Below, piece after piece: positions 1 to 64,000 of a stretch of 64,000 nt of DNA; the stretch's first letter is position 1; each line of letters starts with the position of its first letter. The notes under the pieces were generated by a model. It saw only the letters and a program-made list of their open reading frames with translations, ran no database searches and was not told the DNA's origin. The stretch comes from Paracoccaceae bacterium (lineage in GTDB: Bacteria; Pseudomonadota; Alphaproteobacteria; Rhodobacterales; Rhodobacteraceae): positions 52,176 through 116,175 of the forward strand of contig JAFWNM010000001.1 in NCBI GenBank assembly GCA_017510335.1, given 5' to 3'. The translations under genes and the position numbers were made by a program.

Positions 1-698
1 GTGTCGAACAGGCCGATGGTCTGGTGTTCGAAGGGCAGTTCGTCGACGACCAGCGCGAAGGCGAAGGCCGCCTGACAGGGCCGGACGGGTATTTATACGA
101 AGGCACCTGGGTTGCCGGTCGCATCGAAGGAAATGGCCGCCTGACCCAACCGGACGGGTCCGTGTATGAAGGACAGTTTCGCAATGGCCTGCCAGACGGG
201 GTGGGGCAAATCAGCTATGCGGACGGGTCCAGCTATGACGGTGAATGGTCAGAAGGACAATTTCACGGTCAGGGCCGCGCGGTTTATGCGGATGGGACCG
301 AATATGAAGGCCAGTTCCTGCGCGGGCTGTCTGATGGCGAGGGGGTGATAACCTTCGCAGACGGGCGCACATACCGCGGCGCGTTCGCTGGTGGTGAACT
401 GCACGGTCAGGGTGAGATGACCTATCCTGACGGGTCCGTCTATGTCGGCAGCTTTTCAGAAGGCGCGCGCGACGGACAGGGACGAATCGAACTGGCTGAT
501 GGTTTCACCTATGAAGGGGATTGGGCATCGGGCCGTATTGAAGGGCGCGGCGTTGCGACCTATGATACCGGCGATGTGTATGAAGGGGAATTCCTGGATG
601 GCCAGCGACATGGACAAGGAACATTGCGCTACGCCACAGGAGAGGTTTTGTCCGGTGACTGGGAGGACGGTCGTATGACTGTGCGCGACGAGGAGTAA
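1..698 (+). CDS. MORN-repeat protein, 5' end outside window
   Basis: The reading frame is open to the left edge and begins in the middle of a repeat, so the true start lies outside the window. The visible 232 or so residues are almost entirely tandem 23-residue MORN repeats, about ten of them, each with the pattern DG-x-x-Y-x-G-x-(F/W) followed by G-x-G. The protein stops with a short acidic tail after the last repeat. In other proteins MORN repeats form elongated beta-hairpin rods that bind lipids or proteins; no enzyme domain is visible here. The cellular role is unknown. A hairpin with a UUCG loop follows the stop. Confidence 0.85.
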   Translation, partial: VEQADGLVFEGQFVDDQREGEGRLTGPDGYLYEGTWVAGRIEGNGRLTQPDGSVYEGQFRNGLPDGVGQISYADGSSYDGEWSEGQFHGQGRAVYADGTEYEGQFLRGLSDGEGVITFADGRTYRGAFAGGELHGQGEMTYPDGSVYVGSFSEGARDGQGRIELADGFTYEGDWASGRIEGRGVATYDTGDVYEGEFLDGQRHGQGTLRYATGEVLSGDWEDGRMTVRDEE

Positions 699-721
699 AC
701 TTGCCGCGCACATCGGACAGG

Positions 722-745
722 TCAGGCCGCCTTCGGGCGGCCTGA
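722..745 (+). terminator. Hairpin with UUCG tetraloop after MORN gene
   Basis: A perfect 10-bp inverted repeat closes on TTCG, 23 bases after the MORN stop codon. It is followed by a weak T stretch (TACATTTT). It probably ends the MORN transcript. Confidence 0.65.
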
Positions 746-885
746 TACATTTTGGCAGCAAATTGCGGGCAGGGTGCGCTGAATGCAAAGCTCTCTGCAC
801 ATTGCCAGACACTTGCCATCCATTCGGCGGCCAAAAGGTGACGGTCGCGCGAAAGTCGCAAAGCTGATCTTGATGCAGTAAATTA

Positions 886-924
886 AAAAACCCGTACAAG
901 GTTTTGACCTTGCACGGGTTTTTA
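886..924 (-). terminator. Rho-independent terminator of tRNA-Leu
   Basis: The arms CCCGT-a-CAAGG and CCTTG-c-ACGGG pair with one mismatch. The stem is flanked by an A run on the left and a T run on the right, so it could work in both directions. It lies 9 bases past the 3' end of the minus-strand tRNA. Confidence 0.8.
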
Positions 925-932
925 GTTCCGCA

Positions 933-1019
933 TGGTGCCCAGGAGAGGACTCGAACCTCCACGCCCTTACGGGCACTAGCACCTGAAGCTAGCGCGTCTA
1001 CCAGTTCCGCCACCTGGGC
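933..1019 (-). tRNA. tRNA-Leu(CAG)
   Basis: Read on the minus strand, the 87-nt sequence begins GCCCAGG and ends CCTGGGC-A-CCA, so the 7-bp acceptor stem pairs and CCA is encoded. The anticodon arm is CTAGC-TTCAGGT-GCTAG, giving anticodon CAG. A long variable arm (TGCCCGTAAGGGCG) identifies it as a class II tRNA, and GTTCGAGTC forms the T loop. Confidence 0.97.
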
Positions 1020-1189
1020 AGGTTGCGTGAGGGGGTGTTTATGGCGCGGCGCTGGCGCTGTCAACGGGGGAAATGAAGGAAAAATGCGAAGCGTGAAAAA
1101 AACCGTTCGGGCTTGTCGTGCGGCGGGCGCGGGGGTATTGATGCAGGCATGAAACCCACAGGTATTGAACCGCAGGCGGAGGGCGCAGC

Positions 1190-2182
1190 ATGACGCAGCT
1201 TGTTACCATTTTTGGCGGGTCCGGCTTCGTCGGGCGATATATTGCACGGCGCATGGCCAAGGCGGGATGGCGCGTGCGGGTGGCTGTGCGCAGGCCCAAC
1301 CAGGCATTGTATGTCAAACCGTTTGGTGCCGTGGGCCAGGTTGAACCCGTATTTTGCAACATCCGCGATGATGCGTCGGTGCGCGCGGTCATGCAAGGGG
1401 CCGATGCGGTGGTAAACTGCGTGGGCATTCTGGCCGAAGTCGGGCGCAACCGTTTCGATGCGGTCCAGACCGAAGGCGCGGGGCGCATCGCGCGGATTGC
1501 GGCGGAAATGCAGGTTGCGCGGCTGGTGCATGTGTCCGCGATTGGCGCTGATGCGCAGTCCGACAGCCTGTATCAACGCAGCAAGGCGCAGGGCGAAGCG
1601 CAGGTTATCCAGCATTTTCCGAATGCGATAATTCTGCGCCCTTCCATCATTTTCGGGGTGGAAGACCAGTTTTTCAACCGCTTTGCGGCAATGACGCGCT
1701 TTTCGCCTTTTCTGCCTGTCGTGGGGGCGGATACGCGCTTTCAACCCGTTTTCGTTGATGATGTGGCCAAGGCCGCAGAACATGCGTTGACTGGCACTGT
1801 GGCCGCTGGCGTCTATGAACTGGGGGGACCAGACCGGGCCACGTTCCGGCAGTTGATGCAAACCATGCTGTCGGAAATCCGGCGCAACCGGATTTTGGTG
1901 AATGTGCCGTTTGCGGTTGCCGGGCTGATGGGCGGGGCGCTGGATATTGCACAGAAACTGTCGCTTGGCCTGTTTACCAACACAGTGTTGACGCGCGATC
2001 AGGTGCGCAATTTGCGCCATGACAATGTGGTAAGCGACACGGCGCAGGGGTTTGACGCGTTTGGAATAACCCCGACGCCTATGGATGCGGTCCTGCCGTC
2101 CTATTTGTGGATTCACCGTCAGGGGGGGCAATACAAGGCCATCCACGAATCTGCCGCGCAGCTACGCAAAACGGGACAGTAA
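1190..2182 (+). CDS. NAD(P)-binding epimerase-like protein of the complex I NDUFA9 family
   Basis: This 330-residue atypical short-chain dehydrogenase has the Rossmann motif GGSGFVG at residues 9-15. It lacks a clear YxxxK catalytic pair of active epimerases, having YQRSK in that region. The sequence resembles the NDUFA9/39-kDa accessory subunit of NADH:ubiquinone oxidoreductase, which binds NADPH and stabilises complex I at the membrane. The ATG start has a GGAGGG ribosome site about 7 bases upstream. It is a single-gene unit closed by hairpins at 2194-2222 and 2283-2314. The family call is strong; a role in complex I here is inferred from the family. Confidence 0.85.
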   Translation: MTQLVTIFGGSGFVGRYIARRMAKAGWRVRVAVRRPNQALYVKPFGAVGQVEPVFCNIRDDASVRAVMQGADAVVNCVGILAEVGRNRFDAVQTEGAGRIARIAAEMQVARLVHVSAIGADAQSDSLYQRSKAQGEAQVIQHFPNAIILRPSIIFGVEDQFFNRFAAMTRFSPFLPVVGADTRFQPVFVDDVAKAAEHALTGTVAAGVYELGGPDRATFRQLMQTMLSEIRRNRILVNVPFAVAGLMGGALDIAQKLSLGLFTNTVLTRDQVRNLRHDNVVSDTAQGFDAFGITPTPMDAVLPSYLWIHRQGGQYKAIHESAAQLRKTGQ

Positions 2183-2193
2183 CGCCGGGAAAA

Positions 2194-2222
2194 AGGGTGG
2201 CCCATGAAGGCAAGCCACCCTT
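2194..2222. terminator. Hairpin after NDUFA9-like gene
   Basis: GGGTGGC and GCCACCC form a 7-bp stem with a loop of about 12 bases, preceded by five A's and followed by TT. It lies 12 bases past the NDUFA9-like stop and is a weak terminator candidate. Confidence 0.45.
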
Positions 2223-2282
2223 CCCTTGCCGCAATTTCACCAAACGCTGATTTGGTGTGAAATCGCAGTCAACAGTCGCGCC

Positions 2283-2314
2283 AAGCGTTTCTGACATGAC
2301 GTCAGAACGCTTTT
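2283..2314. terminator. Terminator between NDUFA9-like and fasciclin genes
   Basis: AAGCGTTCTGAC-type arms pair almost perfectly (one bulged T) across an ATGAC loop, and a run of five T's follows on the plus strand. It lies between two convergent genes. The T run favours termination of plus-strand transcription. Confidence 0.65.
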
Positions 2315-2319
2315 TGGGG

Positions 2320-2877
2320 TCAGCGTGGCAGCAGAACCTTGTCAACAACGTGAATCACACCGTTGGACTGGTTCACGTCAGAGATGGTCACACGTCCCGC
2401 ATTTCCGGACTGGTCATAAACCCATAGGGTTCTTCCGCGCACCTGTGCGCTAAGGGGGGCACCCGACAGCGTTTCCATGTGAAAGAAACCATCCCGGCTG
2501 GCGCGGGCGCGGCGCATCAATTCTGCCCCGCCAAGATTGCCCGCAACCACATGCGACGTCAGCACGCGTTGCAATGTGCCCTTGTTTTCGGGTTGCAGCA
2601 AGGTGTCGACAGTTCCGGCCGGAAGGGCCTCGAAAGCGGCATTGACGGGGGCAAATACAGTGAACGGTCCGGCCCCTTGCAGGGCATCAACCAGATCGGC
2701 GGCTTGAACTGCGGCAACAAGGGTTGTGTGATCCGCAGAATTGACCGCGTTTTCAACAATGTTGCGCGTGGTCAGCATGGGCGCGCCGCCGACCATCGGA
2801 TTTTCAGACGCCAATGCGGGCGCAACCCCTGCGGGGCTTGCAAGGGCCAATAGTGCCAGTATTGCCAGTTTTTTCAT
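2320..2877 (-). CDS. Secreted fasciclin (FAS1) domain protein
   Basis: The 185-residue product has an N-terminal signal peptide (hydrophobic stretch, probable cleavage after ALA at residues 21-23). One FAS1 domain of about 140 residues follows, with the TVFAPVNAAFEALP and VIHVVDKVLLP signatures. FAS1 domains mediate adhesion or protein contacts outside the cytoplasm; the partner is unknown. An AGGAG ribosome site lies 6 bases before the ATG. It sits downstream, on the same strand, of an ECF sigma/anti-sigma pair. That recalls mycobacterial SigK-RskA, whose targets MPT70 and MPT83 are FAS1 proteins. Control by the neighbouring sigma factor is inference. Confidence 0.88.
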   Translation of the reverse strand: MKKLAILALLALASPAGVAPALASENPMVGGAPMLTTRNIVENAVNSADHTTLVAAVQAADLVDALQGAGPFTVFAPVNAAFEALPAGTVDTLLQPENKGTLQRVLTSHVVAGNLGGAELMRRARASRDGFFHMETLSGAPLSAQVRGRTLWVYDQSGNAGRVTISDVNQSNGVIHVVDKVLLPR

Positions 2878-2934
2878 GACTCACTCCTGATTGATACGCA
2901 GGACAATGCAGATGTGCCTGTCCCATATCCAAGG

Positions 2935-2961
2935 AACGGAGCGTCAGACGCGAAAGTTTCA
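2935..2961 (-). promoter_or_regulatory. Candidate ECF-type promoter of the fasciclin gene
   Basis: On the minus strand TGAAAC is followed 17 bases later by CGTT, 58 bases before the fasciclin ATG. A GAAAC -35 with a CGTT -10 is typical of ECF sigma factor promoters. No second certain copy was found upstream of the sigma gene, so assignment to that sigma is tentative. Confidence 0.35.
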
Positions 2962-2997
2962 GGGCGATGTCGTGAAAAATACCTGCTTTAGGGTATG

Positions 2998-3097
2998 TTG
3001 CTCAAAAGCGGGGCCCGGTGTTGGGCTTTCCGAACATGCGAATTCAATAAGCTACAGTATGTCTCGTGAATGCCAAGGAACGCGACATGCTTTAGCT
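2998..3097. repeat. Double-palindrome intergenic repeat, copy 1
   Basis: About 100 bp align with positions 17881-17978 across the whole length (shared blocks include CAAAAGCGGG, TTGGGCTT and GAATT-AATAAG). The left part is a CAAAA/TTTTG-type palindrome. The right part is a longer palindrome around ATGTCxCGT and ACGCGxCATG. The element touches the anti-sigma stop codon and therefore forms that gene's 3' end on the minus strand. Confidence 0.8.
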
Positions 3098-3760
3098 GTT
3101 GCCAAGTTCGGCCACGGCCAGAACAGCGCCAGTGGGCAACCCGGTGGGGGACCCGCCAGCAGGTTCCAGACTGACGGCCAGCACCTGCCCGGCGGCAAGT
3201 TCGGCCCCCACTGCCAGTTCCGCCCCGCGCACCACCCCGAGCGAGCGCGGAATTTCGGATTCGTCAATCACCCATAATTCATAGTCCAGACCAGCGCCCG
3301 CATCCTGCCCGCGCAGCGTGATGCGCAGTTGCGCATCAGCGATGTCAAATTGCGCTTGCACCACCAGATCCCGGTCTGCTGCGACAAGTTCGGCCTGCAG
3401 CATCGGGCCGGCAGGCGGGGGCGATACGTTCCACACCATCAGCGCCAGCGTAAGGACCGCCGCAATAGCAGTGCCCGACACCAACCCCAGAAGCCATGAT
3501 CTGCCTGTTTTCGGGGGCAGGGTGGGGAACAGCTGCGCTTCGATTTGCGTCAGCACCCGGTCGGGGGCGTCCGCATCTTCATACATGTCATTGAGCGGCG
3601 ACAGGCGGGTTTCCCATGCCTGCACGCGGGCGGCAAAATTGCTGTCAACTGCGGCGCGCCCCTTGGCGGCCTGCCAGTCATCCCCTTCCAGCAGGCCCAA
3701 AACATATTCAGCGGCCAGCACGTCATCGGGGGTTGGGGTATCAGATGTCTGCGCGCTCAT
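3092..3760 (-). CDS. Anti-sigma factor, RskA family
   Basis: With the ATG at 3760 the protein has 222 residues. That ATG overlaps the sigma stop by 4 bases (ATGA), which is why it is preferred over an upstream in-frame start. The N-terminal 75 or so residues form a cytoplasmic anti-sigma domain with the opening DVLAAEYVLGLL typical of the family. One membrane helix follows at about residues 88-110, then a periplasmic RskA domain containing YELWVID. Such proteins hold their sigma factor at the membrane and release it after proteolysis. Coupling to the ECF sigma at 3757-4359 is strongly implied by the overlap. The stop codon lies in a dispersed repeat. Confidence 0.88.
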   Translation of the reverse strand: MSAQTSDTPTPDDVLAAEYVLGLLEGDDWQAAKGRAAVDSNFAARVQAWETRLSPLNDMYEDADAPDRVLTQIEAQLFPTLPPKTGRSWLLGLVSGTAIAAVLTLALMVWNVSPPPAGPMLQAELVAADRDLVVQAQFDIADAQLRITLRGQDAGAGLDYELWVIDESEIPRSLGVVRGAELAVGAELAAGQVLAVSLEPAGGSPTGLPTGAVLAVAELGNS

Positions 3761-4359
3761 TTGTCCAGACACTCCCTCAGGGTGATCAAGGCCCGTCTTA
3801 GCCATGTGCGCATGGTATTGATCGGCACATCGAACCGGCTTGCCAGATCCTGATAGCTTAACCCTTGCAGATAGGCGCCTTGCAGCGCGGTTGCGCGGTC
3901 TTTTGGCAATTCCTTCATGCAGGCCACCACGCGCTGCATTTCCGCGCGCGCCAGCGACTGTTCTTCGGCGCCGGGGGTCGGGTCGGGCAGGCGCGAAATC
4001 GGGTCGTCCAGCCCGTCGCCGGTATCAATACCCGCAGTCCGGGTCTGCAACCGTGCTGGGCGCGACGCGCGCAGGCAATCAAGGGCGTGATTTCGCGTAA
4101 TAGCGCAGATCCAGGCCATACCTGTCCCTTTCCCGGGGTCAAAGGCCGCTGCACGAGTCCATATCTTGATCATGACATCTTGCAATGCATCTTCTGCATC
4201 GGGCCTGTTGCCCAACATACGCATCAAGATGCCCATCAGTTTCGGACCAGCCTTATTATATAAGGCCCGAAGCGCAGTTTTGTCCTGCCGCGTGATGCGC
4301 CCCAAAATGGGCGCGATATCGTCATCAGCCACGAGCGCGCGCCCCTTTTGCCTGTTCAA
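3757..4359 (-). CDS. ECF sigma factor (SigK-like, paired with an RskA-type anti-sigma)
   Basis: This 200-residue group IV sigma factor has region 2 (RMLGNRPDAEDALQDVMIKIW) in its first half and the region 4 helix-turn-helix (GLSYQDLASRFDVPINTMRTWLRRAL) at its C terminus. The longest frame opens with TTG at 4359. A GTG at 4332, with AAGGGG upstream, is an equally good start. It lies 33 bases after the MarR gene on the same strand and overlaps the anti-sigma gene by 4 bases. It probably responds to an envelope or oxidative signal, but the stimulus cannot be read from the sequence. Confidence 0.9.
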   Translation of the reverse strand: MNRQKGRALVADDDIAPILGRITRQDKTALRALYNKAGPKLMGILMRMLGNRPDAEDALQDVMIKIWTRAAAFDPGKGTGMAWICAITRNHALDCLRASRPARLQTRTAGIDTGDGLDDPISRLPDPTPGAEEQSLARAEMQRVVACMKELPKDRATALQGAYLQGLSYQDLASRFDVPINTMRTWLRRALITLRECLDK

Positions 4360-4392
4360 TGCATCCGTGCCTTGGTGCTGCCTGTTTCCGGG

Positions 4393-4833
4393 TCATGATT
4401 CAAGCCGCAATCGCAATTCGCGCAAGACGGGCACGGTCTGGCGCACGCGTTCTTCGCCAAGGGTCTGGGCAATGTCGTCAATCAAGGGGCTGATGGCCGC
4501 AAGCGCCGCGTCGCGCGCTGCACGTCCCGCCGGGCTGATGGCGACCATCTTGCGGCGCGCGTCGTCCCAGTCGGGGCGAATATGAACATACCCTGCCCAT
4601 TCCAGCTTGCTTAATGTGTTGGTCATGGCCCCGCGCGTCACATGAAACGCGCGCGCCAGTTCTGCGGGGCGGCGTTCGGTATGCTGGCGCGCAAGCAGGT
4701 TCAGCACCCCGAAATGCGACAATTCCATACCCTTTGGCAGCACTTTGGACAGCCGGTTTCTGGCCAGCTGGTCTGCCATCAGCAATTCGCTGAACAATGC
4801 ATTGGCCAGATCGGAACGCGGGGCAGTGGTCAT
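4393..4833 (-). CDS. MarR-family transcriptional regulator
   Basis: The 146-residue protein has the MarR winged-helix fold: recognition region RRPAELARAFHVTRGAMTNTLSKLEWAGYV and wing HIRPDWDDARRKMVAISPAG. MarR dimers usually repress nearby genes and release DNA on binding a small phenolic or oxidant ligand. Its start overlaps the nitrilase stop by 4 bases, so it is the fourth gene in the comF-grx-nitrilase-marR run and may regulate that operon. The ligand is unknown. Confidence 0.92.
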   Translation of the reverse strand: MTTAPRSDLANALFSELLMADQLARNRLSKVLPKGMELSHFGVLNLLARQHTERRPAELARAFHVTRGAMTNTLSKLEWAGYVHIRPDWDDARRKMVAISPAGRAARDAALAAISPLIDDIAQTLGEERVRQTVPVLRELRLRLES

Positions 4834-5687
4834 GGCTGGGCGGGTCCCTGAAGGCTGCGGTCATGAAATAGCGCCGGTATGCGGTTGCGCGCGCCTACGA
4901 TCCGGTCAAGATCAATTGTCACAAGTCCCACGCCGGGTTCCGTGCCCATATCCAGCAGGATTTCGCCCCAAGGGGCAACTGCCATGGAATGCCCATAGGT
5001 CTGGCGGGCATGGCCCTGTGTGGTGGCATGCTGGCCGGTTTGCGCAGGGGCCAGAACAAAGCAGCCCGTTTCAATGGCGCGTGCGCGCAGCAACACGTCC
5101 CAATGCGCCGCACCTGTTACGGGGCTGAAGGCGGCGGGAACTGTCAAAATTTCGGCGCCGCCCTGTGCCAAGGCACGATAAAGATATGCAAAACGCAAGT
5201 CATAACAGATGCTCAAGCCGATGCAGGCAAGGGCGGTATCGGCAAGAACAGCCTGTGTGCCGGGACGAAACCCGCTGGATTCGCGGTAAGATTCGGTTTC
5301 CGACACCTGAACATCGAACATATGAACCTTGTCATATCGCGCGACAATCGCCCCAAGCGGCGAGATCAGGAAAGACCGGTTTGCAAAACGGCCATCCGAA
5401 TCATCGGTTTTCAGCGCGAGCGATCCTATCACCACCCAGATGCCCAAATCCTGCGCCGCCTGTCGCAGGGCCGCAAGGGTTATGTCATCGCTTTCGTGTT
5501 GCAATACAACCTGCTGGTGCACGCGCGAGGAGGAGACGCAATTGGTCATTTCCGGGGTCAGCGCGATTTGCGCACCCCCAGCGGCGGCCTTACGCAAATA
5601 GTCCAGCGTTACAGGCAGGTTTGCGGCGGGGTCGTCACTGGAATTTAGTTGCACAAGCGCTGCGCGTAGCCCCATGGCATCATCCAT
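4830..5687 (-). CDS. Carbon-nitrogen hydrolase, Nit1/deaminated-glutathione amidase-like
   Basis: The 285-residue protein carries the nitrilase-superfamily triad: Glu in LTPEMTN, Lys in YDKVHMFDV and Cys in GLSICYDLRF. The KVHMFDV motif and size fit the Nit1 branch, which cleaves deaminated glutathione to oxoglutarate and Cys-Gly. The longest frame starts at 5687 and overlaps the glutaredoxin gene by 8 bases; an ATG four codons later (5675) would begin MGLRAAL and is equally possible. Neighbouring a glutaredoxin fits a glutathione-linked repair role, which is inference. Confidence 0.88.
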   Translation of the reverse strand: MDDAMGLRAALVQLNSSDDPAANLPVTLDYLRKAAAGGAQIALTPEMTNCVSSSRVHQQVVLQHESDDITLAALRQAAQDLGIWVVIGSLALKTDDSDGRFANRSFLISPLGAIVARYDKVHMFDVQVSETESYRESSGFRPGTQAVLADTALACIGLSICYDLRFAYLYRALAQGGAEILTVPAAFSPVTGAAHWDVLLRARAIETGCFVLAPAQTGQHATTQGHARQTYGHSMAVAPWGEILLDMGTEPGVGLVTIDLDRIVGARNRIPALFHDRSLQGPAQP

Positions 5688-5937
5688 TCAGCAGGGGGTC
5701 AAGCTTGCCTGCGCGATCCAGTGCATAAAGTTCGTCACAGCCGCCCACATGCGTGTCCCCGATGAAGATTTGCGGCACCGTATGGCGGCCCTGCGCGCGT
5801 TTCATCATTTCTGCGCGGCGTTCGGGTGTGCGGCTTACGTCGATTTCGGTGAAACTCGCACCTTTGGTGGTCAGCAGGCGCTTTGCGGAATGGCAAAAGC
5901 CGCAAAGTGGCGAGGTATAGATTTCAATCGGTTGCAT
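5680..5937 (-). CDS. grxC: Glutaredoxin 3 family protein
   Basis: The 85-residue thioredoxin-fold protein has the active site CGFC at residues 12-15 (Cys-Pro-Tyr-Cys is more common). The cis-Pro segment TVPQIFIG and the GGCDEL glutathione-binding loop are also present. Length matches GrxC (about 85). It reduces disulfides and glutathione mixed disulfides with GSH in the cytoplasm. It is 43 bases downstream of comF and overlaps the nitrilase gene. Confidence 0.93.
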   Translation of the reverse strand: MQPIEIYTSPLCGFCHSAKRLLTTKGASFTEIDVSRTPERRAEMMKRAQGRHTVPQIFIGDTHVGGCDELYALDRAGKLDPLLNG

Positions 5938-5980
5938 CGCTGGCGTCCTGTCTGTCTGGGCTGGCGCGCACTATAGCCGA

Positions 5981-6751
5981 TCATTCTGCATGTGCAACGC
6001 GCGCCAATGCAATCACACGAACCGACGCGGCACCGCGTGCCAGCAATGTATCAGTTACTGCTGCAAATGTCGCCCCTGCGGTCATCACATCGTCAACCAC
6101 CAGAATATGGCGCCCTGCAATGCGGTGGGCCTGTCGCGGGTTGGGCGTGAAGGCCCCCTGAACATTGGCGAAGCGGGCCATCCGCCCGCGCCCGTCCTGC
6201 GTGCCGGTATACCGGCTGCGAATCAGCAGGTCGGGGCAATGCGCCAAGCATAGGGTATTGGCCAGGGCGTGGGACAGCACTGCCGCCTGATTGTAGCGCC
6301 GTTTCAGCAGGCGCAACCAGTGCAGCGGGACAGGGGTAACCAAAGTGTCGGGTCGCACCAGCGGTTGCGCGGCGCGCGCCAGCCATTTTCCCGCAACAGG
6401 CGCATGGTCCAGCCGGTCATGATATTTCAGCCCAAGCAGGATCTGGCGGGCCTTGTCACCATAAACCATGACCGCGCGCCCCTGATCCCAGGGTCTGGCA
6501 AGGGTCAGGCAGTCGTCACACACAGCGACCGGGTCTTCGGCGCAGTCACCAGGCAGCGGGGTGCCGCATAAATTGCAGCACAGCCCGAAGATAAAGCCTG
6601 TTTCACGCCAGCATTGCGGGCACAGCGCACCTTGTTCTTCAACCAGCATGTCGCATGTCATGCATTGCGGCGGGTATATTGCGTGTAACACCCGTGTGGC
6701 CAGCGCTTTGCCTGTGGTCTTCAGGCGTGGCACGGTCTTTTGCCTTTCCAA
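5981..6751 (-). CDS. ComF-family phosphoribosyltransferase-like protein
   Basis: A TTG start at 6751 is chosen because AGGAG lies 7 bases upstream; it gives 256 residues, the usual ComF size. A much longer open frame upstream is antisense to the methyltransferase gene and is not used. Residues 20-75 contain two zinc-ribbon-like cysteine sets (CMTC/CPQC and CNLC/CDDC). The C-terminal half is a PRT domain with the PRPP-loop motif ILVVDDVMTAGAT. ComF proteins are linked to DNA uptake, but the biochemical activity is not settled. It is the first gene of the minus-strand operon and is divergent from the methyltransferase with 49 bases between starts. Confidence 0.88.
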   Translation of the reverse strand: MERQKTVPRLKTTGKALATRVLHAIYPPQCMTCDMLVEEQGALCPQCWRETGFIFGLCCNLCGTPLPGDCAEDPVAVCDDCLTLARPWDQGRAVMVYGDKARQILLGLKYHDRLDHAPVAGKWLARAAQPLVRPDTLVTPVPLHWLRLLKRRYNQAAVLSHALANTLCLAHCPDLLIRSRYTGTQDGRGRMARFANVQGAFTPNPRQAHRIAGRHILVVDDVMTAGATFAAVTDTLLARGAASVRVIALARVAHAE

Positions 6752-6800
6752 GCGAATACTCCTACATACTTCCGGTATTGACCCGACCACAGGCCCCGAC

Positions 6801-7652
6801 ATGACCCAAACCCCACCAGAATTGACCGACCGCGCCGCGCTGCGTCGAAACCGCCAACAGGTGGACGCCGGCACCGAGCTGCCCTTCCTGCACGCAATCG
6901 CGCAAGAAGAACTCCAGTTTCGCCTGAAGATGGTTAACAGATCGTTTAATGCACCGGCGATTGTGACTGGACTGCCAAACCTGTGGGGCGATTTTCTGCC
7001 TGATGCGCGCGTTGTGGGGGATGACCCGGTGCTGGATTTGCAACAGGGCGCGCATGATCTGGTGCTGCATGTCATGGCGCTGCACTGGGCATCGGACCCT
7101 GTGGGCCAGCTGGTGCAGGCGCGGCGCGCCTTGCGGCCTGACGGGTTGTTTCTGGGGGTGTTGTTTGGCGGACAAACCCTGTCGGAATTGCGCAGCGCCC
7201 TTGCGCAGGCAGAATCGGACCTGACAGGTGGCCTGTCGCCCAGAATTGTGCCCATGGCCGAAATCCGCGACCTTGGCGGACTGCTGCAGCGGGCTGGACT
7301 GGCCCTGCCTGTGGCAGATTCGCTGCCCGTTCCGGTGGCCTATGGCAGCCTGCAGCGACTGTTTGATGACCTGCGCGCAATGGGGGAACGCAACGCATTG
7401 GCCGCACGACGCCGCAGTTTGACCCGGCCTGCGCTGTTTAGACGCACAGCGCAGAATTACGCGACCCATTACAGTGACAGCGCGGGGCGGCTGACAGCCA
7501 CATATGAGCTTATCTTCCTGACAGGATGGGCGCCGGATGCCAGCCAGCCGCGCCCCTTGCGGCCCGGTTCTGCCAAAATCTCCTTGGCGGATGTGCTGGG
7601 AAGTGTGGAAACAGCCTTGCCCGATCAGGTGAAAATCCCCGGCACAGATTGA
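6801..7652 (+). CDS. SAM-dependent methyltransferase-like protein, NDUFAF5/BioC-like
   Basis: The ATG at 6801 gives 283 residues; the frame is open further upstream but that part overlaps comF. The opening region (DRAALRRNRQQ) and the later HVMALHWASDPVGQLVQARRALRPDGLFLGVLFGG segment match the NDUFAF5 group, related to BioC. In mitochondria NDUFAF5 hydroxylates an arginine of a complex I subunit. The glycine-rich SAM loop is poorly conserved here (VVTGLP), so methyltransferase activity is uncertain. It is followed by hemH on the same strand 51 bases later. Confidence 0.82.
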   Translation: MTQTPPELTDRAALRRNRQQVDAGTELPFLHAIAQEELQFRLKMVNRSFNAPAIVTGLPNLWGDFLPDARVVGDDPVLDLQQGAHDLVLHVMALHWASDPVGQLVQARRALRPDGLFLGVLFGGQTLSELRSALAQAESDLTGGLSPRIVPMAEIRDLGGLLQRAGLALPVADSLPVPVAYGSLQRLFDDLRAMGERNALAARRRSLTRPALFRRTAQNYATHYSDSAGRLTATYELIFLTGWAPDASQPRPLRPGSAKISLADVLGSVETALPDQVKIPGTD

Positions 7653-7703
7653 TTCCCGAAGAAAAACAGTTATGTCACGCCAGACATATCTGGACATATT
7701 GGA

Positions 7704-8819
7704 ATGAAAGACCCTGCCATGCTTGATGCAAAGCCACAATCAACAGCGCGCGGCTGCCCCGTCCATATGGACCACCCCGGCCAGGGGCGTCTGGCCCATG
7801 CGGGCGCAGACCACCCCGCGGTGCCACAGGCCAAGATTGGGGTGTTGCTGGCCAATCTGGGAACGCCGGACAATTACGACTACTGGTCCATGCGGCGCTA
7901 TTTGAACGAATTCCTGTCCGACAAGCGCGTGATCGATTACCCTGCGTGGAAATGGCAGCCGCTTTTGCAACTGATTATCCTGACCAAGCGGCCCTTCACA
8001 TCCGGGGCGAATTACAAGTCGATCTGGAACCATGACAAGGGCGAAAGCCCCTTGATGACCATCACCAAGGACCAGACAGCGGGTATTGCAGCGGAAGTTG
8101 CCGCGCAGTTCGGCGATAATGTCATGGTGGATTTCTGCATGCGCTATGGCAACCCGTCCACCCAGTCCAAGGTTGATGAAATGGTCAAGGCCGGTTGCGA
8201 GAAGATCCTGTTTTTCCCGCTTTATCCCCATTACGCTGGCGCCACTTCTGCCACGGCCTGCGACCAGTTTTTTCGCGCGCTGATGGCGCAGAAATGGCAA
8301 CCTGCCGCGCGCACTGTGGCCCCTTATTTCGACCACCCCGCCTATATTGACGCGCTTGCGACATCTGTTCAGCGCACATATGCGGCGATGGAGGAAAAGC
8401 CCGAAGTGCTTGTGGCGTCCTATCATGGCATGCCCAAGCGCTATCTGCTGGAAGGTGACACCTATCATTGCCAGTGCCAGAAAACCACGCGCCTGCTGCG
8501 CGAAAAACTGGGTTGGGACAAGGACAAGGTGCAGACGACCTTTCAATCAGTGTTTGGCACGGAAGAATGGCTGCGCCCCTACACTGTGGAACATGTCGCG
8601 GATCTGGCGCGTCAGGGCGTCAAGCGGCTGGCGATTGTTGCCCCGGCGTTTTCTGCCGATTGCATTGAAACGCTCGAAGAAATCAACGAGGAAATCCGCG
8701 AGAGTTTTGAACATGCGGGCGGTGAACAGTTCACTTACATCCCCTGCCTGAACGATGATTCCGAACATGTCGCCGCGCTTGTTCAGGTTATCGCGTCAAA
8801 CCTGTCGGGCTGGACCTGA
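7704..8819 (+). CDS. hemH: Ferrochelatase
   Basis: The 371-residue protein inserts Fe2+ into protoporphyrin IX, the last step of heme synthesis. Recognisable segments are KIGVLLANLGTPD, the MRYGNPS segment, FPLYPHYAGAT, VASYHGMPKRY (catalytic His) and the ETLEEINEE acidic stretch. The N-terminal extension of about 40 residues before KIGVLL is longer than in short bacterial ferrochelatases. The cysteines in DTYHCQCQKTT are typical of proteobacterial enzymes. No clear ribosome site precedes the ATG. Confidence 0.95.
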   Translation: MKDPAMLDAKPQSTARGCPVHMDHPGQGRLAHAGADHPAVPQAKIGVLLANLGTPDNYDYWSMRRYLNEFLSDKRVIDYPAWKWQPLLQLIILTKRPFTSGANYKSIWNHDKGESPLMTITKDQTAGIAAEVAAQFGDNVMVDFCMRYGNPSTQSKVDEMVKAGCEKILFFPLYPHYAGATSATACDQFFRALMAQKWQPAARTVAPYFDHPAYIDALATSVQRTYAAMEEKPEVLVASYHGMPKRYLLEGDTYHCQCQKTTRLLREKLGWDKDKVQTTFQSVFGTEEWLRPYTVEHVADLARQGVKRLAIVAPAFSADCIETLEEINEEIRESFEHAGGEQFTYIPCLNDDSEHVAALVQVIASNLSGWT

Positions 8820-8975
8820 TCAGCGATGTCCCCCGCACCCTTGCGGGGTGTCTGCAGAACACCGGCACCTGTGGCGTGATCTTCCCTTGGGGCGCGTCAC
8901 AATCCAGTGTGTCTTCGGCGTGCGATCAGCCTGAACATGGATCACGCCCTGCACCATACAGTGGCAGAAATGCAA

Positions 8976-9000
8976 AATGGCGGGCACAAGGCCCGCCATT
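8976..9000. terminator. Bidirectional hairpin between hemH and a small convergent gene
   Basis: Perfect 10-bp arms (AATGGCGGGC and its complement) surround an ACAAG loop, 24 bases past the stop of the minus-strand gene. The T stretch on the minus strand is only TTTT including stem bases, so termination is likely but not certain. Confidence 0.65.
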
Positions 9001-9024
9001 CGTGCAAAACCAAGGTTTTGCAGA

Positions 9025-9219
9025 TTATTTGGAAGCGACGGCAGCTGCCACAACCAGAAGCAGCATCAGCGGAACGATGATGCCAGCCGAAGAAGAACGT
9101 GTGTCTTCAACAACAACTGCTGGTTCAACAACGGGTTCTGCATATTTGCTGCCGTGGCCGCCAGCGAAAGCAGATGTTGCAGCCATGGACAGTGCTGCTG
9201 CGAGTGCGATTTTTTTCAT
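9025..9219 (-). CDS. Small exported or membrane-anchored protein of unknown function
   Basis: This 64-residue product has a signal-peptide-like N terminus (MKKIALAAALSMAATSAFA), a short acidic middle and a C-terminal hydrophobic segment of about 18 residues (GIIVPLMLLLVVAAAVA). It would therefore be a tiny membrane protein or a membrane-anchored periplasmic peptide. A strong GGAGG ribosome site lies 6 bases before the ATG and a terminator follows, so the gene is convincing despite its size. No family function is recognised. It is convergent with hemH. Confidence 0.75.
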   Translation of the reverse strand: MKKIALAAALSMAATSAFAGGHGSKYAEPVVEPAVVVEDTRSSSAGIIVPLMLLLVVAAAVASK

Positions 9220-9540
9220 AGTAACCTCCAGTATTTACCTGCAACCCATTCATTGGGCACAGGCACCCAAGACGATATGTCGTAAGCGTGGTGAAATCAC
9301 TTTCCGGCGCCAAACGCAACGCAGAGATGTGATGTCCGGTGAAGGAATTTGTAGAAATCGTCAATTTCGCAACACTTTCGCGCCCTGTCACGCACACGAA
9401 CCCTGTTCGGGGCTTTGGGGACCACAATGCGCCGGTAGTTGCATAACTGTCATCGCACTGGCGATCACGTCGAGTTGTGTTTGAAAACCGCAAGCGTTGA
9501 CGATATGCAGCACCCTGATAAGATAAGGATGGTCTTGAAC
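9220..9540. other. Intergenic region between small protein and CAP lipoprotein genes
   Basis: This 321-base divergent region must hold promoters for both flanking genes. No tRNA, known RNA or convincing regulator site was seen. The open frame beginning at 9439 is an upstream extension of the CAP gene without a ribosome site. Confidence 0.5.
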
Positions 9541-10086
9541 ATGTTTCGGTTTTTCGCTGTTCCCTTGCTTGGGGCGTTGTTTCTGGCAGCTTGTGATATG
9601 TCACCTGTGCCCATGCGCATGGGGCCGGATGGCAAGCCGGTTCCGGCAGTTTACCGCATCGGACCGAATGACGCGCCGCGCGTGCGCCAGCGCATGCAGG
9701 ACGGCTTGAACACCATGCGCGCACAACACGGGTTGCCGCCGCTGCAGGGTAATGCCGAACTGGCCAGCGCCGCTGCAACCCACGCGCAGGACATGTCATT
9801 TCAAAGCCGTCCGTGGCATTGGGGGTCGGACGGGTCCAGCCCGATGCAGCGTGTGCAGCGCGCAGGTTATCAAGGGGCCTTCGTGGGGGAAATGGTTTCA
9901 GAAACCTTCGAGACAGAGATTGAAACTGTCACAGGTTGGATGATGGAACCAGAAACCCGCGCCGTGATTTTGGATGATCGCGCCCGAGAGGTTGGCGTTG
10001 GCTGGCATCAGGATGGCAACGGCAAGCTGTGGTGGACAGTTGTTCTAGGTGAACCCAATGCCGGTTTCCTGATGGCAGGGCGCTGA
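9541..10086 (+). CDS. CAP (SCP/PR1) domain lipoprotein
   Basis: The ATG at 9541 gives 181 residues starting with a lipoprotein signal; the lipobox is LAAC (Cys at about residue 17), so the mature protein should be anchored to a membrane. The rest is a CAP domain with NTMRAQHGLPPL near its start and THAQDMSFQSRPWHWGSDGSSPMQRVQRAGY, where the His residues sit in the usual CAP cavity. Bacterial CAP proteins are secreted and of mostly unknown function. AAGGA lies 11 bases upstream, which decided the start. A strong terminator follows. Confidence 0.87.
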   Translation: MFRFFAVPLLGALFLAACDMSPVPMRMGPDGKPVPAVYRIGPNDAPRVRQRMQDGLNTMRAQHGLPPLQGNAELASAAATHAQDMSFQSRPWHWGSDGSSPMQRVQRAGYQGAFVGEMVSETFETEIETVTGWMMEPETRAVILDDRAREVGVGWHQDGNGKLWWTVVLGEPNAGFLMAGR

Positions 10087-10114
10087 CGCCCGCATCCTTG
10101 CTTATGACAGGTTG

Positions 10115-10146
10115 AAAAGCCGCGCCCGAAAGGACGCGGCTTTTTC
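10115..10146 (+). terminator. Rho-independent terminator of CAP gene
   Basis: AAAGCCGCG and CGCGGCTTT pair around a short CCCGAAAGGA loop, followed by TTTTTCT. This is a classic intrinsic terminator 30 bases after the stop. Confidence 0.88.
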
Positions 10147-10350
10147 TATGGCCCAAAGCCTATGAAATGGGGTTGCGCATAAATGCGAAGCTTGCAGGGC
10201 TGGAACAGACCCGCATGCAATACCCTATCGCGGCGGGCAATCGGGCCTATTGGGGGCGTGTGGTCTGAAGGCGTGCAAGCGGCGACTTGATTGCGCCCTT
10301 TGCCATTCCCCCGAACCGTCCCCCCTTCAGGCCAAGAACCTACTTCCCAC

Positions 10351-11142
10351 CTAGCCGCGATGCGCCCCGTCCGCCAGGGCGCGGACATAGTCCAGCACCT
10401 GTTCCACGGGCTTGCCTGATGCGATTTCCTTGACGATTGCGGACCCTACAACGCAGCCATCCGCGACGCTGGCAATATCTTGTGCTGTTTGCGGGGTTGA
10501 TATGCCAAACCCCACGATGACGGGCAGGGAGGTTTGCGCCTTTATGCGCGCCACCTCCGGGCCGACCTGTGTGGCCTGTGCGGCTGCAGCCCCGGTGATA
10601 CCCGTGATCGACACATAATACACAAAGCCAGAGGTGTTTTGCAAAACCTTGGGCAAGCGCTTGTCGTCGGTGGTGGGGGTGGCCAGCCGGATGAAATTCA
10701 ACCCCGCCGCCTGTGCGGGCAGGCACAGTTCGCTGTCTTCTTCGGGGGGCAGGTCAACGACGATCAACCCGTCAATGCCCGCATCTGTTGCCTTGGCCAG
10801 AAAACGGTCAACCCCCATGCTGTAGATGGGGTTGTAATAGCCCATCAGAACAATGGGGGTTGTGTCATTGTCGGCCCTGAACCGGCGCACCATGTCCAGT
10901 GTCTTGTCCAGGGTTTGCCCGCCATCAAGGGCGCGCTGACCGGCAAGCTGGATTGTGGGACCATCGGCCATTGGGTCGGTGAAGGGAACACCCAGTTCGA
11001 TGACATCGACCCCGGCGCCGGGCAGGCCCTGCATAACCGACAACGACGTTTCAAGGTCCGGATCACCCGCCATGATATAGGCAACGAAAGCCTTGCGACC
11101 TTCGGATTTCAGAGTGGCGAAAGTGGTATCTATTCTGGTCAT
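10351..11142 (-). CDS. trpA: Tryptophan synthase alpha chain
   Basis: From the ATG at 11142 the protein has 263 residues, the normal TrpA length; an upstream in-frame extension is not used. The catalytic residues Glu49 (VIELGVPF) and Asp60 (DPMAD) fall at the same numbers as in the well-studied enterobacterial enzyme. It cleaves indole-3-glycerol phosphate to indole and glyceraldehyde 3-phosphate, passing indole to TrpB. trpB is not beside it in this window; the preceding same-strand gene is pyruvate carboxylase, 104 bases away. Confidence 0.96.
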
Positions 11143-11246
11143 GTGATCCTGTCCCGAAGCTTTTGCAACGGTTTGCGGGAAATCTGCGCGGGAATCAACT
11201 GTCCCCGCGCCTGTGGCGGTTTTTTGCATCAGCCCTTGCGGGGCAC

Positions 11247-14200
11247 TTAGTCCTCAAACTCGACCAACAGATCCTTGGCTTCGATCTGTGCGCCAGCCTG
11301 AACATGCACGGTTTTAACCACAGCGTCGCGGTCCGCATGCATACCGGTTTCCATTTTCATGGCTTCGATCGTCAGCAGCAGGTCGCCCGCCTTCACCTTT
11401 TGCCCTGCATTCACCCCGACCGAGGCCACGACACCGGGCATCGGTGCCCCCATATGGGCCGGGTTGGTGATATCTGCCTTGGCGCGCTGCGCGGTCTTGG
11501 CTTTCACTTCGCGGTTTGGCACCCGAATCGTGCGGGGCTGGCCGTTCAGTTCGAAAAACACTTTCACATCCCCGTCGTCGCCCGTTTCGCCCACAGCCAC
11601 AACGCGGATTTCCAGTGTTTTGCCCGGTGCGATTTCGGCCGAGATTTCCTCGCCCGGTTCCATGCCGTAAAAGAAGGTCTGCGTGGGCAAGGCGCGCACT
11701 GGCCCATAAACGCGGTGGCGGCCCATGTAATCCAGAAACACCTTCGGATACATCAGATACCCGTTCAGGTCCTCATCATCGACAGTGAAACCTTCCAGTT
11801 GCTGGCTCAGGTCCGCGCGCGTGGCTTCCAGGTCAACGGGGGGCAGGCGGGCGCCGGGGCGTTCGGTCAGTGGGGCTTCGTCCTTCAGAACCTTGCGTAA
11901 AATACCGTCAGGCCATCCGCCCGGGGGCTGGCCCAGATTGCCGCGCATCATGTCAATCACACTGTCGGGGAAGCTGACATCACGATCCGGGTTTTCAACA
12001 TCGCCGCGCGTCAGCCCCTGCGACACCATCATCAACGCCATGTCGCCCACCACTTTGGACGATGGTGTGACCTTGACGATATCGCCAAACATCATGTTCA
12101 CATCCGCATAGGTGCGCGCAACTTCCGGCCAGCGGTCTTCCAGCCCCATGGAGCGCGCCTGCGCTTTCAGGTTGGTGAATTGCCCACCGGGCATTTCATG
12201 CAGATACACTTCCGAACTGGGGGCTTGTTGCGCGGATTCGAATGCGGCGTAATGGGTGCGCACATCTTCCCAGTAATCCGAAATCTTGCGGATCGCGCCC
12301 ATGTCCAGCCCCGTGTCGCGGTCGGTGAAACGCAGCGCTTCCACAATCGACCCCAGCGTGGGCTGGCTGGTATTGCCCGAAAACGCATCCATCGCGGCAT
12401 CGGCGGCATCCACGCCCGCTTCGGCTGCGGCCAGAATGGTGGCCCCTGCAATGCCGCCCGTGTCATGGGTGTGGAAATGGATGGGCAGGCCCACATCTTC
12501 CTTCAGCGCCTTGATCAGCACGCGCGCCGATGCGGGTTTCAACAGTCCTGCCATATCCTTCAGGCCCAGCACATGCGCGCCAGCCGCTTTCAGGTCCTGG
12601 CCCATGCGGACATAATATTTCAGGTCATATTTCGCGCGATCGGGGTTCAGAATGTCGCCGGTATAGCAAATTGTGCCTTCGCAAACCTTGTTGGCGTCCA
12701 GCACGGCGTCCATGGCGACGCGCATGTTTTCAACCCAGTTCAGGCTGTCGAACACGCGAAACACATCCACGCCTGTTTCGGCGGCCTGACGCACAAAGAA
12801 CTGCACCACATTGTCGGGATAGTTGGTATAGCCCACCCCGTTGGACCCGCGCAGCAGCATTTGCGTCATCAGGTTGGGCATGCGCGCGCGCAGATCGCGC
12901 AGGCGCTGCCACGGACATTCCTGCAAGAAACGGTACGCCACATCAAACGTGGCGCCGCCCCAGCATTCCATGCTGAACAGTTGCGGCAGCATATGCGCAT
13001 AGGCCGGTGCCACGCGGATCATGTCGATGGACCGCATGCGGGTGGCCAGAAGGGACTGGTGCGCATCGCGCATGGTGGTGTCGGTCAGCAAAAGGCGCTT
13101 TTCGCCCGCCATCCAGTCGGCCACGGCCTGCGGTCCCTGTTCGTCCAGAATTTGCTTTGCGCCGCGCGGGGGCTGGCCTGTCGCCGCAGGCGCAACAGGG
13201 GTCTTGATTCCTGCAGGCGGGCGCACACGACCGGCTGTTTCGGGGTGCCCGTTCACAGTGATATCGGCAATATAGGTCAGAATTTTGGTTGCCCGGTCGC
13301 GCCGTTTGCGGAAATGGAACAGATCATCGGTGGTGTCGATGAATTTCGTTGTGTAGCTGTAGTCCAGAAATGTCGGGTGTTTCAGCAGGTTGATGACAAA
13401 ATCGATATTGGTGCTGACACCGCGAATACGGAATTCGCGCAAGGCACGGTCCATGCGCGCGATGGATTCTTCGGGCGTGGCGGCCCATGCGGTGACCTTG
13501 ACCAGAAGTGAATCATAATACCGCGTGATCACGCCGCCGGCATAGGCGGTGCCCCCGTCCAGACGAATGCCCATCCCCGTGGCACTGCGATAGGCGGTCA
13601 GGCGTCCATAATCGGGGATAAAATTGTTCAGCGGGTCTTCGGTGGTGATGCGGCATTGCATGGCGTGGCCTGACAGGGTGACATCGCCCTGACTGGGGGT
13701 GCCGGTCGCTTCCGACAAGGTGGCCCCTTCTGCAATGCGGATCTGCGCCTTGACGATGTCAATGCCGGTGACTTCTTCGGTGACCGTATGTTCGACCTGC
13801 ACGCGCGGGTTCACTTCGATGAAGTAGAATTCGCCGCTGTCCATATCCATCAGGAATTCGACAGTGCCCGCGTTCTGATACCCGACCGCGCGCCCGATCT
13901 TCAGCGCTTCCTCGCAGATGGCGGCGCGCTGGTTCGCGCTTAGATACGGGGCAGGGGCGCGTTCAACGACTTTCTGGTTGCGGCGCTGAACAGTGCAATC
14001 GCGTTCATACAGGTGATACAGGTTGCCATGCGTGTCCCCCAGCAGCTGCACCTCGACATGGCGCGCGCGCTGGATCATCTTTTCCAGATACCCTTCGCCA
14101 TTGCCGAATGCGGCCTCTGCCTCGCGGCGGCCCTCGCGGACCTTGGTTTCCAGTTCGTCCGGGCCATTGACGGCGCGCATGCCGCGCCCGCCCCCGCCAT

Positions 14201-14690
14201 GGCTGGCCTTCAGCATCAGCGGATAGCCGACCTCATCGGCCATTTTGCGGATGGCGTCCATGTCATAGCCCAGAACCTCGGTTGCGGGAATGACCGGAAC
14301 GCCCGCGTCAATGGCGACGTGCCGCGCACTGGCCTTGTCGCCAAGCGCGCGCATGGTTTCCGCTTTGGGGCCGATAAACGTAATCCCGTTGGCAACGCAG
14401 GCATCCACCAGTTCGGGGTTTTCCGACAGCAGGCCATAGCCGGGGTGAATGGCATCTGCGCCTGACAATCTGGCCACGCGAATAATCTCGTCAATCGACA
14501 GATAGGCCGCGACAGGCCCCATCCCTTCACCAATGCGGTAGGCTTCGTCCGCCTTGAACCGGTGCAGGCCCAGCTTGTCCTCTTCTGCGTAAACGGCAAC
14601 AGTGCGTTTGCCCAATTCATTGGCAGCGCGCATGATGCGGATCGCGATTTCACCACGATTGGCGATAAGGATTTTCTGAAATTCGGCCAT
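11247..14690 (-). CDS. pyc: Pyruvate carboxylase
   Basis: The full-length single-chain enzyme has 1147 residues. Order: biotin carboxylase (about 1-450, with the ATP-grasp loop [12 protein letters not shown] and [17 protein letters not shown]), carboxyltransferase (about 530-810, starting [14 protein letters not shown]), the PYC_OADA region, and a biotinyl domain with the acceptor Lys1112 in EAMKMETG. It carboxylates pyruvate to oxaloacetate to refill the TCA cycle. A purine-rich GGA ribosome site lies upstream. It is a single-gene unit, divergent from the BLUF gene. Confidence 0.97.
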
Positions 14691-14957
14691 GACGGTCCTT
14701 TCTGCGGATGCAAACCAGTCTTTGGTCCTTTGGATAGACCAGTTTTTACAGTTTCGTAAAGGGACTGTAAGGTTTCGTTAGATTCGTGGCCGCCCGACAA
14801 GCCGCATTGCAGCATCTTGCGCTGATGGTGGTCCCGTCCGGTCTTGCGGTGGGGGGCGGCTGTCTTGCACAGCGGGGCCAGCCCATGGATTTCAGTAAAC
14901 CGCCTGTTAAGGGGGCGCGTCTATCCTGCCGAAAAGTGCTTCCATGGATCAGGAAAA

Positions 14958-15389
14958 ATGCGCAGAATCGTATATCTCAGCTCGTCAAGGGCCGCGCTTG
15001 ATAAAGAGCAGATCGAAGACATCTTGCGCACATCGCGTCGTAACAATGAACCCGCAGGCGTGACCGGGTTTCTGGCCTATCATGACAGGTGCTTCTTTCA
15101 GGTGCTCGAAGGGCCGGTTGACGCTGTGGAGGCTGTTCTGACCCGCATCCGGCGCGATTCGCGCCATTCCAGCCTGTTGGTGCTGTCAGACACAGAAGTG
15201 GACGCACCTGCCTTCCCCAATTGGCAAATGGCCTTCGTGGCCAGAGCGGATCTTGCCACCATTCTGGACAAGTCGGCAATTTCGCTGACGGATATTGCCC
15301 CGCAGGCGGGCAGCATAAGTGGCGATAGCCGGGTGAACAAATTGTTCAAAAGCTTTCTTGGCAGCTTTCGGGATTTGAACAGGGCCTGA
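14958..15389 (+). CDS. Short BLUF-domain blue-light sensor
   Basis: From the ATG at 14958 (AGGA 4 bases upstream) the protein has 143 residues. It is a single BLUF domain of about 95 residues plus a short helical tail. The key flavin-site residues sit at the spacings of Rhodobacter AppA: Tyr6, Asn30, Gln48, Trp89 and Met91 correspond to AppA Tyr21, Asn45, Gln63, Trp104 and Met106. It should therefore bind FAD and show the blue-light red shift. There is no output domain, so it must signal by protein contact. The partner is not evident from the neighbours pyc and uvrD. Confidence 0.93.
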   Translation: MRRIVYLSSSRAALDKEQIEDILRTSRRNNEPAGVTGFLAYHDRCFFQVLEGPVDAVEAVLTRIRRDSRHSSLLVLSDTEVDAPAFPNWQMAFVARADLATILDKSAISLTDIAPQAGSISGDSRVNKLFKSFLGSFRDLNRA

Positions 15390-15481
15390 CGGGGGGACGG
15401 GCTGGCCTGTTCGCCCACAGGGCAGGAACGTTGGGCGAACATGTCTTCCACTTCCACGCGCTTTTGGGTATGGTCGCGCGC

Positions 15482-17875
15482 ATGAGCGATTTCAACACCG
15501 ACTTGCCCCTGTCCGCCCGCGCCATGGCTGCGCGCCCCGCCCCTTATCTGGACGGGCTGAACCCCGCGCAGCGACAAGCTGTCGAGGCGCTGGATGGTCC
15601 TGTCCTGATGCTTGCGGGTGCTGGCACAGGCAAAACCAAGGCGTTGACAGCGCGTATTGCGCATTTGCTGAATTCCGGCCGCGCCTTTCCGTCCCAAATT
15701 CTTGCGGTGACCTTTACCAACAAGGCTGCGCGCGAAATGAAGCTGCGGGTGGGCGGCTACATGGGCGAAGCTGTGGAAGGCATGCCATGGCTGGGCACAT
15801 TCCATTCCATCAGCGCCAAATTGCTGCGCCGCCATGCCGAACTTGTGGGGCTGAAGTCCAGTTTCACAATTCTGGACAGTGACGACCAGCAGCGCCTGCT
15901 GAAACAGGCGATTGCGGCGGCCAATATTGATGAAAAGCGTTGGCCTGCGCGGCTGCTTGCGGGGATCATCGACCAATGGAAAAACCGCGTCTGGACGCCT
16001 GAACAAGTGCCCGCCAGCGAAGCCAATGCCTTCAATAACCGCGGAACGGAATTATACGCCGCCTATCAGGACCGTCTGAAAACCCTGAATGCGTGCGATT
16101 TCGGGGACTTGCTGTTGCATTGCATCACCATTTTTCAATCCCATCCGGATGTGTTGCAGGGCTATCAGTCGCGGTTTCGTTATATTCTGGTGGATGAATA
16201 TCAAGATACCAATGTGGCGCAATATCTGTGGCTGCGCCTGCTGGCGGGCGGGCATAAGAACATTTGCTGCGTGGGCGATGATGATCAATCGATCTATGGC
16301 TGGCGCGGGGCCGAAGTGGGCAATATCTTGCGGTTTGAACGTGACTTTCCGGGCGCGACGGTGGTGCGGCTGGAACAGAACTACCGTTCTACCCCGCATA
16401 TTCTGGCCGCTGCTGGTCAGGTGATTGCAGGAAATGAAGACCGCCTTGGAAAAACCCTGTGGACCGAAGCCCGATCTGGCGAGAAAGTTCGCCTGATCGG
16501 GCATTGGGATGGCGAAGAAGAGGCGCGCTGGATTGGCGAACAAGTGGAGGATTTGCAGCGTGGCACCCGTGGCCTGAACCCGTTTGCCTTGAACCAGATG
16601 GCAATTCTGGTGCGTGCCAGCCACCAGATGCGCGCGTTTGAAGACCGGTTTCTGACCATTGGCCTGCCGTATCGCGTGATTGGCGACCCGCGTTTTTATG
16701 AACGCATGGAAATCCGCGATGCGATGGCCTATTTCCGGCTAGCTGTCAGTCCCGGGGATGATCTGGCCTTTGAACGGGTGGTCAACACCCCAAAACGCGG
16801 GCTTGGCGACAAGGCGCAGCAAACCATCCAAAGGATTGCGCGCGCCGCCGGTGTGTCGCTGGTGCAAGGGGCTGCACTGGCGCTGGATCAGGGCGCGCTG
16901 GGCGGGCGCGGTGCAAAAGCATTGCGCGAATTGCTGGACGGGATCGCGCGTTGGCATGCGGCTGTCGGGGGCAGCGTCGCTGCGGGCGATGACGATCTGG
17001 TGGACGTGCTTGATACTGGCCAACCCCATCCCGAGGTCAGCCATATTGAACTTGCCGAACAGGTATTGGAGGAATCGGGCTACACTGAAATGTGGCTGAA
17101 CGACAAGACACCCGAAGCGCCGGGTCGGTTGGATAACCTGAAAGAACTTGTCAAGGCACTGGAATCCTTTGAAAACCTGCAAGGGTTCTTGGAACATATC
17201 GCTTTGGTCATGGATAATGACAGCGACGCGGCCGAAGAAAAAATCAGCATAATGACCTTGCACGCGTCCAAGGGGCTGGAATTTCCAGTGGTGTTCTTGC
17301 CAGGCTGGGAAGACGGGTTGTTCCCGTCACAGCGGTCCATGGACGAAAGCGGGCCTAAAGGGTTGGAAGAAGAACGCCGCCTTGCCTATGTGGGCATCAC
17401 CCGTGCCGAACAGCTTTGCACCATCAGTTTTGCCGCGAATCGTAGGGTTTATGGCCAATGGCAGGCACAAATGCCGTCGCGTTTTGTGGATGAACTGCCC
17501 GCCGCGCATGTCGACATCATGACCCCGCCGGGCCTGTATGGGGGCGGCGGCATGGCGGGGGCCACAGGGCAAAGCGCTGTTGAGGATCGCGCGCTGCGTG
17601 CGGATGCCTATAATTCGCCGGGTTGGCGGCGCTTTCAGGCCGCGCAATCGCGCCCCGGTGCACAACCACGTCCAGCGTCTTCTATGGTGATTGATGCGAC
17701 CGCCCTGCCAGCATTTGAAGAAGGCGCGCGTGTGTTTCATACCAAATTTGGGTATGGGCGTGTCGAGTCAGTGGATGGGGACAAACTGTTCATCGAGTTT
17801 GAGAAATCCGGCGCGCGCCATGTTGTCGCAAAATTCGTGGTGCCGGCAGAACAGGCAGATGACTTGCCGTTCTAG
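15482..17875 (+). CDS. uvrD: UvrD/PcrA-type superfamily I DNA helicase
   Basis: The 797-residue SF1A helicase has all motifs in order: Walker A AGAGTGKTKAL, motif Ia TFTNKAAREMK, DExx box VDEYQDT, GDDDQSIYGWRGA, LEQNYRST, and LHASKGLEFPVVF with GITRA near the end. The C terminus has a small PcrA/UvrD tail ending in FIEFEKSGARHVVAKFV. It unwinds DNA 3' to 5' in nucleotide-excision and mismatch repair. The MSDFNTD start at 15482 is preferred over upstream in-frame starts for lack of conservation there. A dispersed repeat begins 5 bases past its stop. Confidence 0.95.
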   Translation: MSDFNTDLPLSARAMAARPAPYLDGLNPAQRQAVEALDGPVLMLAGAGTGKTKALTARIAHLLNSGRAFPSQILAVTFTNKAAREMKLRVGGYMGEAVEGMPWLGTFHSISAKLLRRHAELVGLKSSFTILDSDDQQRLLKQAIAAANIDEKRWPARLLAGIIDQWKNRVWTPEQVPASEANAFNNRGTELYAAYQDRLKTLNACDFGDLLLHCITIFQSHPDVLQGYQSRFRYILVDEYQDTNVAQYLWLRLLAGGHKNICCVGDDDQSIYGWRGAEVGNILRFERDFPGATVVRLEQNYRSTPHILAAAGQVIAGNEDRLGKTLWTEARSGEKVRLIGHWDGEEEARWIGEQVEDLQRGTRGLNPFALNQMAILVRASHQMRAFEDRFLTIGLPYRVIGDPRFYERMEIRDAMAYFRLAVSPGDDLAFERVVNTPKRGLGDKAQQTIQRIARAAGVSLVQGAALALDQGALGGRGAKALRELLDGIARWHAAVGGSVAAGDDDLVDVLDTGQPHPEVSHIELAEQVLEESGYTEMWLNDKTPEAPGRLDNLKELVKALESFENLQGFLEHIALVMDNDSDAAEEKISIMTLHASKGLEFPVVFLPGWEDGLFPSQRSMDESGPKGLEEERRLAYVGITRAEQLCTISFAANRRVYGQWQAQMPSRFVDELPAAHVDIMTPPGLYGGGGMAGATGQSAVEDRALRADAYNSPGWRRFQAAQSRPGAQPRPASSMVIDATALPAFEEGARVFHTKFGYGRVESVDGDKLFIEFEKSGARHVVAKFVVPAEQADDLPF

Positions 17876-17880
17876 GCAGG

Positions 17881-17978
17881 TTGCCCAAAAGCGGGAACCG
17901 GTTTTGGGCTTCTCGAAATCCGGAATTAATAAGTCAGACCATGTCGCGTGAATACGAATGAACGCGGCATGGTCTAAT
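17881..17978. repeat. Double-palindrome intergenic repeat, copy 2
   Basis: It aligns with 2998-3097. The left hairpin is CCCAAAA-11-TTTTGGG (17884-17908). The right is AGACCATGxCGCGT pairing with ACGCGxCATGGTCT (17936-17975). It starts 5 bases after the uvrD stop, as copy 1 abuts the anti-sigma stop, so both copies lie at gene 3' ends. Confidence 0.8.
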
Positions 17979-18059
17979 GCGATCCAAAGGCCCCGTTCGC
18001 GTGGTCTGCCCAAGGGACACCGCCCGCAGACGACAAAATAGACCGGCAATTTCAGACAT

Positions 18060-18100
18060 AAAAAAAGCGGCAGTCCCAGGGAGGAGGAGGGGACTGCCGC
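18060..18100 (-). ncRNA. CcsR-like hairpin 6 acting as the array terminator
   Basis: A perfect 11-bp stem (GCGGCAGTCCC and complement, 18067-18100) with a 12-base CCTCCTCCC loop. A run of at least six T's follows directly on the minus strand (18061-18066). The hairpin thus doubles as a Rho-independent terminator, which fixes the direction of transcription. Confidence 0.88.
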
Positions 18101-18110
18101 TGATTTGCTA

Positions 18111-18162
18111 TGACCCCAGGGAGGAGGAGGGGGGCCGTTGCACTGTTCGGGTCATGGACCCG
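18111..18162 (-). ncRNA. CcsR-like hairpin 5, with alternative pairing
   Basis: CCCC and GGGG close a 13-base loop with CCTCCTCCC. TGACCC at 18111 could also pair with GGGTCA at 18149. That segment can instead form its own CGGGTC/GACCCG hairpin at 18148-18162. It is the least regular unit and may switch structure or be decaying. Confidence 0.6.
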
Positions 18163-18170
18163 ATATTCCA

Positions 18171-18210
18171 GGGACAGTCAGGCCAGGGAGGAGGAGGGCC
18201 TTGCTGTCCC
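18171..18210 (-). ncRNA. CcsR-like hairpin 4
   Basis: A 7-bp outer stem (GGGACAG/CTGTCCC), a small internal loop, a 4-bp GGCC/GGCC inner stem, and a 12-base loop with CCTCCTCCC on the minus strand. Confidence 0.83.
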
Positions 18211-18247
18211 AACGATCACCCCTAGGGAGGAGGACGGGGTGCTCGTT
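18211..18247 (-). ncRNA. CcsR-like hairpin 3
   Basis: A stem of 6 bp (CACCCC/GGGGTG), one mismatch, then 5 bp (AACGA/TCGTT). The loop holds TCCTCCCTA on the minus strand. It is separated from hairpin 2 by about 42 bases. Confidence 0.8.
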
Positions 18248-18289
18248 CGTGGACCGGTTTCTGGCAATCTGCCATGGCCGGAATAGGGT

Positions 18290-18322
18290 GACGGTGATTG
18301 GGGAGGAGGATCAATCACCGTC
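18290..18322 (-). ncRNA. CcsR-like hairpin 2
   Basis: A perfect 11-bp stem (GACGGTGATTG and its complement) with an 11-base loop holding TCCTCCTCCC on the minus strand. Confidence 0.87.
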
Positions 18323-18328
18323 GCTCTC

Positions 18329-18354
18329 GGACCCCAGGGAGGAGGAGGGGGTCC
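18329..18354 (-). ncRNA. CcsR-like hairpin 1
   Basis: A 7-bp stem (GGACCCC/GGGGTCC) with a 12-base loop containing CCTCCTCCC on the minus strand. It is the unit nearest the DUF1127 stop codon, only 8 bases away. Confidence 0.85.
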
Positions 18355-18361
18355 AAAACCA

Positions 18362-18574
18362 TTAATTCTCGTATGCGGCCTCGTATGCCAGGCGCGTGAT
18401 CATGGAGCGGCTGATGCCAAGGTCATCCAGTTCACGGCTGCTCAGGCGGCTCAGCTCGTCATGGGTGCGCTTGTAAACCCGGTAGCGTGCGAATGTATCA
18501 GCAACACTTTCAACCCAACCGATAAGGTAGGCGAGGGGGCGAACAGCGCTAACATTTGCTGTGATATGTGCCAT
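18362..18574 (-). CDS. DUF1127 small protein, likely CcaF1-type RNA-binding protein
   Basis: The 70-residue product ends in the DUF1127 signature, here YKRTHDELSRLSSRELDDLGISRSMI, an arginine-rich helical motif. It is immediately upstream of the six CCUCCUCCC hairpins. In R. sphaeroides the protein in this position (CcaF1) binds RNA and affects maturation of the co-transcribed CcsR RNAs; the same role here is inferred from sequence type and synteny. The start at 18574 has only a weak ribosome site (GAGA). Stress-induced expression is expected but no RpoH promoter could be assigned with confidence. Confidence 0.9.
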   Translation of the reverse strand: MAHITANVSAVRPLAYLIGWVESVADTFARYRVYKRTHDELSRLSSRELDDLGISRSMITRLAYEAAYEN

Positions 18575-18639
18575 TTTGCGTTTTCTCTTTTTATCATGTT
18601 GCGGTCAGTGCCGCGTCTTGTTGAATTCAAAATAGCAAT

Positions 18640-18671
18640 TTGCTGCATCCGCACAATAGACGATGCTGCAA
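18640..18671. promoter_or_regulatory. Imperfect palindrome upstream of the DUF1127/small RNA operon
   Basis: TTGCTGCATC and GATGCTGCAA are inverted repeats with a single mismatch, 12 bases apart, about 65-100 bases before the DUF1127 start. It could be an operator or a 5' leader hairpin. No known protein site is recognised. Confidence 0.35.
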
Positions 18672-18791
18672 TGCGGCTATGCGCCAGCGTCATGTTTACG
18701 CTAGGGAAATTAACAAACTGCTGCGAAATTGGACCATCCCCCGCGCAGTGCAGTCGTGCACGGGGGGGAGAAGATGAGTCTGGAAGCTATA

Positions 18792-19226
18792 TTAATTGAT
18801 CAAGTGTTCGGAAATAGTGTTAGCGATATCAACAAGTTCTTGCGCATCAGCGCGGGGTGGCGCGCTGAAGGCACCTGGACCGTCCTGTAGATACGCGGCA
18901 GACGTGACGTCATGCATATGATGCATGGGCACGACATGGGCATGCGCATGGGGGACATGAATCCCCGTAAAAAACATGGAAACGCGCGGCACCTGATAGA
19001 TTAATTTTTGGGCGCGCGCTATTTTCTGCGCGCAAAAGGTGACACGCGCGGCCAGATCCTGCGGCAAATCTTCGAACCAGGTGAAATGCGCTTTGGGAAT
19101 CACCAACGCATGTCCCGCCCGAATGGGATGCAGATCAAGAAATGCAAGGATGTGCGCATCCTCGTGTATCTTGTGGCATGGCAATGCCCCCGATGCGATC
19201 TTGCAGAACAGACAGTCATGTTGCAT
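18792..19226 (-). CDS. HIT-family nucleotide hydrolase
   Basis: The 144-residue protein has the histidine triad HVPHAHAHVVP (HxHxHxx type) at about residues 90-100 and the N-terminal CLFCKI zinc-like segment. HIT proteins hydrolyse nucleotide phosphoramidates or dinucleoside polyphosphates. AGGAG lies 6 bases before the ATG. A second, shorter HIT protein is encoded at 41924-42307; the two are only distantly alike. The physiological substrate is unknown. Confidence 0.9.
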   Translation of the reverse strand: MQHDCLFCKIASGALPCHKIHEDAHILAFLDLHPIRAGHALVIPKAHFTWFEDLPQDLAARVTFCAQKIARAQKLIYQVPRVSMFFTGIHVPHAHAHVVPMHHMHDVTSAAYLQDGPGAFSAPPRADAQELVDIANTISEHLIN

Positions 19227-19363
19227 CTGCGACTCCTGCCTTATGAATATTGGCGGCTTTTGTATGAAACGCCGCGCGCGATAATTTGTAAACAGCCCTG
19301 CCGCCCCTTGTCCATGCCGGACGAAAGGCTCATTTATCAGGGGAAATCTGGAAGGAATCCATC

Positions 19364-20434
19364 ATGACTGTGACACGCGAAAAGGTCCTGGAGGCCCTGC
19401 AAACCATTTCCCTGCCTGATGGCGGCAATCTGGTGTCGCGCGATCTGGTGCGCGCGCTGGTTGTGGATGGCGGCGCGGTGCGTTTCGTTCTGGAAACCGA
19501 AACTGCCGAAATGGCCCAGCGGCTGGCCCCCGCGCGCCAGGATGCGGAAGCAGCGGTCAAGGCGCTTGACGGGGTGTCGCGGGTGTCTGTGGCCCTGACG
19601 GCGCATGGCCCCGCCCAAAAGCCGCAAGGGGCCGCCCCGTCATTGAAGATTGGCGGGCACGCCCGCCCGCAGGGTGACAAGCAAGCGGTGCCCGGCGTGC
19701 GCCATATTGTGGCGGTCGGTTCTGGCAAGGGGGGGGTCGGCAAATCCACTGTTGCGTCCAACCTTGCGGTCGCGTTGGCGCGTCTGGGGGTGCGGGTCGG
19801 GTTGCTGGATGCCGATATATATGGCCCCAGCCAGCCAAAGATGATGGGTGTGGACCGCAGGCCCGCGTCCCCCGATGGCAAGAAGATCATCCCCTTGCAA
19901 GCGCATGGTGTCACGATGATTTCCATCGGACTGATGCTGAAGGCAGACGAGGCCGTTATCTGGCGCGGCCCCATGTTGATGGGGGCCTTGCAGCAGCTTC
20001 TGACACAGGTGGAATGGGGCGAGCTGGATATCCTGATCATCGACATGCCGCCGGGGACTGGCGACATTCAACTGACGCTGTGCCAGAAATTCGACGTGCG
20101 CGGCGCGATTGTCGTGTCCACCCCGCAGGATGTGGCGTTGCTGGATGCGCGCAAGGCGCTGCGGGCCTTTCAGACATTGAAAACACCCATACTTGGACTG
20201 ATTGAAAACATGTCGACCTATATCTGTCCCAATTGCGGGCATGAGGACCATATTTTTGGCGAAGGCGGTGTCCGCGTGGAAGCGCAAAAGCAGGGCCTGA
20301 CCTTTCTGGGGGAATTGCCCCTAAGTGTCGAAGTGCGTCTGGCCGGGGACGGCGGCATTCCTGTTGCGGCCACAGACAGCCCCGTTGCCCGCGCCTATGA
20401 GCGTATGGCCCAGCGCCTGATCGATGTGATCTGA
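19364..20434 (+). CDS. apbC: Mrp/ApbC-type P-loop ATPase, iron-sulfur cluster carrier
   Basis: The 356-residue protein has an N-terminal DUF59-like domain (about 1-85) and a MinD/Mrp ATPase domain with the deviant Walker A GKGGVGKST at about residues 121-129. The CPNC pair used by ApbC/Nbp35 proteins to bridge a 4Fe-4S cluster between two subunits is present (YICPNCGHEDHIFGEGG). It delivers Fe-S clusters to apoproteins in the cytoplasm. An AAGGA ribosome site precedes the ATG. Confidence 0.93.
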   Translation: MTVTREKVLEALQTISLPDGGNLVSRDLVRALVVDGGAVRFVLETETAEMAQRLAPARQDAEAAVKALDGVSRVSVALTAHGPAQKPQGAAPSLKIGGHARPQGDKQAVPGVRHIVAVGSGKGGVGKSTVASNLAVALARLGVRVGLLDADIYGPSQPKMMGVDRRPASPDGKKIIPLQAHGVTMISIGLMLKADEAVIWRGPMLMGALQQLLTQVEWGELDILIIDMPPGTGDIQLTLCQKFDVRGAIVVSTPQDVALLDARKALRAFQTLKTPILGLIENMSTYICPNCGHEDHIFGEGGVRVEAQKQGLTFLGELPLSVEVRLAGDGGIPVAATDSPVARAYERMAQRLIDVI

Positions 20435-21138
20435 CGCTGGTGCCGCTACGGTTGCGGGAATGACCGGGACCGTATGGCACCCATGGTATTTCATGGGAAT
20501 GACGGGTTTCCGGCTTTTCCGGTCCTGCCCTTTCCGTCTGCTGGCGCATCACACACGAATCAAGGGTCTGTGATTCGGCGTGACCCGCCGTAATTTGCGC
20601 GCAAAAACACCCCCAACGCCTTTGTTCTGACGCGAGTTGTTGTTGCATATGTGCAACTCTGGGGCGTTTGCTTGAAAATATTAAGGTATTTTCTTATCCC
20701 GGCGCTGCGCTGAATGGGATGGCATGGGCGCGCGGCATTTGGGGCGGTTCGCTGTATGTTCACGCTACATCTAGTGATACTTCCAAAGTATTAACAGAAT
20801 ACTGTGGCGCTGCGCGAAAAGTTCAGCCTGTTTGGCCCGTATTTTCCAGTTGATTACCATGCATTCCCATGTCATCCCTTTGTGCAAGATAGACGGGCAA
20901 TAAGGGGCGACCAAAGACCCCGACCGAGGCAGACAGTTTCATACAGGCACCCGCTTTATCTTGAAACAAACAGATCCGGCGCGCTTGCAAGCAGCATTCC
21001 CTCCCCCAAGGACGCAAGCGCAAACCGGGCACCCAGCGATGGGACAGTCGGCGGATCGGGCAGTGGCAGCAGCTCGATCCGCCGTTTCCATTTTCAGACC
21101 CCGTTACGGGGTCCATGGCAAAAAGGGACCGCCGCGAC
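20435..21138. other. Long noncoding region between apbC and mraZ
   Basis: This stretch of about 700 bases has no supported gene. It contains GTTGCA-TATG-TGCAAC (20642-20657) and AGTATT-AACAG-AATACT (20787-20803), two small palindromes, in its AT-richer middle. A set of GGGA/GGGC repeats lies just before mraZ (about 21040-21065), where MraZ-type boxes would be expected. It must contain the dcw promoter. RNase P RNA, found near mraZ in some relatives, was looked for and not seen. Confidence 0.5.
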
Positions 21139-21651
21139 GTGGCACGCAGGTTCAGAGGCTCCTTCCACCAGAAGGTGGACAGCAAGGGAAGGGTATCGAT
21201 CCCGGCCTCATTCCGGCGTGTTGTCGAAACCGGCGACCCCGACTGGACAGACGGTCTGCGCCCCAATCTAGTTATTGTTTACGGGCTGGACGACCAGAAC
21301 TGGCTGGACTGCTACACCGTGAATGCCATTGAAGATATCGAGGAACGCATCGACCAGATGCAACCTGGCAGCGATGACCGCGAAGCGCTGGAATTGCTGT
21401 TTCACGGGCTGGCACAGGATATGCAGATCGACGAAGACGGGCGCATTGTCCTGCCCCAGAAGCTGCGCGACAAGATCGGGCTGGATGGTGATGAGAAAGC
21501 GCTGTTCATCGCACTTGGCGACCGGTTCCAGATTTGGCGCGAAGACACGTTCGAAGCAACCAAAACAGCCGCGACCCGGGCGTATATGGCCGACCAGGGG
21601 CCGCGCTTCAACCCGCTGACAAAACTTCCACCGCGCCCAAGCTCATCATGA
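21139..21651 (+). CDS. mraZ: Transcriptional regulator MraZ
   Basis: Two SpoVT/AbrB-like halves are visible, [24 protein letters not shown] near the N terminus and [20 protein letters not shown] in the second half. MraZ binds repeated sites in front of the dcw cluster and represses it. The GTG at 21139 is chosen because it gives the usual short MARRFRG opening; an ATG at 21115 would add 8 residues. It is the first gene of the cell division and wall cluster and overlaps rsmH by 4 bases. Confidence 0.9.
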
Positions 21652-22637
21652 CCGAACAAGGCCAAGCCCCCCATATTCCGGTTCTGATACGCCCCATCCT
21701 GGCCCATCTTGCCCCCGTTTCGGGGGTCTGGCTGGACGGCACATTCGGGGCGGGTGGGTATGCGCGCGCGCTGCTGGACGGCGGCGCCGATCAGGTTATC
21801 GGAATTGACCGCGACCCCATGGCGCTGGATATGGCGCGCGCATGGGCGGGCCGCTATGGTGACAGGCTGCGGCTGGTTCAGGGGAATTTTGCGCAGCTTG
21901 ACACCCATGCCGGCGGGTTGGTGGATGGCATTGTGCTGGACCTTGGCGTGTCTTCGATGCAGCTTGATCAGGCCGAACGCGGGTTTTCTTTCGGCAAGGA
22001 CGGGCCGCTGGACATGCGCATGTCGCAATCAGGGCCAAGCGCCGCCGATCTGGTGAATTCCGCGCCGGAAGCGGTGCTGGCCGATATCTTGTATCACTAC
22101 GGCGAAGAACGCGCATCGCGCCGGATTGCGCGCGCCATTGTGCGCGCCCGCACGGATGCGCCGGTAACCACAACCCTGCATCTGTCCCAGATTGTTTCAA
22201 GCTGCCTGCCGCGCCCCAAACCGGGCCAAAGCCATCCCGCCACCCGCAGTTTTCAGGCGTTGCGCATTGCAGTGAACACCGAATTCGAATCTCTTGTGCA
22301 GGGGCTGGAAGCCGCGGAACGCGCGCTGCGTCCCGGTGGCAAGCTGGCAGTTGTCAGTTTCCATTCACTAGAAGACCGCATCGTGAAGCGTTTCTTGCAC
22401 TTGCGCGCAGGGCAGGGCGGGCGGTCCAACCGCTACGCGCCCGAAGCCCCGACCGATGCGCCGCGTTTCACCCTGATCGAAAAGCGCGGCGTCAGCGCGG
22501 ATGCAGATGAACTGGCACAGAACCCGCGCGCGCGGTCTGCGCGGCTGCGCATGGCGGTGCGCACAGATGCGCCTGCGGCAAAAGCCGACCGTGCCGCCCT
22601 TGGGTTGCCGGGACTTGCCCTTGATAATCTGGAATAG
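21648..22637 (+). CDS. rsmH: 16S rRNA m4C1402 methyltransferase RsmH
   Basis: The 329-residue protein begins with the HIPVL motif. It has the SAM-binding [15 protein letters not shown] followed by [30 protein letters not shown] and the C-terminal [13 protein letters not shown] segment are family signatures. It N4-methylates C1402 in the ribosomal P site. Its ATG overlaps the mraZ stop (ATGA), and ftsL starts 6 bases downstream, so the genes are translationally linked. Confidence 0.97.
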
Positions 22638-22643
22638 GACAAA

Positions 22644-23015
22644 ATGCGAAGTTTGCTGTATTTCCTGACTGCTTTGGCCGTGATCGGCCTTGCTGCATGG
22701 GCCTACCGTGAAAATCACCTGACCCAGCAGGCCATGAACGAACGCGGTGCCCTGCAGCGAGAGGTCGAAAACCTTGGAAATGCGATCACGATCCAGCGGA
22801 CCGAATGGGCCTATCTGAACCGGCCTGACCGCCTGCGCGAATTGGTGGATGTCAATTTCGAGCGTTTGCGGCTGGTGCCGATGACCGCCGATCATTTTGG
22901 CGAAATCGGGCAGGTGGCCTATCCGCTGCAGGTGCTGCGCAGCGACTATTCCACCGCCGTTGAAGTGTTCGGTGATCTGCAAGACCTCTCCCCCCAGCAG
23001 GAGGACGCACCATGA
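22644..23015 (+). CDS. ftsL: Cell division protein FtsL
   Basis: The 123-residue bitopic protein has one N-terminal membrane helix (about 4-20, LLYFLTALAVIGLAAWAY) and a periplasmic coiled-coil segment (about 30-65), as expected for FtsL, which bridges FtsB/FtsQ to FtsW-FtsI at the septum. Sequence conservation in this family is low, so the position between rsmH and ftsI carries much of the weight. It overlaps ftsI by 4 bases. Confidence 0.85.
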   Translation: MRSLLYFLTALAVIGLAAWAYRENHLTQQAMNERGALQREVENLGNAITIQRTEWAYLNRPDRLRELVDVNFERLRLVPMTADHFGEIGQVAYPLQVLRSDYSTAVEVFGDLQDLSPQQEDAP

Positions 23016-24793
23016 TCCGCACGCCGTTGCGCCCGCTGGCGCGTGTCCTTAAAGCGCGCGAAACCGGCGAGAATCCCGACCATATCGAACAGGAAAACCG
23101 CCGCTTGCGGTTGGAAAACATGCGCGATGCGGCCCGCAGCCAGGCCGAAGGGCGTTTGCTGACGCTGGCGTTGCTGTTTTTGTGCGGGTTCGTGTTGCTG
23201 GGGGCCAGAATGGGGCTGTTGGCGGCCACCGAACCGCTGGAGTTGCGCGTGGGCATGGTCGAAGATATTTCCAGCGCGCGCGCCGATATTCTGGACCGCG
23301 ACGGGCGCGTTCTGGCCACCAATCTGCCGACACATGCGCTTTATGCGGAAACCCGCCGCATGGTGGACCCGGTGCGCGCGGCGCACGAACTGGCCCGCAT
23401 TTTCCCCGATATTGACGCAGACCGGATGGCGGCGCGGTTTTCCGACCCGCAGCGCCGTTTCATCTGGATAAGGGCGCAGCTTTCGCCCGAACAGCAACAG
23501 GCAGTGCATGATATTGGTGAACCGGGCCTGCTGTTTGGCCCGCGTGACATGCGCGTGTATCCAAACGGGCGCATGGCGGCGCATGTGCTGGGGGGCGCGC
23601 GCTTCGGCCAGCAAGGCGTGCGCGCCGCCGAACTTCTGGGCGTTGCGGGCGCGGAGCTGTTTTTTGATGCCCGCCTGCGCGACCCTGAACAGGTGAACGC
23701 CCCCTTGCATCTGTCGCTTGATCTGACAGTTCAGGCCACGGTGACCGAGGTTCTGGAAGGCGGCATGCATATGTTGAACGCCAAGGGCGCTTCGGCTGTG
23801 TTGATGGATGTCTACACTGGTGAAGTGATCAGCCTTGTTTCCCTGCCGGACTTTGATCCCAATCTGCGCCCCGCCCCCCCGACCGAGGGCGAACCGGCCG
23901 ACAGTCCGTTGTTCAACCGGGCTGTGCAAGGATACTACGAACTTGGGTCGGTGATGAAAAGTTTTGCTGTCGCACAAGCACTTGATGCCGGCGCAGTCAC
24001 CCCACAGAGCATTATCGACACGCGCGGCCCCCTGACATGGGGACGGTTCCGCATCAATGACTTCCGCAATTATGGCCCGCAATTGTCGGTCAAGGATGTG
24101 ATGGTCAAATCCTCCAATATCGGAACGGCGCGGATCATGCAGCCTATCGGCGCCGAGGCCCAGCAGGATTTCTTGCGCAAATTCGGGTTTCTGGACCCCG
24201 CCCCGATTGAACTGGCCGAAGCAGCGCGCGCGCGCCCGCTTTTGCCTGAACGCTGGTCCGACTTGTCGGTGATGACAATTTCCTACGGGCATGGCATGTC
24301 CACCAGCCCGCTGGCGTTGGCTGCAGGTTATGCCAGCCTGATCAATGGCGGGCGCAAGGTTACGCCCACATTGCTGCGTCAGGACAGTGTGCAGGCCGGC
24401 GCGCAGATCATCTCGGCGCAGACATCGCAGCAAATGCGCCTGATGCTGCATCAGGTCGTGCAGGAAGGCACGGCGTCCTTTGCGCGAATTCCCGGCTATC
24501 CCGTCGGGGGCAAGACCGGATCGGCAGATAAGCCGGGGCCACGCGGCGGCTATATGAAAGATGCGGTTCTGGCGACCTTCGCCAGCGTCTTCCCGTCGCA
24601 TGATCCGCGTTATGTGCTGATCGTCACGCTGGATGAAGGGGCAGACACAACCGGGCCTGAACCGCGCCGCACCGCCGGCTGGACGGCTGTGCCCGTCTCA
24701 GCGGAGATCACACGCCGCGTCGCGCCCTTGCTGGACATTCGCCCCGTTCGGCTGGAAGCTGCCAATGCAGCCTTCGAGGCGGCTGTTCAATGA
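23012..24793 (+). CDS. ftsI: Septal peptidoglycan transpeptidase FtsI (PBP3)
   Basis: The 593-residue class B penicillin-binding protein has a membrane anchor at about residues 50-72, a dimerisation domain, then the transpeptidase with SxxK in GSVMKSF, SxN in KSSNIGT and KTGS in GGKTGSADKPG. KTGS replaces the commoner KTGT. It cross-links septal peptidoglycan with FtsW. It overlaps the ftsL stop (ATGA). The gap to murE is 72 bases. Confidence 0.96.
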   Translation: MIRTPLRPLARVLKARETGENPDHIEQENRRLRLENMRDAARSQAEGRLLTLALLFLCGFVLLGARMGLLAATEPLELRVGMVEDISSARADILDRDGRVLATNLPTHALYAETRRMVDPVRAAHELARIFPDIDADRMAARFSDPQRRFIWIRAQLSPEQQQAVHDIGEPGLLFGPRDMRVYPNGRMAAHVLGGARFGQQGVRAAELLGVAGAELFFDARLRDPEQVNAPLHLSLDLTVQATVTEVLEGGMHMLNAKGASAVLMDVYTGEVISLVSLPDFDPNLRPAPPTEGEPADSPLFNRAVQGYYELGSVMKSFAVAQALDAGAVTPQSIIDTRGPLTWGRFRINDFRNYGPQLSVKDVMVKSSNIGTARIMQPIGAEAQQDFLRKFGFLDPAPIELAEAARARPLLPERWSDLSVMTISYGHGMSTSPLALAAGYASLINGGRKVTPTLLRQDSVQAGAQIISAQTSQQMRLMLHQVVQEGTASFARIPGYPVGGKTGSADKPGPRGGYMKDAVLATFASVFPSHDPRYVLIVTLDEGADTTGPEPRRTAGWTAVPVSAEITRRVAPLLDIRPVRLEAANAAFEAAVQ

Positions 24794-24865
24794 TTCATCG
24801 GCCATTGAACAGCGCTTCTGTTTCGGGCTAACAGGCAGCACCCATCCCGCAAGGAGCTAACGCGC

Positions 24866-26353
24866 GTGACTGACCAGCCGCCCCTTCGCCCCCTTTCCGC
24901 GCTTGGACTTAGTCCGACCAGAGGGGGGAATGTCCCTGTCACCGGATTGGCGCTGGACAGCCGGCAGGTGCGCCAGGGGGCATTGTTTGCGGCCCTTCCC
25001 GGCAGCCGCGTGCATGGCGCCGAATTTATTTCCTATGCGCTGCGCATGGGGGCATCTGCAATTCTGACCGACCGCGACGGCGCCGAAATTGCACATCAGG
25101 CCCTTGAAGGCAGCGCTGCAACCCTTGTTCTGGCCGAAGATCCGCGCGCGGCCTTCGCGCTGGCCTGTGCGTTGTGGTTCGGGGCGCAGCCTGCGCAGAT
25201 GGTGGCGGTGACGGGCACCAATGGCAAAACCTCGGTGGCCAGTTTCGCCCGCCAGATCTGGTCCCATCTTGGCCACGAGGCCGTGAATCTGGGCACCACT
25301 GGCGTAGAAGGGGCGTATTCTGCCCCGCTGGCCCACACAACGCCTGACCCCATTACGCTGCATCGTTTGCTGGCAGATATGGCGCAAGCGGGGGTGACCC
25401 ATGCCGCGATGGAAGCATCTTCGCACGGTTTGGACCAGCGCCGCCTTGACGGGGTGCGCCTGCGCGCCGCAGCCTTTACCAACCTGACGCAGGATCATCT
25501 GGATTACCATGTGACGATGGACGCCTATTTCGCGGCCAAAGCGCAACTTTTCGACCGGCTTTTGTCCGAAGACGGCGTGGCCGTCATCAATATGGACGAC
25601 CCCTATGGGGCCGATATTCTGGCCATTGCCGAAGCCCGCGGGCAGGGCAGTTTGACCATCGGGCGCAATGCTGATGCGGATTTGCGCATTCTGGGCCAGC
25701 GGTTTGACGCAGCAGGCCAGACGCTGCGCTTCAGTTATGCGGGCAAGACCTATCAGGAATACCTGCCGCTGATTGGCGGGTTTCAGGCGGAAAATGTGCT
25801 GGCGGCTGTCGGGCTGGTGCTGGCCTGCGGGGATGATCCTGATGACGTGGCGATGCGCCTGCCGCTTCTGGACGGGGTGCGGGGCCGCATGCAACTGGCG
25901 GGCGCGCGTGCCAATGGTGCGCCGGTTTTTGTGGATTATGCCCATACGCCCGCTGCTTTGGACGTGGCGCTGCAGGCACTGCGCCCGCATGTGATGGGGC
26001 GCTTGATTGTCGTGTTTGGCGCAGGCGGGGACCGCGACAAGGGCAAACGCCCGTTGATGGGACGCGCGGCAAGCGCACATGCCGACATCGTTTATGTGAC
26101 CGACGATAACCCAAGATCCGAAGATCCTGCGCAAATCCGGGCTGCGGTCCTGCAAGGATGCCCAAACGCCCATGAAGTGCCCGACCGCGCCGAGGCCATC
26201 TTGCGCGCGGTGGATGCGCTGGGTCCGGGGGATGCATTGCTGGTCGCCGGAAAGGGCCATGAAACCGGGCAGATCATCGGGGACACTGTCTATCCCTTTG
26301 ATGATGTGGAACAGGCAAGTGTCGCCATCGCCGCACTGGAGGCCCGCGCATGA
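24866..26353 (+). CDS. murE: UDP-MurNAc-tripeptide ligase MurE, meso-diaminopimelate-adding
   Basis: The 495-residue Mur ligase starts at GTG, supported by AAGGAG 10 bases upstream. The ATP loop is TGTNGKTSVASF and the carbamylated-lysine region follows. The DNPR motif (TDDNPRSEDP) marks the meso-DAP-adding type rather than the lysine type. It adds the third residue to the peptidoglycan precursor in the cytoplasm. It overlaps murF by 4 bases. Confidence 0.97.
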   Translation: MTDQPPLRPLSALGLSPTRGGNVPVTGLALDSRQVRQGALFAALPGSRVHGAEFISYALRMGASAILTDRDGAEIAHQALEGSAATLVLAEDPRAAFALACALWFGAQPAQMVAVTGTNGKTSVASFARQIWSHLGHEAVNLGTTGVEGAYSAPLAHTTPDPITLHRLLADMAQAGVTHAAMEASSHGLDQRRLDGVRLRAAAFTNLTQDHLDYHVTMDAYFAAKAQLFDRLLSEDGVAVINMDDPYGADILAIAEARGQGSLTIGRNADADLRILGQRFDAAGQTLRFSYAGKTYQEYLPLIGGFQAENVLAAVGLVLACGDDPDDVAMRLPLLDGVRGRMQLAGARANGAPVFVDYAHTPAALDVALQALRPHVMGRLIVVFGAGGDRDKGKRPLMGRAASAHADIVYVTDDNPRSEDPAQIRAAVLQGCPNAHEVPDRAEAILRAVDALGPGDALLVAGKGHETGQIIGDTVYPFDDVEQASVAIAALEARA

Positions 26354-27789
26354 CCCTGTGGGCAGCATCGGATGCGGCGCGTGCCACGGGCGGGCGTGCC
26401 ACGACAAACTGGCAGGCGGACGGTATTTCCATTGACACCCGCAGCTTGCAGCCGGGTGACTTGTTCATCGCGCTGAAGGCCGCGCGTGACGGGCATGATT
26501 TTGTTGCCCAAGCGCTGGGCAAGGGCGCTGCAGCGGCCATGGTGGATCATGTCCCCCTCGGGGTGGCACCGGATGCGCCGCTTCTGGTTGTGCCCGACGT
26601 CATGGCCGCGCTGGCGGCGCTGGGCGCAGCAGGGCGCGCACGCAGCAAGGCGCAGGTTGTCGCGGTAACAGGGTCTGTGGGCAAGACATCGACCAAGGAA
26701 ATGTTGCGCGAAATGCTGCAGTGTTTTGGCAAAACCCACGCAGCCGAAGCCAGTTTCAACAATCACTGGGGCGTTCCGGTAACACTGGCGCGCATGGCCC
26801 CTGACGCGGATTTTGCCGTCATCGAGATTGGCATGAACCACCCGGGCGAAATTGCGCCCTTGGCGGCGCTGGCGCGCCCGCATGTTGCGATGATTACCAC
26901 AATCGCGCCCGCACATCTGGAAGCGTTTGACGGAATTGACGGCATTGCACATGAAAAAGCCAGTATTTTTAGCGCATTGCCGCGCGACGGTCATGCAATA
27001 TTTCCCTGCGACCTGCCCACAAGCGCCATTCTGCGCGACGCGGCAACCCTGTCAGGGGCGACGCTTTGGCCTTTTGGCTACGGGGCAAGTGGTGTTTTTC
27101 CCGAAGACATGACCCAGACCGACGCCGCATTGGTGTTGCGCGCCAATGTGGGCGGCACGCGTGTGGCCGTCAGGCTGGCGAACGCGGGGGCGCATTTTGG
27201 CATGAACGGGTTGGGCTGTCTGGCTGTGGCGCATGCACTTGGGCTTGATCTGGCGCGCGCGGCGCTGGGCCTTGGGCGATGGCAGCCCCCCGCAGGGCGC
27301 GGCTTGCGCCAGACCATCGTGCTGGACACTGTGGAAGACCTGTCTTTCACCTTGATCGATGATGCGTTCAACGCAAACCCTGCATCGCTGGAAGCGGCGC
27401 TGGACATGCTGGCGAAAATTACCCCTTCGCAAACCCCGACCGGGCGGCGCGGGCGGCGCATTGCCATTCTGGGCGACATGCTGGAACTTGGCCCTGACGA
27501 ACGGGCCTTGCACGAAGCGGTTGCCGACTATCCCGCGCTGGCCAGTGTCGATCTGGTGCATTGTGTCGGGCCACGGATGGAAGCGCTGTCGCGCAAATTG
27601 CCGTTTCGCCAGCGCGGGCGGCATGTGTCCAATGCCCATGATCTGGCCGCAATGGTCCATATGCTGGTCGCGCCCGGCGATGTTGTTCTGGTCAAAGGGT
27701 CCAAGGGCAGCCTTGTGTCACGGGTTGTGGAGGCCCTGCGCAGCCTTGACGCGCCAACCCATGGCACGCGTGACCCCCGAAGAAGCTGA
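26350..27789 (+). CDS. murF: UDP-MurNAc-pentapeptide synthetase MurF
   Basis: The 479-residue Mur ligase has the ATP-binding loop [13 protein letters not shown], the MNHPGEI segment and the C-terminal [11 protein letters not shown] motif. It adds D-Ala-D-Ala to the tripeptide precursor. Translation starts inside the murE stop (ATGA), and mraY begins 10 bases after its end. It is longer than the E. coli enzyme by about 25 residues, without an extra domain. Confidence 0.97.
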
Positions 27790-27799
27790 AGGAAGCACC

Positions 27800-28885
27800 A
27801 TGTTTTATTTCTTGACCGAATTCGCGGGCACATTGCCGGGGTTCAATCTGTTCCGGTTCATTACGGTGCGCGCGGGCGCGGCATTCTTCACAGCGCTGAT
27901 TTTCGGCTTTGTTTTCGGCAAGCCGCTTATCAACATGCTGAAACGGCGCCAGTCCAATGGCCAGCCCATCCGCGAAGACGGGCCAGAAAGCCATTTGTTA
28001 ACCAAGACAGGCACGCCCACAATGGGGGGCTTGCTGATCTTGTCGGCGCTGACAGTGTCAACGCTGCTTTGGGCGCGGCTGGACAACCCTTATGTGTGGA
28101 TTGTGCTTCTGGTGACAGTGGCCTTCGGGGCAATCGGGTTTGCCGATGATCTGGCGAAAGTGTCCAAGGGCAACGTCAAGGGCGTGCCCGGCCGTGTGCG
28201 GCTGGGGCTGGGCATACTGATTGGCCTGTTGGCCAGTGCGGCGGCCATGTATGTGCACCCCGACGACCTGCAAGGCCAGTTGGCCGTTCCTGTGTTCAAG
28301 GAAGTTCTGCTGTCACTGGGGTGGTTCTTCATTCCGTTCGGGGCATTCGTCATTGTGGGCGCGGCCAATTCGGTCAACCTGACAGACGGTCTTGACGGTC
28401 TGGCCATCATGCCAGTGATGATTGCCGCGACCACGCTGGGGGTGATTGCCTATGCCGTGGGGCGGGTGGATTTCACGGCCTATCTGGATGTGCATTATGT
28501 GCCCGGTGTGGGGGAATTGCTGGTCTTTACCGCCGCGCTGGCCGGTGGGGGGTTGGGGTTCTTGTGGTATAACGCCCCACCCGCTGCAGTGTTCATGGGC
28601 GATACCGGATCATTGTCGCTGGAGGGCGCGCTGGGTGCGATTGCAGTGTCGATCAAACATGAAATCGTGCTGGCCATCGTGGGCGGTATCTTTGTTGTCG
28701 AAACCTTGTCTGTCATTATTCAGGTTTTGTATTTCAAGCGCACGGGCAAGCGCGTGTTCCTGATGGCCCCGATCCACCATCATTTCGAGAAGAAAGGTTG
28801 GGCCGAACCGCAGATTGTCATCAGGTTCTGGATCATCGCACTTGTGCTGGCGCTGGTTGGTCTGGCCACACTGAAGGTGCGGTGA
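27800..28885 (+). CDS. mraY: Phospho-MurNAc-pentapeptide translocase MraY
   Basis: The ATG at 27800, with GAAGGA upstream, gives 361 residues with about ten membrane helices. GTPTMGG (substrate loop), FADDLAKV (aspartates) and LTDGLDGLA are catalytic-site motifs, and [14 protein letters not shown] is the HHH motif. It makes lipid I from UDP-MurNAc-pentapeptide at the inner membrane. It is the last dcw gene on this strand; murD, ftsW and murG do not follow, which is unusual. Confidence 0.97.
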
Positions 28886-28910
28886 CGCGCGCGCCGCACC
28901 CGGCATGGCG

Positions 28911-29801
28911 CTATTGCAACCCCGCCCGGCGTTTGCGCAGGATTTCCAGAATATACAGCGCCATCGCCCCCCATATCATGGGGAACGCTATGACCCGCGC
29001 GCCTTCAAACGGTTCGCGGAAGATGAACACGGATATCAGGAAAATCATCGTGGGAATGGAATAGCCCGCGATTGCGATCGTTGACAGGCGCAGCGCCTTG
29101 GCGCCGTTTGCATACAGCATCAGTGGCGCTGCTGTCACAACCCCGCACCCCACAAGCAGCACCCAGTCCAATGCGCCCGCTTGCGCGCTGAAGCTGGTGC
29201 CCTGAAACAGGATCCAGCCCATATAAACCAGCGCGAAAGGCAAAAGGATCAGCGCTTCCAGTGCGAAACCCTGATTGGGACCAATGGGCAGCGCGCGCTT
29301 GAAATAGGCGTAGCTTCCCCAGCTGAAGACAATCAGCAATGTCCCAATCGGCAGCGCGCCCGCATCCAGTGTCAGAACGACCACCGCCGCCATTGCCAGC
29401 GCCACAGCCCCCCATTGCCGTGGGCTAAGCTTTTCCCCCAGCAGTGTAGCGCCCAGAAAGACGTTGAAGATGGGGTTGATGTAATAGCCAAGCGCCGCAT
29501 CCATGGCCTTGCCGGTCTGGATAAGCCAGACATAGGTTCCCCAATTGACCGAAATCAGCGCAGCCGTCACCAGTGCCATGCCCAGCATGCGCGGCGTTCG
29601 TATGGCGGCGCGCAAGTCATCTGTGCGCCCCAGCGCAATAAGCGCGATCAGCGCCACCGGCACCGCCCAGATCACCCGATGGGCGATGACCTCTATAGTG
29701 GGGGCATGCTCCAATGCCTTGAAATAGAAGGGCAACATACCCCAGATCGCGAAAGCGGCAATCGCAAAGGCAAAGCCGCGCGGGCTGTCATCAGAATTCA
29801 T
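28911..29801 (-). CDS. rarD: EamA-family transporter, RarD type
   Basis: The 296-residue integral membrane protein has about ten hydrophobic helices in two EamA repeats. It shows the RarD-type opening ([23 protein letters not shown]) and the [24 protein letters not shown] segment. RarD proteins belong to the drug/metabolite transporter superfamily; the substrate is unknown (chloramphenicol resistance was only a cloning phenotype). Its start overlaps the murD stop by 11 bases on the minus strand. It is convergent with mraY, 25 bases away. Confidence 0.92.
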
Positions 29802-31212
29802 CTGACGCGCCTTTTTGTGCCAGTTGTGCGTTTACTGCATCAATGAATGCCTGTCCGCGGCTTTCGAAATCCTTGAACTGGTCGAAACTGGCCGCTGCAG
29901 GCGCGAGCAAAACCACATCGCCAGACTGCGCTTCCGACATGGCGCGGGCCACGGCGCGGTCCATGGTTTCGCAAATTTCATGCGCCGTGTCGCCCAGTTG
30001 CAAGGCAAATTCACGCGCCGAATGCCCGATCAGGTAGGCTTTGCTCACCTTGACCAGATGCGGCACCAATGCGCTTATGCCCCCGTCCTTGCCAAGGCCC
30101 CCCGCAATCCAGCGGATGTGATCAAACGCTTGCAGCGCCTGTGCCGCGCTTTCGGCATTGGTGGCCTTGCTGTCATTGATATACCGCACGCCGCCCGCTT
30201 CCGCGACAAGCTGGCTGCGATGGGGCAGGCCCGTGAAACTGTGCAACGCATCTTCTATCAGGCGCGGCGCAAGGCCAAGACTGCGCGCCACCGCATAGGC
30301 CGCGCAGGCATTCTGGTGGTTATGTGCCCCCGGCAACCCCTTGACGGTGCGCAAATCGATGGATGCAACCTGTTTGCCACGCCTGTATTCGGCCAGAAAC
30401 CCCTTGCGCGCAAAGACGTTCCAGCCTGGCCCTGTCAGTTTGCGCCCGGATGAAATGCGGATCACGCGCATGTCTTCTGGGTTTTGTCCGATTTGTCCGG
30501 CCAGAAACTGCCCTTCGAATTCATCAACGCCAATAACTGCATTATCTGGCCCGCCTTCGGCAAACAGCCTGCGTTTTGCCGCGAAATACCCCCCCATGCC
30601 GGCGTGACGGTCCAGATGGTCGGCGGACAGGTTGGTAAACACCGCGATGTCCGGTGTCAGGGCGCGCGCCAGTTCCGTCTGGTAACTGGACAGTTCCAGC
30701 ACCACCACTTCGCCATTTTGGGGCGGGTCAATGGACAACACCCCCTTGCCGATATTTCCTGCCATCTGTGTGGGGCGTCCGGCCTGTTCCAGAATATGAT
30801 GCAGCAAGGCCGTTGTGGTGGATTTTCCGTTCGATCCGGTGATCGCCACAACTTTGGGCGGCTGGTCGAATTCCATGGTTTCAAGCGTGGCGAAGCTGCG
30901 GAAAAACAGGCCGATATCGTTATCCACGGGCACGCCCTGCGCGATTGCGCTGGCAATGATGCGGTTCGGGGCGGGGTAAAGATGCGCAATCCCCGGGCTG
31001 ACGATCAGGGCCGCCACATCCGCCCAGTCGATCTTGTTCAGATCCTGCAAGGCGATGCCCTGACCTTCGGCGGTGGTGCGCGCTTCGGGGCTTTCGTCCC
31101 ATGCCAGCGCAATGGCACCCCCTGCCGACAGCGCCGCACAAGTGGCCAGACCCGACCGCCCCAACCCCAGCACGGCAACGCGTGCCCCGTTATATCCTTG
31201 GATGGGGATCAT
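29791..31212 (-). CDS. murD: UDP-MurNAc-L-alanine:D-glutamate ligase MurD
   Basis: The 473-residue ligase has the N-terminal Rossmann segment [13 protein letters not shown], the ATP loop [16 protein letters not shown] and the NDSKATN motif in the C-terminal domain. It adds D-Glu to UDP-MurNAc-Ala. The gene stands alone with rarD on the strand opposite to mraZ-mraY, whereas murD normally follows mraY directly in the same direction. AAAGG lies 9 bases before the ATG. No sign of inactivation is visible. Confidence 0.97.
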
Positions 31213-31735
31213 GGTTCAGGGCCTTTCGTGCTTGGGGTGTGTGCGGTCTTTTTGCGTTTTTGGGCTATGTCGACGGGGCTTGCAAGGACCGCTTTCGGGC
31301 CGAAGCACGCGGACTCGATGCTGGCGCGCGGCGCATGGTCCGCTATTTCGTCGCGCCGAATCACTTATGTTCACTTATGTGTGGAAAACTTTGCGAATGT
31401 TGCGCATGGGCTGTTTGCGCTGACATGTTCTGTCGGTGGCGCGCAATGTCTGGCGGGCTGTGAAATCGTCATATTGTCGCCATGTGGAAAACAATATGAA
31501 AACAACGGTTTCCTGCAGTGCAGCGAAAATATATTCACACTATTGACAGATGGGCTGTGAATAAATTTACAAAAAAATCCTTTAGTTAAAAAAAGTTACA
31601 CAAACTTTGACGAATGCGTTATAACGGTTTTGGGGAAGGGCGCGTGCCACGGCACCGCGCCAGTAATTTTAGGGGACTGGGGAGGTGCCGCAATTTGTGG
31701 CCGATTGCCTGTCCCGCGCGACTGGAGGAGTATTC
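31213..31735. other. Divergent AT-rich regulatory region between murD and acs
   Basis: This 523-base region has no supported gene. Its right half (31360-31630) is clearly more AT-rich than the rest of the window. It contains a TTGACA box at about 31542 and several A/T runs, so it is a likely promoter and regulator-binding region for acs. A short GGCGCG/CGCGCC-type inverted repeat lies around 31637-31660. No protein-binding site can be named. Confidence 0.5.
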
Positions 31736-33682
31736 ATGTCCAATACCTATCCCGCTTCTGATGCGTTCGTTGCAAACGCACATATCAACGCCGCCAAATA
31801 CGATGAGATGTATGCGGCATCTGTCCGCGATCCGGACATTTTCTGGGGCGAGCATGGCAAGCGTATTGACTGGATCAAACCCTTTACCAAGGTCAAGAAC
31901 GCGACATTTGAATATGGCAATGTCGACATCAAATGGTTTGAAGATGGCACACTGAATGTGTCTGCGAATTGCATTGACCGTCATGTGACCACACGCGCCA
32001 GCCAGACGGCAATCATCTGGGAACCCGATGATCCCAAAACCCCTGCGCGGCACATTACCTACCTGGAATTGCTGGAACAGACCAGCCGCATGGCGAATGT
32101 GCTGAAAGATCACGGCATCGGCAAGGGCGACCGCGTTGTGTTGTATCTGCCCATGATCCCCGAAGCGGCCTATGCAATGCTGGCCTGTGCGCGCATTGGT
32201 GCGGTGCATTCGATCGTGTTTGCGGGCTTTTCGCCGGATGCGCTGGCAAACCGTATCAATGACTGTCAGGCCAAAGCCGTCATCACCGCCGATACCGCAC
32301 CGCGCGGCGGGCGGCGCACGGCGCTGAAATCCAATACCGACAAGGCGCTGTTTGATTGTTCCGACAAGGTCAAGTGTTTCGTCGTCAAGCACACTGGCGA
32401 CCAGACGACTTGGGTGGACGGGCGCGACATTGACCTGAAGGCCGAAATGGACGCGGCCAACGCATATTGCCCCTATACCGAAGTGGGTGCCGAAGACCCG
32501 CTGTTCATCCTTTACACATCAGGGTCCACGGGCCGCCCGAAAGGGGTTGTCCACACCTCTGGCGGGTATCTGGTCTATGCGGCCATGACGCAGCAATACA
32601 CCTTTGATTATCATGATGGGGATGTGTTCTGGTGCACCGCCGATGTGGGCTGGGTGACAGGGCACAGCTACATCATTTACGGGCCGCTGGCCAATGGTGC
32701 GACAACGCTGATGTTCGAAGGCGTGCCAACCTATCCTGATGCGGGGCGTTTCTGGGAAGTCTGCGCCAAGCACAAGGTAAACCAGTTCTACACCGCCCCC
32801 ACAGCCATTCGCGCCTTGATGGGGCAGGGCACCGAATGGGTTGAAAAGCACGATCTGTCATCGTTGAAATTGCTGGGTTCGGTGGGTGAACCCATCAACC
32901 CCGAAGCTTGGAACTGGTATAACGAAAATGTCGGCAAGGGCCGCTGCCCGATTGTCGATACATTCTGGCAAACCGAAACCGGCGGCCACATGATCACGGC
33001 GCTTCCCGGTGCCATGCCTGCCAAACCCGGTTCGGCCACCAAGCCGTTTTTCGGTGTGGTCCCCGAAGTGCTGGATCCCGCCACCGCCGAAGTCCAGACC
33101 GGCACAGCCGCCGAAGGTGTGTTGTGCATCAAGGAAAGCTGGCCGGGCCAGATGCGCACGGTCTGGGGCGATCATGAGCGCTTCATGGAAACCTATTTCA
33201 GCCAGTATAAAGGCTATTACTTCACTGGCGACGGGTGCCGCCGCGATGCGGATGGGGATTACTGGATCACCGGCCGCGTGGATGACGTGATCAACGTATC
33301 GGGCCACCGCATGGGCACGGCAGAAGTTGAATCCGCGCTTGTCGCGCATGAGGCTGTCGCGGAAGCCGCCGTTGTGGGCTACCCCCATGATATCAAGGGA
33401 CAGGGGATTTATGCCTATGTCACCTTGATGAACAACATCGAACCAAGCGAAGACCTGCGCAAGGAACTGGTCAAATGGGTGCGCACCGAGATTGGACCGA
33501 TTGCCAGCCCTGACCTTATTCAATGGGCACCCGGACTGCCGAAAACCCGTTCAGGGAAGATCATGCGCCGCATCCTGCGCAAGATTGCTGAAAATGATTT
33601 CGGCGCATTGGGCGACACCTCCACACTGGCAGATCCGTCAGTGGTGGAAGAGTTGATCGAAAACCGCATGAACCGGGCGTGA
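31736..33682 (+). CDS. acs: Acetyl-CoA synthetase
   Basis: From the ATG at 31736 (GGAGGAG upstream) the enzyme has 648 residues, the normal Acs length. Signatures are the AMP-binding loop [21 protein letters not shown], the [23 protein letters not shown] hinge, and the C-terminal acetylation site in [11 protein letters not shown], whose Lys is a common regulatory target. It activates acetate to acetyl-CoA via acetyl-AMP. It opens a same-strand region containing an acetate-type symporter and signalling genes. Confidence 0.97.
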
Positions 33683-33687
33683 CAGGG

Positions 33688-34368
33688 ATGAGCGAGACAA
33701 TGACAAAATCCGCAGTATTGATCCTGCTTGGCCCCCCGGGTGCCGGCAAGGGCACACAGGCCCGCATGCTGGAAGAAAAATTCGGTCTTGTGCAATTGTC
33801 CACGGGCGACCTGTTGCGGGCGGCTGTGGCTGCGGGCACGGATGCGGGCAAACAGGCCAAGGCCGTGATGGACGCCGGTGGTCTGGTCAGCGACGAGATT
33901 GTTCTGGCCATCCTGCGTGACCGGATGGCCGAACCAGACACGGCAAAAGGGGTTATCCTTGACGGGTTTCCCCGCACCGCCAAACAGGCGGAAGCGCTGG
34001 ATGCGCTGCTTGCCCAACAGGGCATGGCGCTGGGCGCGGCCATTTCGCTGGATGTGGATGATGCGGCAATGGTGGACCGGGTTGCGGGCCGCTATACCTG
34101 TGCCAATTGTGGCGAAGGCTATCACGACAGCTTCAAGAAACCCGCTGTTGCAGGGGTTTGCGACAAGTGCAACGGGACCGACTTCAAGCGGCGGGCGGAT
34201 GACAATGCCGAAACAGTGGGCGCAAGACTTGCGGCCTATCATGACCAGACGGCACCGCTGATCACATATTACGACGGGCAAGGGGCGCTTCGGCGCGTGG
34301 ATGCAATGGGCCGGATCGACGCCATTGCAGCCGCATTGGCCGACATCGTGCAGGATGTGACAGCATAG
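33688..34368 (+). CDS. adk: Adenylate kinase, zinc-lid type
   Basis: The protein has about 226 residues with the P-loop GPPGAGKGTQ, the NMP region STGDLLRAAV and DGFPRTAKQAEAL. The lid carries four cysteines (CANC and CDKC), typical of zinc- or metal-stabilised long-type kinases. Starts at GTG 33679, ATG 33688 and ATG 33700 are all possible. It follows acs with almost no gap. Acs releases AMP and Adk converts AMP to ADP, so the pairing makes metabolic sense. Confidence 0.95.
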   Translation: MSETMTKSAVLILLGPPGAGKGTQARMLEEKFGLVQLSTGDLLRAAVAAGTDAGKQAKAVMDAGGLVSDEIVLAILRDRMAEPDTAKGVILDGFPRTAKQAEALDALLAQQGMALGAAISLDVDDAAMVDRVAGRYTCANCGEGYHDSFKKPAVAGVCDKCNGTDFKRRADDNAETVGARLAAYHDQTAPLITYYDGQGALRRVDAMGRIDAIAAALADIVQDVTA

Positions 34369-34539
34369 GAATCCGGGCAACCGGAAAACGGACGGGCACT
34401 GAAAAGCGCCCGAATGCAGGCCAATGAGGAGCAATCGGGCCTGCGCACAGGGAAGGTGTGTCGACAGCACATGTTCCCTGCAAGAGAGGAAGCCAGCCCC
34501 AAAAGGGGGCGGCACTGGAGGAAACTGGGAGACGTCACA

Positions 34540-34794
34540 ATGTCAGACAAGTCGACAGACGCCTACTGGAAGGCCAACATTCGCATCATCACCATTTCCA
34601 TGGTGATCTGGGCGCTTGTGTCCTTCGGGTTCGGCATCGTTCTACGCCCGCTTTTGTCGGGTATTCCAATCGGTGGGACCGATCTTGGGTTCTGGTTCGC
34701 GCAGCAAGGCTCGATCCTGACCTTTATCGTCCTGATCTTCTACTACACCTGGTACATGAACAAACTCGACAAAGAGTTTGGCGTGGAAGAATGA
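34540..34794 (+). CDS. DUF4212 small subunit of a sodium:solute symporter
   Basis: The 84-residue protein has two membrane helices (about 17-40 and 50-70) and the family-typical AYWKANIRII start and FYYTWYMNKLDKEFGV end. Such proteins are always encoded just before an SSS-family symporter and are thought to form a complex with it. The ATG at 34540 lies 9 bases after GGGAGA. The large subunit begins 14 bases later. Confidence 0.92.
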   Translation: MSDKSTDAYWKANIRIITISMVIWALVSFGFGIVLRPLLSGIPIGGTDLGFWFAQQGSILTFIVLIFYYTWYMNKLDKEFGVEE

Positions 34795-34808
34795 GGGATA
34801 CCTGAAAA

Positions 34809-36575
34809 ATGGATCAGTTTGTAATCAACCTTATCTTTGTGGGCGCATCTTTCGCGCTTTACATCGGTATCGCGATCTGGGCACGCGCCGGGTCGACCTC
34901 TGACTTTTATGCGGCGTCGCGCGGGGTTAACCCCATCGTCAACGGTGCGGCCACTGCGGCGGACTGGATGTCGGCGGCAAGCTTCATTTCGATGGCGGGT
35001 CTTATCGCCTTCGTGGGCTATGGCAACTCGACCTTCCTGATGGGCTGGACGGGGGGCTATGTGCTGCTGGCCATGTTGCTGGCACCCTATCTGCGCAAAT
35101 TCGGCCGCTTCACGGTGCCGGATTTCATCGGGGACCGTTTCTACAGCCAGACTGCGCGTCTTGTGGCCGTGATCGCGCTGCTGGTTATGTCCATCACCTA
35201 TGTGATCGGTCAGATGACAGGTGCGGGCGTGGCCTTCTCGCGCTTCCTGGAAGTCACAAACACAACGGGGCTGTTCATCGCGTCGGGTGTTGTGTTCATC
35301 TATGCCGTTCTTGGCGGGATGAAGGGCATCACCTACACGCAGCTTGCCCAATATGTGGTGCTGATCATCGCCTATACAATTCCGGCGGTGTTTATCTCGT
35401 TGCAGCTGACAGGCAACCCGTTGCCACAGCTTGGGCTGTTCAGCACGCATACGGCTTCTGGCCAGCCGCTGCTGACCACACTGAACGAAGTTCTGGTTGA
35501 ACTGGGCTTCAATGACTACACTGGCAATCACGGATCCACCTTCAACATGGTGTTGTTCACCCTGTCGCTGATGATCGGTACTGCTGGTCTGCCGCATGTG
35601 ATCATCCGCTTCTTCACAGTTCCGAAAGTGGCAGATGCACGCAAATCGGCTGGTTGGGCGCTGGTCTTTATCGCGCTGCTGTACACAGTTGCCCCGGCGG
35701 TTGGTGCAATGGCACGTCTGAACATCATCACCACGCTGTATCCTGACGGTGTCGCAGGCGAGCCGCTGGCATTCGACGCCAAGCCCGACTGGATGCTGAA
35801 CTGGGAACGCACAGGTCTGCTCCGGTTCGAAGACAAGAACGGCGATGGCCTGATCCAGTACTATAACGAAGCCCGCCCACCGGCGCGCGCCGTTGAAGAA
35901 GGCTGGGAAGGCAATGAAATGGTCACCTTCAACCAGGATATTCTGGTTCTGGCGAACCCCGAAATTGCACAGCTTCCCGGTTGGGTTATCGGTCTGATCG
36001 CGGCTGGCGGTCTGGCTGCGGCGCTGTCCACTGCGGCGGGTCTGTTGCTGGCGATTTCTTCCGCCATCAGCCACGATCTGATCAAGTCCATGATCAATCC
36101 GGGGATTTCGGAAAAGGGCGAATTGCTTGCTGCCCGTATTTCGATGGGCTTTGCGATTGCGCTGGCAACCTATCTGGGTCTCAACCCGCCGGGCTTTGCG
36201 GCGCAGGTGGTGGCACTGGCCTTCGGTCTGGCGGCCAGTTCGCTGTTCCCGGCCATCATGATGGGCATCTTCTCCAAGAAGATGAACTCCACGGGGGCGA
36301 TTGCAGGCATGATCGTGGGTCTTGGGTCTACGGTGCTGTATATCTTCACCTATCTGGGGTGGTTCTTCATTCCCGGCACCAACATGCTGGCCAACACACC
36401 TGACAACTGGCTGTTCGGCATTTCGCCGCTTAGCTTTGGTGCGGTTGGTGCGGCGCTGAACTTCGCAGCGGCCTATATCGTCAACAAGATGACTGGCGAT
36501 GCGCCTGCGGAAATTCAGGAACTGGTGGAATCGATCCGCGTGCCCAAAGGGGCAGGCGCGGCCGTCGATCACTGA
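34809..36575 (+). CDS. Sodium:solute symporter (SSS), large subunit of DUF4212 system, ActP-like
   Basis: The 588-residue protein has about 13 membrane helices and the SSS motif around ADWMSAASFISMAGLIAF. A long periplasmic or cytoplasmic insert at about 310-385 (RLNIITTLYPDG...FNQDILV) is characteristic of the DUF4212-associated branch. The position between acs and a signalling cluster suggests acetate or another short carboxylate as substrate, which is inference. It is co-directional and closely linked to the small subunit. Confidence 0.92.
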   Translation: MDQFVINLIFVGASFALYIGIAIWARAGSTSDFYAASRGVNPIVNGAATAADWMSAASFISMAGLIAFVGYGNSTFLMGWTGGYVLLAMLLAPYLRKFGRFTVPDFIGDRFYSQTARLVAVIALLVMSITYVIGQMTGAGVAFSRFLEVTNTTGLFIASGVVFIYAVLGGMKGITYTQLAQYVVLIIAYTIPAVFISLQLTGNPLPQLGLFSTHTASGQPLLTTLNEVLVELGFNDYTGNHGSTFNMVLFTLSLMIGTAGLPHVIIRFFTVPKVADARKSAGWALVFIALLYTVAPAVGAMARLNIITTLYPDGVAGEPLAFDAKPDWMLNWERTGLLRFEDKNGDGLIQYYNEARPPARAVEEGWEGNEMVTFNQDILVLANPEIAQLPGWVIGLIAAGGLAAALSTAAGLLLAISSAISHDLIKSMINPGISEKGELLAARISMGFAIALATYLGLNPPGFAAQVVALAFGLAASSLFPAIMMGIFSKKMNSTGAIAGMIVGLGSTVLYIFTYLGWFFIPGTNMLANTPDNWLFGISPLSFGAVGAALNFAAAYIVNKMTGDAPAEIQELVESIRVPKGAGAAVDH

Positions 36576-36659
36576 TCTGACACAAAGACACTGGCCTGTC
36601 CCCGTGCTATCGGGGGCAGGCCGTCCCGAATTAGGGCCGGTGCAATCAGGACAAAGACC

Positions 36660-38492
36660 ATGACCCAAAGCGCCCCGAAGGTTCTTGAATTCCTGCAATC
36701 GGTTCATCCGTATGATTCCTTGCCGCAGGACGAACTGGCGCGTGTCGCCAGTTGCTTCAGCCGCAAAGAGGTGCCTGCCGGCACTGTTGTCTATTCCGAA
36801 GGCGAGCCGATAGACGGTGTGTATCTGGTCAAATCCGGCACAATCGAAGTCACCGACACCCATGGTGCGCTGGTGTCCATATTGGCCCCGCGCAATTCCT
36901 TCGGGGAACGGGGGCTGTTGCGGGACGGGCGCGCGGTGACAACGGCGACCGCCACGGCAAATTCGGTGCTTTTGTGCCTGCCCGCATCCGAACTGCGCCA
37001 CCTGATCGCCAATTTCCCTGCATTTGAACGGTTTTTCAGTCGGGGTGTGCCATCGGGCGGCAAGCTGGGGCGGCAAAACGATCTTGCAACCTTGAAGGTC
37101 GCGGATCTGATGGCGCGCAAGCCCGTAACCGCGACACCGGAAATGACCGCGCAGCAAGCAGCCGGATTGATGCGCGACAACCGCATTTCCAGTGTGGCCG
37201 TGGTTGATGGCGAAAAGCTGGTTGGCATTGTCACCACGCGCGACCTGTCGGGTCGTGTGCTGGCCGAAGGACGCCCGCTTGATACTGTGCTGGCCGATGT
37301 GATGACCCCTGACCCGCTGGCGCTGTCGCCCAATTCGCTGGGGTCGGATATCTTGCATATGATGCTGGAACACCGGATCGGGCATTTGCCGGTGGTGCGT
37401 GGCGATACGCTTGTGGGTATGATCACCCAGACCGACCTGACGCGTTTTCAGGCCATCAGTTCGGCGCAACTGGTGCGCGATGCAGCTGTGGCGGAAACCT
37501 ATGCCGATCTGGCCCATGTGACCGAACGCATTCCGCAGCTTCTGGTGCAGCTGGTGGGCGCACATAATGCCCATGATGTGATCACCCGCCTGATAACCGA
37601 CATTGCCGATACTGTTACGCGGCGGCTGTTGAAACTGGCCGAAGAAAAGCTTGGCCCGCCCCCTGTGCCCTATCTTTGGGCCGCCTGTGGCAGTCAGGGC
37701 CGCCAAGAGCAGACAGGCGTCAGTGATCAGGACAATTGCATACTTATCGATGACAGTGTGACCCCTGACGACATGTCCTATTTTGCCAATCTGGCGCGGT
37801 TTGTGTCTGACGGTCTGGATGCGGCGGGGTATTTCTATTGCCCCGGCGACATGATGGCGACCAATCCGCGGTGGTGCCAGCCGGTCCGGGTGTGGCGGCG
37901 GTATTTTCAGGGTTGGATCAACTCCCCCTCACCCGAAGCGCAGATGCTGTCTTCGGTCATGTTCGACCTGCGCCCGATTGGCGGACAGGTCAGCTTGTTT
38001 CGTGACCTGCAGGACGAAACACTGGACGCCGCCAGCAAGAATTCGATTTTCGTGGTCCATATGATTTCGAATTCGATCAAGCATTCGCCCCCGCTTGGGC
38101 TGTTGCGCGGCTTTGCAACCATCCGCTCGGGCGAGCATAAGAACCATGTGGATATGAAACTGGGCGGTGTCGTGCCGGTCACCGACCTTGCGCGCGTCTA
38201 TGCGCTGCGCGGGCGTATCACAGCCGTGAATACGCGCGCGCGCCTGTTGGCCGCCGAAGAACAGGGCATCATTTCGGTTTCGGGTGCGCGCGACCTGATC
38301 GAAGCTTATGACCTGATTGCAGACCTGCGCCTTGAAAATCAGGCGACACTGGTGCGCATGGGGCGCAAGCCTGACAATTTTCTTGCGCCATCCGATTTGT
38401 CGGATTTCGAACGCAGCCACTTGCGCGATGCATTCGTCGTGGTGCGTACCATGCAATCTGCCGTAGGCCAGATTGCAGGAACCTTAGGCTAG
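36660..38492 (+). CDS. CNB-CBS-DUF294 nucleotidyltransferase-like signalling protein
   Basis: The 610-residue cytoplasmic protein has, in order, a cyclic-nucleotide-binding-like domain (about 12-115), paired CBS domains (about 145-265), a DUF294 putative nucleotidyltransferase domain (about 290-440) and a DUF294 C-terminal helical domain. The NTase-like motif is GSQGRQEQTGVSDQDN, resembling the GS...DxD active site of GlnD-type enzymes. CBS pairs bind adenine nucleotides, so it may sense energy state. Proteins of this kind are commonly found beside acs and ActP-like symporters. No substrate is known. Confidence 0.88.
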   Translation: MTQSAPKVLEFLQSVHPYDSLPQDELARVASCFSRKEVPAGTVVYSEGEPIDGVYLVKSGTIEVTDTHGALVSILAPRNSFGERGLLRDGRAVTTATATANSVLLCLPASELRHLIANFPAFERFFSRGVPSGGKLGRQNDLATLKVADLMARKPVTATPEMTAQQAAGLMRDNRISSVAVVDGEKLVGIVTTRDLSGRVLAEGRPLDTVLADVMTPDPLALSPNSLGSDILHMMLEHRIGHLPVVRGDTLVGMITQTDLTRFQAISSAQLVRDAAVAETYADLAHVTERIPQLLVQLVGAHNAHDVITRLITDIADTVTRRLLKLAEEKLGPPPVPYLWAACGSQGRQEQTGVSDQDNCILIDDSVTPDDMSYFANLARFVSDGLDAAGYFYCPGDMMATNPRWCQPVRVWRRYFQGWINSPSPEAQMLSSVMFDLRPIGGQVSLFRDLQDETLDAASKNSIFVVHMISNSIKHSPPLGLLRGFATIRSGEHKNHVDMKLGGVVPVTDLARVYALRGRITAVNTRARLLAAEEQGIISVSGARDLIEAYDLIADLRLENQATLVRMGRKPDNFLAPSDLSDFERSHLRDAFVVVRTMQSAVGQIAGTLG

Positions 38493-38507
38493 AAGGACCA
38501 GCCCCCT

Positions 38508-39062
38508 ATGATTATCGAATTTCTGGCCGTTATTGTTGCAGGCTTTGGCGGCTTTGGTGTGGCGCATCTTCTGCACCGCCTAAGCTGGCGCAATCTGCCT
38601 GACTGGATCGCGCCTTTCGGGGCGGCGGCGGGTATGGTGTGCATGCTGGTCTGGCTGGAATACACTTGGGCGGGACGCTTCGAGGCCGGTTTGCCAGACG
38701 AAGTGACTGTCGTTAGCAAGAATGAGCATCGCATCTGGTATCGGCCCTGGACCTATGTGGTGCCGCTGACCACGCGCATTGCCGCAATCGACAACCGCGT
38801 GCGCCAGACAAACCGCAACAACCCCGATATGGTTCTGACAGGTGTGGTCCTGAAGGAACGCTGGGCGCTTACTTTCGGGTTTCAGTCCTTGTTCGACTGC
38901 AGCACGGCGCGCCGTGCCGACCTGACCGAAGGCACAATTTTGAATGACCAAGGGATACCGGCCGCCGCTGAATGGTATCAGCTATCGCCCGAAGACCCGT
39001 TTCTGACCGTTGCATGTGGAGGAGGAGGAGCCGCAAATGGAGGACCGCGCGAAGAAGGCTAA
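38508..39062 (+). CDS. Membrane protein of unknown function in the acetate locus
   Basis: The 184-residue protein has two N-terminal hydrophobic helices (about 2-22 and 32-52) and a hydrophilic domain of about 130 residues that likely ends in the cytoplasm or periplasm. No known domain is recognised. It starts 15 bases after the DUF294 gene and overlaps the response-regulator gene by 26 bases, so it belongs to the same operon. The overlap places the GGAGGAGGAG ribosome site of the next gene within its own 3' coding end. Confidence 0.7.
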   Translation: MIIEFLAVIVAGFGGFGVAHLLHRLSWRNLPDWIAPFGAAAGMVCMLVWLEYTWAGRFEAGLPDEVTVVSKNEHRIWYRPWTYVVPLTTRIAAIDNRVRQTNRNNPDMVLTGVVLKERWALTFGFQSLFDCSTARRADLTEGTILNDQGIPAAAEWYQLSPEDPFLTVACGGGGAANGGPREEG

Positions 39063-39453
39063 GATCTTGGTGGTCGAGGATGAAGACAACATCGCCATAG
39101 CGCTGGACTATCTTCTGACCCGCGAAGGCTATGACCAGACACGCCTTGCAACCGGGGCAGGGGCGCTGGATATGATCCGCGACCAAAAGCCTGATCTGGT
39201 TCTTCTGGACGTCATGCTGCCCGAAGTGTCGGGCTATGACATTTGCCAATCAGTGCGCGCAGACCCTGACTGCGCGGATGTGCGCATCCTGATGATGACG
39301 GCGCGGGGGTCGGCCATGGAACGGCGCAAGGGGTTGGCGATGGGGGCGGATGGCTTCATCTCCAAGCCGTTTGAACTGAAGGAATTGCGCGAGGAAGTGC
39401 GCAAGATACTTGCTGGCGAAACTGTCCCGCCGACGGACCGCACCGATGCTTGA
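39037..39453 (+). CDS. Single-domain response regulator (REC)
   Basis: The 138-residue protein is a REC domain alone. Acidic pocket residues lie in VVEDEDN, the phospho-acceptor Asp is in LVLLDVMLPE, Thr is in MMTARGS, and the invariant Lys is in FISKPFELKEL. There is no output domain. The ATG at 39037 has a strong GGAGGAGGAG site 5 bases upstream. It overlaps the next gene, a sensor-exonuclease fusion, by 8 bases, suggesting the pair works together. Confidence 0.92.
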   Translation: MEDRAKKAKILVVEDEDNIAIALDYLLTREGYDQTRLATGAGALDMIRDQKPDLVLLDVMLPEVSGYDICQSVRADPDCADVRILMMTARGSAMERRKGLAMGADGFISKPFELKELREEVRKILAGETVPPTDRTDA

Positions 39454-41533
39454 AAAACTTGGCCTGCGTGTCCGCATTCTGTTGTTTTTTGTATTGCTGG
39501 CCGCGGGTGGCGTTGCGGCAGTGGGGGGTGCGGGCTGGCTGGTCGTGTCGCGCAGCACAACGCCGGATCTGGCCGCGCCCATGGCGCAGGCCGCTATTCT
39601 GGCGGGGTTCCTGATCCTGTTTCTGGTGACCGGCATCTGGTATCTGTTCGACATGAATGTGGCGCGCGCGATTGACGGGCTGGCAAACGCCATTCGCACG
39701 CGCGCGCATGCCGATGTGCAAGGTGATCTGGGCGGCGACAAGGACCGCGCGCGGTATCTGGGCGACCTTGCACCAGCGGCGGCGGAAATATCGCACTCGC
39801 TGGCGCAAACCCGGTCCGCGCTGGCGGAATCGGTGGCGCGCGAAACATCCCGCTTGTCTGCGGAAAAGGCGCGTTTGGAAAAATTGCTGGCGGATGTGCC
39901 CGTCGCAGTGCTGTTATGCACGGCGGATTACCAGCTTGCATTCTATAATGGGCAGGCGGTCACCATTCTGGAAGCAGGCGGCGCACCCGGACTGGACCGC
40001 AATTTGCTGGACTACCTGCGCGAAGGGCCTGTGCGCCATGCCTATGAACGGCTTGCGAAACTGAATGACCCCGAAGCCGCGTCTGACCTGATCTGCGCGA
40101 CCACCAGCAGCGGGCGGCTGTTGTCGGGGCGTATGCGGGTTTTGCGCCGCACGGAACACACACAACGCCCCGGCTTTGTGCTGACCCTGCGCGATGTCAC
40201 CGCCGACCTGGCCGCGCATGCCGCCCGCGAATCCCTGCTGGCCGAGGTATTCGACCGCGTGCGCCGCCCTGCAGCCAATTTGCAAACTGTGATCGGCGTG
40301 ATTTCCGAAGACAAGGACATGGCGCAGGCCGCTGACCTGATGGGCGCCATGCTGTCCGAGGTTCGCGGCCTGACCGCTGCAATCACCGAACTGGGCCAAC
40401 GCTATGACAAAGGGCGCAATGATTGGCGCCCGCTGACGCAAATACGCTCGCGCGACCTGATGGACGGGATTGGGGCGCAGTTTGAAACCCTTGGACTGGA
40501 TCTGCAGACCGAAGGGCCTGAACTGATGCTGACCTGTGACGGGTTTGAACTGGCGTTGTTGCTGCGCTGGCTGGGGCAGAAACTGGCGCAGGCCGGGCAT
40601 GCCCGCAGCTTTCGTCTGGTTCTGGCGGAAGAAGACGGGCCTGGTGCGGTGCTGGACATGGTCTGGTCGGGGCCACCGCTGTCGGTGGGGGTGTTCGATT
40701 CGTGGTTGTCTGAACCGCTGGACCCCGACACCCCTGATCTGACCGCGCGCGCCGTTCTGAACGCCCACGGAACCGAGGCCTGGACCGAAATGCGCCCCGA
40801 TGGCGTGTCGACTGTTCGTCTGCCCATTCCCAACGCGCGCCGCGCCACAACCCGCCCCGCCCCCATCCAGCGCGAGGTTGTCTATGATTTTGACCTGCTG
40901 TCCAAAGCGCGCAATGCGGGCGTTCTGGAAAGCACGCTGGAAGACCTGACCTATGTTGTGTTCGACACTGAAACCACCGGCCTGACGCCATCAAGTGACG
41001 AAATCGTGCAGATCGCCGCTGTGCGTGTGGTGAACGGCCGCCGCGTCAAGCGCGAAGTGTTTGACACGCTGGTTGATCCGGCACGCCCCATTCCGCCCTC
41101 ATCGACCGAAATACACGGCATAACCGATGATATGGTCAAAGGCGCACCAGATATGACCGAGGCTGGCAAGCGCTTTCATGATTTCGCGCGCGGGGCTGTT
41201 CTGGTGGCGCATAATGCGCCCTTTGACATGGAGTTCCTGCGTCGGCACGAAAAATCCATGGGGGTGCGGTTCGACCATCCGGTGCTGGACACGGTTCTGT
41301 TGTCGGCGGTCGTCTACGGGCAGTTGGAACAGCATTCACTTGACGCGCTGACCGCGCGTCTGGGCATCACCATCCCCGAAGAGGCCCGCCATACCGCCAT
41401 TGGCGATACCGTGGCCACAGCGGATGCGTTCTTGAAGCTGATCCCCATGCTGAAGTCGCGCGGTTTGACGACATTTGGCGATGTTCTGGCCGAAGTGCGC
41501 CGCCATGGACGGCTGTTGAAAGACCTGAATTAA
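39446..41533 (+). CDS. Membrane sensor with degenerate histidine kinase core fused to a DnaQ-type 3'-5' exonuclease
   Basis: The 695-residue protein has two membrane helices (about 8-32 and 47-68), a HAMP-like/coiled-coil region (to about 145) and a PAS-like domain (about 145-255). Next come a DHp-like helix pair (about 258-325) and an ATPase-like region (about 335-455). The C terminus is a DEDDh exonuclease (about 500-665). The exonuclease residues are intact: Asp507, Glu509, Asp594, His649, Asp654. In the DHp region the usual F-x-H-E-L-R-T-P is F-D-R-V-R-R-P, so Arg271 replaces the phospho-His. No clear ATP-binding N box is seen. Kinase activity is therefore unlikely while nuclease activity is plausible. 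Confidence 0.82.
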   Translation: MLEKLGLRVRILLFFVLLAAGGVAAVGGAGWLVVSRSTTPDLAAPMAQAAILAGFLILFLVTGIWYLFDMNVARAIDGLANAIRTRAHADVQGDLGGDKDRARYLGDLAPAAAEISHSLAQTRSALAESVARETSRLSAEKARLEKLLADVPVAVLLCTADYQLAFYNGQAVTILEAGGAPGLDRNLLDYLREGPVRHAYERLAKLNDPEAASDLICATTSSGRLLSGRMRVLRRTEHTQRPGFVLTLRDVTADLAAHAARESLLAEVFDRVRRPAANLQTVIGVISEDKDMAQAADLMGAMLSEVRGLTAAITELGQRYDKGRNDWRPLTQIRSRDLMDGIGAQFETLGLDLQTEGPELMLTCDGFELALLLRWLGQKLAQAGHARSFRLVLAEEDGPGAVLDMVWSGPPLSVGVFDSWLSEPLDPDTPDLTARAVLNAHGTEAWTEMRPDGVSTVRLPIPNARRATTRPAPIQREVVYDFDLLSKARNAGVLESTLEDLTYVVFDTETTGLTPSSDEIVQIAAVRVVNGRRVKREVFDTLVDPARPIPPSSTEIHGITDDMVKGAPDMTEAGKRFHDFARGAVLVAHNAPFDMEFLRRHEKSMGVRFDHPVLDTVLLSAVVYGQLEQHSLDALTARLGITIPEEARHTAIGDTVATADAFLKLIPMLKSRGLTTFGDVLAEVRRHGRLLKDLN

Positions 41534-41800
41534 GCCATGTTGCGCAATTATGGGACGGTATCCCCGCCTTTGGCGTTTGGCCAGGGCTATATCCCGGTCC
41601 TAGTCCTGATGCGCTGTCGCACCGGTCAGGAGCGGGGAATTTATACATGCTGTCACTGGCCACACCACGACAGCAATGGCGCACCAATACGCCGGTCATG
41701 CGCAACAAAAGGCCCGCGCGCAATAGGTGCAGGGCCGCAGGGACAGAACCTAAAATAAACGGGAATGTGCGAACTCGCGCAAGCTTAATCAGCTACGTCA
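41534..41800. other. Noncoding stretch between sensor-exonuclease gene and tRNA-Cys
   Basis: About 267 bases with no supported gene. A short inverted repeat around 41605-41632 (CCTGA...TCAGG) may end the upstream operon. Nothing else is recognised. Confidence 0.4.
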
Positions 41801-41874
41801 TGGAGGCGAGTAGGAGAATCGAACTCCTGTACACGGATTTGCAATCCGCTGCGTAACCACTCCGCCAACTCGCC
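41801..41874 (-). tRNA. tRNA-Cys(GCA)
   Basis: The 74-nt minus-strand sequence has acceptor GGCGAGT pairing with ACTCGCC, discriminator U and encoded CCA. The anticodon stem-loop GGATT-GCA-AATCC gives anticodon GCA. The discriminator U73 and T-loop GTTCGATTC are as expected for tRNA-Cys. Confidence 0.97.
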
Positions 41875-41923
41875 TCTGGGCCAAGCGGATACGCAGTCTG
41901 GCTGGCCGCGTCAAGGCTGTTTC

Positions 41924-42307
41924 TTAGCTGGCGGCCATCACCATGGGGCCGATATTGCGCCCTGCCAGTATATGAACATGCAGATGGGGCACTTCCTGAA
42001 CGCCATCGCTTCCGGCGTTGGAAATCAGCCTGTATCCCGCCCCATCCGCGCCGGGGGTGATGCCCAGCTGCGCACAGACCTTGCCAATGGCGCGGGTGAA
42101 ATCCGCGATCTCTGCGTCAGAGGCGTCCAGCGCGAAATGGTCATGGCAGACATATGGCCCTTTGGGGATGACCAGCACATGATGGGGCGCTTTGGGGGCG
42201 ATATCTGTGAAGGCCAGCGCGTGGTCGGTTTCCAGCACCTTGGTGCAGGGAATCTCGCCGCGCAGGATTTTCGCAAAGATGTTCTGGTCGTCATAAGTGT
42301 AAGGCAT
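41924..42307 (-). CDS. HIT-family protein, HinT-like
   Basis: From the ATG at 42307 it has 127 residues, typical of HinT. The order is YDDQNIFAKILRGEIPCTKV, VIPKGPYVC and the histidine triad VPHLHVHILAGR at about residues 109-120. HinT enzymes remove AMP or GMP from phosphoramidates. The open frame upstream is an artefact, antisense to the sulfotransferase gene. Confidence 0.93.
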   Translation of the reverse strand: MPYTYDDQNIFAKILRGEIPCTKVLETDHALAFTDIAPKAPHHVLVIPKGPYVCHDHFALDASDAEIADFTRAIGKVCAQLGITPGADGAGYRLISNAGSDGVQEVPHLHVHILAGRNIGPMVMAAS

Positions 42308-42397
42308 CGCGTCCTCTTGCAATGGTTGGGTCTGGCGCGCAAGGTAGGCCCAACAGTGCAGGGCGTCACCCCTGAAAAACGGACAGGCGGGCAGAAG

Positions 42398-43237
42398 ATG
42401 GAGTATCCCAGCGGTATGGATCTGGCGCAGGACCAGTTCGAGGGGTGCTGGCTGGGCTGCGGGGGGGCGCTTGTCTACCGTGAAGTGCCCAAAGCGGCCT
42501 GCTCCACACTGGCGCAGCTTGTCTATCATGCCGATCATGGGGCTTTTTTTGACGGCGATATACATGATGCCCGCGAGGGTGTGGTGAAATGGCCCTTCGC
42601 CCCCGAGGCGATGGGCCCTGCGCGGGAAGGGGCGGCGTTTGTGTTTTCGGCAGTGCGTAACCCGTTTGCGCGAATCGTGTCGACCTTTCACGAAAAGGTT
42701 TGCACGCTGCAGCGTGACGGCAAGCCCTATCGGGGGACAATGCGCCAGATGCTGGCGGAGCGCTACGGGGCTGATTTGCGCGCGGGTGCGGACCCGGTGC
42801 GCGCCTTCCGGCGGTTCTTGCTGTTTGTGCGCGATGTGCATGTGTCCGGGCAACGTTTCTGGTTTGACCGGCATTGGACGCCGCAAGCCCAGCATTTGCG
42901 TGCTGTCACGCTAAATGACGTCGCGTTCAGCCATCTGTTCCGGATTGAAGACTGGGACAGCGGGATTGTGCCGGTGCTGGCGCAGATCCCGCGCGCGCGC
43001 AGGCCCGAGATAGCGGTGCGGTTTAACAGCGGGCCGAAACCTGTTGCGCCCCTGGCGGAGTATTTCGACGAATTGAGCGTGCATTTCATGCAGGAACTGT
43101 ATCGCTGGGATTTCGAGCTGTTTGGCTATGACCGCTTTGACCCTGGCGCGCGCCCTGTAGCGGCGCTGGATCTGGCGGCGATCAATATGCGACTGGCGGA
43201 CCCGCATGCGCCGCATTGGGCTGGTCTGGGGGGCTGA
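42398..43237 (+). CDS. Sulfotransferase family 2-like protein
   Basis: The 279-residue protein has the two PAPS-binding elements of sulfotransferases: the 5'-phosphosulfate loop VPKAACSTLAQLV near residues 29-41 and the 3'-phosphate motif VFSAVRNPFARIVSTF near 80-95. It likely transfers sulfate to a carbohydrate or other acceptor; the acceptor is unknown. The ATG at 42398 is used; ATG 42416 is an alternative. It is a lone gene, divergent from HinT. A very long hairpin follows it. Confidence 0.8.
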   Translation: MEYPSGMDLAQDQFEGCWLGCGGALVYREVPKAACSTLAQLVYHADHGAFFDGDIHDAREGVVKWPFAPEAMGPAREGAAFVFSAVRNPFARIVSTFHEKVCTLQRDGKPYRGTMRQMLAERYGADLRAGADPVRAFRRFLLFVRDVHVSGQRFWFDRHWTPQAQHLRAVTLNDVAFSHLFRIEDWDSGIVPVLAQIPRARRPEIAVRFNSGPKPVAPLAEYFDELSVHFMQELYRWDFELFGYDRFDPGARPVAALDLAAINMRLADPHAPHWAGLGG

Positions 43238-43259
43238 ATTCCCCTTGCGGAGGAGGTGT

Positions 43260-43301
43260 GGGGCAGGCAGGGGGCGGACGGTGCCGCCCCCTGCCTGCCC
43301 C
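43260..43301. terminator. Perfect 18-bp stem hairpin after sulfotransferase gene
   Basis: Perfect 18-bp arms (GGGGCAGGCAGGGGGCGG and complement) surround a 6-base ACGGTG loop. There is no T run, so it may be a strong structural terminator, an RNA 3'-end protector or a protein site. Confidence 0.6.
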
Positions 43302-43331
43302 ACCGGGATCACCCGCAGGGCGGGTGTTTGC

Positions 43332-43358
43332 CCCTGCCCCTGATGTGCAGGGGCAGGG
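43332..43358. terminator. 11-bp hairpin beside aldehyde dehydrogenase stop
   Basis: CCCTGCCCCTG pairs with CAGGGGCAGGG around ATGTG, 4 bases from the minus-strand aldehyde dehydrogenase stop. With the hairpin at 43260 it separates two convergent genes. Confidence 0.6.
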
Positions 43359-43362
43359 CGCA

Positions 43363-44808
43363 TTACCCGGCAGTGCTGTCCCAGCCAGAGACGGATTTGA
43401 TTTCCAGAAAATCCTCCAGGCCCCAGACGCCGCCTTCGCGCCCGTTGCCGGAATGTTTCATGCCCCCAAAAGGTGCGCCGGCCCCGCGGGATTTGCCGTT
43501 CATTTCCACCATGCCCGCGCGCAGATACCGCGCCAGCCGGTTGCGGCGCGCGCCATCGCTGCTTTGGACATAATTGGTCAGGCCATAGACAGTATCATTG
43601 GCAATGCGCAGCGCATCGTCTTCGGTGTCGAAGGGAATGATCGACAGGACCGGGCCGAAAATTTCCTCTTGCGCGATGGTCATGTCGTTGGTGACATCGG
43701 CAAAGACAGTGGGGCGCACGAAATAGCCGCGATTCATCCCTTCGGGCCGCCCAAGCCCGCCTGCCACCAGTCGCGCGCCTTCGGATATGCCCTTGGCGAC
43801 CAGATCCTGAATCTTGTTGAATTGTGCTTCGCTGACCACTGGCCCGATATGGCTGCCCTGGGCGCTGGCGGGGCCGACAGGGGTGGCCATGGCCACGTCG
43901 CGCGCAGTGTCCACAGCGCGGTCATAAACGCTGCGTTCCACCAGCATACGGGTGGGGGCGTTGCAGGACTGTCCGGAATTCTGGAAGCAATGCTGCACGC
44001 CGTGTTTGACCGCCGCGTCGCCGGCATCTGCGAAGATGATATTCGCCCCTTTGCCGCCCAGTTCCAGATGCACGCGTTTCAGGGTATCGGCGGCGTTTTT
44101 GGAAATCGCAATGCCCGCGCGGGTTGACCCTGTGAAGCTGACCATATCGACATGCCTATGGGTGGACAATTGGGTGCCAACGCCCGCGCCATCGCCATTG
44201 ACCATGTTATACACCCCCGGTGGGGTTCCGGCCTCGTGCAGGATTTCGGACCACAGGATTGACGACAGCGGCGCAATTTCCGACGGTTTCAGAACCATGG
44301 TGCAGCCGGCCAGCAACGCGGGGATCACCTTCAGCGTGACCTGGTTCATGGGCCAGTTCCAAGGCGTGATCAGCGCGCAGACGCCGACAGCTTCGCGGAT
44401 GATGCGGGCATCGGGGGCGTGATCGCCCAAGGGTTCGACAAAGCGGATCTGGTCAAACGCAGTGATGAAATTGCGGATATGCGCCGCGCCCGCCCCCACT
44501 TGCGAGCTGCCGGCCAGATCAATGGGCGCGCCCATTTCAAGGCTGATGGCCTGTGCCATATCGTCTGCGCGCGCGGCGTATATCTCGCCGATGCGCTTGA
44601 CCAGTGCCAGCCGGTCTGCGGGGGCGCAATACATCCAGCCGGGCAGGGCAGCGCGGGCGGCGGCCACAGCGGCATCTGTATCGGCCTGACCGCCAAGGGA
44701 AATGACCGCGCAGGCATCTTCGGTCGAGGGGTCAATGACCTGCAGATCGCGCCCGTCCTGCGGGGCAACCCATGCCCCGTTGATATAGAAGTTGCGTTTG
44801 TCCAGCAT
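43363..44808 (-). CDS. NAD(P)+-dependent aldehyde dehydrogenase
   Basis: The 481-residue protein has the ALDH core: Asn in TPWNWPMNQ, FTGSTRAGI (coenzyme loop), general base Glu249 in LELGGKGAN and nucleophile Cys282 in NSGQSCNAPTR. EEIFGPVLSI and the C-terminal YVQSSDGARRN segment complete the fold. Substrate range cannot be told; sequence type suggests a broad-range aliphatic or semialdehyde enzyme. It is a single gene with its own hairpin terminator. Confidence 0.93.
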   Translation of the reverse strand: MLDKRNFYINGAWVAPQDGRDLQVIDPSTEDACAVISLGGQADTDAAVAAARAALPGWMYCAPADRLALVKRIGEIYAARADDMAQAISLEMGAPIDLAGSSQVGAGAAHIRNFITAFDQIRFVEPLGDHAPDARIIREAVGVCALITPWNWPMNQVTLKVIPALLAGCTMVLKPSEIAPLSSILWSEILHEAGTPPGVYNMVNGDGAGVGTQLSTHRHVDMVSFTGSTRAGIAISKNAADTLKRVHLELGGKGANIIFADAGDAAVKHGVQHCFQNSGQSCNAPTRMLVERSVYDRAVDTARDVAMATPVGPASAQGSHIGPVVSEAQFNKIQDLVAKGISEGARLVAGGLGRPEGMNRGYFVRPTVFADVTNDMTIAQEEIFGPVLSIIPFDTEDDALRIANDTVYGLTNYVQSSDGARRNRLARYLRAGMVEMNGKSRGAGAPFGGMKHSGNGREGGVWGLEDFLEIKSVSGWDSTAG

Positions 44809-44876
44809 CGTCTTCTCCCGTTATGCACATGTTCATAACCTTGCATCCGGGGGGCGGGGTTTCAAGGCGCCCCGCG

Positions 44877-45581
44877 TCAGCGCAGCGATATCACCTTGCG
44901 GTCAATGGCCAGCATATAGCCCTGCCGCGCGATATTGCGCACCAGAACTTCGCTGATCAACTGGTTGCCCAATGTGTCACGCAGCCGCTTGATGCGGGTG
45001 GCGCCAGCGGCTTCGTCGCAATCGGCAGCGTCGCGGCCGGAAATAACCCCTTCGATCGCGGCACCGGACAACACTTCGTCATCAATGCAGGCTTCAGCCA
45101 GAACAGCCAGTGTTTCCATGGCCGCCGGGGTCAGGCGAAATTCCATATCATTCAGCGTCACTGCGTTGGTCGCACGGTCAATGACCAGTTGCGACACCTG
45201 CAGTCCCTGTTTTTCCACCTGCACCATGCGCCGGTTCAGCGTAATCAGCATGATGATCATGATAAAAGACGTCACCAGAAGCCCGGTCGCAAAAACCAGC
45301 AAAACGAAAATCACCACCCTGTAGGACACCAGTGTTTCGGAAAACGCCGTGCCCGATTGCGCCAGTATCTCCAGAAGTTTCAGTTCCGCCTGTCCGGTCA
45401 GGTCCGCATTTTCGACAAACACCCGTTCCACACGCGCATTGAAGGCCCCTGCATCGGGCAGGTTGGCAAACAGCGCCCCCGCTGTCAGCGCCAGAACGCC
45501 CACAATCGCCACAATGCCCCAGACAACAGCGCGATTGCCCATGCGTGCCAGTTCACTGGCGGAGATGGATGGCCCCTGCAT
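44877..45581 (-). CDS. Membrane-anchored protein with C-terminal winged-helix DNA-binding domain
   Basis: The ATG at 45581 (AGGAG 5 bases upstream) gives 234 residues; a longer frame antisense to the upstream gene is not used. Two membrane helices lie at about residues 13-37 and 85-110. A periplasmic segment of about 45 residues is between them. The cytoplasmic C terminus (about 145-234) looks like an OmpR-type winged helix (LTPAAMETLAVLAEACI...RIKRLRDTLGNQLISEVLVRNIARQGYML). The order is the reverse of ToxR/CadC regulators, whose DNA-binding domain is N-terminal. It is encoded next to a secreted protein whose 3' end it overlaps by 29 bases, so the two are probably one operon. Confidence 0.72.
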   Translation of the reverse strand: MQGPSISASELARMGNRAVVWGIVAIVGVLALTAGALFANLPDAGAFNARVERVFVENADLTGQAELKLLEILAQSGTAFSETLVSYRVVIFVLLVFATGLLVTSFIMIIMLITLNRRMVQVEKQGLQVSQLVIDRATNAVTLNDMEFRLTPAAMETLAVLAEACIDDEVLSGAAIEGVISGRDAADCDEAAGATRIKRLRDTLGNQLISEVLVRNIARQGYMLAIDRKVISLR

Positions 45582-45843
45582 GCGCACTCCTGCGTTGAAA
45601 TTCATCTGCCCCGAAGATGGATTCAATTTGTAGAAGGGTCCAGCCGCTTCTTGAAATGACAGGTTCGGCATAGGTGCGCGCGGCCTGCGGCGAGGTGCAG
45701 GCCGGTTGCGGCAATTCAATAATGCCATATTGCAGGCGCAAGGGGTTGTCCTGCTTGGCCTTGTAATCTGCGTAACACTGGGCCGAGGCTTGTCCCGCAA
45801 GCGCCAGAACCAGAAATGCCGCAGCCAGACATGCGTTTTTCAT
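45553..45843 (-). CDS. Small secreted protein of unknown function
   Basis: The 96-residue protein has a signal peptide (residues 1-21, ending GQASA) and a mature part of about 75 residues with two cysteines (CYADYKAKQDNPLRL and QPACTS), which could form one disulfide in the periplasm. No domain function is recognised. It is followed by, and overlaps, the membrane-anchored winged-helix gene. Confidence 0.75.
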   Translation of the reverse strand: MKNACLAAAFLVLALAGQASAQCYADYKAKQDNPLRLQYGIIELPQPACTSPQAARTYAEPVISRSGWTLLQIESIFGADEFQRRSAHAGAIHLRQ

Positions 45844-46004
45844 ACTGGAACCATGGCACTGGCGGGCGCGTTATTCAATATCACGCCGCGTGCGGGCGGG
45901 ATGCTATCGGATAGCAGGCGGGCGTTATTGCGCGACGGGGCCGGGCGAAGACAGGGTTAGGTCATGGCTCGTAAGGGCGTTTGTGAAAGAAAGGAACCCA
46001 AGGC

Positions 46005-46691
46005 ATGACCACTTTTCTAACCACTCTGAGAACCAGAACCACTGGTGCGCTGATGGCGGCAGGTGTGGCGATGGGGGCAATGACCCTTCCTGCCACGCCC
46101 GCGCAGGCCTCGGATGACGCATTGGTGAAATTCCTGTTGGGCGCGGCAGCGGTGGCGATTGTCGTGCATGCCGCGCGGTCGGACGGGGGAAACACCAACA
46201 GGGGCCGCCCGCAGCACAACAGCCGCGAATTGCCCGCCCATTGTCAGGAAACATGGTCGGTGCGCCATCGCAATATCTCGCTTTATAATGCGCAATGTCT
46301 GCGGGATGCGGGACTGCGCAACCTGCCGCGCCAGTGCCTTGAAACCACGCGCACCAATCGCGGACAGCGCAGCGTCTACCGTGCGGCCTGTCTGCAGGAT
46401 GCGGGCTATTACGCGGAACGCCGCGCGCCTGACCGTCGCCCCAATCGCTGGGGAGAGCGCCCACACCCCAACCCGCCGCGCGGTGGCGGCTGGCAAAGCG
46501 GGAATTTCCTGCCGCAGCAATGCCTGATTTCCTATCACTATGGCGGGCAAACCCTGGCGGGGTATCGCGGGACATGTCTGGAACAGCGCGGGGTTCGTGA
46601 CCTGCCGCGCACCTGTCAGGTGCGCAGCACCACAGGCACAATATATTCTGCACAATGCCTGACTGAACGCGGCTATCGCAGCCGGTCCTGA
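46005..46691 (+). CDS. Secreted cysteine-repeat protein of unknown function
   Basis: The 228-residue protein starts with a signal-like hydrophobic segment, then a second hydrophobic stretch (ALVKFLLGAAAVAIVVHAA). Its main part contains three repeats of a pattern C-x(9-14)-Y-x-A-x-C-L-x(3)-G (near residues 79, 110 and 171, with a further half), for example LPRQCLETT...VYRAACLQDAGY. The paired cysteines suggest small disulfide-linked modules in the periplasm. A basic, proline- and glycine-rich linker separates them. The function is unknown. Confidence 0.75.
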   Translation: MTTFLTTLRTRTTGALMAAGVAMGAMTLPATPAQASDDALVKFLLGAAAVAIVVHAARSDGGNTNRGRPQHNSRELPAHCQETWSVRHRNISLYNAQCLRDAGLRNLPRQCLETTRTNRGQRSVYRAACLQDAGYYAERRAPDRRPNRWGERPHPNPPRGGGWQSGNFLPQQCLISYHYGGQTLAGYRGTCLEQRGVRDLPRTCQVRSTTGTIYSAQCLTERGYRSRS

Positions 46692-46732
46692 CGGGGTTGC
46701 ATCAGGGGGGCGCCTTCGGGCAATACTGGCCC

Positions 46733-47356
46733 ATGACCCAAAAAACCGCCCCCGATTATGACCACGAGCGCCTTGCAACCCTGCAAGGCGCGCATCGTAT
46801 TGTGGGCGTGGATGAAGTGGGGCGCGGGCCGCTTTGTGGGCCTGTGACAGCGGCGGCGGTCTGGCTGGACCCGGACGCACTGCCAGCGGGGCTGGCAGAT
46901 TCCAAACGCCTGAATGCGCCTGCGCGCGAACGGGTTTTTGCCGCCATCATGGCCAGCGCGGATGTTGGCATCGGCCACGCCACCCCCGCCGAGATTGACG
47001 CGATCAACATTTTGCAGGCCACCTATCTGGCGATGCAGCGCGCCATTGCCGCGTTGCGCATCCCGCCGGATTACTTGCTGATTGACGGCAACCGCCTGCC
47101 GCCCGCCTTGCCCTGTCGCGCACACGCAGTCGTCAAGGGCGACGCGCGGGTGTTGTCCATTGCAGCGGCATCCATCATCGCCAAGGTCACGCGCGATCGT
47201 ATCATGGCCGATCTGGCATTGCAGTATCCCGGTTATGGCTGGGACGTGAACGCCGGCTACCCGACAAAGCGTCACAAAAATGCCATAGCAGATTTGGGGG
47301 TCACCCCAGAGCATAGACGTTCATTCGCCCCCATACGCAAAATCTTGTGTCCATAG
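46733..47356 (+). CDS. rnhB: Ribonuclease HII
   Basis: The 207-residue protein has the active-site motifs GVDEVGRGPLCGPV (Asp, Glu), the LIDGN Asp, and the later SIAAASIIAKVTRDRIM helix containing the last catalytic Asp. It removes ribonucleotides misinserted into DNA and RNA of hybrids. The ATG at 46733 is preferred over a 12-residue extension. It precedes ccrM by 113 bases on the same strand. Confidence 0.96.
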   Translation: MTQKTAPDYDHERLATLQGAHRIVGVDEVGRGPLCGPVTAAAVWLDPDALPAGLADSKRLNAPARERVFAAIMASADVGIGHATPAEIDAINILQATYLAMQRAIAALRIPPDYLLIDGNRLPPALPCRAHAVVKGDARVLSIAAASIIAKVTRDRIMADLALQYPGYGWDVNAGYPTKRHKNAIADLGVTPEHRRSFAPIRKILCP

Positions 47357-47385
47357 CTTACATGAAGAAAGTTTTTCAAACACCT

Positions 47386-47423
47386 GATTCAGAAAGAAAT
47401 TGACGCCGAATCGCCTTTGACTC
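47386..47423. promoter_or_regulatory. Cluster of three GANTC sites upstream of ccrM
   Basis: GATTC (47386-47390), GAATC (47408-47412) and GACTC (47419-47423) fall within 38 bases, 47-84 bases before the ccrM start. CcrM methylates GANTC, and in Caulobacter GANTC sites in the ccrM leader tune its own transcription. Self-regulation by methylation is therefore a reasonable inference. Confidence 0.65.
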
Positions 47424-47430
47424 ATCTTAG

Positions 47431-48573
<1,143 letters not shown>

Positions 48574-48628
48574 TCCCAGATATCACAGTTACCGCCGGTG
48601 TCCTTGGTTCCCGCCGGGACACCCACTG

Positions 48629-48656
48629 ACCCCGCCTGCATTGGCGGGGTTTTTTT
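48629..48656 (+). terminator. Rho-independent terminator of ccrM
   Basis: ACCCCGCC pairs with GGCGGGGT over a TGCATT loop and is followed by seven T's. It is a strong intrinsic terminator 56 bases after the stop. Confidence 0.93.
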
Positions 48657-48774
48657 ATGTGCTGGACCCGCAGGACGCGCGGCCTATACTGTGCAAGCGA
48701 AGCGATACCGCGAAGCATTCTCACAAAAAAGCTGACAGGCTTTTGCGGTTCGAAAATGCAGTAAAACAAAAAGG

Positions 48775-48807
48775 TAAAGCGGTTCGGTGTTTCAACGAAA
48801 CGCTTTA
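48775..48807 (+). promoter_or_regulatory. Hairpin abutting the ribosome site of the gamma-glutamyltransferase gene
   Basis: TAAAGCG pairs with CGCTTTA, with a second TTCG/CGAA helix inside after one mismatch. The stem ends exactly where the AGGAGGGG ribosome site begins, 11 bases before the ATG. It could be a leader structure influencing translation or a promoter-region palindrome. Confidence 0.4.
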
Positions 48808-48817
48808 GGAGGGGCAG

Positions 48818-50392
48818 ATGCGCGATTTTCAATATCCCGGCCGGTCGGCCGTGTATGCGGCCAACGGCCTATGCGCCACGTCCCACCCGCTGGCCGCAAA
48901 AACAGCTGTCGATATTTTGCAGGCGGGTGGAAATGCCGCCGATGCCGCGATTGCGGCGGCCGTGCTGCTGGGCATATGCGAGCCGCAGATGACGGGGATC
49001 GGGGGCGATTGTTTTGTGCTGCTCAAGCCCGAGGGTGAGGATCGCATCGTCGCGCTCAACGGGTCAGGGCGCGCGCCTGCGGCACAAAATGCAGCCGACC
49101 TGCGCGCGCGCGGGCATGACACGGTGCCGCTGTTTGGCGTGGATGCTGTAACCCTGCCGGGTGCCGTCGACGCATTTTGCCGCCTGAACGCCGATTGGGG
49201 GCGCATGGCGCTGGCCGATATTCTGGCCCCCGCGATCCGTTATGCCGATGCGGGCGTGCCTGTCGCGCCGCGCACGGCATTCGACTGGGCGCGCGCGCAA
49301 AACCTGCAAGGGCGCGCGCGCGATCATTTCCTGACCGGCGGCCAACCCCTGCGCGCAGGCCAGATGTTTCGTGCCCCCGAACAAGCCCGCGCCTTGCGGT
49401 TGATTGCGCAACAGGGCCGCGCGGGTTTTTATGAAGGCGAGGTCGCCCAGGACATCATCGGCAGCCTGCGCGCATTTGGTGGCACCCACACGCTGGACGA
49501 TCTGGCGGCCACGCGCTGCGAATATTCGGACCCCATTTCGGGCATGTATCAGGGCGTCGAACTGGTCGAACATGCCCCCAACGGGCAGGGGGCTACGGCG
49601 AACCTTATCCTGAATATACTGTCACATTTCGACATTACGGGCCTTGACCCCCTGGGTGCCCCGCGCGCCCATCTGGAGGCCGAGGCCACGAAACTGGCCT
49701 ATGATGCGCGCAACCGCATCATTGCCGACCCTGACCATACATCAAGGCTGGCGCATATGCTGGCCCCTGAAACCGCCCGCGCCCTTGCCGCCCTGATCGC
49801 GCCTGACCGCATTATCGCTGACCCCGCCCCCCTGAGCGAAGCCATCCACCGCGACACTGTCTATCTCACCGTGGTGGACAGCAACCGCATGGCCGTGTCG
49901 CTGATCTATTCCATATTCCACCCCTTCGGGTCGGGGCTGGCCTCGGAAAAATTCGGCATCCTGTTCCAGAACCGCGGCGCGGGCTTCACGCTGCAGGCGG
50001 GCCACCCGAACGAATTGCAGGGCGGCAAACGGCCCATGCACACCATCATTCCCGGCATGTTGCGCGAAAACGGGCGGGTCACCCTGCCATTCGGGGTCAT
50101 GGGGGGCGCGTATCAACCTGTGGGCCATGCGCGGCTGGTCTCGAACCTGACCGATTTCGGGATGGAGTTGCAAAGCGCCATCGACGCGCCGCGCGCTTTT
50201 GCCGAAAACGGCACCCTGACACTGGAACGCCCCTATCCGGAAGCGACCTTGCGCGCACTCGCCGATATTGGCCACAATGTCAGCTATTCCGACAGCCCTA
50301 TCGGCGGGGCACAGGCCATCCACCTGAACAAAGACGGCATTCTGGTCGGCGCGTCCGATCCGCGCAAGGATGGCTGCGCATTCGGGTATTGA
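48818..50392 (+). CDS. ggt: Gamma-glutamyltransferase family protein
   Basis: The 524-residue Ntn-hydrolase-family precursor cleaves itself before the nucleophile Thr, here in HRDTVYLTVVD at about residue 348. The large-subunit half opens with ATSHPLAAKTAVDILQAGGNAADAAIA. The small subunit has the oxyanion-region segment PMHTIIPGM. There is no signal peptide, so it may be cytoplasmic, unlike E. coli Ggt, and could use a gamma-glutamyl compound other than glutathione. A strong AGGAGGGG site precedes the ATG. Confidence 0.92.
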   Translation: MRDFQYPGRSAVYAANGLCATSHPLAAKTAVDILQAGGNAADAAIAAAVLLGICEPQMTGIGGDCFVLLKPEGEDRIVALNGSGRAPAAQNAADLRARGHDTVPLFGVDAVTLPGAVDAFCRLNADWGRMALADILAPAIRYADAGVPVAPRTAFDWARAQNLQGRARDHFLTGGQPLRAGQMFRAPEQARALRLIAQQGRAGFYEGEVAQDIIGSLRAFGGTHTLDDLAATRCEYSDPISGMYQGVELVEHAPNGQGATANLILNILSHFDITGLDPLGAPRAHLEAEATKLAYDARNRIIADPDHTSRLAHMLAPETARALAALIAPDRIIADPAPLSEAIHRDTVYLTVVDSNRMAVSLIYSIFHPFGSGLASEKFGILFQNRGAGFTLQAGHPNELQGGKRPMHTIIPGMLRENGRVTLPFGVMGGAYQPVGHARLVSNLTDFGMELQSAIDAPRAFAENGTLTLERPYPEATLRALADIGHNVSYSDSPIGGAQAIHLNKDGILVGASDPRKDGCAFGY

Positions 50393-50483
50393 CGCGGCTT
50401 GCGTGGAACCAAAAACTCAAAACCTCGGCGTATATCTGAATTGAACCCCAAATTCATCTTGCCCCAAATACTCAAACACCGGA

Positions 50484-50508
50484 ACCCCCTGCCCAGCGGG
50501 CAGGGGGT
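50484..50508. terminator. Hairpin after gamma-glutamyltransferase gene
   Basis: An 11-bp stem (ACCCCCTGCCC and complement) closes on AGC, between convergent genes. No T run follows, so its terminator role is moderate. Confidence 0.55.
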
Positions 50509-50567
50509 GACATGCAAACTTGCGGCATAGCCGCGCAATCAGGTCAAGTCTGGCAATTCAAACCGGA

Positions 50568-50903
50568 TCAGCCGGCCAGTTGGTCCCAGCAGTCCAGCGC
50601 CTTGGCGGCATACATCACCGCAGGGCCGCCGCCCATCTGGATGCACATGCCCAGCACATCAGCAAGTTCTTCACGCGTGGCGCCTGCCTTGATCAGCGCT
50701 TCCACATGAAACGCAATGCACGGCTCGCAGCGCACGGCCACAGCAATGCCAAGCGCCACGAATTCCTTTTCCTTTACCCCCAGAACCCCGCTTGTCTTGG
50801 CCGCCTGTGACAATGCGCCAAACCCTTTCATCGTGTCGGGAATGGCCTTTGCCAGGTTGCGCGATGTGTCACGGGTCTGGGAAATGAAGGCGGCGTAATC
50901 CAT
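50568..50903 (-). CDS. Carboxymuconolactone decarboxylase (AhpD-like) family protein
   Basis: The 111-residue all-helical protein has the AhpD-type redox motif CEPC-x-x-FH at about residue 58-65 (RCEPCIAFHVEALIKAGATREEL). AhpD-like members act in peroxide reduction or as peroxidase partners. GAGG lies 6 bases upstream of the ATG at 50903, so this start is preferred over one four codons earlier. It lies just downstream of chrR on the same strand (91 bases), making a link to the oxidative-stress region possible. Confidence 0.88.
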   Translation of the reverse strand: MDYAAFISQTRDTSRNLAKAIPDTMKGFGALSQAAKTSGVLGVKEKEFVALGIAVAVRCEPCIAFHVEALIKAGATREELADVLGMCIQMGGGPAVMYAAKALDCWDQLAG

Positions 50904-50994
50904 GTGAAACCTCATATGTCAGGATGTGCATATGACGTGCCCTGCGCGCGTGCTGCCCGCGATGATCCAGATCAAGCCGCTTTGCGGTTCGGGG

Positions 50995-51672
50995 TTATAT
51001 CCTGAAAAACGGCTGCGCCAGACGCGGCAGCAGCGCGCGAAATTTCAGCGGGGCATCCGTGGCCGCCAGACAGATGCAATCTGCCCCCATTTCTGCAATC
51101 GGGGTATGTTCCATCTCCTCATCGGCGATTTCGATATCCCCGCGCGCGAAACGGTCGCTTTCATCGACAAAAGCCCCTTGCAGAACAAGTGTCAGCTCCA
51201 ACCCGCGATGGCCATGGTCGGGCACCGCTGTGCCTGCAGGAATATGCAGCAACCGCGCGCTGGCATGGCGAGAGGTTGGCAAGATGGCCTGCCGCACCCC
51301 GCCCCCGATGCTGCGCCATTGCACATGATCCAGCCCGCCGCCGGTATAGGCCAGCAAGGGACCGGGCAGCACAGTGTCACGCATAGCGCTGGGTGTATGG
51401 GGGGCTTGTCCGGCGGCGCTGTAACCGGGGCCGTCGGGCGCGGTCTTGGCCTTGATCTTGCGGAATGTGGCCGACAGTGCATCCGATGACATGGCGACAG
51501 GGGACACGCGTTGGTCCAGAACCGCCCCGCCCACGGCGTCAAACCCTTCCATACGGGCACGGCATTCGTCGCAAAGCGAGATATGTGTGGCAACAACAAG
51601 GTTGAACGCCTCTGGCAGGGTGCCAGCGCAATAGGCCATCAACAATTTGTCGCTTATGTGGTGCTTGATCAT
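50995..51672 (-). CDS. chrR: Zinc-dependent anti-sigma factor ChrR
   Basis: The 225-residue protein is organised as ChrR. The N-terminal zinc anti-sigma domain uses His5, His30, Cys34 and Cys37 (ATHISLCDECRAR), equivalent to His6, His31, Cys35, Cys38 of R. sphaeroides ChrR. A C-terminal cupin with PDHGHRGLELTL, metal ligands in the same spacing, senses singlet oxygen and organic peroxides. It holds RpoE inactive until the signal triggers its proteolysis. It lies 19 bases downstream of rpoE on the same strand. Confidence 0.96.
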   Translation of the reverse strand: MIKHHISDKLLMAYCAGTLPEAFNLVVATHISLCDECRARMEGFDAVGGAVLDQRVSPVAMSSDALSATFRKIKAKTAPDGPGYSAAGQAPHTPSAMRDTVLPGPLLAYTGGGLDHVQWRSIGGGVRQAILPTSRHASARLLHIPAGTAVPDHGHRGLELTLVLQGAFVDESDRFARGDIEIADEEMEHTPIAEMGADCICLAATDAPLKFRALLPRLAQPFFRI

Positions 51673-51691
51673 GGTCGTGCCGTTTCTTTTT

Positions 51692-52252
51692 TCAGTTCAT
51701 GGAATGGCGCAGCCGTTCCAGTGCCAATCTGATGCGGGATTTGATCGTGCCAAGGGGTAATCCGGTTTCATCGGCAATTTCATTATGCGTCAGGTCCCCG
51801 AAATAGGCGCTTTCGATCATCTTCCGTTGCTTTTCGGGCAAGGCGTTCATGGCCTGTGCCAGTTTTTCTGTTTCCTGTTGCAGCGCCAGCGCGTCCACCT
51901 GGTCGGGTTCCGCATCCGGCCCCCAAGGCAGGTCTTCGGGTTCCGGCCTGCGGTCACGCCGCAGCATGTCTATGCGCCGGTTGCGCGCGATGGTGTAAAT
52001 CCATGTTGCCGCGCTTGCACGGGCGGGGTCGAATTGGGCGGCCTTGTGCCAGACAGTTGCCATGACATCTTGTGCGCATTCCTCTGCGGTGGTCGGGTCA
52101 GCGCCCGATTTCATCAAAAACGCCTTCACACGGGGCGCAAAATGTTCAAACAGCTTGGTAAACGCCTGCGCGTCTTGTCCGTTGGCCACACGCATGACCA
52201 ACTCTGCCCAAACGGTTTTATCTGTGTTGTCCAATCCTACCTGTCCCGCCAT
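51692..52252 (-). CDS. rpoE: ECF sigma factor RpoE, singlet-oxygen response
   Basis: The sigma region 2 (HFAPRVKAFLMKSG...AEECAQDVMATVW), the RNRRIDMLRRDRRPEPEDL linker and region 4 (GDLTHNEIADETGLPLGTIKSRIRLALERLR) closely match R. sphaeroides RpoE. The frame is open to 52342, but the promoter -10 lies within 10 bases of that ATG, so translation must begin further in; ATG 52252 gives 186 residues. It directs transcription of the singlet-oxygen regulon, including its own operon. ChrR is its cognate anti-sigma. Confidence 0.95.
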   Translation of the reverse strand: MAGQVGLDNTDKTVWAELVMRVANGQDAQAFTKLFEHFAPRVKAFLMKSGADPTTAEECAQDVMATVWHKAAQFDPARASAATWIYTIARNRRIDMLRRDRRPEPEDLPWGPDAEPDQVDALALQQETEKLAQAMNALPEKQRKMIESAYFGDLTHNEIADETGLPLGTIKSRIRLALERLRHSMN

Positions 52253-52347
52253 CCTGCCCAACACCGCATCTGTCGCGCCACAAGGGTGGGGGGCGCGTCG
52301 CGGTCGTGGCGTGGTTGTATCGTCACAGGTCTGATCAAACATGTCGA

Positions 52348-52376
52348 GGTTACGGCTGCAAGGGGGAAGCGGATCA
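52348..52376 (-). promoter_or_regulatory. RpoE-type promoter of rpoE-chrR
   Basis: On the minus strand TGATCC (52376-52371) and TAACC (52352-52348) are separated by exactly 18 bases, matching the R. sphaeroides RpoE consensus TGATCC-N18/19-TAANA in the -35 and closely in the -10. Autoregulation is strongly suggested. Confidence 0.85.
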
Positions 52377-52411
52377 AAAAACCTGTAAGGAAGTAAGATG
52401 TTTTTTTGCAG

Positions 52412-52440
52412 TGATCTGGCATTGCACTCGTGACGTAAAA
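52412..52440 (+). promoter_or_regulatory. RpoE-type promoter of the divergent oxidoreductase operon
   Basis: On the plus strand TGATCT (52412-52417) and TAAAA (52436-52440) are separated by exactly 18 bases, a near-perfect RpoE promoter. It lies 35 bases before the start codon at 52475. The two RpoE promoters are back to back with 35 bases between their -35 boxes. Confidence 0.87.
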
Positions 52441-52474
52441 CCTGAAACGCAAATTTCTTCCGGAGCGCCCCTGT

Positions 52475-53773
52475 ATGCCATTCGAGATGTTAGACACACC
52501 TGCCCGCCGTATCGCCGTTATCGGGGGGGGGATCTCGGGACTTGCGGCGGCCTATCTGATGGCGCAGCGCCATCGCGTCACATTGTACGAAGCGGCACCA
52601 CGCCTTGGGGGGCATGCGCGCACAGTGCTTGCGGGCAAGCAGGGCCAACAGCCGGTGGATACCGGGTTCATCGTGTTCAATTACACGAATTACCCCAATA
52701 TGACCGCGATGTTCGAGCGGCTGAATGTCCCTGTCGCCCCCTCAAACATGAGTTTCGGGGTCTCGTTTGATGCAGGGCGCTTTGAATACAGCCTGTCGGG
52801 CATTGACGAGGTGTTCGCCACCCGCCGCAACATCGCTGATCCGCGCTATTGGCGCATGGTGCGCGATATCTTGCATTTCAACAAACACGCGCCACGCGTC
52901 GCGCTGGTGGACCCGGGGCTAAGTATCGGGGGGCTGCTGGCGCGGCTTGGCACGGGTGACTGGTTCCGTGACAGGTATCTTTTGCCCTTCTCCGGCGCGA
53001 TCTGGTCCACCCCCACGCGCAAGATACTGGACTTTCCCGCCCAGGCCATGATGTCGTTTTTCAGCAATCACGCATTGCTGGGCTATGACGGGCAGCACCA
53101 ATGGTATACCGTCAACGGTGGGTCAATCGAATATGTCCGCAGATTAAGCGACCATCTGGAACGGGTGGGCGTGCGCTTGCGCCCTGCAACCCCTGTGCAA
53201 TCAGTCACCCGCGGCCCGCTTGGCGTGCAGCTGAAGGCGCAGGGCCTGGACCCCGAGGAGTTTGACGAAGTGATCTTCGCGACCCATTCCGACGTAACCC
53301 TGCGGCTGTTGTCGGACCCGTCCCCGCAGGAATCCGCGGCCCTTGGCGCAGTGCGCTACCAGACCAATGACGCGATCCTGCATTGCGACCCCGATGTAAT
53401 GCCAAAGCGGCGCAAATGCTGGTCCAGTTGGGTCTATACCGAACGCGGCCCTGCAGACCGCGACCGCATTTCGTTAAGCTACTGGATGAATTCCCTACAA
53501 CCCATCCCCCAGGATGACCCGATGTTCGTGACCCTGAACGCGAACCACCCTGTCCGCGAGGAATGCATTTACGACACTTACAGCTTTGATCATCCTGTCT
53601 ATGACGCAGGCGCACTTCAGGCACAGGCTGATATTCGCGCATTCAACGGCACGAACCGGACATGGTTTTGCGGCGCGTGGATGCGCAACGGGTTTCATGA
53701 AGATGGCTTTGCCAGCGCGGTCGATGTGGTGCGCGCGATGAACCGCAGCGCCCAGCAAGTGGCCGCGCAATGA
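52475..53773 (+). CDS. FAD-dependent oxidoreductase, amine-oxidase-like (RSP_1091/UfaD-like)
   Basis: The 432-residue flavoprotein has the dinucleotide motif IAVIGGGISGLAAAYLMA near residues 14-31 and the LGGHARTV follow-up, with the C-terminal FAD segment NRTWFCGAWMRNGFHEDGFASA. It matches the type of gene found in the same place in R. sphaeroides (RSP_1091), reported to take part in furan fatty acid formation as the desaturase UfaD, as far as I recall. It opens a five-gene operon under an RpoE promoter. Identification with UfaD is by context and fold, not certain. Confidence 0.88.
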   Translation: MPFEMLDTPARRIAVIGGGISGLAAAYLMAQRHRVTLYEAAPRLGGHARTVLAGKQGQQPVDTGFIVFNYTNYPNMTAMFERLNVPVAPSNMSFGVSFDAGRFEYSLSGIDEVFATRRNIADPRYWRMVRDILHFNKHAPRVALVDPGLSIGGLLARLGTGDWFRDRYLLPFSGAIWSTPTRKILDFPAQAMMSFFSNHALLGYDGQHQWYTVNGGSIEYVRRLSDHLERVGVRLRPATPVQSVTRGPLGVQLKAQGLDPEEFDEVIFATHSDVTLRLLSDPSPQESAALGAVRYQTNDAILHCDPDVMPKRRKCWSSWVYTERGPADRDRISLSYWMNSLQPIPQDDPMFVTLNANHPVREECIYDTYSFDHPVYDAGALQAQADIRAFNGTNRTWFCGAWMRNGFHEDGFASAVDVVRAMNRSAQQVAAQ

Positions 53774-54543
53774 CCGGAATTGACCATATCGCGGGGCGCA
53801 CCTTTCACGGGCGGCGCGGGGCGGTGGAAAACCGGTTCACCTATGGCGTGGATTATGTGCTGTTTGACGCGGAAAAACCGCTGCGCCTGCCGCGCCTTCT
53901 GGTGCGCAACCGCGCTGGTTTGGTGTCGCTGCGCGACCGCGACCATGGCGGTGCGCCGGGGCAGGGGGCGGGCGCGGCATGGGTGCGCCGCGTTCTGGCC
54001 GCGCAGGGGCTGGAGGGCGTGACAGCGGGTGCGGTCATGCTGCTGACGCAGCCGCGCATTCTGGGCCATCTGTTCAATCCCGTAAGTTTCTGGCTGTGCC
54101 ATGACAGCGCAGGCGGCTTGCGCGCCGTTATTGCCGAGGTGAACAACACCTATGGCGACCGACATTCCTATCTATGCGTGAAACCCGACCAATCGGTGAT
54201 CACCGCCCAGGATGAACTGGGCGCGCAGAAAATCTTTCATGTCTCGCCGTTCCAGCCAGTGGCGGGGCAATATGCCTTCAGGTTCGACATAGCGCCTGAC
54301 AAGGTTAATATCCGTATCTCCTATACCCAGAATGACGAAGCGCATGGCGGCGGGCTGGTGGCCACGCTTGTGGGGCCGCGCACCGCGTTGACAAGCCGCC
54401 GCTTGCTGGGTGCGATGGTGCGCAGGCCCTTCGGGTCGCGCAGGGTTCTGGCGCTGATCCATTGGCAGGCCGTGCGGCTGTGGTGGCGCGGTGCGCCCTT
54501 CCGTTCGCGCCCTGAACCCCCCAGCCAAGAGGTCAGCCAATGA
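53770..54543 (+). CDS. DUF1365-family protein
   Basis: The 257-residue protein has the family-typical opening (GRTFHGRRGAVENRFTYGVDYVLFD) and the later VMLLTQPRILGHLFNPVSFWLC and EVNNTYGDRHSYL segments. The function is unknown; members are regularly encoded between an amine-oxidase-like flavoprotein and a cyclopropane-fatty-acid-synthase-like methyltransferase, suggesting lipid modification. No such methyltransferase is present in this operon. It overlaps both neighbours by 4 bases (ATGA). Confidence 0.9.
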   Translation: MTGIDHIAGRTFHGRRGAVENRFTYGVDYVLFDAEKPLRLPRLLVRNRAGLVSLRDRDHGGAPGQGAGAAWVRRVLAAQGLEGVTAGAVMLLTQPRILGHLFNPVSFWLCHDSAGGLRAVIAEVNNTYGDRHSYLCVKPDQSVITAQDELGAQKIFHVSPFQPVAGQYAFRFDIAPDKVNIRISYTQNDEAHGGGLVATLVGPRTALTSRRLLGAMVRRPFGSRRVLALIHWQAVRLWWRGAPFRSRPEPPSQEVSQ

Positions 54544-55805
54544 CCACCGCAACCGCCACGACGCCCATCGCGCCGCCTGCCTTGTGGGGCTATGCGGTGT
54601 TCGGCGGGTTGCTGGCCATGGCGGGGCTGCCAATCTATATTCACGCGCCGAAATTCTATGTCGATGAATACGCTGTGTCGCTGGCGGCACTGGGAACAGT
54701 GCTGTTTGTGCTGCGGGGCCTGGATTTTGTGCAGGACCCCGCCCTTGGCTGGCTGGCCGCGCGGTTGCGTCATGTGCGTGCGCAAGCGGTGGGCGTGGCG
54801 GGCGGGCTGATGGCGCTTGCCATGCTGGCGCTATTTGCCATTCCGCCGCTATTTGCCCCGCTTTTGTGGTTTGCGCTGGCGCTGACGGTGTTGTTTTCGG
54901 CCTATTCCTTCCTGACGATCTGTTTTTATGCCACAGGCACGACACGGGGCACACAGTTGGGGGCAGGCGGACATGTGCGCCTTGCGGGCTGGCGCGAAAC
55001 AGGTGCGTTGCTGGGCGTGTGTCTGGCAGCCGCAGCGCCTGTTGCCCTTGCGGGGGGGCTGGCGCAGCCCTTCACGGGGTTCGCAGTGGGCTTTGCCATA
55101 GTGGCGGGGCTGGCGCTTTGGGCCATGCGGGCCGAATGGGGGCGGCTGGCCCCCGACCGTCACGATGATGCGCCCGCGTTGCCCCTGCGCCAGATTGTGG
55201 CCGATGCGACGGCGCGGCGGTTGTTGCTGATTGCGCTGGTCAATGCATTGCCAGTGGCCATCACATCCACGCTGTTTCTGTTTTACGCCGAATCCGTCCT
55301 GCAGGCGGACGGGTGGGAAGGTGCGTTGTTGATCGTGCTGTTTTTGTCGGCGGCAGCGTCCGCACCGCTTTGGGCGCATGTGGCGCGGCGTGTGGGGGCA
55401 AAACCGGCGCTGATGGCAGGCATGGGGCTGGCCGCGCTTAGTTTTCTGTTCGTGCTGACGCTTGGTCCGGGGGATATTGCGCTGTTTGCCGTCATTTGTG
55501 TGGTGTCCGGCGCGGGCATTGGCGCGGATCTGACATTGCTGCCGGCCATATTTTCCCGACGCATGGCCGAATTGTCGCCTGATGCGTCGCAAGGCTTCGG
55601 GCTGTGGGCTTTTGTCACCAAGGCCACGCTGGCGCTGGCGGCGTTGATTGTGTTCCCCACGCTGGAACTGGCCGGGTTTGCCGCCGGTCCTGTGATTGCT
55701 GACAGCGCCATGATGGCGCTTGTCGTGCTCTATGCCGCGCTACCTTCGGCATTGAAACTTCTGGCGGTGGTGCTTCTGGCCCGCACGCCCCTGACGGAGA
55801 GCTGA
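54540..55805 (+). CDS. MFS/GPH-type membrane transporter
   Basis: The 421-residue protein has about 12 membrane helices and a MelB/GPH-like N-terminal segment (AVSLAALGTVLFVLRGLDFVQDPALGWLAARLRH). The substrate is unknown. Its place in an RpoE-controlled lipid-related operon suggests a lipid or small hydrophobic molecule, which is inference. It overlaps the DUF1365 stop (ATGA). The following DUF3833 gene starts 2 bases after its stop. Confidence 0.85.
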   Translation: MTTATATTPIAPPALWGYAVFGGLLAMAGLPIYIHAPKFYVDEYAVSLAALGTVLFVLRGLDFVQDPALGWLAARLRHVRAQAVGVAGGLMALAMLALFAIPPLFAPLLWFALALTVLFSAYSFLTICFYATGTTRGTQLGAGGHVRLAGWRETGALLGVCLAAAAPVALAGGLAQPFTGFAVGFAIVAGLALWAMRAEWGRLAPDRHDDAPALPLRQIVADATARRLLLIALVNALPVAITSTLFLFYAESVLQADGWEGALLIVLFLSAAASAPLWAHVARRVGAKPALMAGMGLAALSFLFVLTLGPGDIALFAVICVVSGAGIGADLTLLPAIFSRRMAELSPDASQGFGLWAFVTKATLALAALIVFPTLELAGFAAGPVIADSAMMALVVLYAALPSALKLLAVVLLARTPLTES

Positions 55806-55807
55806 CC

Positions 55808-56368
55808 ATGACCACCTTGCTAAGTGTGATAACAGGCATGGCCCTGATGCTGGCGCTCATTGCGCTTATGTCGCGTGTGATGGGGTTTGGCGCGCAAAAG
55901 CCGTCGGATTATGCGACGCTGGAACCACGCATGGACATTCGCCACCACCTGTCTGGCCCCCTGCGTTGCGAAGGCGTGATTTATGGCCCGTTGGGGCGCG
56001 TCACATCGCGCTTCACGGCCAATATGGAAGGGCGCTGGGACGGTAACCGTGGTGTGCTGTCGGAACATTTCACCTATGACAGCGGCACCAGGCAGGACCG
56101 CGAATGGCGCCTGACGCTTGGCAATGACGGCGCGATCAAGGCCGAAGCCGATGATCTGACCGGCACTGGTCAGGGCCAGCAGGACGGCGCGGCCGTGTGC
56201 CTGACCTACACCATCCGCTTGCCTGACAGTGCGGGGGGGCATGCGCTTCAGGTGACTGACTGGATGTATCTGGTCGATGACAAGACCATCATAAACCGCA
56301 GCCAGTTTCGCAAATTCGGCTTCAAGGTGGCCGAACTGGTTGCCACAATGCGCAAGCTTGACGCATGA
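55808..56368 (+). CDS. DUF3833 membrane-anchored protein
   Basis: The 186-residue protein has one N-terminal hydrophobic helix (about 5-27) and a beta-rich domain of about 150 residues typical of DUF3833, with FTYDSGTRQDREWRLTLG. Such proteins have a lipocalin-like appearance and are usually anchored at the inner membrane facing the periplasm. The function is unknown. It overlaps the SDR gene by 4 bases and belongs to the RpoE-driven operon. Confidence 0.85.
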   Translation: MTTLLSVITGMALMLALIALMSRVMGFGAQKPSDYATLEPRMDIRHHLSGPLRCEGVIYGPLGRVTSRFTANMEGRWDGNRGVLSEHFTYDSGTRQDREWRLTLGNDGAIKAEADDLTGTGQGQQDGAAVCLTYTIRLPDSAGGHALQVTDWMYLVDDKTIINRSQFRKFGFKVAELVATMRKLDA

Positions 56369-57108
56369 GGGGGCTTGCGGGGCAAACCTATTGGGTGGTC
56401 GGCGCCTCCGAAGGGTTGGGGCGCGCGCTTGCGCAGCAGTTGTCACAGGCGGGGTGTTCGCTGGTCTTGTCTGCGCGCACTGCAGACAAACTGCAGGCGC
56501 TTGCCGCCGAGTTGCCCAACCCTACGCGCGTCGTTGCCTGCGACGTGTCCGACAGGGCGTCTGTTGTGGCGGCGGCACGCGCAGCGGGGCCGGTGGATGG
56601 GCTTGTCTGGCTGGCAGGCGTCTATTGGCCGTTTGCCGCCCAGAAATGGGATGCGGAAAAGGCCGAAACCATGTTTGACGTAAACCTGACAGGGGCGGCG
56701 CGCGTGCTGGGACAGGTGGTGCCGCATATGGTCGCGCGCCGTCAGGGCCATATTGTGATTGTGGGGTCATTGTCGGGCTATCGCGGCTTGCCGGGGTCCA
56801 TTGGCTACAGTTCCAGCAAGGCCGGATTGATGCATCTGGCCGAATCGATGCATGCCGACCTGCGCGGGTCCGGTGTCGATGTGCAATTGGCCAATCCCGG
56901 CTTCATCCGCACCCGGTTGACGGACAAGAACGACTTTGCCATGCCGTTCCTGATGGAACCTGACAGGGCGGCGGCTGACATCATGTCCCTGATGCGCGGG
57001 TATAAATTCCAGCGCGCCTTTCCGCGTGTTTTCTCTTGGCTGTTTCGCGGTGCGAACTTCCTGCCGGATTGGGCCTATTACCGGCTGTTCGGGGGCAAAT
57101 CCGGCTAG
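56365..57108 (+). CDS. Short-chain dehydrogenase/reductase
   Basis: The 247-residue classical SDR has the cofactor motif VGASEGLGRALAQQL at residues 11-25, and catalytic Ser, Tyr and Lys in VGSLSGYRGLPGSIGYSSSKAG (YxxxK as Y-S-S-S-K). The Arg after the second strand (LSARTADKL) suggests NADP(H). Substrate is unknown; in this operon it may act on a modified fatty acid. It is the last gene of the operon; a repeat element starts 86 bases downstream. Confidence 0.9.
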   Translation: MRGLAGQTYWVVGASEGLGRALAQQLSQAGCSLVLSARTADKLQALAAELPNPTRVVACDVSDRASVVAAARAAGPVDGLVWLAGVYWPFAAQKWDAEKAETMFDVNLTGAARVLGQVVPHMVARRQGHIVIVGSLSGYRGLPGSIGYSSSKAGLMHLAESMHADLRGSGVDVQLANPGFIRTRLTDKNDFAMPFLMEPDRAAADIMSLMRGYKFQRAFPRVFSWLFRGANFLPDWAYYRLFGGKSG

Positions 57109-57527
57109 GGCCTGATGCGCAACGCCAGCCGAAGCCGACACGCTGCCGCGCCATGTTTGGCCAGGTTGACCGCTGGTGGGTATATGCGCTTTTTGGCCTG
57201 AAGGGGACGTTGGCACTTGGATGAAGCCCGCGCGATCGGCGGGCCGGGGTCTGCCGGTCCCACGTTTTAGGGGCGCAGTTTATGCAGGCGGCATACTCCT
57301 GAGTTCAAAGGCTTGGCGTGCCTTCAGGCCATCGGCAGGCCGCGGGACGGCCCGCCGATAGTGCGGCGGCCTGCGGCCTTTGCTCTGCACTGGGGCATTC
57401 CTTCAACGTCCCCTTCAGGCCATTCCCGCGCCGTGCGGCTTGTCCGGCATGACAGCGCGACACGCGATATCTATTGCATGATTGAGCCCTTTGCGCGACA
57501 CTTGTTCCCAATCAACAGGAGGACGGC
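57109..57527. other. Noncoding stretch holding repeat copy 1
   Basis: Of the 419 bases, 227 are the MITE-like repeat (57195-57421). The flanks (86 and 106 bases) show no gene or recognisable site. Short open frames across the repeat have no ribosome sites. Confidence 0.6.
57195..57421 (-). repeat. MITE-like repeat element, copy 1
   Basis: A 227-bp noncoding element bounded by perfect 18-bp terminal inverted repeats (GGCCTGAAGGGGACGTTG and its complement). The interior is GC-rich with internal palindromes (for example around GGCCGCGGGACGGCCCG). It is orientated opposite to the copies at 58454 and 63831 and matches the latter at well over 80% by eye. It carries no transposase and no coding signal. 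Confidence 0.87.
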
Positions 57528-57857
57528 ATGCTTGCAATCAGCCCGCGCAAGATTGTTCACATCATTTATCTGGCCCGTGAAGGGACCACGGGCGCAGCAC
57601 AGGTCCATGCGTTTATTGACGGGCTGAACGAAGATGAACAAGCCAGCCTGACTGCCGTTGCATGGGTGGGGCGTGGCGCCTTCGAACCCGAGGATTATGA
57701 CGAAGCTGTGGCCACTGCCATGGCCGAAGCCACCACCCCGACTGCAGATTACCTGCTGGGCATGCCCCATGTGGCAGAACATCTTGAAAACGGGCTGGAA
57801 GCGCTGGGCGTTGATATCACCGGCGAAGAAGAGGATTTCCTGAAACAGGGGTCCTGA
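57528..57857 (+). CDS. DUF3775-family protein
   Basis: The 109-residue acidic cytoplasmic protein has the DUF3775 pattern, here ISPRKIVHIIYLARE at the start, then AFIDGLNEDEQASLTAVAWVGRGAFEPEDYDEAV. A GGAGG ribosome site lies 6 bases before the ATG. No function is known for the family. It is convergent with the GTA-type holin gene. Confidence 0.87.
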   Translation: MLAISPRKIVHIIYLAREGTTGAAQVHAFIDGLNEDEQASLTAVAWVGRGAFEPEDYDEAVATAMAEATTPTADYLLGMPHVAEHLENGLEALGVDITGEEEDFLKQGS

Positions 57858-57868
57858 AGTGGGGCGCC

Positions 57869-58378
57869 TCAGGCGCTGCCCTGTTTCCATTCGGCCATTG
57901 CGGGGTTGTCCAACTCTGGCAGGGGGGTGGTGCCTTTGGGGGGGGCGGGGGTCTGCTGGCCCTGTGGCGGTGTTCTGGTGCATCTGATGTGATGGGCTTC
58001 GCGCGCGCCGAAATAGAACGCCACAACTGCCCCCAGCAACCACCACAACGGGTCGGGGACCCCTGACAGGGCGTGCATGCGCCGGGCAAACCCGTCGGGG
58101 TCCGTCATCGCATAGACAAACAGCGCCAATGTCCCCAAGGCCAGCAGCGGGCGCGGCAGGCGGTTCAGCCCGTTGACGGCCGAATCAAACCAGCCCCCCC
58201 GCGCGAACTGGAATTCCGCGCTGTGGCTGGCATGGGCGGCTTTATACGCATCATGGCCCAACTCCATCGCGCGCGTGGCATTGGGGCGAAACACTTCGGC
58301 CACGGATGTGACAGTCTGCCCCAGCGCGCGGGCTTCGCGGGCACCGCCAAACAGCAGGCCGAACAGGGAACGTATCAT
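57869..58378 (-). CDS. Three-helix holin, gene-transfer-agent type
   Basis: The 169-residue protein matches the 3TM holin family of gene transfer agents: N-terminal helix, the conserved VAEVFRPNATRAMELGHDAYKAAHASHSAEFQFARGGWFD core, then two membrane helices (about 78-96 and 110-128) around MTDPDGFARRMHALSGVPDPLWWLL. Holins form membrane pores that let the endolysin reach the wall. The matching endolysin lies upstream on the same strand, 315 bases away. In Rhodobacter capsulatus the two genes are adjacent, so the inserted repeat between them is unusual. Confidence 0.88.
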   Translation of the reverse strand: MIRSLFGLLFGGAREARALGQTVTSVAEVFRPNATRAMELGHDAYKAAHASHSAEFQFARGGWFDSAVNGLNRLPRPLLALGTLALFVYAMTDPDGFARRMHALSGVPDPLWWLLGAVVAFYFGAREAHHIRCTRTPPQGQQTPAPPKGTTPLPELDNPAMAEWKQGSA

Positions 58379-58453
58379 GGGATTGGTCCTTTTTATCGGG
58401 TCGGGTTGGAAAGACGATCAAGCCTGGTGGGGGAAGGGGAGGGCGAAGGGATT

Positions 58454-58682
58454 GGCCTGAAACGCACGTTGGAAACTTTCCAAGGCGCGGTGCCGAGGCC
58501 GCAGGTGGCCCACGCCATCGGCGGGCCGTCCAGCGGCCTGCCGGTTTGGCCAGCGACATGCCAAGCCTTTTAACGCCGGAGTATGCCGCCTGCATAAAGT
58601 GAACTTCGCCAACGCCGGATCGGCAGACCCCGGCCCGCCGATGGCGCGGGCATTATCCAAGTGCGAAGGGCCGCAACAGGCC
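58454..58682 (+). repeat. MITE-like repeat element, copy 2, inside the GTA lysis cassette
   Basis: A 229-bp degenerate copy of the 57195 element, same strand orientation as the 63831 copy. It retains GGCCTGAA at its left and CAGGCC at its right, and internal blocks such as GGCGGGCCGTCC, GGAGTATGCCGCCTGCATAAA and CGGCAGACCCCGGCCCGCC. It lies between the endolysin stop (12 bases away) and the holin start (75 bases away), thus separating two genes that are normally linked. Confidence 0.85.
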
Positions 58683-58693
58683 AATGCCTGCCG

Positions 58694-59293
58694 CTACCCC
58701 CACCCCCTGACCCGTTCACGGTGCTGCGCGTCCGACAGATGAAACCTTGCGCTGATGAATTCTTCCGCGCGTGTGATCCAGCCGCCTTTGCCACCATCGC
58801 GCCTGCGCGCGAATTTGCGGCTGGCGGGGCGCTGGTCTGCGATGCGGTAATAATAATCGCGCCGCGCGATCCCGTAGGCATCGACCAGATGCGACGGCGC
58901 CATGTCATAGGCACGATGCGTCGCTGCAATGGTTTGCGGACCGATCACCCCGTCGCTGGCCACATCCAGCCCCATCTGCACCAGCAGGCGTTGCAACAGG
59001 CGCACAGCATTCGCGCCCGCATTCACATACATGTCAAACACCGTGGGCCATAGGGGTTCGGGCAATTCGGAAATGCGCGGTCGGGTGAAGTAATGGTCCA
59101 CATAGATTTCGATCGCCTGCTCGCGCGTCAGGGCGCGCACATCGTCCACACTGACGCGCGCCCCCGGGCGCAGGCGGCGCAATGTGTGGATGGTCACACC
59201 GAAATTCGTGGCCCCGCCGGGATCATCGGGGTCATTGACGAAGCCGCCTTCGCGGGCGACAATCTGCGCAGCAAGTTGGGATACGGTTTTCAT
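58694..59293 (-). CDS. GH108 endolysin (N-acetylmuramidase), gene-transfer-agent type
   Basis: From the ATG at 59293 the protein has 199 residues. The glycoside hydrolase 108 domain (about 1-95) has the catalytic Glu in VAREGGFVNDPDDPGGATNFGVT. A peptidoglycan-binding-like domain of the PG_binding_3 type follows, with DGVIGPQTIAATHR in the middle. It cuts the glycan backbone to release particles from the cell. Together with the downstream holin it is the lysis cassette of gene transfer agents; the GTA structural cluster is not in this window. Confidence 0.9.
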   Translation of the reverse strand: MKTVSQLAAQIVAREGGFVNDPDDPGGATNFGVTIHTLRRLRPGARVSVDDVRALTREQAIEIYVDHYFTRPRISELPEPLWPTVFDMYVNAGANAVRLLQRLLVQMGLDVASDGVIGPQTIAATHRAYDMAPSHLVDAYGIARRDYYYRIADQRPASRKFARRRDGGKGGWITRAEEFISARFHLSDAQHRERVRGWG

Positions 59294-59456
59294 GGGGCAC
59301 CTGTTGCAAATCCTGTGAAGGGCCAATTTGCCAGCAGGGCGCAAATATCTTGCTAGCACGGCGTGCGTTGCGCTGCGTTCGCGTGACCCTTTGCCCCTTT
59401 TCCCGCCGCCATCTTTGGGCTATCTGGCCAGATACCGAAGTGAAGGATAGCCCGCC

Positions 59457-60584
59457 ATGACCTATGAAACCCCCGGCGAGGTTGAGCAGAACTGGCGCGA
59501 TGCCATCTCGACCATCGAAGAGATCATTGATGAGGCTCGCAATGGCCGCATGTTCATTCTTGTGGACCACGAAGACCGCGAGAATGAAGGGGATCTGGTG
59601 ATCCCTGCGCAGATGGCCACGCCAGAGGTGATCAATTTCATGGCGACCCATGGCAAGGGCCTGATCTGCCTGACGCTGCCGGGCGAACGTATTGACCAGT
59701 TGGGCCTGCCGTTGATGGCGTCCAGCAATTCATCGCGCCATGAAACCGCCTTTACAGTGTCGATTGAAGCGCGCGAAGGGGTGTCTACGGGCATTTCCGC
59801 CTATGACCGCGCACGCACCGTCGCGGTGGCGATTGACCCCGCCAAGGGCGCTGCCGATATTGCCACCCCCGGCCATGTATTCCCGCTACGCGCGCGCGAC
59901 GGGGGCGTGCTGGTGCGCGCGGGCCATACCGAAGCGGCGGTGGATATTTCGCGCCTTGCGGGGTTGAACCCGTCGGGCGTGATTTGCGAGGTGATGAAAG
60001 AAGATGGCGACATGGCCCGCCTGCCGGACCTTGTGGCGTTTGCACAAAAACACGGGCTGAAAATCGGCACAATTTCGGACCTGATTGCCTATCGTCGCAG
60101 GCATGACAATCTTGTGCGCGTCATGCATGAAGAAACGGTTACGTCCGAATTTGGTGGCGAATGGGTCATGCGGGTGTATTCCGACACCACCCAAGGGGCC
60201 GAACATGTCGTGCTGATCAAGGGTGACATCACCACGCCAGACCCCGTTCTGGTGCGCATGCATGCATTTGATCCGCTGCTGGATATGGTGGGCACTGGTG
60301 GCACGGGGCGCGCAGGTGAATTTTCCGATGCCATGCGCCTGATTGCCGATGAAGGGCGCGGGGTTATCGTGTTGCTGCGCGACACGCATATGAAAATGTC
60401 CAGTTCCGACAGTTCGCCGCAAACCTTGCGCCAATATGGGCTGGGCGCGCAAATCCTGTCTTCGCTGGGATTGCATGATCTGATTTTGCTGACAAATTCG
60501 GCAACGCCGCGGGTGGTGGGGCTGGATGGGTATGGCCTGTCCATCACGGGCACGCGCAAAATTCCGTCTGTGAAGGGCGCCTGA
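59457..60584 (+). CDS. ribB: 3,4-dihydroxy-2-butanone 4-phosphate synthase with inactive-looking GTP cyclohydrolase II-like domain
   Basis: The N-terminal RibB domain (about 18-215) is intact: the DHEDRENEGDL acidic loop, HETAFTVSI, and the RAGHTEAAVDISRLAG segment. The C-terminal domain (about 220-375) resembles RibA, but the zinc-binding cysteines and GTP-site pattern are missing: where RibA has HSECxTGDxxGSxxCDCG this protein has HAFDPLLDMVGTGGTG. It should make the four-carbon unit of riboflavin but not open GTP. A separate RibA must exist elsewhere. It is followed by ribH and nusB. Confidence 0.93.
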   Translation: MTYETPGEVEQNWRDAISTIEEIIDEARNGRMFILVDHEDRENEGDLVIPAQMATPEVINFMATHGKGLICLTLPGERIDQLGLPLMASSNSSRHETAFTVSIEAREGVSTGISAYDRARTVAVAIDPAKGAADIATPGHVFPLRARDGGVLVRAGHTEAAVDISRLAGLNPSGVICEVMKEDGDMARLPDLVAFAQKHGLKIGTISDLIAYRRRHDNLVRVMHEETVTSEFGGEWVMRVYSDTTQGAEHVVLIKGDITTPDPVLVRMHAFDPLLDMVGTGGTGRAGEFSDAMRLIADEGRGVIVLLRDTHMKMSSSDSSPQTLRQYGLGAQILSSLGLHDLILLTNSATPRVVGLDGYGLSITGTRKIPSVKGA

Positions 60585-60585
60585 C

Positions 60586-61134
60586 ATGGCCGGACATGAA
60601 ACGCATTACACCCTGCCGCGCCCCGAATTTGACCGCGCACCCAAGCTGCTGATCGTCGTGGCGCCTTATTACAAGGACATCACCGACCAGCTTGTGGCCG
60701 GTGCCCGCGCCGAGATAGAGGCCGCAGGCGGAACCCATGACACAATCGAAGTGCCCGGCGCGCTGGAAGTGCCCACAGCCATAGGGCAGGCGATGCGCAT
60801 GTCCAATTTCGACGGGTTCGTGGGGCTGGGATGTGTCATTCGCGGGGAAACCACGCATTATGACACAGTGTGCAATGACAGTTCGCGTGCAATCGCACTG
60901 CTGGGGTTGCAAGGGGCTTGCGTCGGGAATGGTATCCTGACAGTGGAAAACCGCGCCCAAGCGCTGGTGCGCGCGGATGCGGGCGGCCAGAACAAAGGCG
61001 GCGGCGCAGCGGCGGCAGCGCTGCACCTTGTCGCGCTGGCACGGCGCTGGGGCGGGGCGCGGCGGTCCGTGGGGTTCATGCCCGAACGCACGGAATTCGA
61101 CATTGCGGGTGGTAACGGAAATCCGGTGGCGTGA
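60586..61134 (+). CDS. ribH: 6,7-dimethyl-8-ribityllumazine synthase
   Basis: The 182-residue lumazine synthase has the phosphate/substrate regions VPGALEVPTAIG, GCVIRGETTHYD (catalytic His in the HYD) and NGILTVEN. It condenses the RibB product with the pyrimidine intermediate in riboflavin synthesis and assembles into pentamers or capsids. It begins one base after the ribB stop and overlaps nusB (GTGA). The C terminus is about 20 residues longer than the E. coli enzyme. Confidence 0.96.
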   Translation: MAGHETHYTLPRPEFDRAPKLLIVVAPYYKDITDQLVAGARAEIEAAGGTHDTIEVPGALEVPTAIGQAMRMSNFDGFVGLGCVIRGETTHYDTVCNDSSRAIALLGLQGACVGNGILTVENRAQALVRADAGGQNKGGGAAAAALHLVALARRWGGARRSVGFMPERTEFDIAGGNGNPVA

Positions 61135-61619
61135 TGATGACAATGAACAAGAAATCCCCGACAGTCGAAGAAAAGCGCGCCCTGCGGGGTGCTGCGCGGT
61201 TTTATGCCGTGCAGGCCCTGTTTCAGATGGAAGCGTCTGATCGCGGGGTTGAAGAAACCCTGCGCGAATTCGATGCGCACCGCATCGGGGCGGAAACCGA
61301 AGATGAAACCTGGGCCGAGGCCGACATCAATTTCTTTCGTCGGCTGGTCGATGCGGCAGTGGACCGGCAGGGTGCGATTGACCAGATGACCGACCGCGCC
61401 CTTGTGGCGAAATGGCCCATCGCGCGCATTGACCCCACCTTGCGCGCGCTGTTTCGCGCCGCTGGCGCTGAATTTCTGGTCGCGCAAACCCCGGTCCGCG
61501 TCATCATCAGCGAATTTGTGGCCCTTGCTGGCGCGTTCTTCCCCGAAAGCCGCGAACAGAAATTCGTCAATGCGGTTCTGGACCACATGGCCCACGAGGC
61601 CCGCGCGGCCGAATTCTGA
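61131..61619 (+). CDS. nusB: Transcription antitermination factor NusB
   Basis: The 162-residue helical protein has the N-terminal RGAARFYAVQALFQME and C-terminal PVRVIISEFVALAGAFFPESREQKFVNAVLDHMA segments of NusB. It binds boxA in rRNA leaders with NusE (S10). It overlaps the ribH stop; start codons at 61131 (GTG), 61134, 61137 and 61143 are all available. The ribH-nusB order is common in bacteria. Confidence 0.95.
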   Translation: MMMTMNKKSPTVEEKRALRGAARFYAVQALFQMEASDRGVEETLREFDAHRIGAETEDETWAEADINFFRRLVDAAVDRQGAIDQMTDRALVAKWPIARIDPTLRALFRAAGAEFLVAQTPVRVIISEFVALAGAFFPESREQKFVNAVLDHMAHEARAAEF

Positions 61620-61626
61620 CAAGGCC

Positions 61627-62265
61627 ATGCAGCCGCGACTGAGTGCAGAAATATTGCTTCAGGCGTATCGGCAGGGCGTGTTCCCCATGGCCGAAAGCCG
61701 CGACGATGACCGGCTGTATTGGTTTGACCCCGTTTTGCGCGGCATCTTGCCGCTGGGTGGGTTCCATATGTCGCGGTCGCTGGCACGGCGCATTCGCACA
61801 ACGCCGTTTCAGGTGACGCTGAACCAGGATTTCGCAGGGGTTATGGCCGGGTGCGCCGCGCGTGAAACCACATGGATCAACGCCGAGATAACGCGCCTGT
61901 TCAATGAGCTGCACCGGAACAGCCATGCGCATTCGCTGGAAATCTGGCACGGTGCGGACCTTGTCGGCGGGGTGTATGGTGTGGCGCTTGGCGGGGCGTT
62001 TTGCGGTGAAAGCATGTTTTCGCGCCGCAAGGATGCATCAAAAATCGCGCTGGCCTATCTGGTCACGCATTTGCGCGCTTGCGGGTTCACGCTGTTTGAC
62101 ACGCAATACCTGACAGACCATCTGGCCAGTCTTGGCGGGCGGGAAATTTCGCGGGCCCAGTATCGGCGCAAACTGGCGCGTGCCCTGACGGAAGATGCCG
62201 ATATTCACCGCCATCCGCTGCCGTCAGGTCACGATGTCTTGCAGCTTATGACCCAAAGATCATAG
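61627..62265 (+). CDS. aat: Leucyl/phenylalanyl-tRNA-protein transferase
   Basis: The 212-residue protein has the family segments LLQAYRQGVFPMAE near the start, WFDPVLRGILPL and the GGVYGVALGGAFCGESMFSR catalytic region with DTQYLTDHLASLG. It attaches Leu or Phe to N-terminal Arg/Lys for the N-degron pathway. It starts 7 bases after nusB, consistent with the same transcript. Its 3' end overlaps the convergent DUF2155 gene by 37 bases. Confidence 0.95.
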   Translation: MQPRLSAEILLQAYRQGVFPMAESRDDDRLYWFDPVLRGILPLGGFHMSRSLARRIRTTPFQVTLNQDFAGVMAGCAARETTWINAEITRLFNELHRNSHAHSLEIWHGADLVGGVYGVALGGAFCGESMFSRRKDASKIALAYLVTHLRACGFTLFDTQYLTDHLASLGGREISRAQYRRKLARALTEDADIHRHPLPSGHDVLQLMTQRS

Positions 62266-62633
62266 CGCCCATGATCCAGCGCGTTCAGCGCGGGGCTGGA
62301 CGCAATCATCCAGCCTGAAAACAGCATTTCCTCGGCGCGTGTGTCATAGACATCGATCCAGGCATAGGCTTCTGCGGCAGGGTTGTCTGCGGGATAGCGG
62401 CATTCCTTCAGCATGGCGACAAGGTGGCCAATACGGGCATCCTGCCCCTGGTCGACTTCGAAATCCACACTGGTGCCTGCCACACGGTCCAGCCCCCGAA
62501 TAACAGCGCTGTCAGACCGTAAAATATGATCGCTTGCGCCGGGCACAGAAATGCCTTGCGCCACAGCGCTTTGCACGGTCAGCGCCGTGCCGAAAAAAAC
62601 TGTTACTGCAAAACTGGCAACTGCGCGACGCAT
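62229..62633 (-). CDS. Exported DUF2155 protein
   Basis: From the ATG at 62633 it has 134 residues with a signal peptide (about 1-25) and a C-terminal DUF2155 domain ending in AYAWIDVYDTRAEEMLFSGWMIASSPALNALDHGRYDLWVISC. The longer open frame upstream overlaps the NDUFA12-like gene and is not supported. DUF2155 proteins are conserved in alphaproteobacteria, often beside NDUFA12, aat or accB genes; the function is unknown. Confidence 0.88.
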   Translation of the reverse strand: MRRAVASFAVTVFFGTALTVQSAVAQGISVPGASDHILRSDSAVIRGLDRVAGTSVDFEVDQGQDARIGHLVAMLKECRYPADNPAAEAYAWIDVYDTRAEEMLFSGWMIASSPALNALDHGRYDLWVISCKTS

Positions 62634-62757
62634 CCTGACCCGACCTGTCCCAAAACGACCTGTTGATCCAAGCTTATGCACCAAGCCTGCAGGAATGGCC
62701 AGCGCGGCGCGGTCATCTTTGCTTGATCGGGGGTCGGGCGTGTTGCGCGTGCTGCGC

Positions 62758-63132
62758 TTATTCCGGTGTCCAGGCCTCGTAATCGGTGCGGGTTTTGGGC
62801 ATCTGCCGCCGGATGGACCCTTTGGGCGCATAGGCCAGCATTGTGCCTGTCAGGTTTTCCTGATGCGGCATTTCCCAGTCCTTATGCACGAAAGGCCGTT
62901 CGCTGGGCAATTCGTCCCAGGTGTGGTGCAGCCATCCATGCCAGTCCGGCGACACGCGGCTGGCTTCGGATTCGCCATTATAGATCACCCAGCGTTTCTT
63001 GCTGTCATGGGACCGGTAGAAGATATTGCCTTGAACATCCTCGCCAACCTTCACGCCCTTGCGCCAGGTAAAAAAGGCTGTGTTCAGGGTCGAATAGTTC
63101 CACCAGGTCACGAAGCGAAGCAGGAATTTCAT
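62758..63132 (-). CDS. NDUFA12-family complex I accessory subunit
   Basis: The 124-residue protein has the NDUFA12 pattern: [27 protein letters not shown] near the N terminus, RRWVIYNGE-type segment ([25 protein letters not shown]) and the C-terminal [15 protein letters not shown]. It is an accessory subunit of NADH:ubiquinone oxidoreductase shared by alphaproteobacteria and mitochondria. It lies upstream of DUF2155 on the minus strand. Confidence 0.94.
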
Positions 63133-63229
63133 TGGTCACCCATAATCTGTTGCCGCATGGCGTTGCGTCCTTATGCACCAGCGGTGCAGGGAAATCCAGT
63201 GCCAAGCGTTCGCCCGCAGACGCGCCGTT

Positions 63230-63291
63230 GTGGCAAGTGCCGCAGTATCGCATGGAAGTCGTGGCAAGTGCCGCACTATGGCATGGAAACC
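63230..63291. repeat. Two tandem 31-bp repeats upstream of msrB
   Basis: Units 63230-63260 and 63261-63291 are identical at about 27 of 31 positions (beginning GTGGCAAGTGCCGCA). They lie in the 207-base region between the divergent NDUFA12-like and msrB genes. Confidence 0.75.
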
Positions 63292-63339
63292 GCGCAGTGC
63301 GCGCTTATATCCTGAATATGACCACATCAGGAGGTGCCG

Positions 63340-63783
63340 ATGCCCCGCTATGAACGCCGCCCCGAAATTATCGCGGCCCTGTCGCCCGAACAATACCATG
63401 TGACGCAGGAAAACGGCACTGAACGCCCGTGGTCCGGTGTCTATAACGACAACAAGCGTGCGGGAATCTACGTTGATATCGTTTCGGGGGAGCCGCTTTT
63501 CGCGTCCGCCGACAAATACGAATCAGGGTGCGGATGGCCCAGCTTCACCAAGCCGCTTGTGCCTGCCCATGTCGCGGAATTGCGCGACACCAGCCACGGC
63601 ATGACGCGCATCGAAGTGCGCTCGCGCCATGGGGACAGCCATCTGGGCCATGTATTCCCCGATGGCCCGCAAGATCGCGGTGGCTTGCGCTATTGCATCA
63701 ACTCCGCGTCGCTGCGTTTCATCCCCAAAGAGGAGATGGAGGCCGAAGGATACGGTGAATTTCTGGATCAGGTTGACGGCTAA
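63340..63783 (+). CDS. msrB: Peptide methionine-R-sulfoxide reductase MsrB
   Basis: The 147-residue enzyme has SGCGWPSF (family core), HLGHVFPDG and the catalytic Cys in [13 protein letters not shown]. The two CxxC pairs that bind structural zinc in many MsrB enzymes are replaced (VSGEPLF in place of the usual first CxxC), so this is a zinc-free form. It reduces the R form of methionine sulfoxide. AGGAGG lies 5 bases before the ATG at 63340. A repeat element begins 47 bases after the stop. Confidence 0.95.
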
Positions 63784-63830
63784 GCGGGCGCTGGCGTCAG
63801 GGATAAACCGCGGGCTTGCGGGTGGTTCCT

Positions 63831-64000
63831 GGCCTGAAGGGGACGTTGGGGAATGCCCAAGGTGCGGAGCAAAGGCCGCAGGCCGCCGCACCATCGGCGG
63901 GCCGTCCCGCGGCCTGCCGATTTCGCCAGTTCCACGCCAAGCCTTTGAACTCAGGAGTATGCCGCCTGCATAAACTGCGCCCCTAAAACGTGGGACCGGC
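63831..64000 (+). repeat. MITE-like repeat element, copy 3, cut by window edge
   Basis: The first 170 bp of the same element as 57195-57421, in the opposite orientation to it. It starts with the full 18-bp terminal repeat and runs through the GGAGTATGCCGCCTGCATAAA block before the window ends. The missing right end should lie about 57 bases beyond the window. Confidence 0.85.

Follow-up and report, generated by a model that had tools for sequence, protein, structure and literature searches.

On the minus strand of the window, the 64-kb stretch of DNA analyzed here, a gene encoding a CcaF1-like DUF1127 small protein is followed by six hairpins that present the same loop motif (Table 1). The window contains exactly 6 matches to the motif CCTCCTCCC, which all fall within 18079-18345 on the minus strand, compared with a mean of 0.23 and a maximum of 2 in the shuffled window, and the stop codon of the DUF1127 gene lies 16 nt ahead of the first of them. 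Folding of the 302-nt strand 18361-18060 yielded -136.8 kcal/mol versus -101.0 kcal/mol for shuffled sequence (z -6.3) and placed all six motifs in hairpin loops with 11-13 unpaired bases each. A first-pass annotation of this DNA had described six same-loop hairpins behind a minus-strand DUF1127 gene, and the motif counts, the fold, and the PF06568 match all confirm it. The motif starts are spaced by 36, 76, 39, 67, and 40; therefore, the six hairpins form three pairs, which are separated by two linker hairpins lacking the motif. The last hairpin runs into seven U and, judged by its sequence, is likely to be an intrinsic terminator, as had also been proposed; a consensus terminator scan of the minus strand, which allows loops of 3-8 nt, did not list it. 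An Rfam search at gathering scores returned no match in the array region. The array lies near mraZ (window 20435-21115). UpsM of R. sphaeroides (formerly RSs0682) is described as deriving from the mraZ 5' UTR, and, judging by their names, RS0680a and RSs0682 may be neighbors in that species as well.

Table 1. Features of the array locus in window coordinates, in the order of the minus strand; hairpin ends were hand-counted from the minus-strand fold.
Feature	Position	Strand	Basis
Candidate LysR-type (VtlR/LsrB-like) element CGCATAGCCGCATTG	18669..18683	-	3 mismatches to the VtlR 15-mer; aligned conserved position
Conserved ATTGTGC..GCAGCAA block with -10-like CTATTTT, before the gene	18629..18657	-	upstream alignment
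DUF1127 small protein gene, 70 aa, CcaF1-like	18362..18574	-	PF06568, E 8.8e-14, 51.4 bits
Hairpin 1 (pair 1, first)	18325..18358	-	loop motif 18337-18345; fold
Hairpin 2 (pair 1, second)	18290..18322	-	loop motif 18301-18309; fold; covariation helix 3
Motif-free linker hairpin between pairs 1 and 2, preceded by CUAUUCC	18254..18281	-	fold; covariation helix 4
Hairpin 3 (pair 2, first)	18211..18247	-	loop motif 18225-18233; fold; arm-swap folding
Hairpin 4 (pair 2, second)	18171..18210	-	loop motif 18186-18194; fold; arm-swap folding
Motif-free linker hairpin between pairs 2 and 3, preceded by GGAAUAU	18148..18162	-	fold; covariation helix 6
Hairpin 5 (pair 3, first)	18106..18142	-	loop motif 18119-18127; fold
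Hairpin 6 (pair 3, second) and U7	18060..18101	-	hairpin 18066-18101, loop motif 18079-18087, U7 18060-18066; covariation helix 8

Folding and covariation of the stems

In an alignment of 29 arrays of the genus, each with six exact motifs, 97.0% of 1385 cells are paired, in a test that favors pairing because the consensus structure was derived from the same 29 sequences, and 27 of 48 pairs show changes on both sides. Cells changed on both sides numbered 127 compared with 37.0 in shuffles, none of 500 shuffles reached any of the five values, and pairing fell to 32.6-56.4% when partners were slid by 1-3 columns; as for relatedness, sliding keeps it and shuffling does not remove it. Both sides changed in 8 of the 10 pairs of hairpin 2, and hairpin 6 is 100% paired. 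Hairpin 4 is absent from the consensus structure, presumably because the alignment slips there. In an alignment-free test, each hairpin was folded with its own arms, with the arms of other genomes (mosaic), or with the arms of other units (unit swap); mean energies ranged from -14.5 to -25.4 kcal/mol for real arms, from -10.8 to -21.5 kcal/mol for mosaics, and from -6.5 to -9.7 kcal/mol for unit swaps, and real arms folded best on average for all six units, including hairpin 4 (-19.7 versus -10.8 kcal/mol for its mosaic). The stems thus covary within the genus, contrary to the outcome that would have spoken against the first-pass annotation, and those of the window array are variable in sequence yet kept as helices; we agree with the annotation's view that what is conserved and acts is the loop.

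The stems are not wholly unrelated to one another. A GCG(G/A)(C/T)R-type hexamer, a pattern chosen after looking, was counted in the 5' arms of strictly paired arrays. Second hairpins carry it in 68 of 88 pairs taken from 26 arrays of other genera and in 45 of 87 pairs of the genus, versus 2/88 and 0/87, respectively, for first hairpins. Because the hexamer sits mostly on second hairpins, the basic unit is a two-hairpin cassette. The first-pass annotation was therefore correct in that stem sequence differs between units, but calling the stems unrelated overlooked the 5'-arm motif shared by many second-of-pair hairpins. Its suggestion that unit 5 can refold fared similarly. In the window, a rival duplex between the linker and the unit-5 3' arm is possible (-12.3 kcal/mol versus -14.4 kcal/mol for the native stem), and it would also disrupt a linker hairpin worth -10.9 kcal/mol; however, native pairing was the stronger in all 12 genus arrays examined of the 29 complete ones, with the rival within 1.1-4.1 kcal/mol in seven and weaker by at least 4.4 kcal/mol in five. 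A unit-5 switch as a conserved feature is thus unsupported.

Kinship with CcsR and cuckoo RNAs and spread of the arrays

The array is a real, conserved, and typical CcsR/cuckoo operon, and its assignment to this described, ccaF1-type DUF1127-linked kind of RNA is near certain. Cuckoo RNAs, as papers citing Reinkensmeier and Giegerich (2015) present them, are found in Alphaproteobacteria and have conserved CCUCCUCCC loops and unconserved helix sequences; the window array shares with them the CCUCCUCCC motif in six of six loops, the variable helices, and the alphaproteobacterial host. The term CIN1 locus is used for a cuckoo RNA beside a short DUF1127 gene (PMC10253847), and such a gene, recognized by PF06568, lies ahead of the loops here, in agreement with the family originally assigned. 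On the other hand, cuckoo RNAs are described as having 2-4 hairpins (PMC4504443), whereas the window holds six in three pairs and one relative holds 26; the described number would be respected if the transcript is cut into two-hairpin RNAs. The alpha-r14 sRNAs/NfeR1 of Sinorhizobium have an identical loop motif and variable stems but consist of three hairpins in a stand-alone transcript, whereas the window has six behind an ORF.

With regard to unit number, four CcsR RNAs in R. sphaeroides had been taken to mean that the window carries two extra units. Four CcsR RNAs are indeed reported as co-transcribed with ccaF1 (PMC10253847), but RS0680a, which we read as a CcsR RNA, has two stem-loops with the motif in each (PMC3927594). 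The R. (now Cereibacter) sphaeroides locus was compared via Cereibacter azotoformans of the same genus, in which eight hairpins spaced 39|66|38|76|40|73|40 make up four pairs and all eight motif hairpins close by at least 11 pairs, an arrangement that fits CcsR1-4. Given two hairpins per CcsR RNA and four pairs in C. azotoformans, the window has three CcsR equivalents, one fewer than C. azotoformans, and we reject the reading of two extra units. The ccaF1-CcsR1-4 operon of C. sphaeroides, the C. azotoformans locus, and the window share one plan, a DUF1127 gene and then tandem two-hairpin units with CCUCCUCCC loops, and the operon differs in having four pairs versus three in the window. C. azotoformans has CACCCUUUUCGG and a further G+C-rich hairpin, in this order, behind its last motif hairpin, whereas hairpin 6 of the window leads directly into U7. 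With the window, a known RNA family gains a well-behaved member, and the unit count is set right, as CcsR-type hairpins must be counted in pairs.

The pair pattern is present in 36 of 38 genomes of the genus, the own genome included, and was not found in the other two (G007 and G017). Among the genus loci L001-L038, 29 hold six exact motifs, four hold five (L009, L017, L031, and L033), four are cut by contig ends (L029, L030, L037, and L038), and L018 is a stand-alone dimer; these loci were found by exact-motif search, so that loop conservation is overstated by the search itself. Of 296 genomes of the family Rhodobacteraceae, each at least 95% complete and nearly every one the sole representative of its genus, 235 have at least one pair match; in the class outside the family, 10 of 285 do, several of which we read as chance-like. 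Array sizes, counted as exact motifs in tandem starting near a DUF1127 gene in the best 80 of 487 loci from a DUF1127 scan of named genomes, were 1 in 2 loci, 2 in 2, 4 in 4, 5 in 8, 6 in 30, 7 in 8, 8 in 8, 9-11 in 15, and 12 in 1; two loci scored 0 with the gene off its assumed place and have 5 (L356) and 12 (L378) motifs. Six hairpins are thus not unusual but the mode in these best 80 loci, both overall and outside the window's genus (16 of 64), which itself contributes 16 loci, 14 of them with six. Longer arrays also exist. Of 12 genomes picked because they hold many pairs, all but G111 have triples (in G295, 7 came up with the reversed control as well); the 11 have 9-26 exact motifs per locus, and in seven long arrays that were folded (L053, L073, L076, L077, L079, L080, and L082), every motif closes by at least 8 pairs, including all 26 exact loops of L053 (G170).

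A 140-bp three-hairpin unit is tandemly amplified in L053 (6.5 copies, 97% match), as might be expected of a DNA-level repeat (REP-like or a mobile element) or of chance C-rich low complexity. Such an origin is hardly credible for the window array, since RNA-type covariation contradicts it, a tandem repeat search at 17900-18700 detected none, and the motif is not dispersed over the own genome, in whose 3.61 Mb and 43 contigs 6 of the 9 CCTCCTCCC copies are inside the array and 3 elsewhere; moreover, the array lies nearly always behind the same gene. Of the 95 loci L001-L095, which include repeated loci from the same genomes, 84 have a DUF1127 gene ahead of the array, with its stop codon usually 13-32 nt from the first motif (3, 43, 57, or 73 nt in a few). 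The 11 loci in which none was found ahead are stand-alone two-hairpin loci (L018, L039, L040, L041, and L051), contig-end fragments (L029, L030, and L037), two arrays (L061 and L065), and one match that looks like a chance occurrence within coding sequence (L063). In L065, five exact motifs lie right behind the conserved promoter block, and no DUF1127 gene was found between block and array. L018, L039, L040, and L041 belong to the same genus as the window and are second CCUCCUCCC loci of two hairpins each; they stand alone, lack a DUF1127 gene, and have a GCAATGC/GCATTGC-like stretch upstream. The array begins right behind the stop codon and ends in a terminator-like hairpin, which would suit a mere 3'-end stabilizer and terminator of the DUF1127 mRNA with no action in trans; we regard this as very improbable because six equal loops are not needed for a terminator, stand-alone copies occur in the genus (L018 and L039-L041), and trans effects are reported for both CcsR (PMC8307010) and NfeR1 (PMC10746234).

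Proposed processing and target pairing

The interpretation that we consider probable is that of a ccaF1-CcsR-type operon whose RNA is cut into two-hairpin sRNAs with loops that pair with Shine-Dalgarno (SD) sites. By analogy with S. meliloti NfeR1 and R. sphaeroides CcsR, a single transcript would start ahead of the DUF1127 gene and end at hairpin 6, and cleavage of its 3' part in the between-pair linkers would give three two-hairpin sRNAs; RNase E is the probable nuclease, with the DUF1127 protein as its probable helper. Each exposed CCUCCUCCC loop would then act as an anti-SD seed that pairs with GGAGG-type ribosome-binding sites and lowers the translation of metabolic and transport mRNAs; several equal seeds would raise dose and redundancy, while the divergent, covarying stems would keep each hairpin folding on itself. 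In R. sphaeroides, the CcsR RNAs are reported to be cut from the ccaF1 transcript with RNase E, to be destabilized by PNPase, and to act on FlhR mRNA and pyruvate dehydrogenase (PDH) functions (PMC7866481, PMC8307010, PMC7074977), and both RNase E and CcaF1 are reported to take part in their maturation (PMC10253847); whether the action of DUF1127 proteins is chiefly on RNA or on proteins is a matter of dispute (PMC12501420). An AU-type site pattern, chosen after looking, is found in 34 of 58 linkers between pairs versus 15 of 87 within pairs in the genus and in 33 of 62 versus 5 of 88 in other genera, with mean A+U equal within and between pairs (0.38 and 0.39 in the genus, 0.39 and 0.37 in the others); as a hint of cleavage, this is suggestive only.

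The identical loops might instead titrate a protein that binds RNA, be it the DUF1127 protein itself, Hfq, Rho, or a cold-shock protein, with stems that only present the loop and an array length that sets the capacity. Such a protein sponge would suit the recurrence of whole 9-nt loops when about six bases suffice for SD pairing (among 33 uncut genus arrays, 29 keep six exact loops and the other 4 keep five, by an exact-motif search that would miss more degenerate arrays), and it would accord with arrays that reach 26 hairpins, with the tight coupling to the DUF1127 gene, and with the reported RNA binding of CcaF1 (PMC10253847). We consider it unlikely, since NfeR1, which has three loops of the same motif, is reported to lose ntrB silencing when the three seeds are mutated (PMC10746234) and since two-hairpin loci stand alone without a DUF1127 gene.

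Tests of SD pairing across genomes gave mixed results. The pdhA ribosome-binding site matches the loop over at least 6 nt in 42 of 57 array-positive versus 11 of 31 array-negative non-genus genomes (p 0.0006) and over at least 8 nt in 12 of 57 versus 2 of 31 (p 0.12), and its 16S match is similar in both (means 4.96 and 4.74). Of the 144 non-genus genomes with a hit, 88 were examined; every array-negative genome (31) was included, whereas the 57 array-positive ones came from the top of a list sorted by genus likeness, which introduces a bias, and the statistics ignore kinship. Within the genus, the full 9-nt loop complement occurs at pdhA in 16 of 30 loci; pdhA in the window has GGGAGG only. 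An FtsZ motif search for a control gene gave no match in the 64-kb window. The association between pdhA and the array is unproven.

The loop complement ahead of a start, GGGAGGAGG N3-10 ATG, has 110 matches in the 38 genus genomes versus 19 for the reversed pattern, 4 of the 110 falling on the far strand of arrays. For the gene of the PQQ-alcohol-dehydrogenase ABC binding protein (TIGR03863), GGGAGGAGG-N4-ATG precedes 14 of 15 primary genus copies with a start, and two paralogs are without it; no gene of the window genome exceeded the profile cut-off. Across these copies (L247-L261), GGGAGGAGG is kept while the 4-nt spacer varies; CCTTT before GGGAGGAGG is mostly kept too, so that more than the loop complement is conserved. 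In a comparison of 70 TIGR03863 genes, the start codon was taken to be the one with the best 16S match; one gene gave none, and the 14 array-negative genes belong to 13 genomes. The SD matched the loop over at least 6 nt in 38 of 55 array-positive and 8 of 14 array-negative genes, which is no difference, and GGGAGG was present in 31 of 55 and 8 of 14, with no association. GGGAGG may simply be a common SD in the family. With a biased pdhA test and a null TIGR03863 test, we claim no targets.

CCUCCU is the core of the 16S anti-SD sequence. Because the loop carries it, and because GGGAGG-type SDs at one gene are equally frequent with and without an array, the RNA could be thought of as a translation-wide anti-SD mimic that, under stress, competes for mRNAs with the 16S rRNA tail and has no dedicated targets. 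The specific effects reported for CcsR in R. sphaeroides (FlhR mRNA; PMC8307010) make this improbable, and seed pairing by two-hairpin sRNAs remains our preferred explanation.

The promoter element and its possible regulator

A sigma-70 consensus scan listed no promoter on the minus strand. Upstream regions of array operons were compared in 98 deduplicated non-genus regions and 34 genus regions, with mononucleotide shuffles as a control; the loci are related, and the counts therefore show conservation, not independent origin. TTGTGCA is present in 87 of the 98 non-genus regions (1.1 in shuffles), and TGCA-N6-GCAT, the motif of the LsrB-bound NfeR1 promoter (PMC10746234), in 90 of 98 (0.2 in shuffles) but in only 10 of 34 genus regions. 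The published Brucella VtlR 15-mer, CAATGCAGCCATGCA (PMC12595884), was found on the transcribed strand with at most 3 mismatches in 86 of 98 non-genus and 31 of 34 genus regions, compared with 2 of 1960 shuffled regions and 2 of 98 on the other strand. The promoter consensus of the array family, GCATRGCNGC, occurs in 85 of 98 and 34 of 34 (shuffles, 0.15 and 0.05), whereas the strict VtlR core, GCAT-N3-TG-N3-T, occurs in 9 of 98 and 12 of 34. In the window, CGCATAGCCGCATTG fits GCATRGCNGC and is without an exact TGCA-N6-GCAT, which sets it apart from the NfeR1 promoter, and without GCAT-N3-TG-N3-T. Judging by these matches, the operon promoter carries a conserved element resembling the published VtlR/LsrB boxes. 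At 18746-18760 (hand-counted), downstream of a HIT-family gene, TGCACGACTGCACTG ties at 3 mismatches to the VtlR 15-mer.

VtlR and LsrB are reported to be activators that control DUF1127 genes and anti-SD sRNAs, encoded as separate genes under one activator in the Rhizobiales (PMC10746234, PMC12595884). The array promoters resemble these regulons of Agrobacterium, Brucella, and Sinorhizobium in their closeness to the Brucella 15-mer, and they differ in the rarity of the strict core and in the single operon that takes the place of separate genes. It is conceivable, though we hold this only tentatively, that in Rhodobacteraceae a VtlR/LsrB-type LysR activator drives a fused operon of a DUF1127 gene and 1-26 identical anti-SD loops, and that the Rhizobiales scheme and Rhodobacter CcsR are one ancient circuit. 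Since the same seed is repeated in a tunable array, dose would then be set by tandem gain and loss of hairpin cassettes. An LsrB ortholog was not found by trxB synteny in the own genome (L438) or in L441, where the neighbors read as Lrp-like and not LysR, and titles and opening lines of abstracts, in a search that left the subscription literature mostly uncovered, yielded no link of VtlR or LsrB to CcsR.

The findings that merit further attention are the long arrays and the LysR-type promoter element. If confirmed, arrays of up to 26 hairpins in one genome would far exceed the 2-4 described for the cuckoo family, and the promoter element would point to a LysR-type regulator of the VtlR/LsrB sort. 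Such a regulator would unite the best-studied anti-SD sRNA circuits, those of rhizobia, agrobacteria, and Rhodobacter, and the questions of who controls and who reads the loops would become testable with one regulator knockout.
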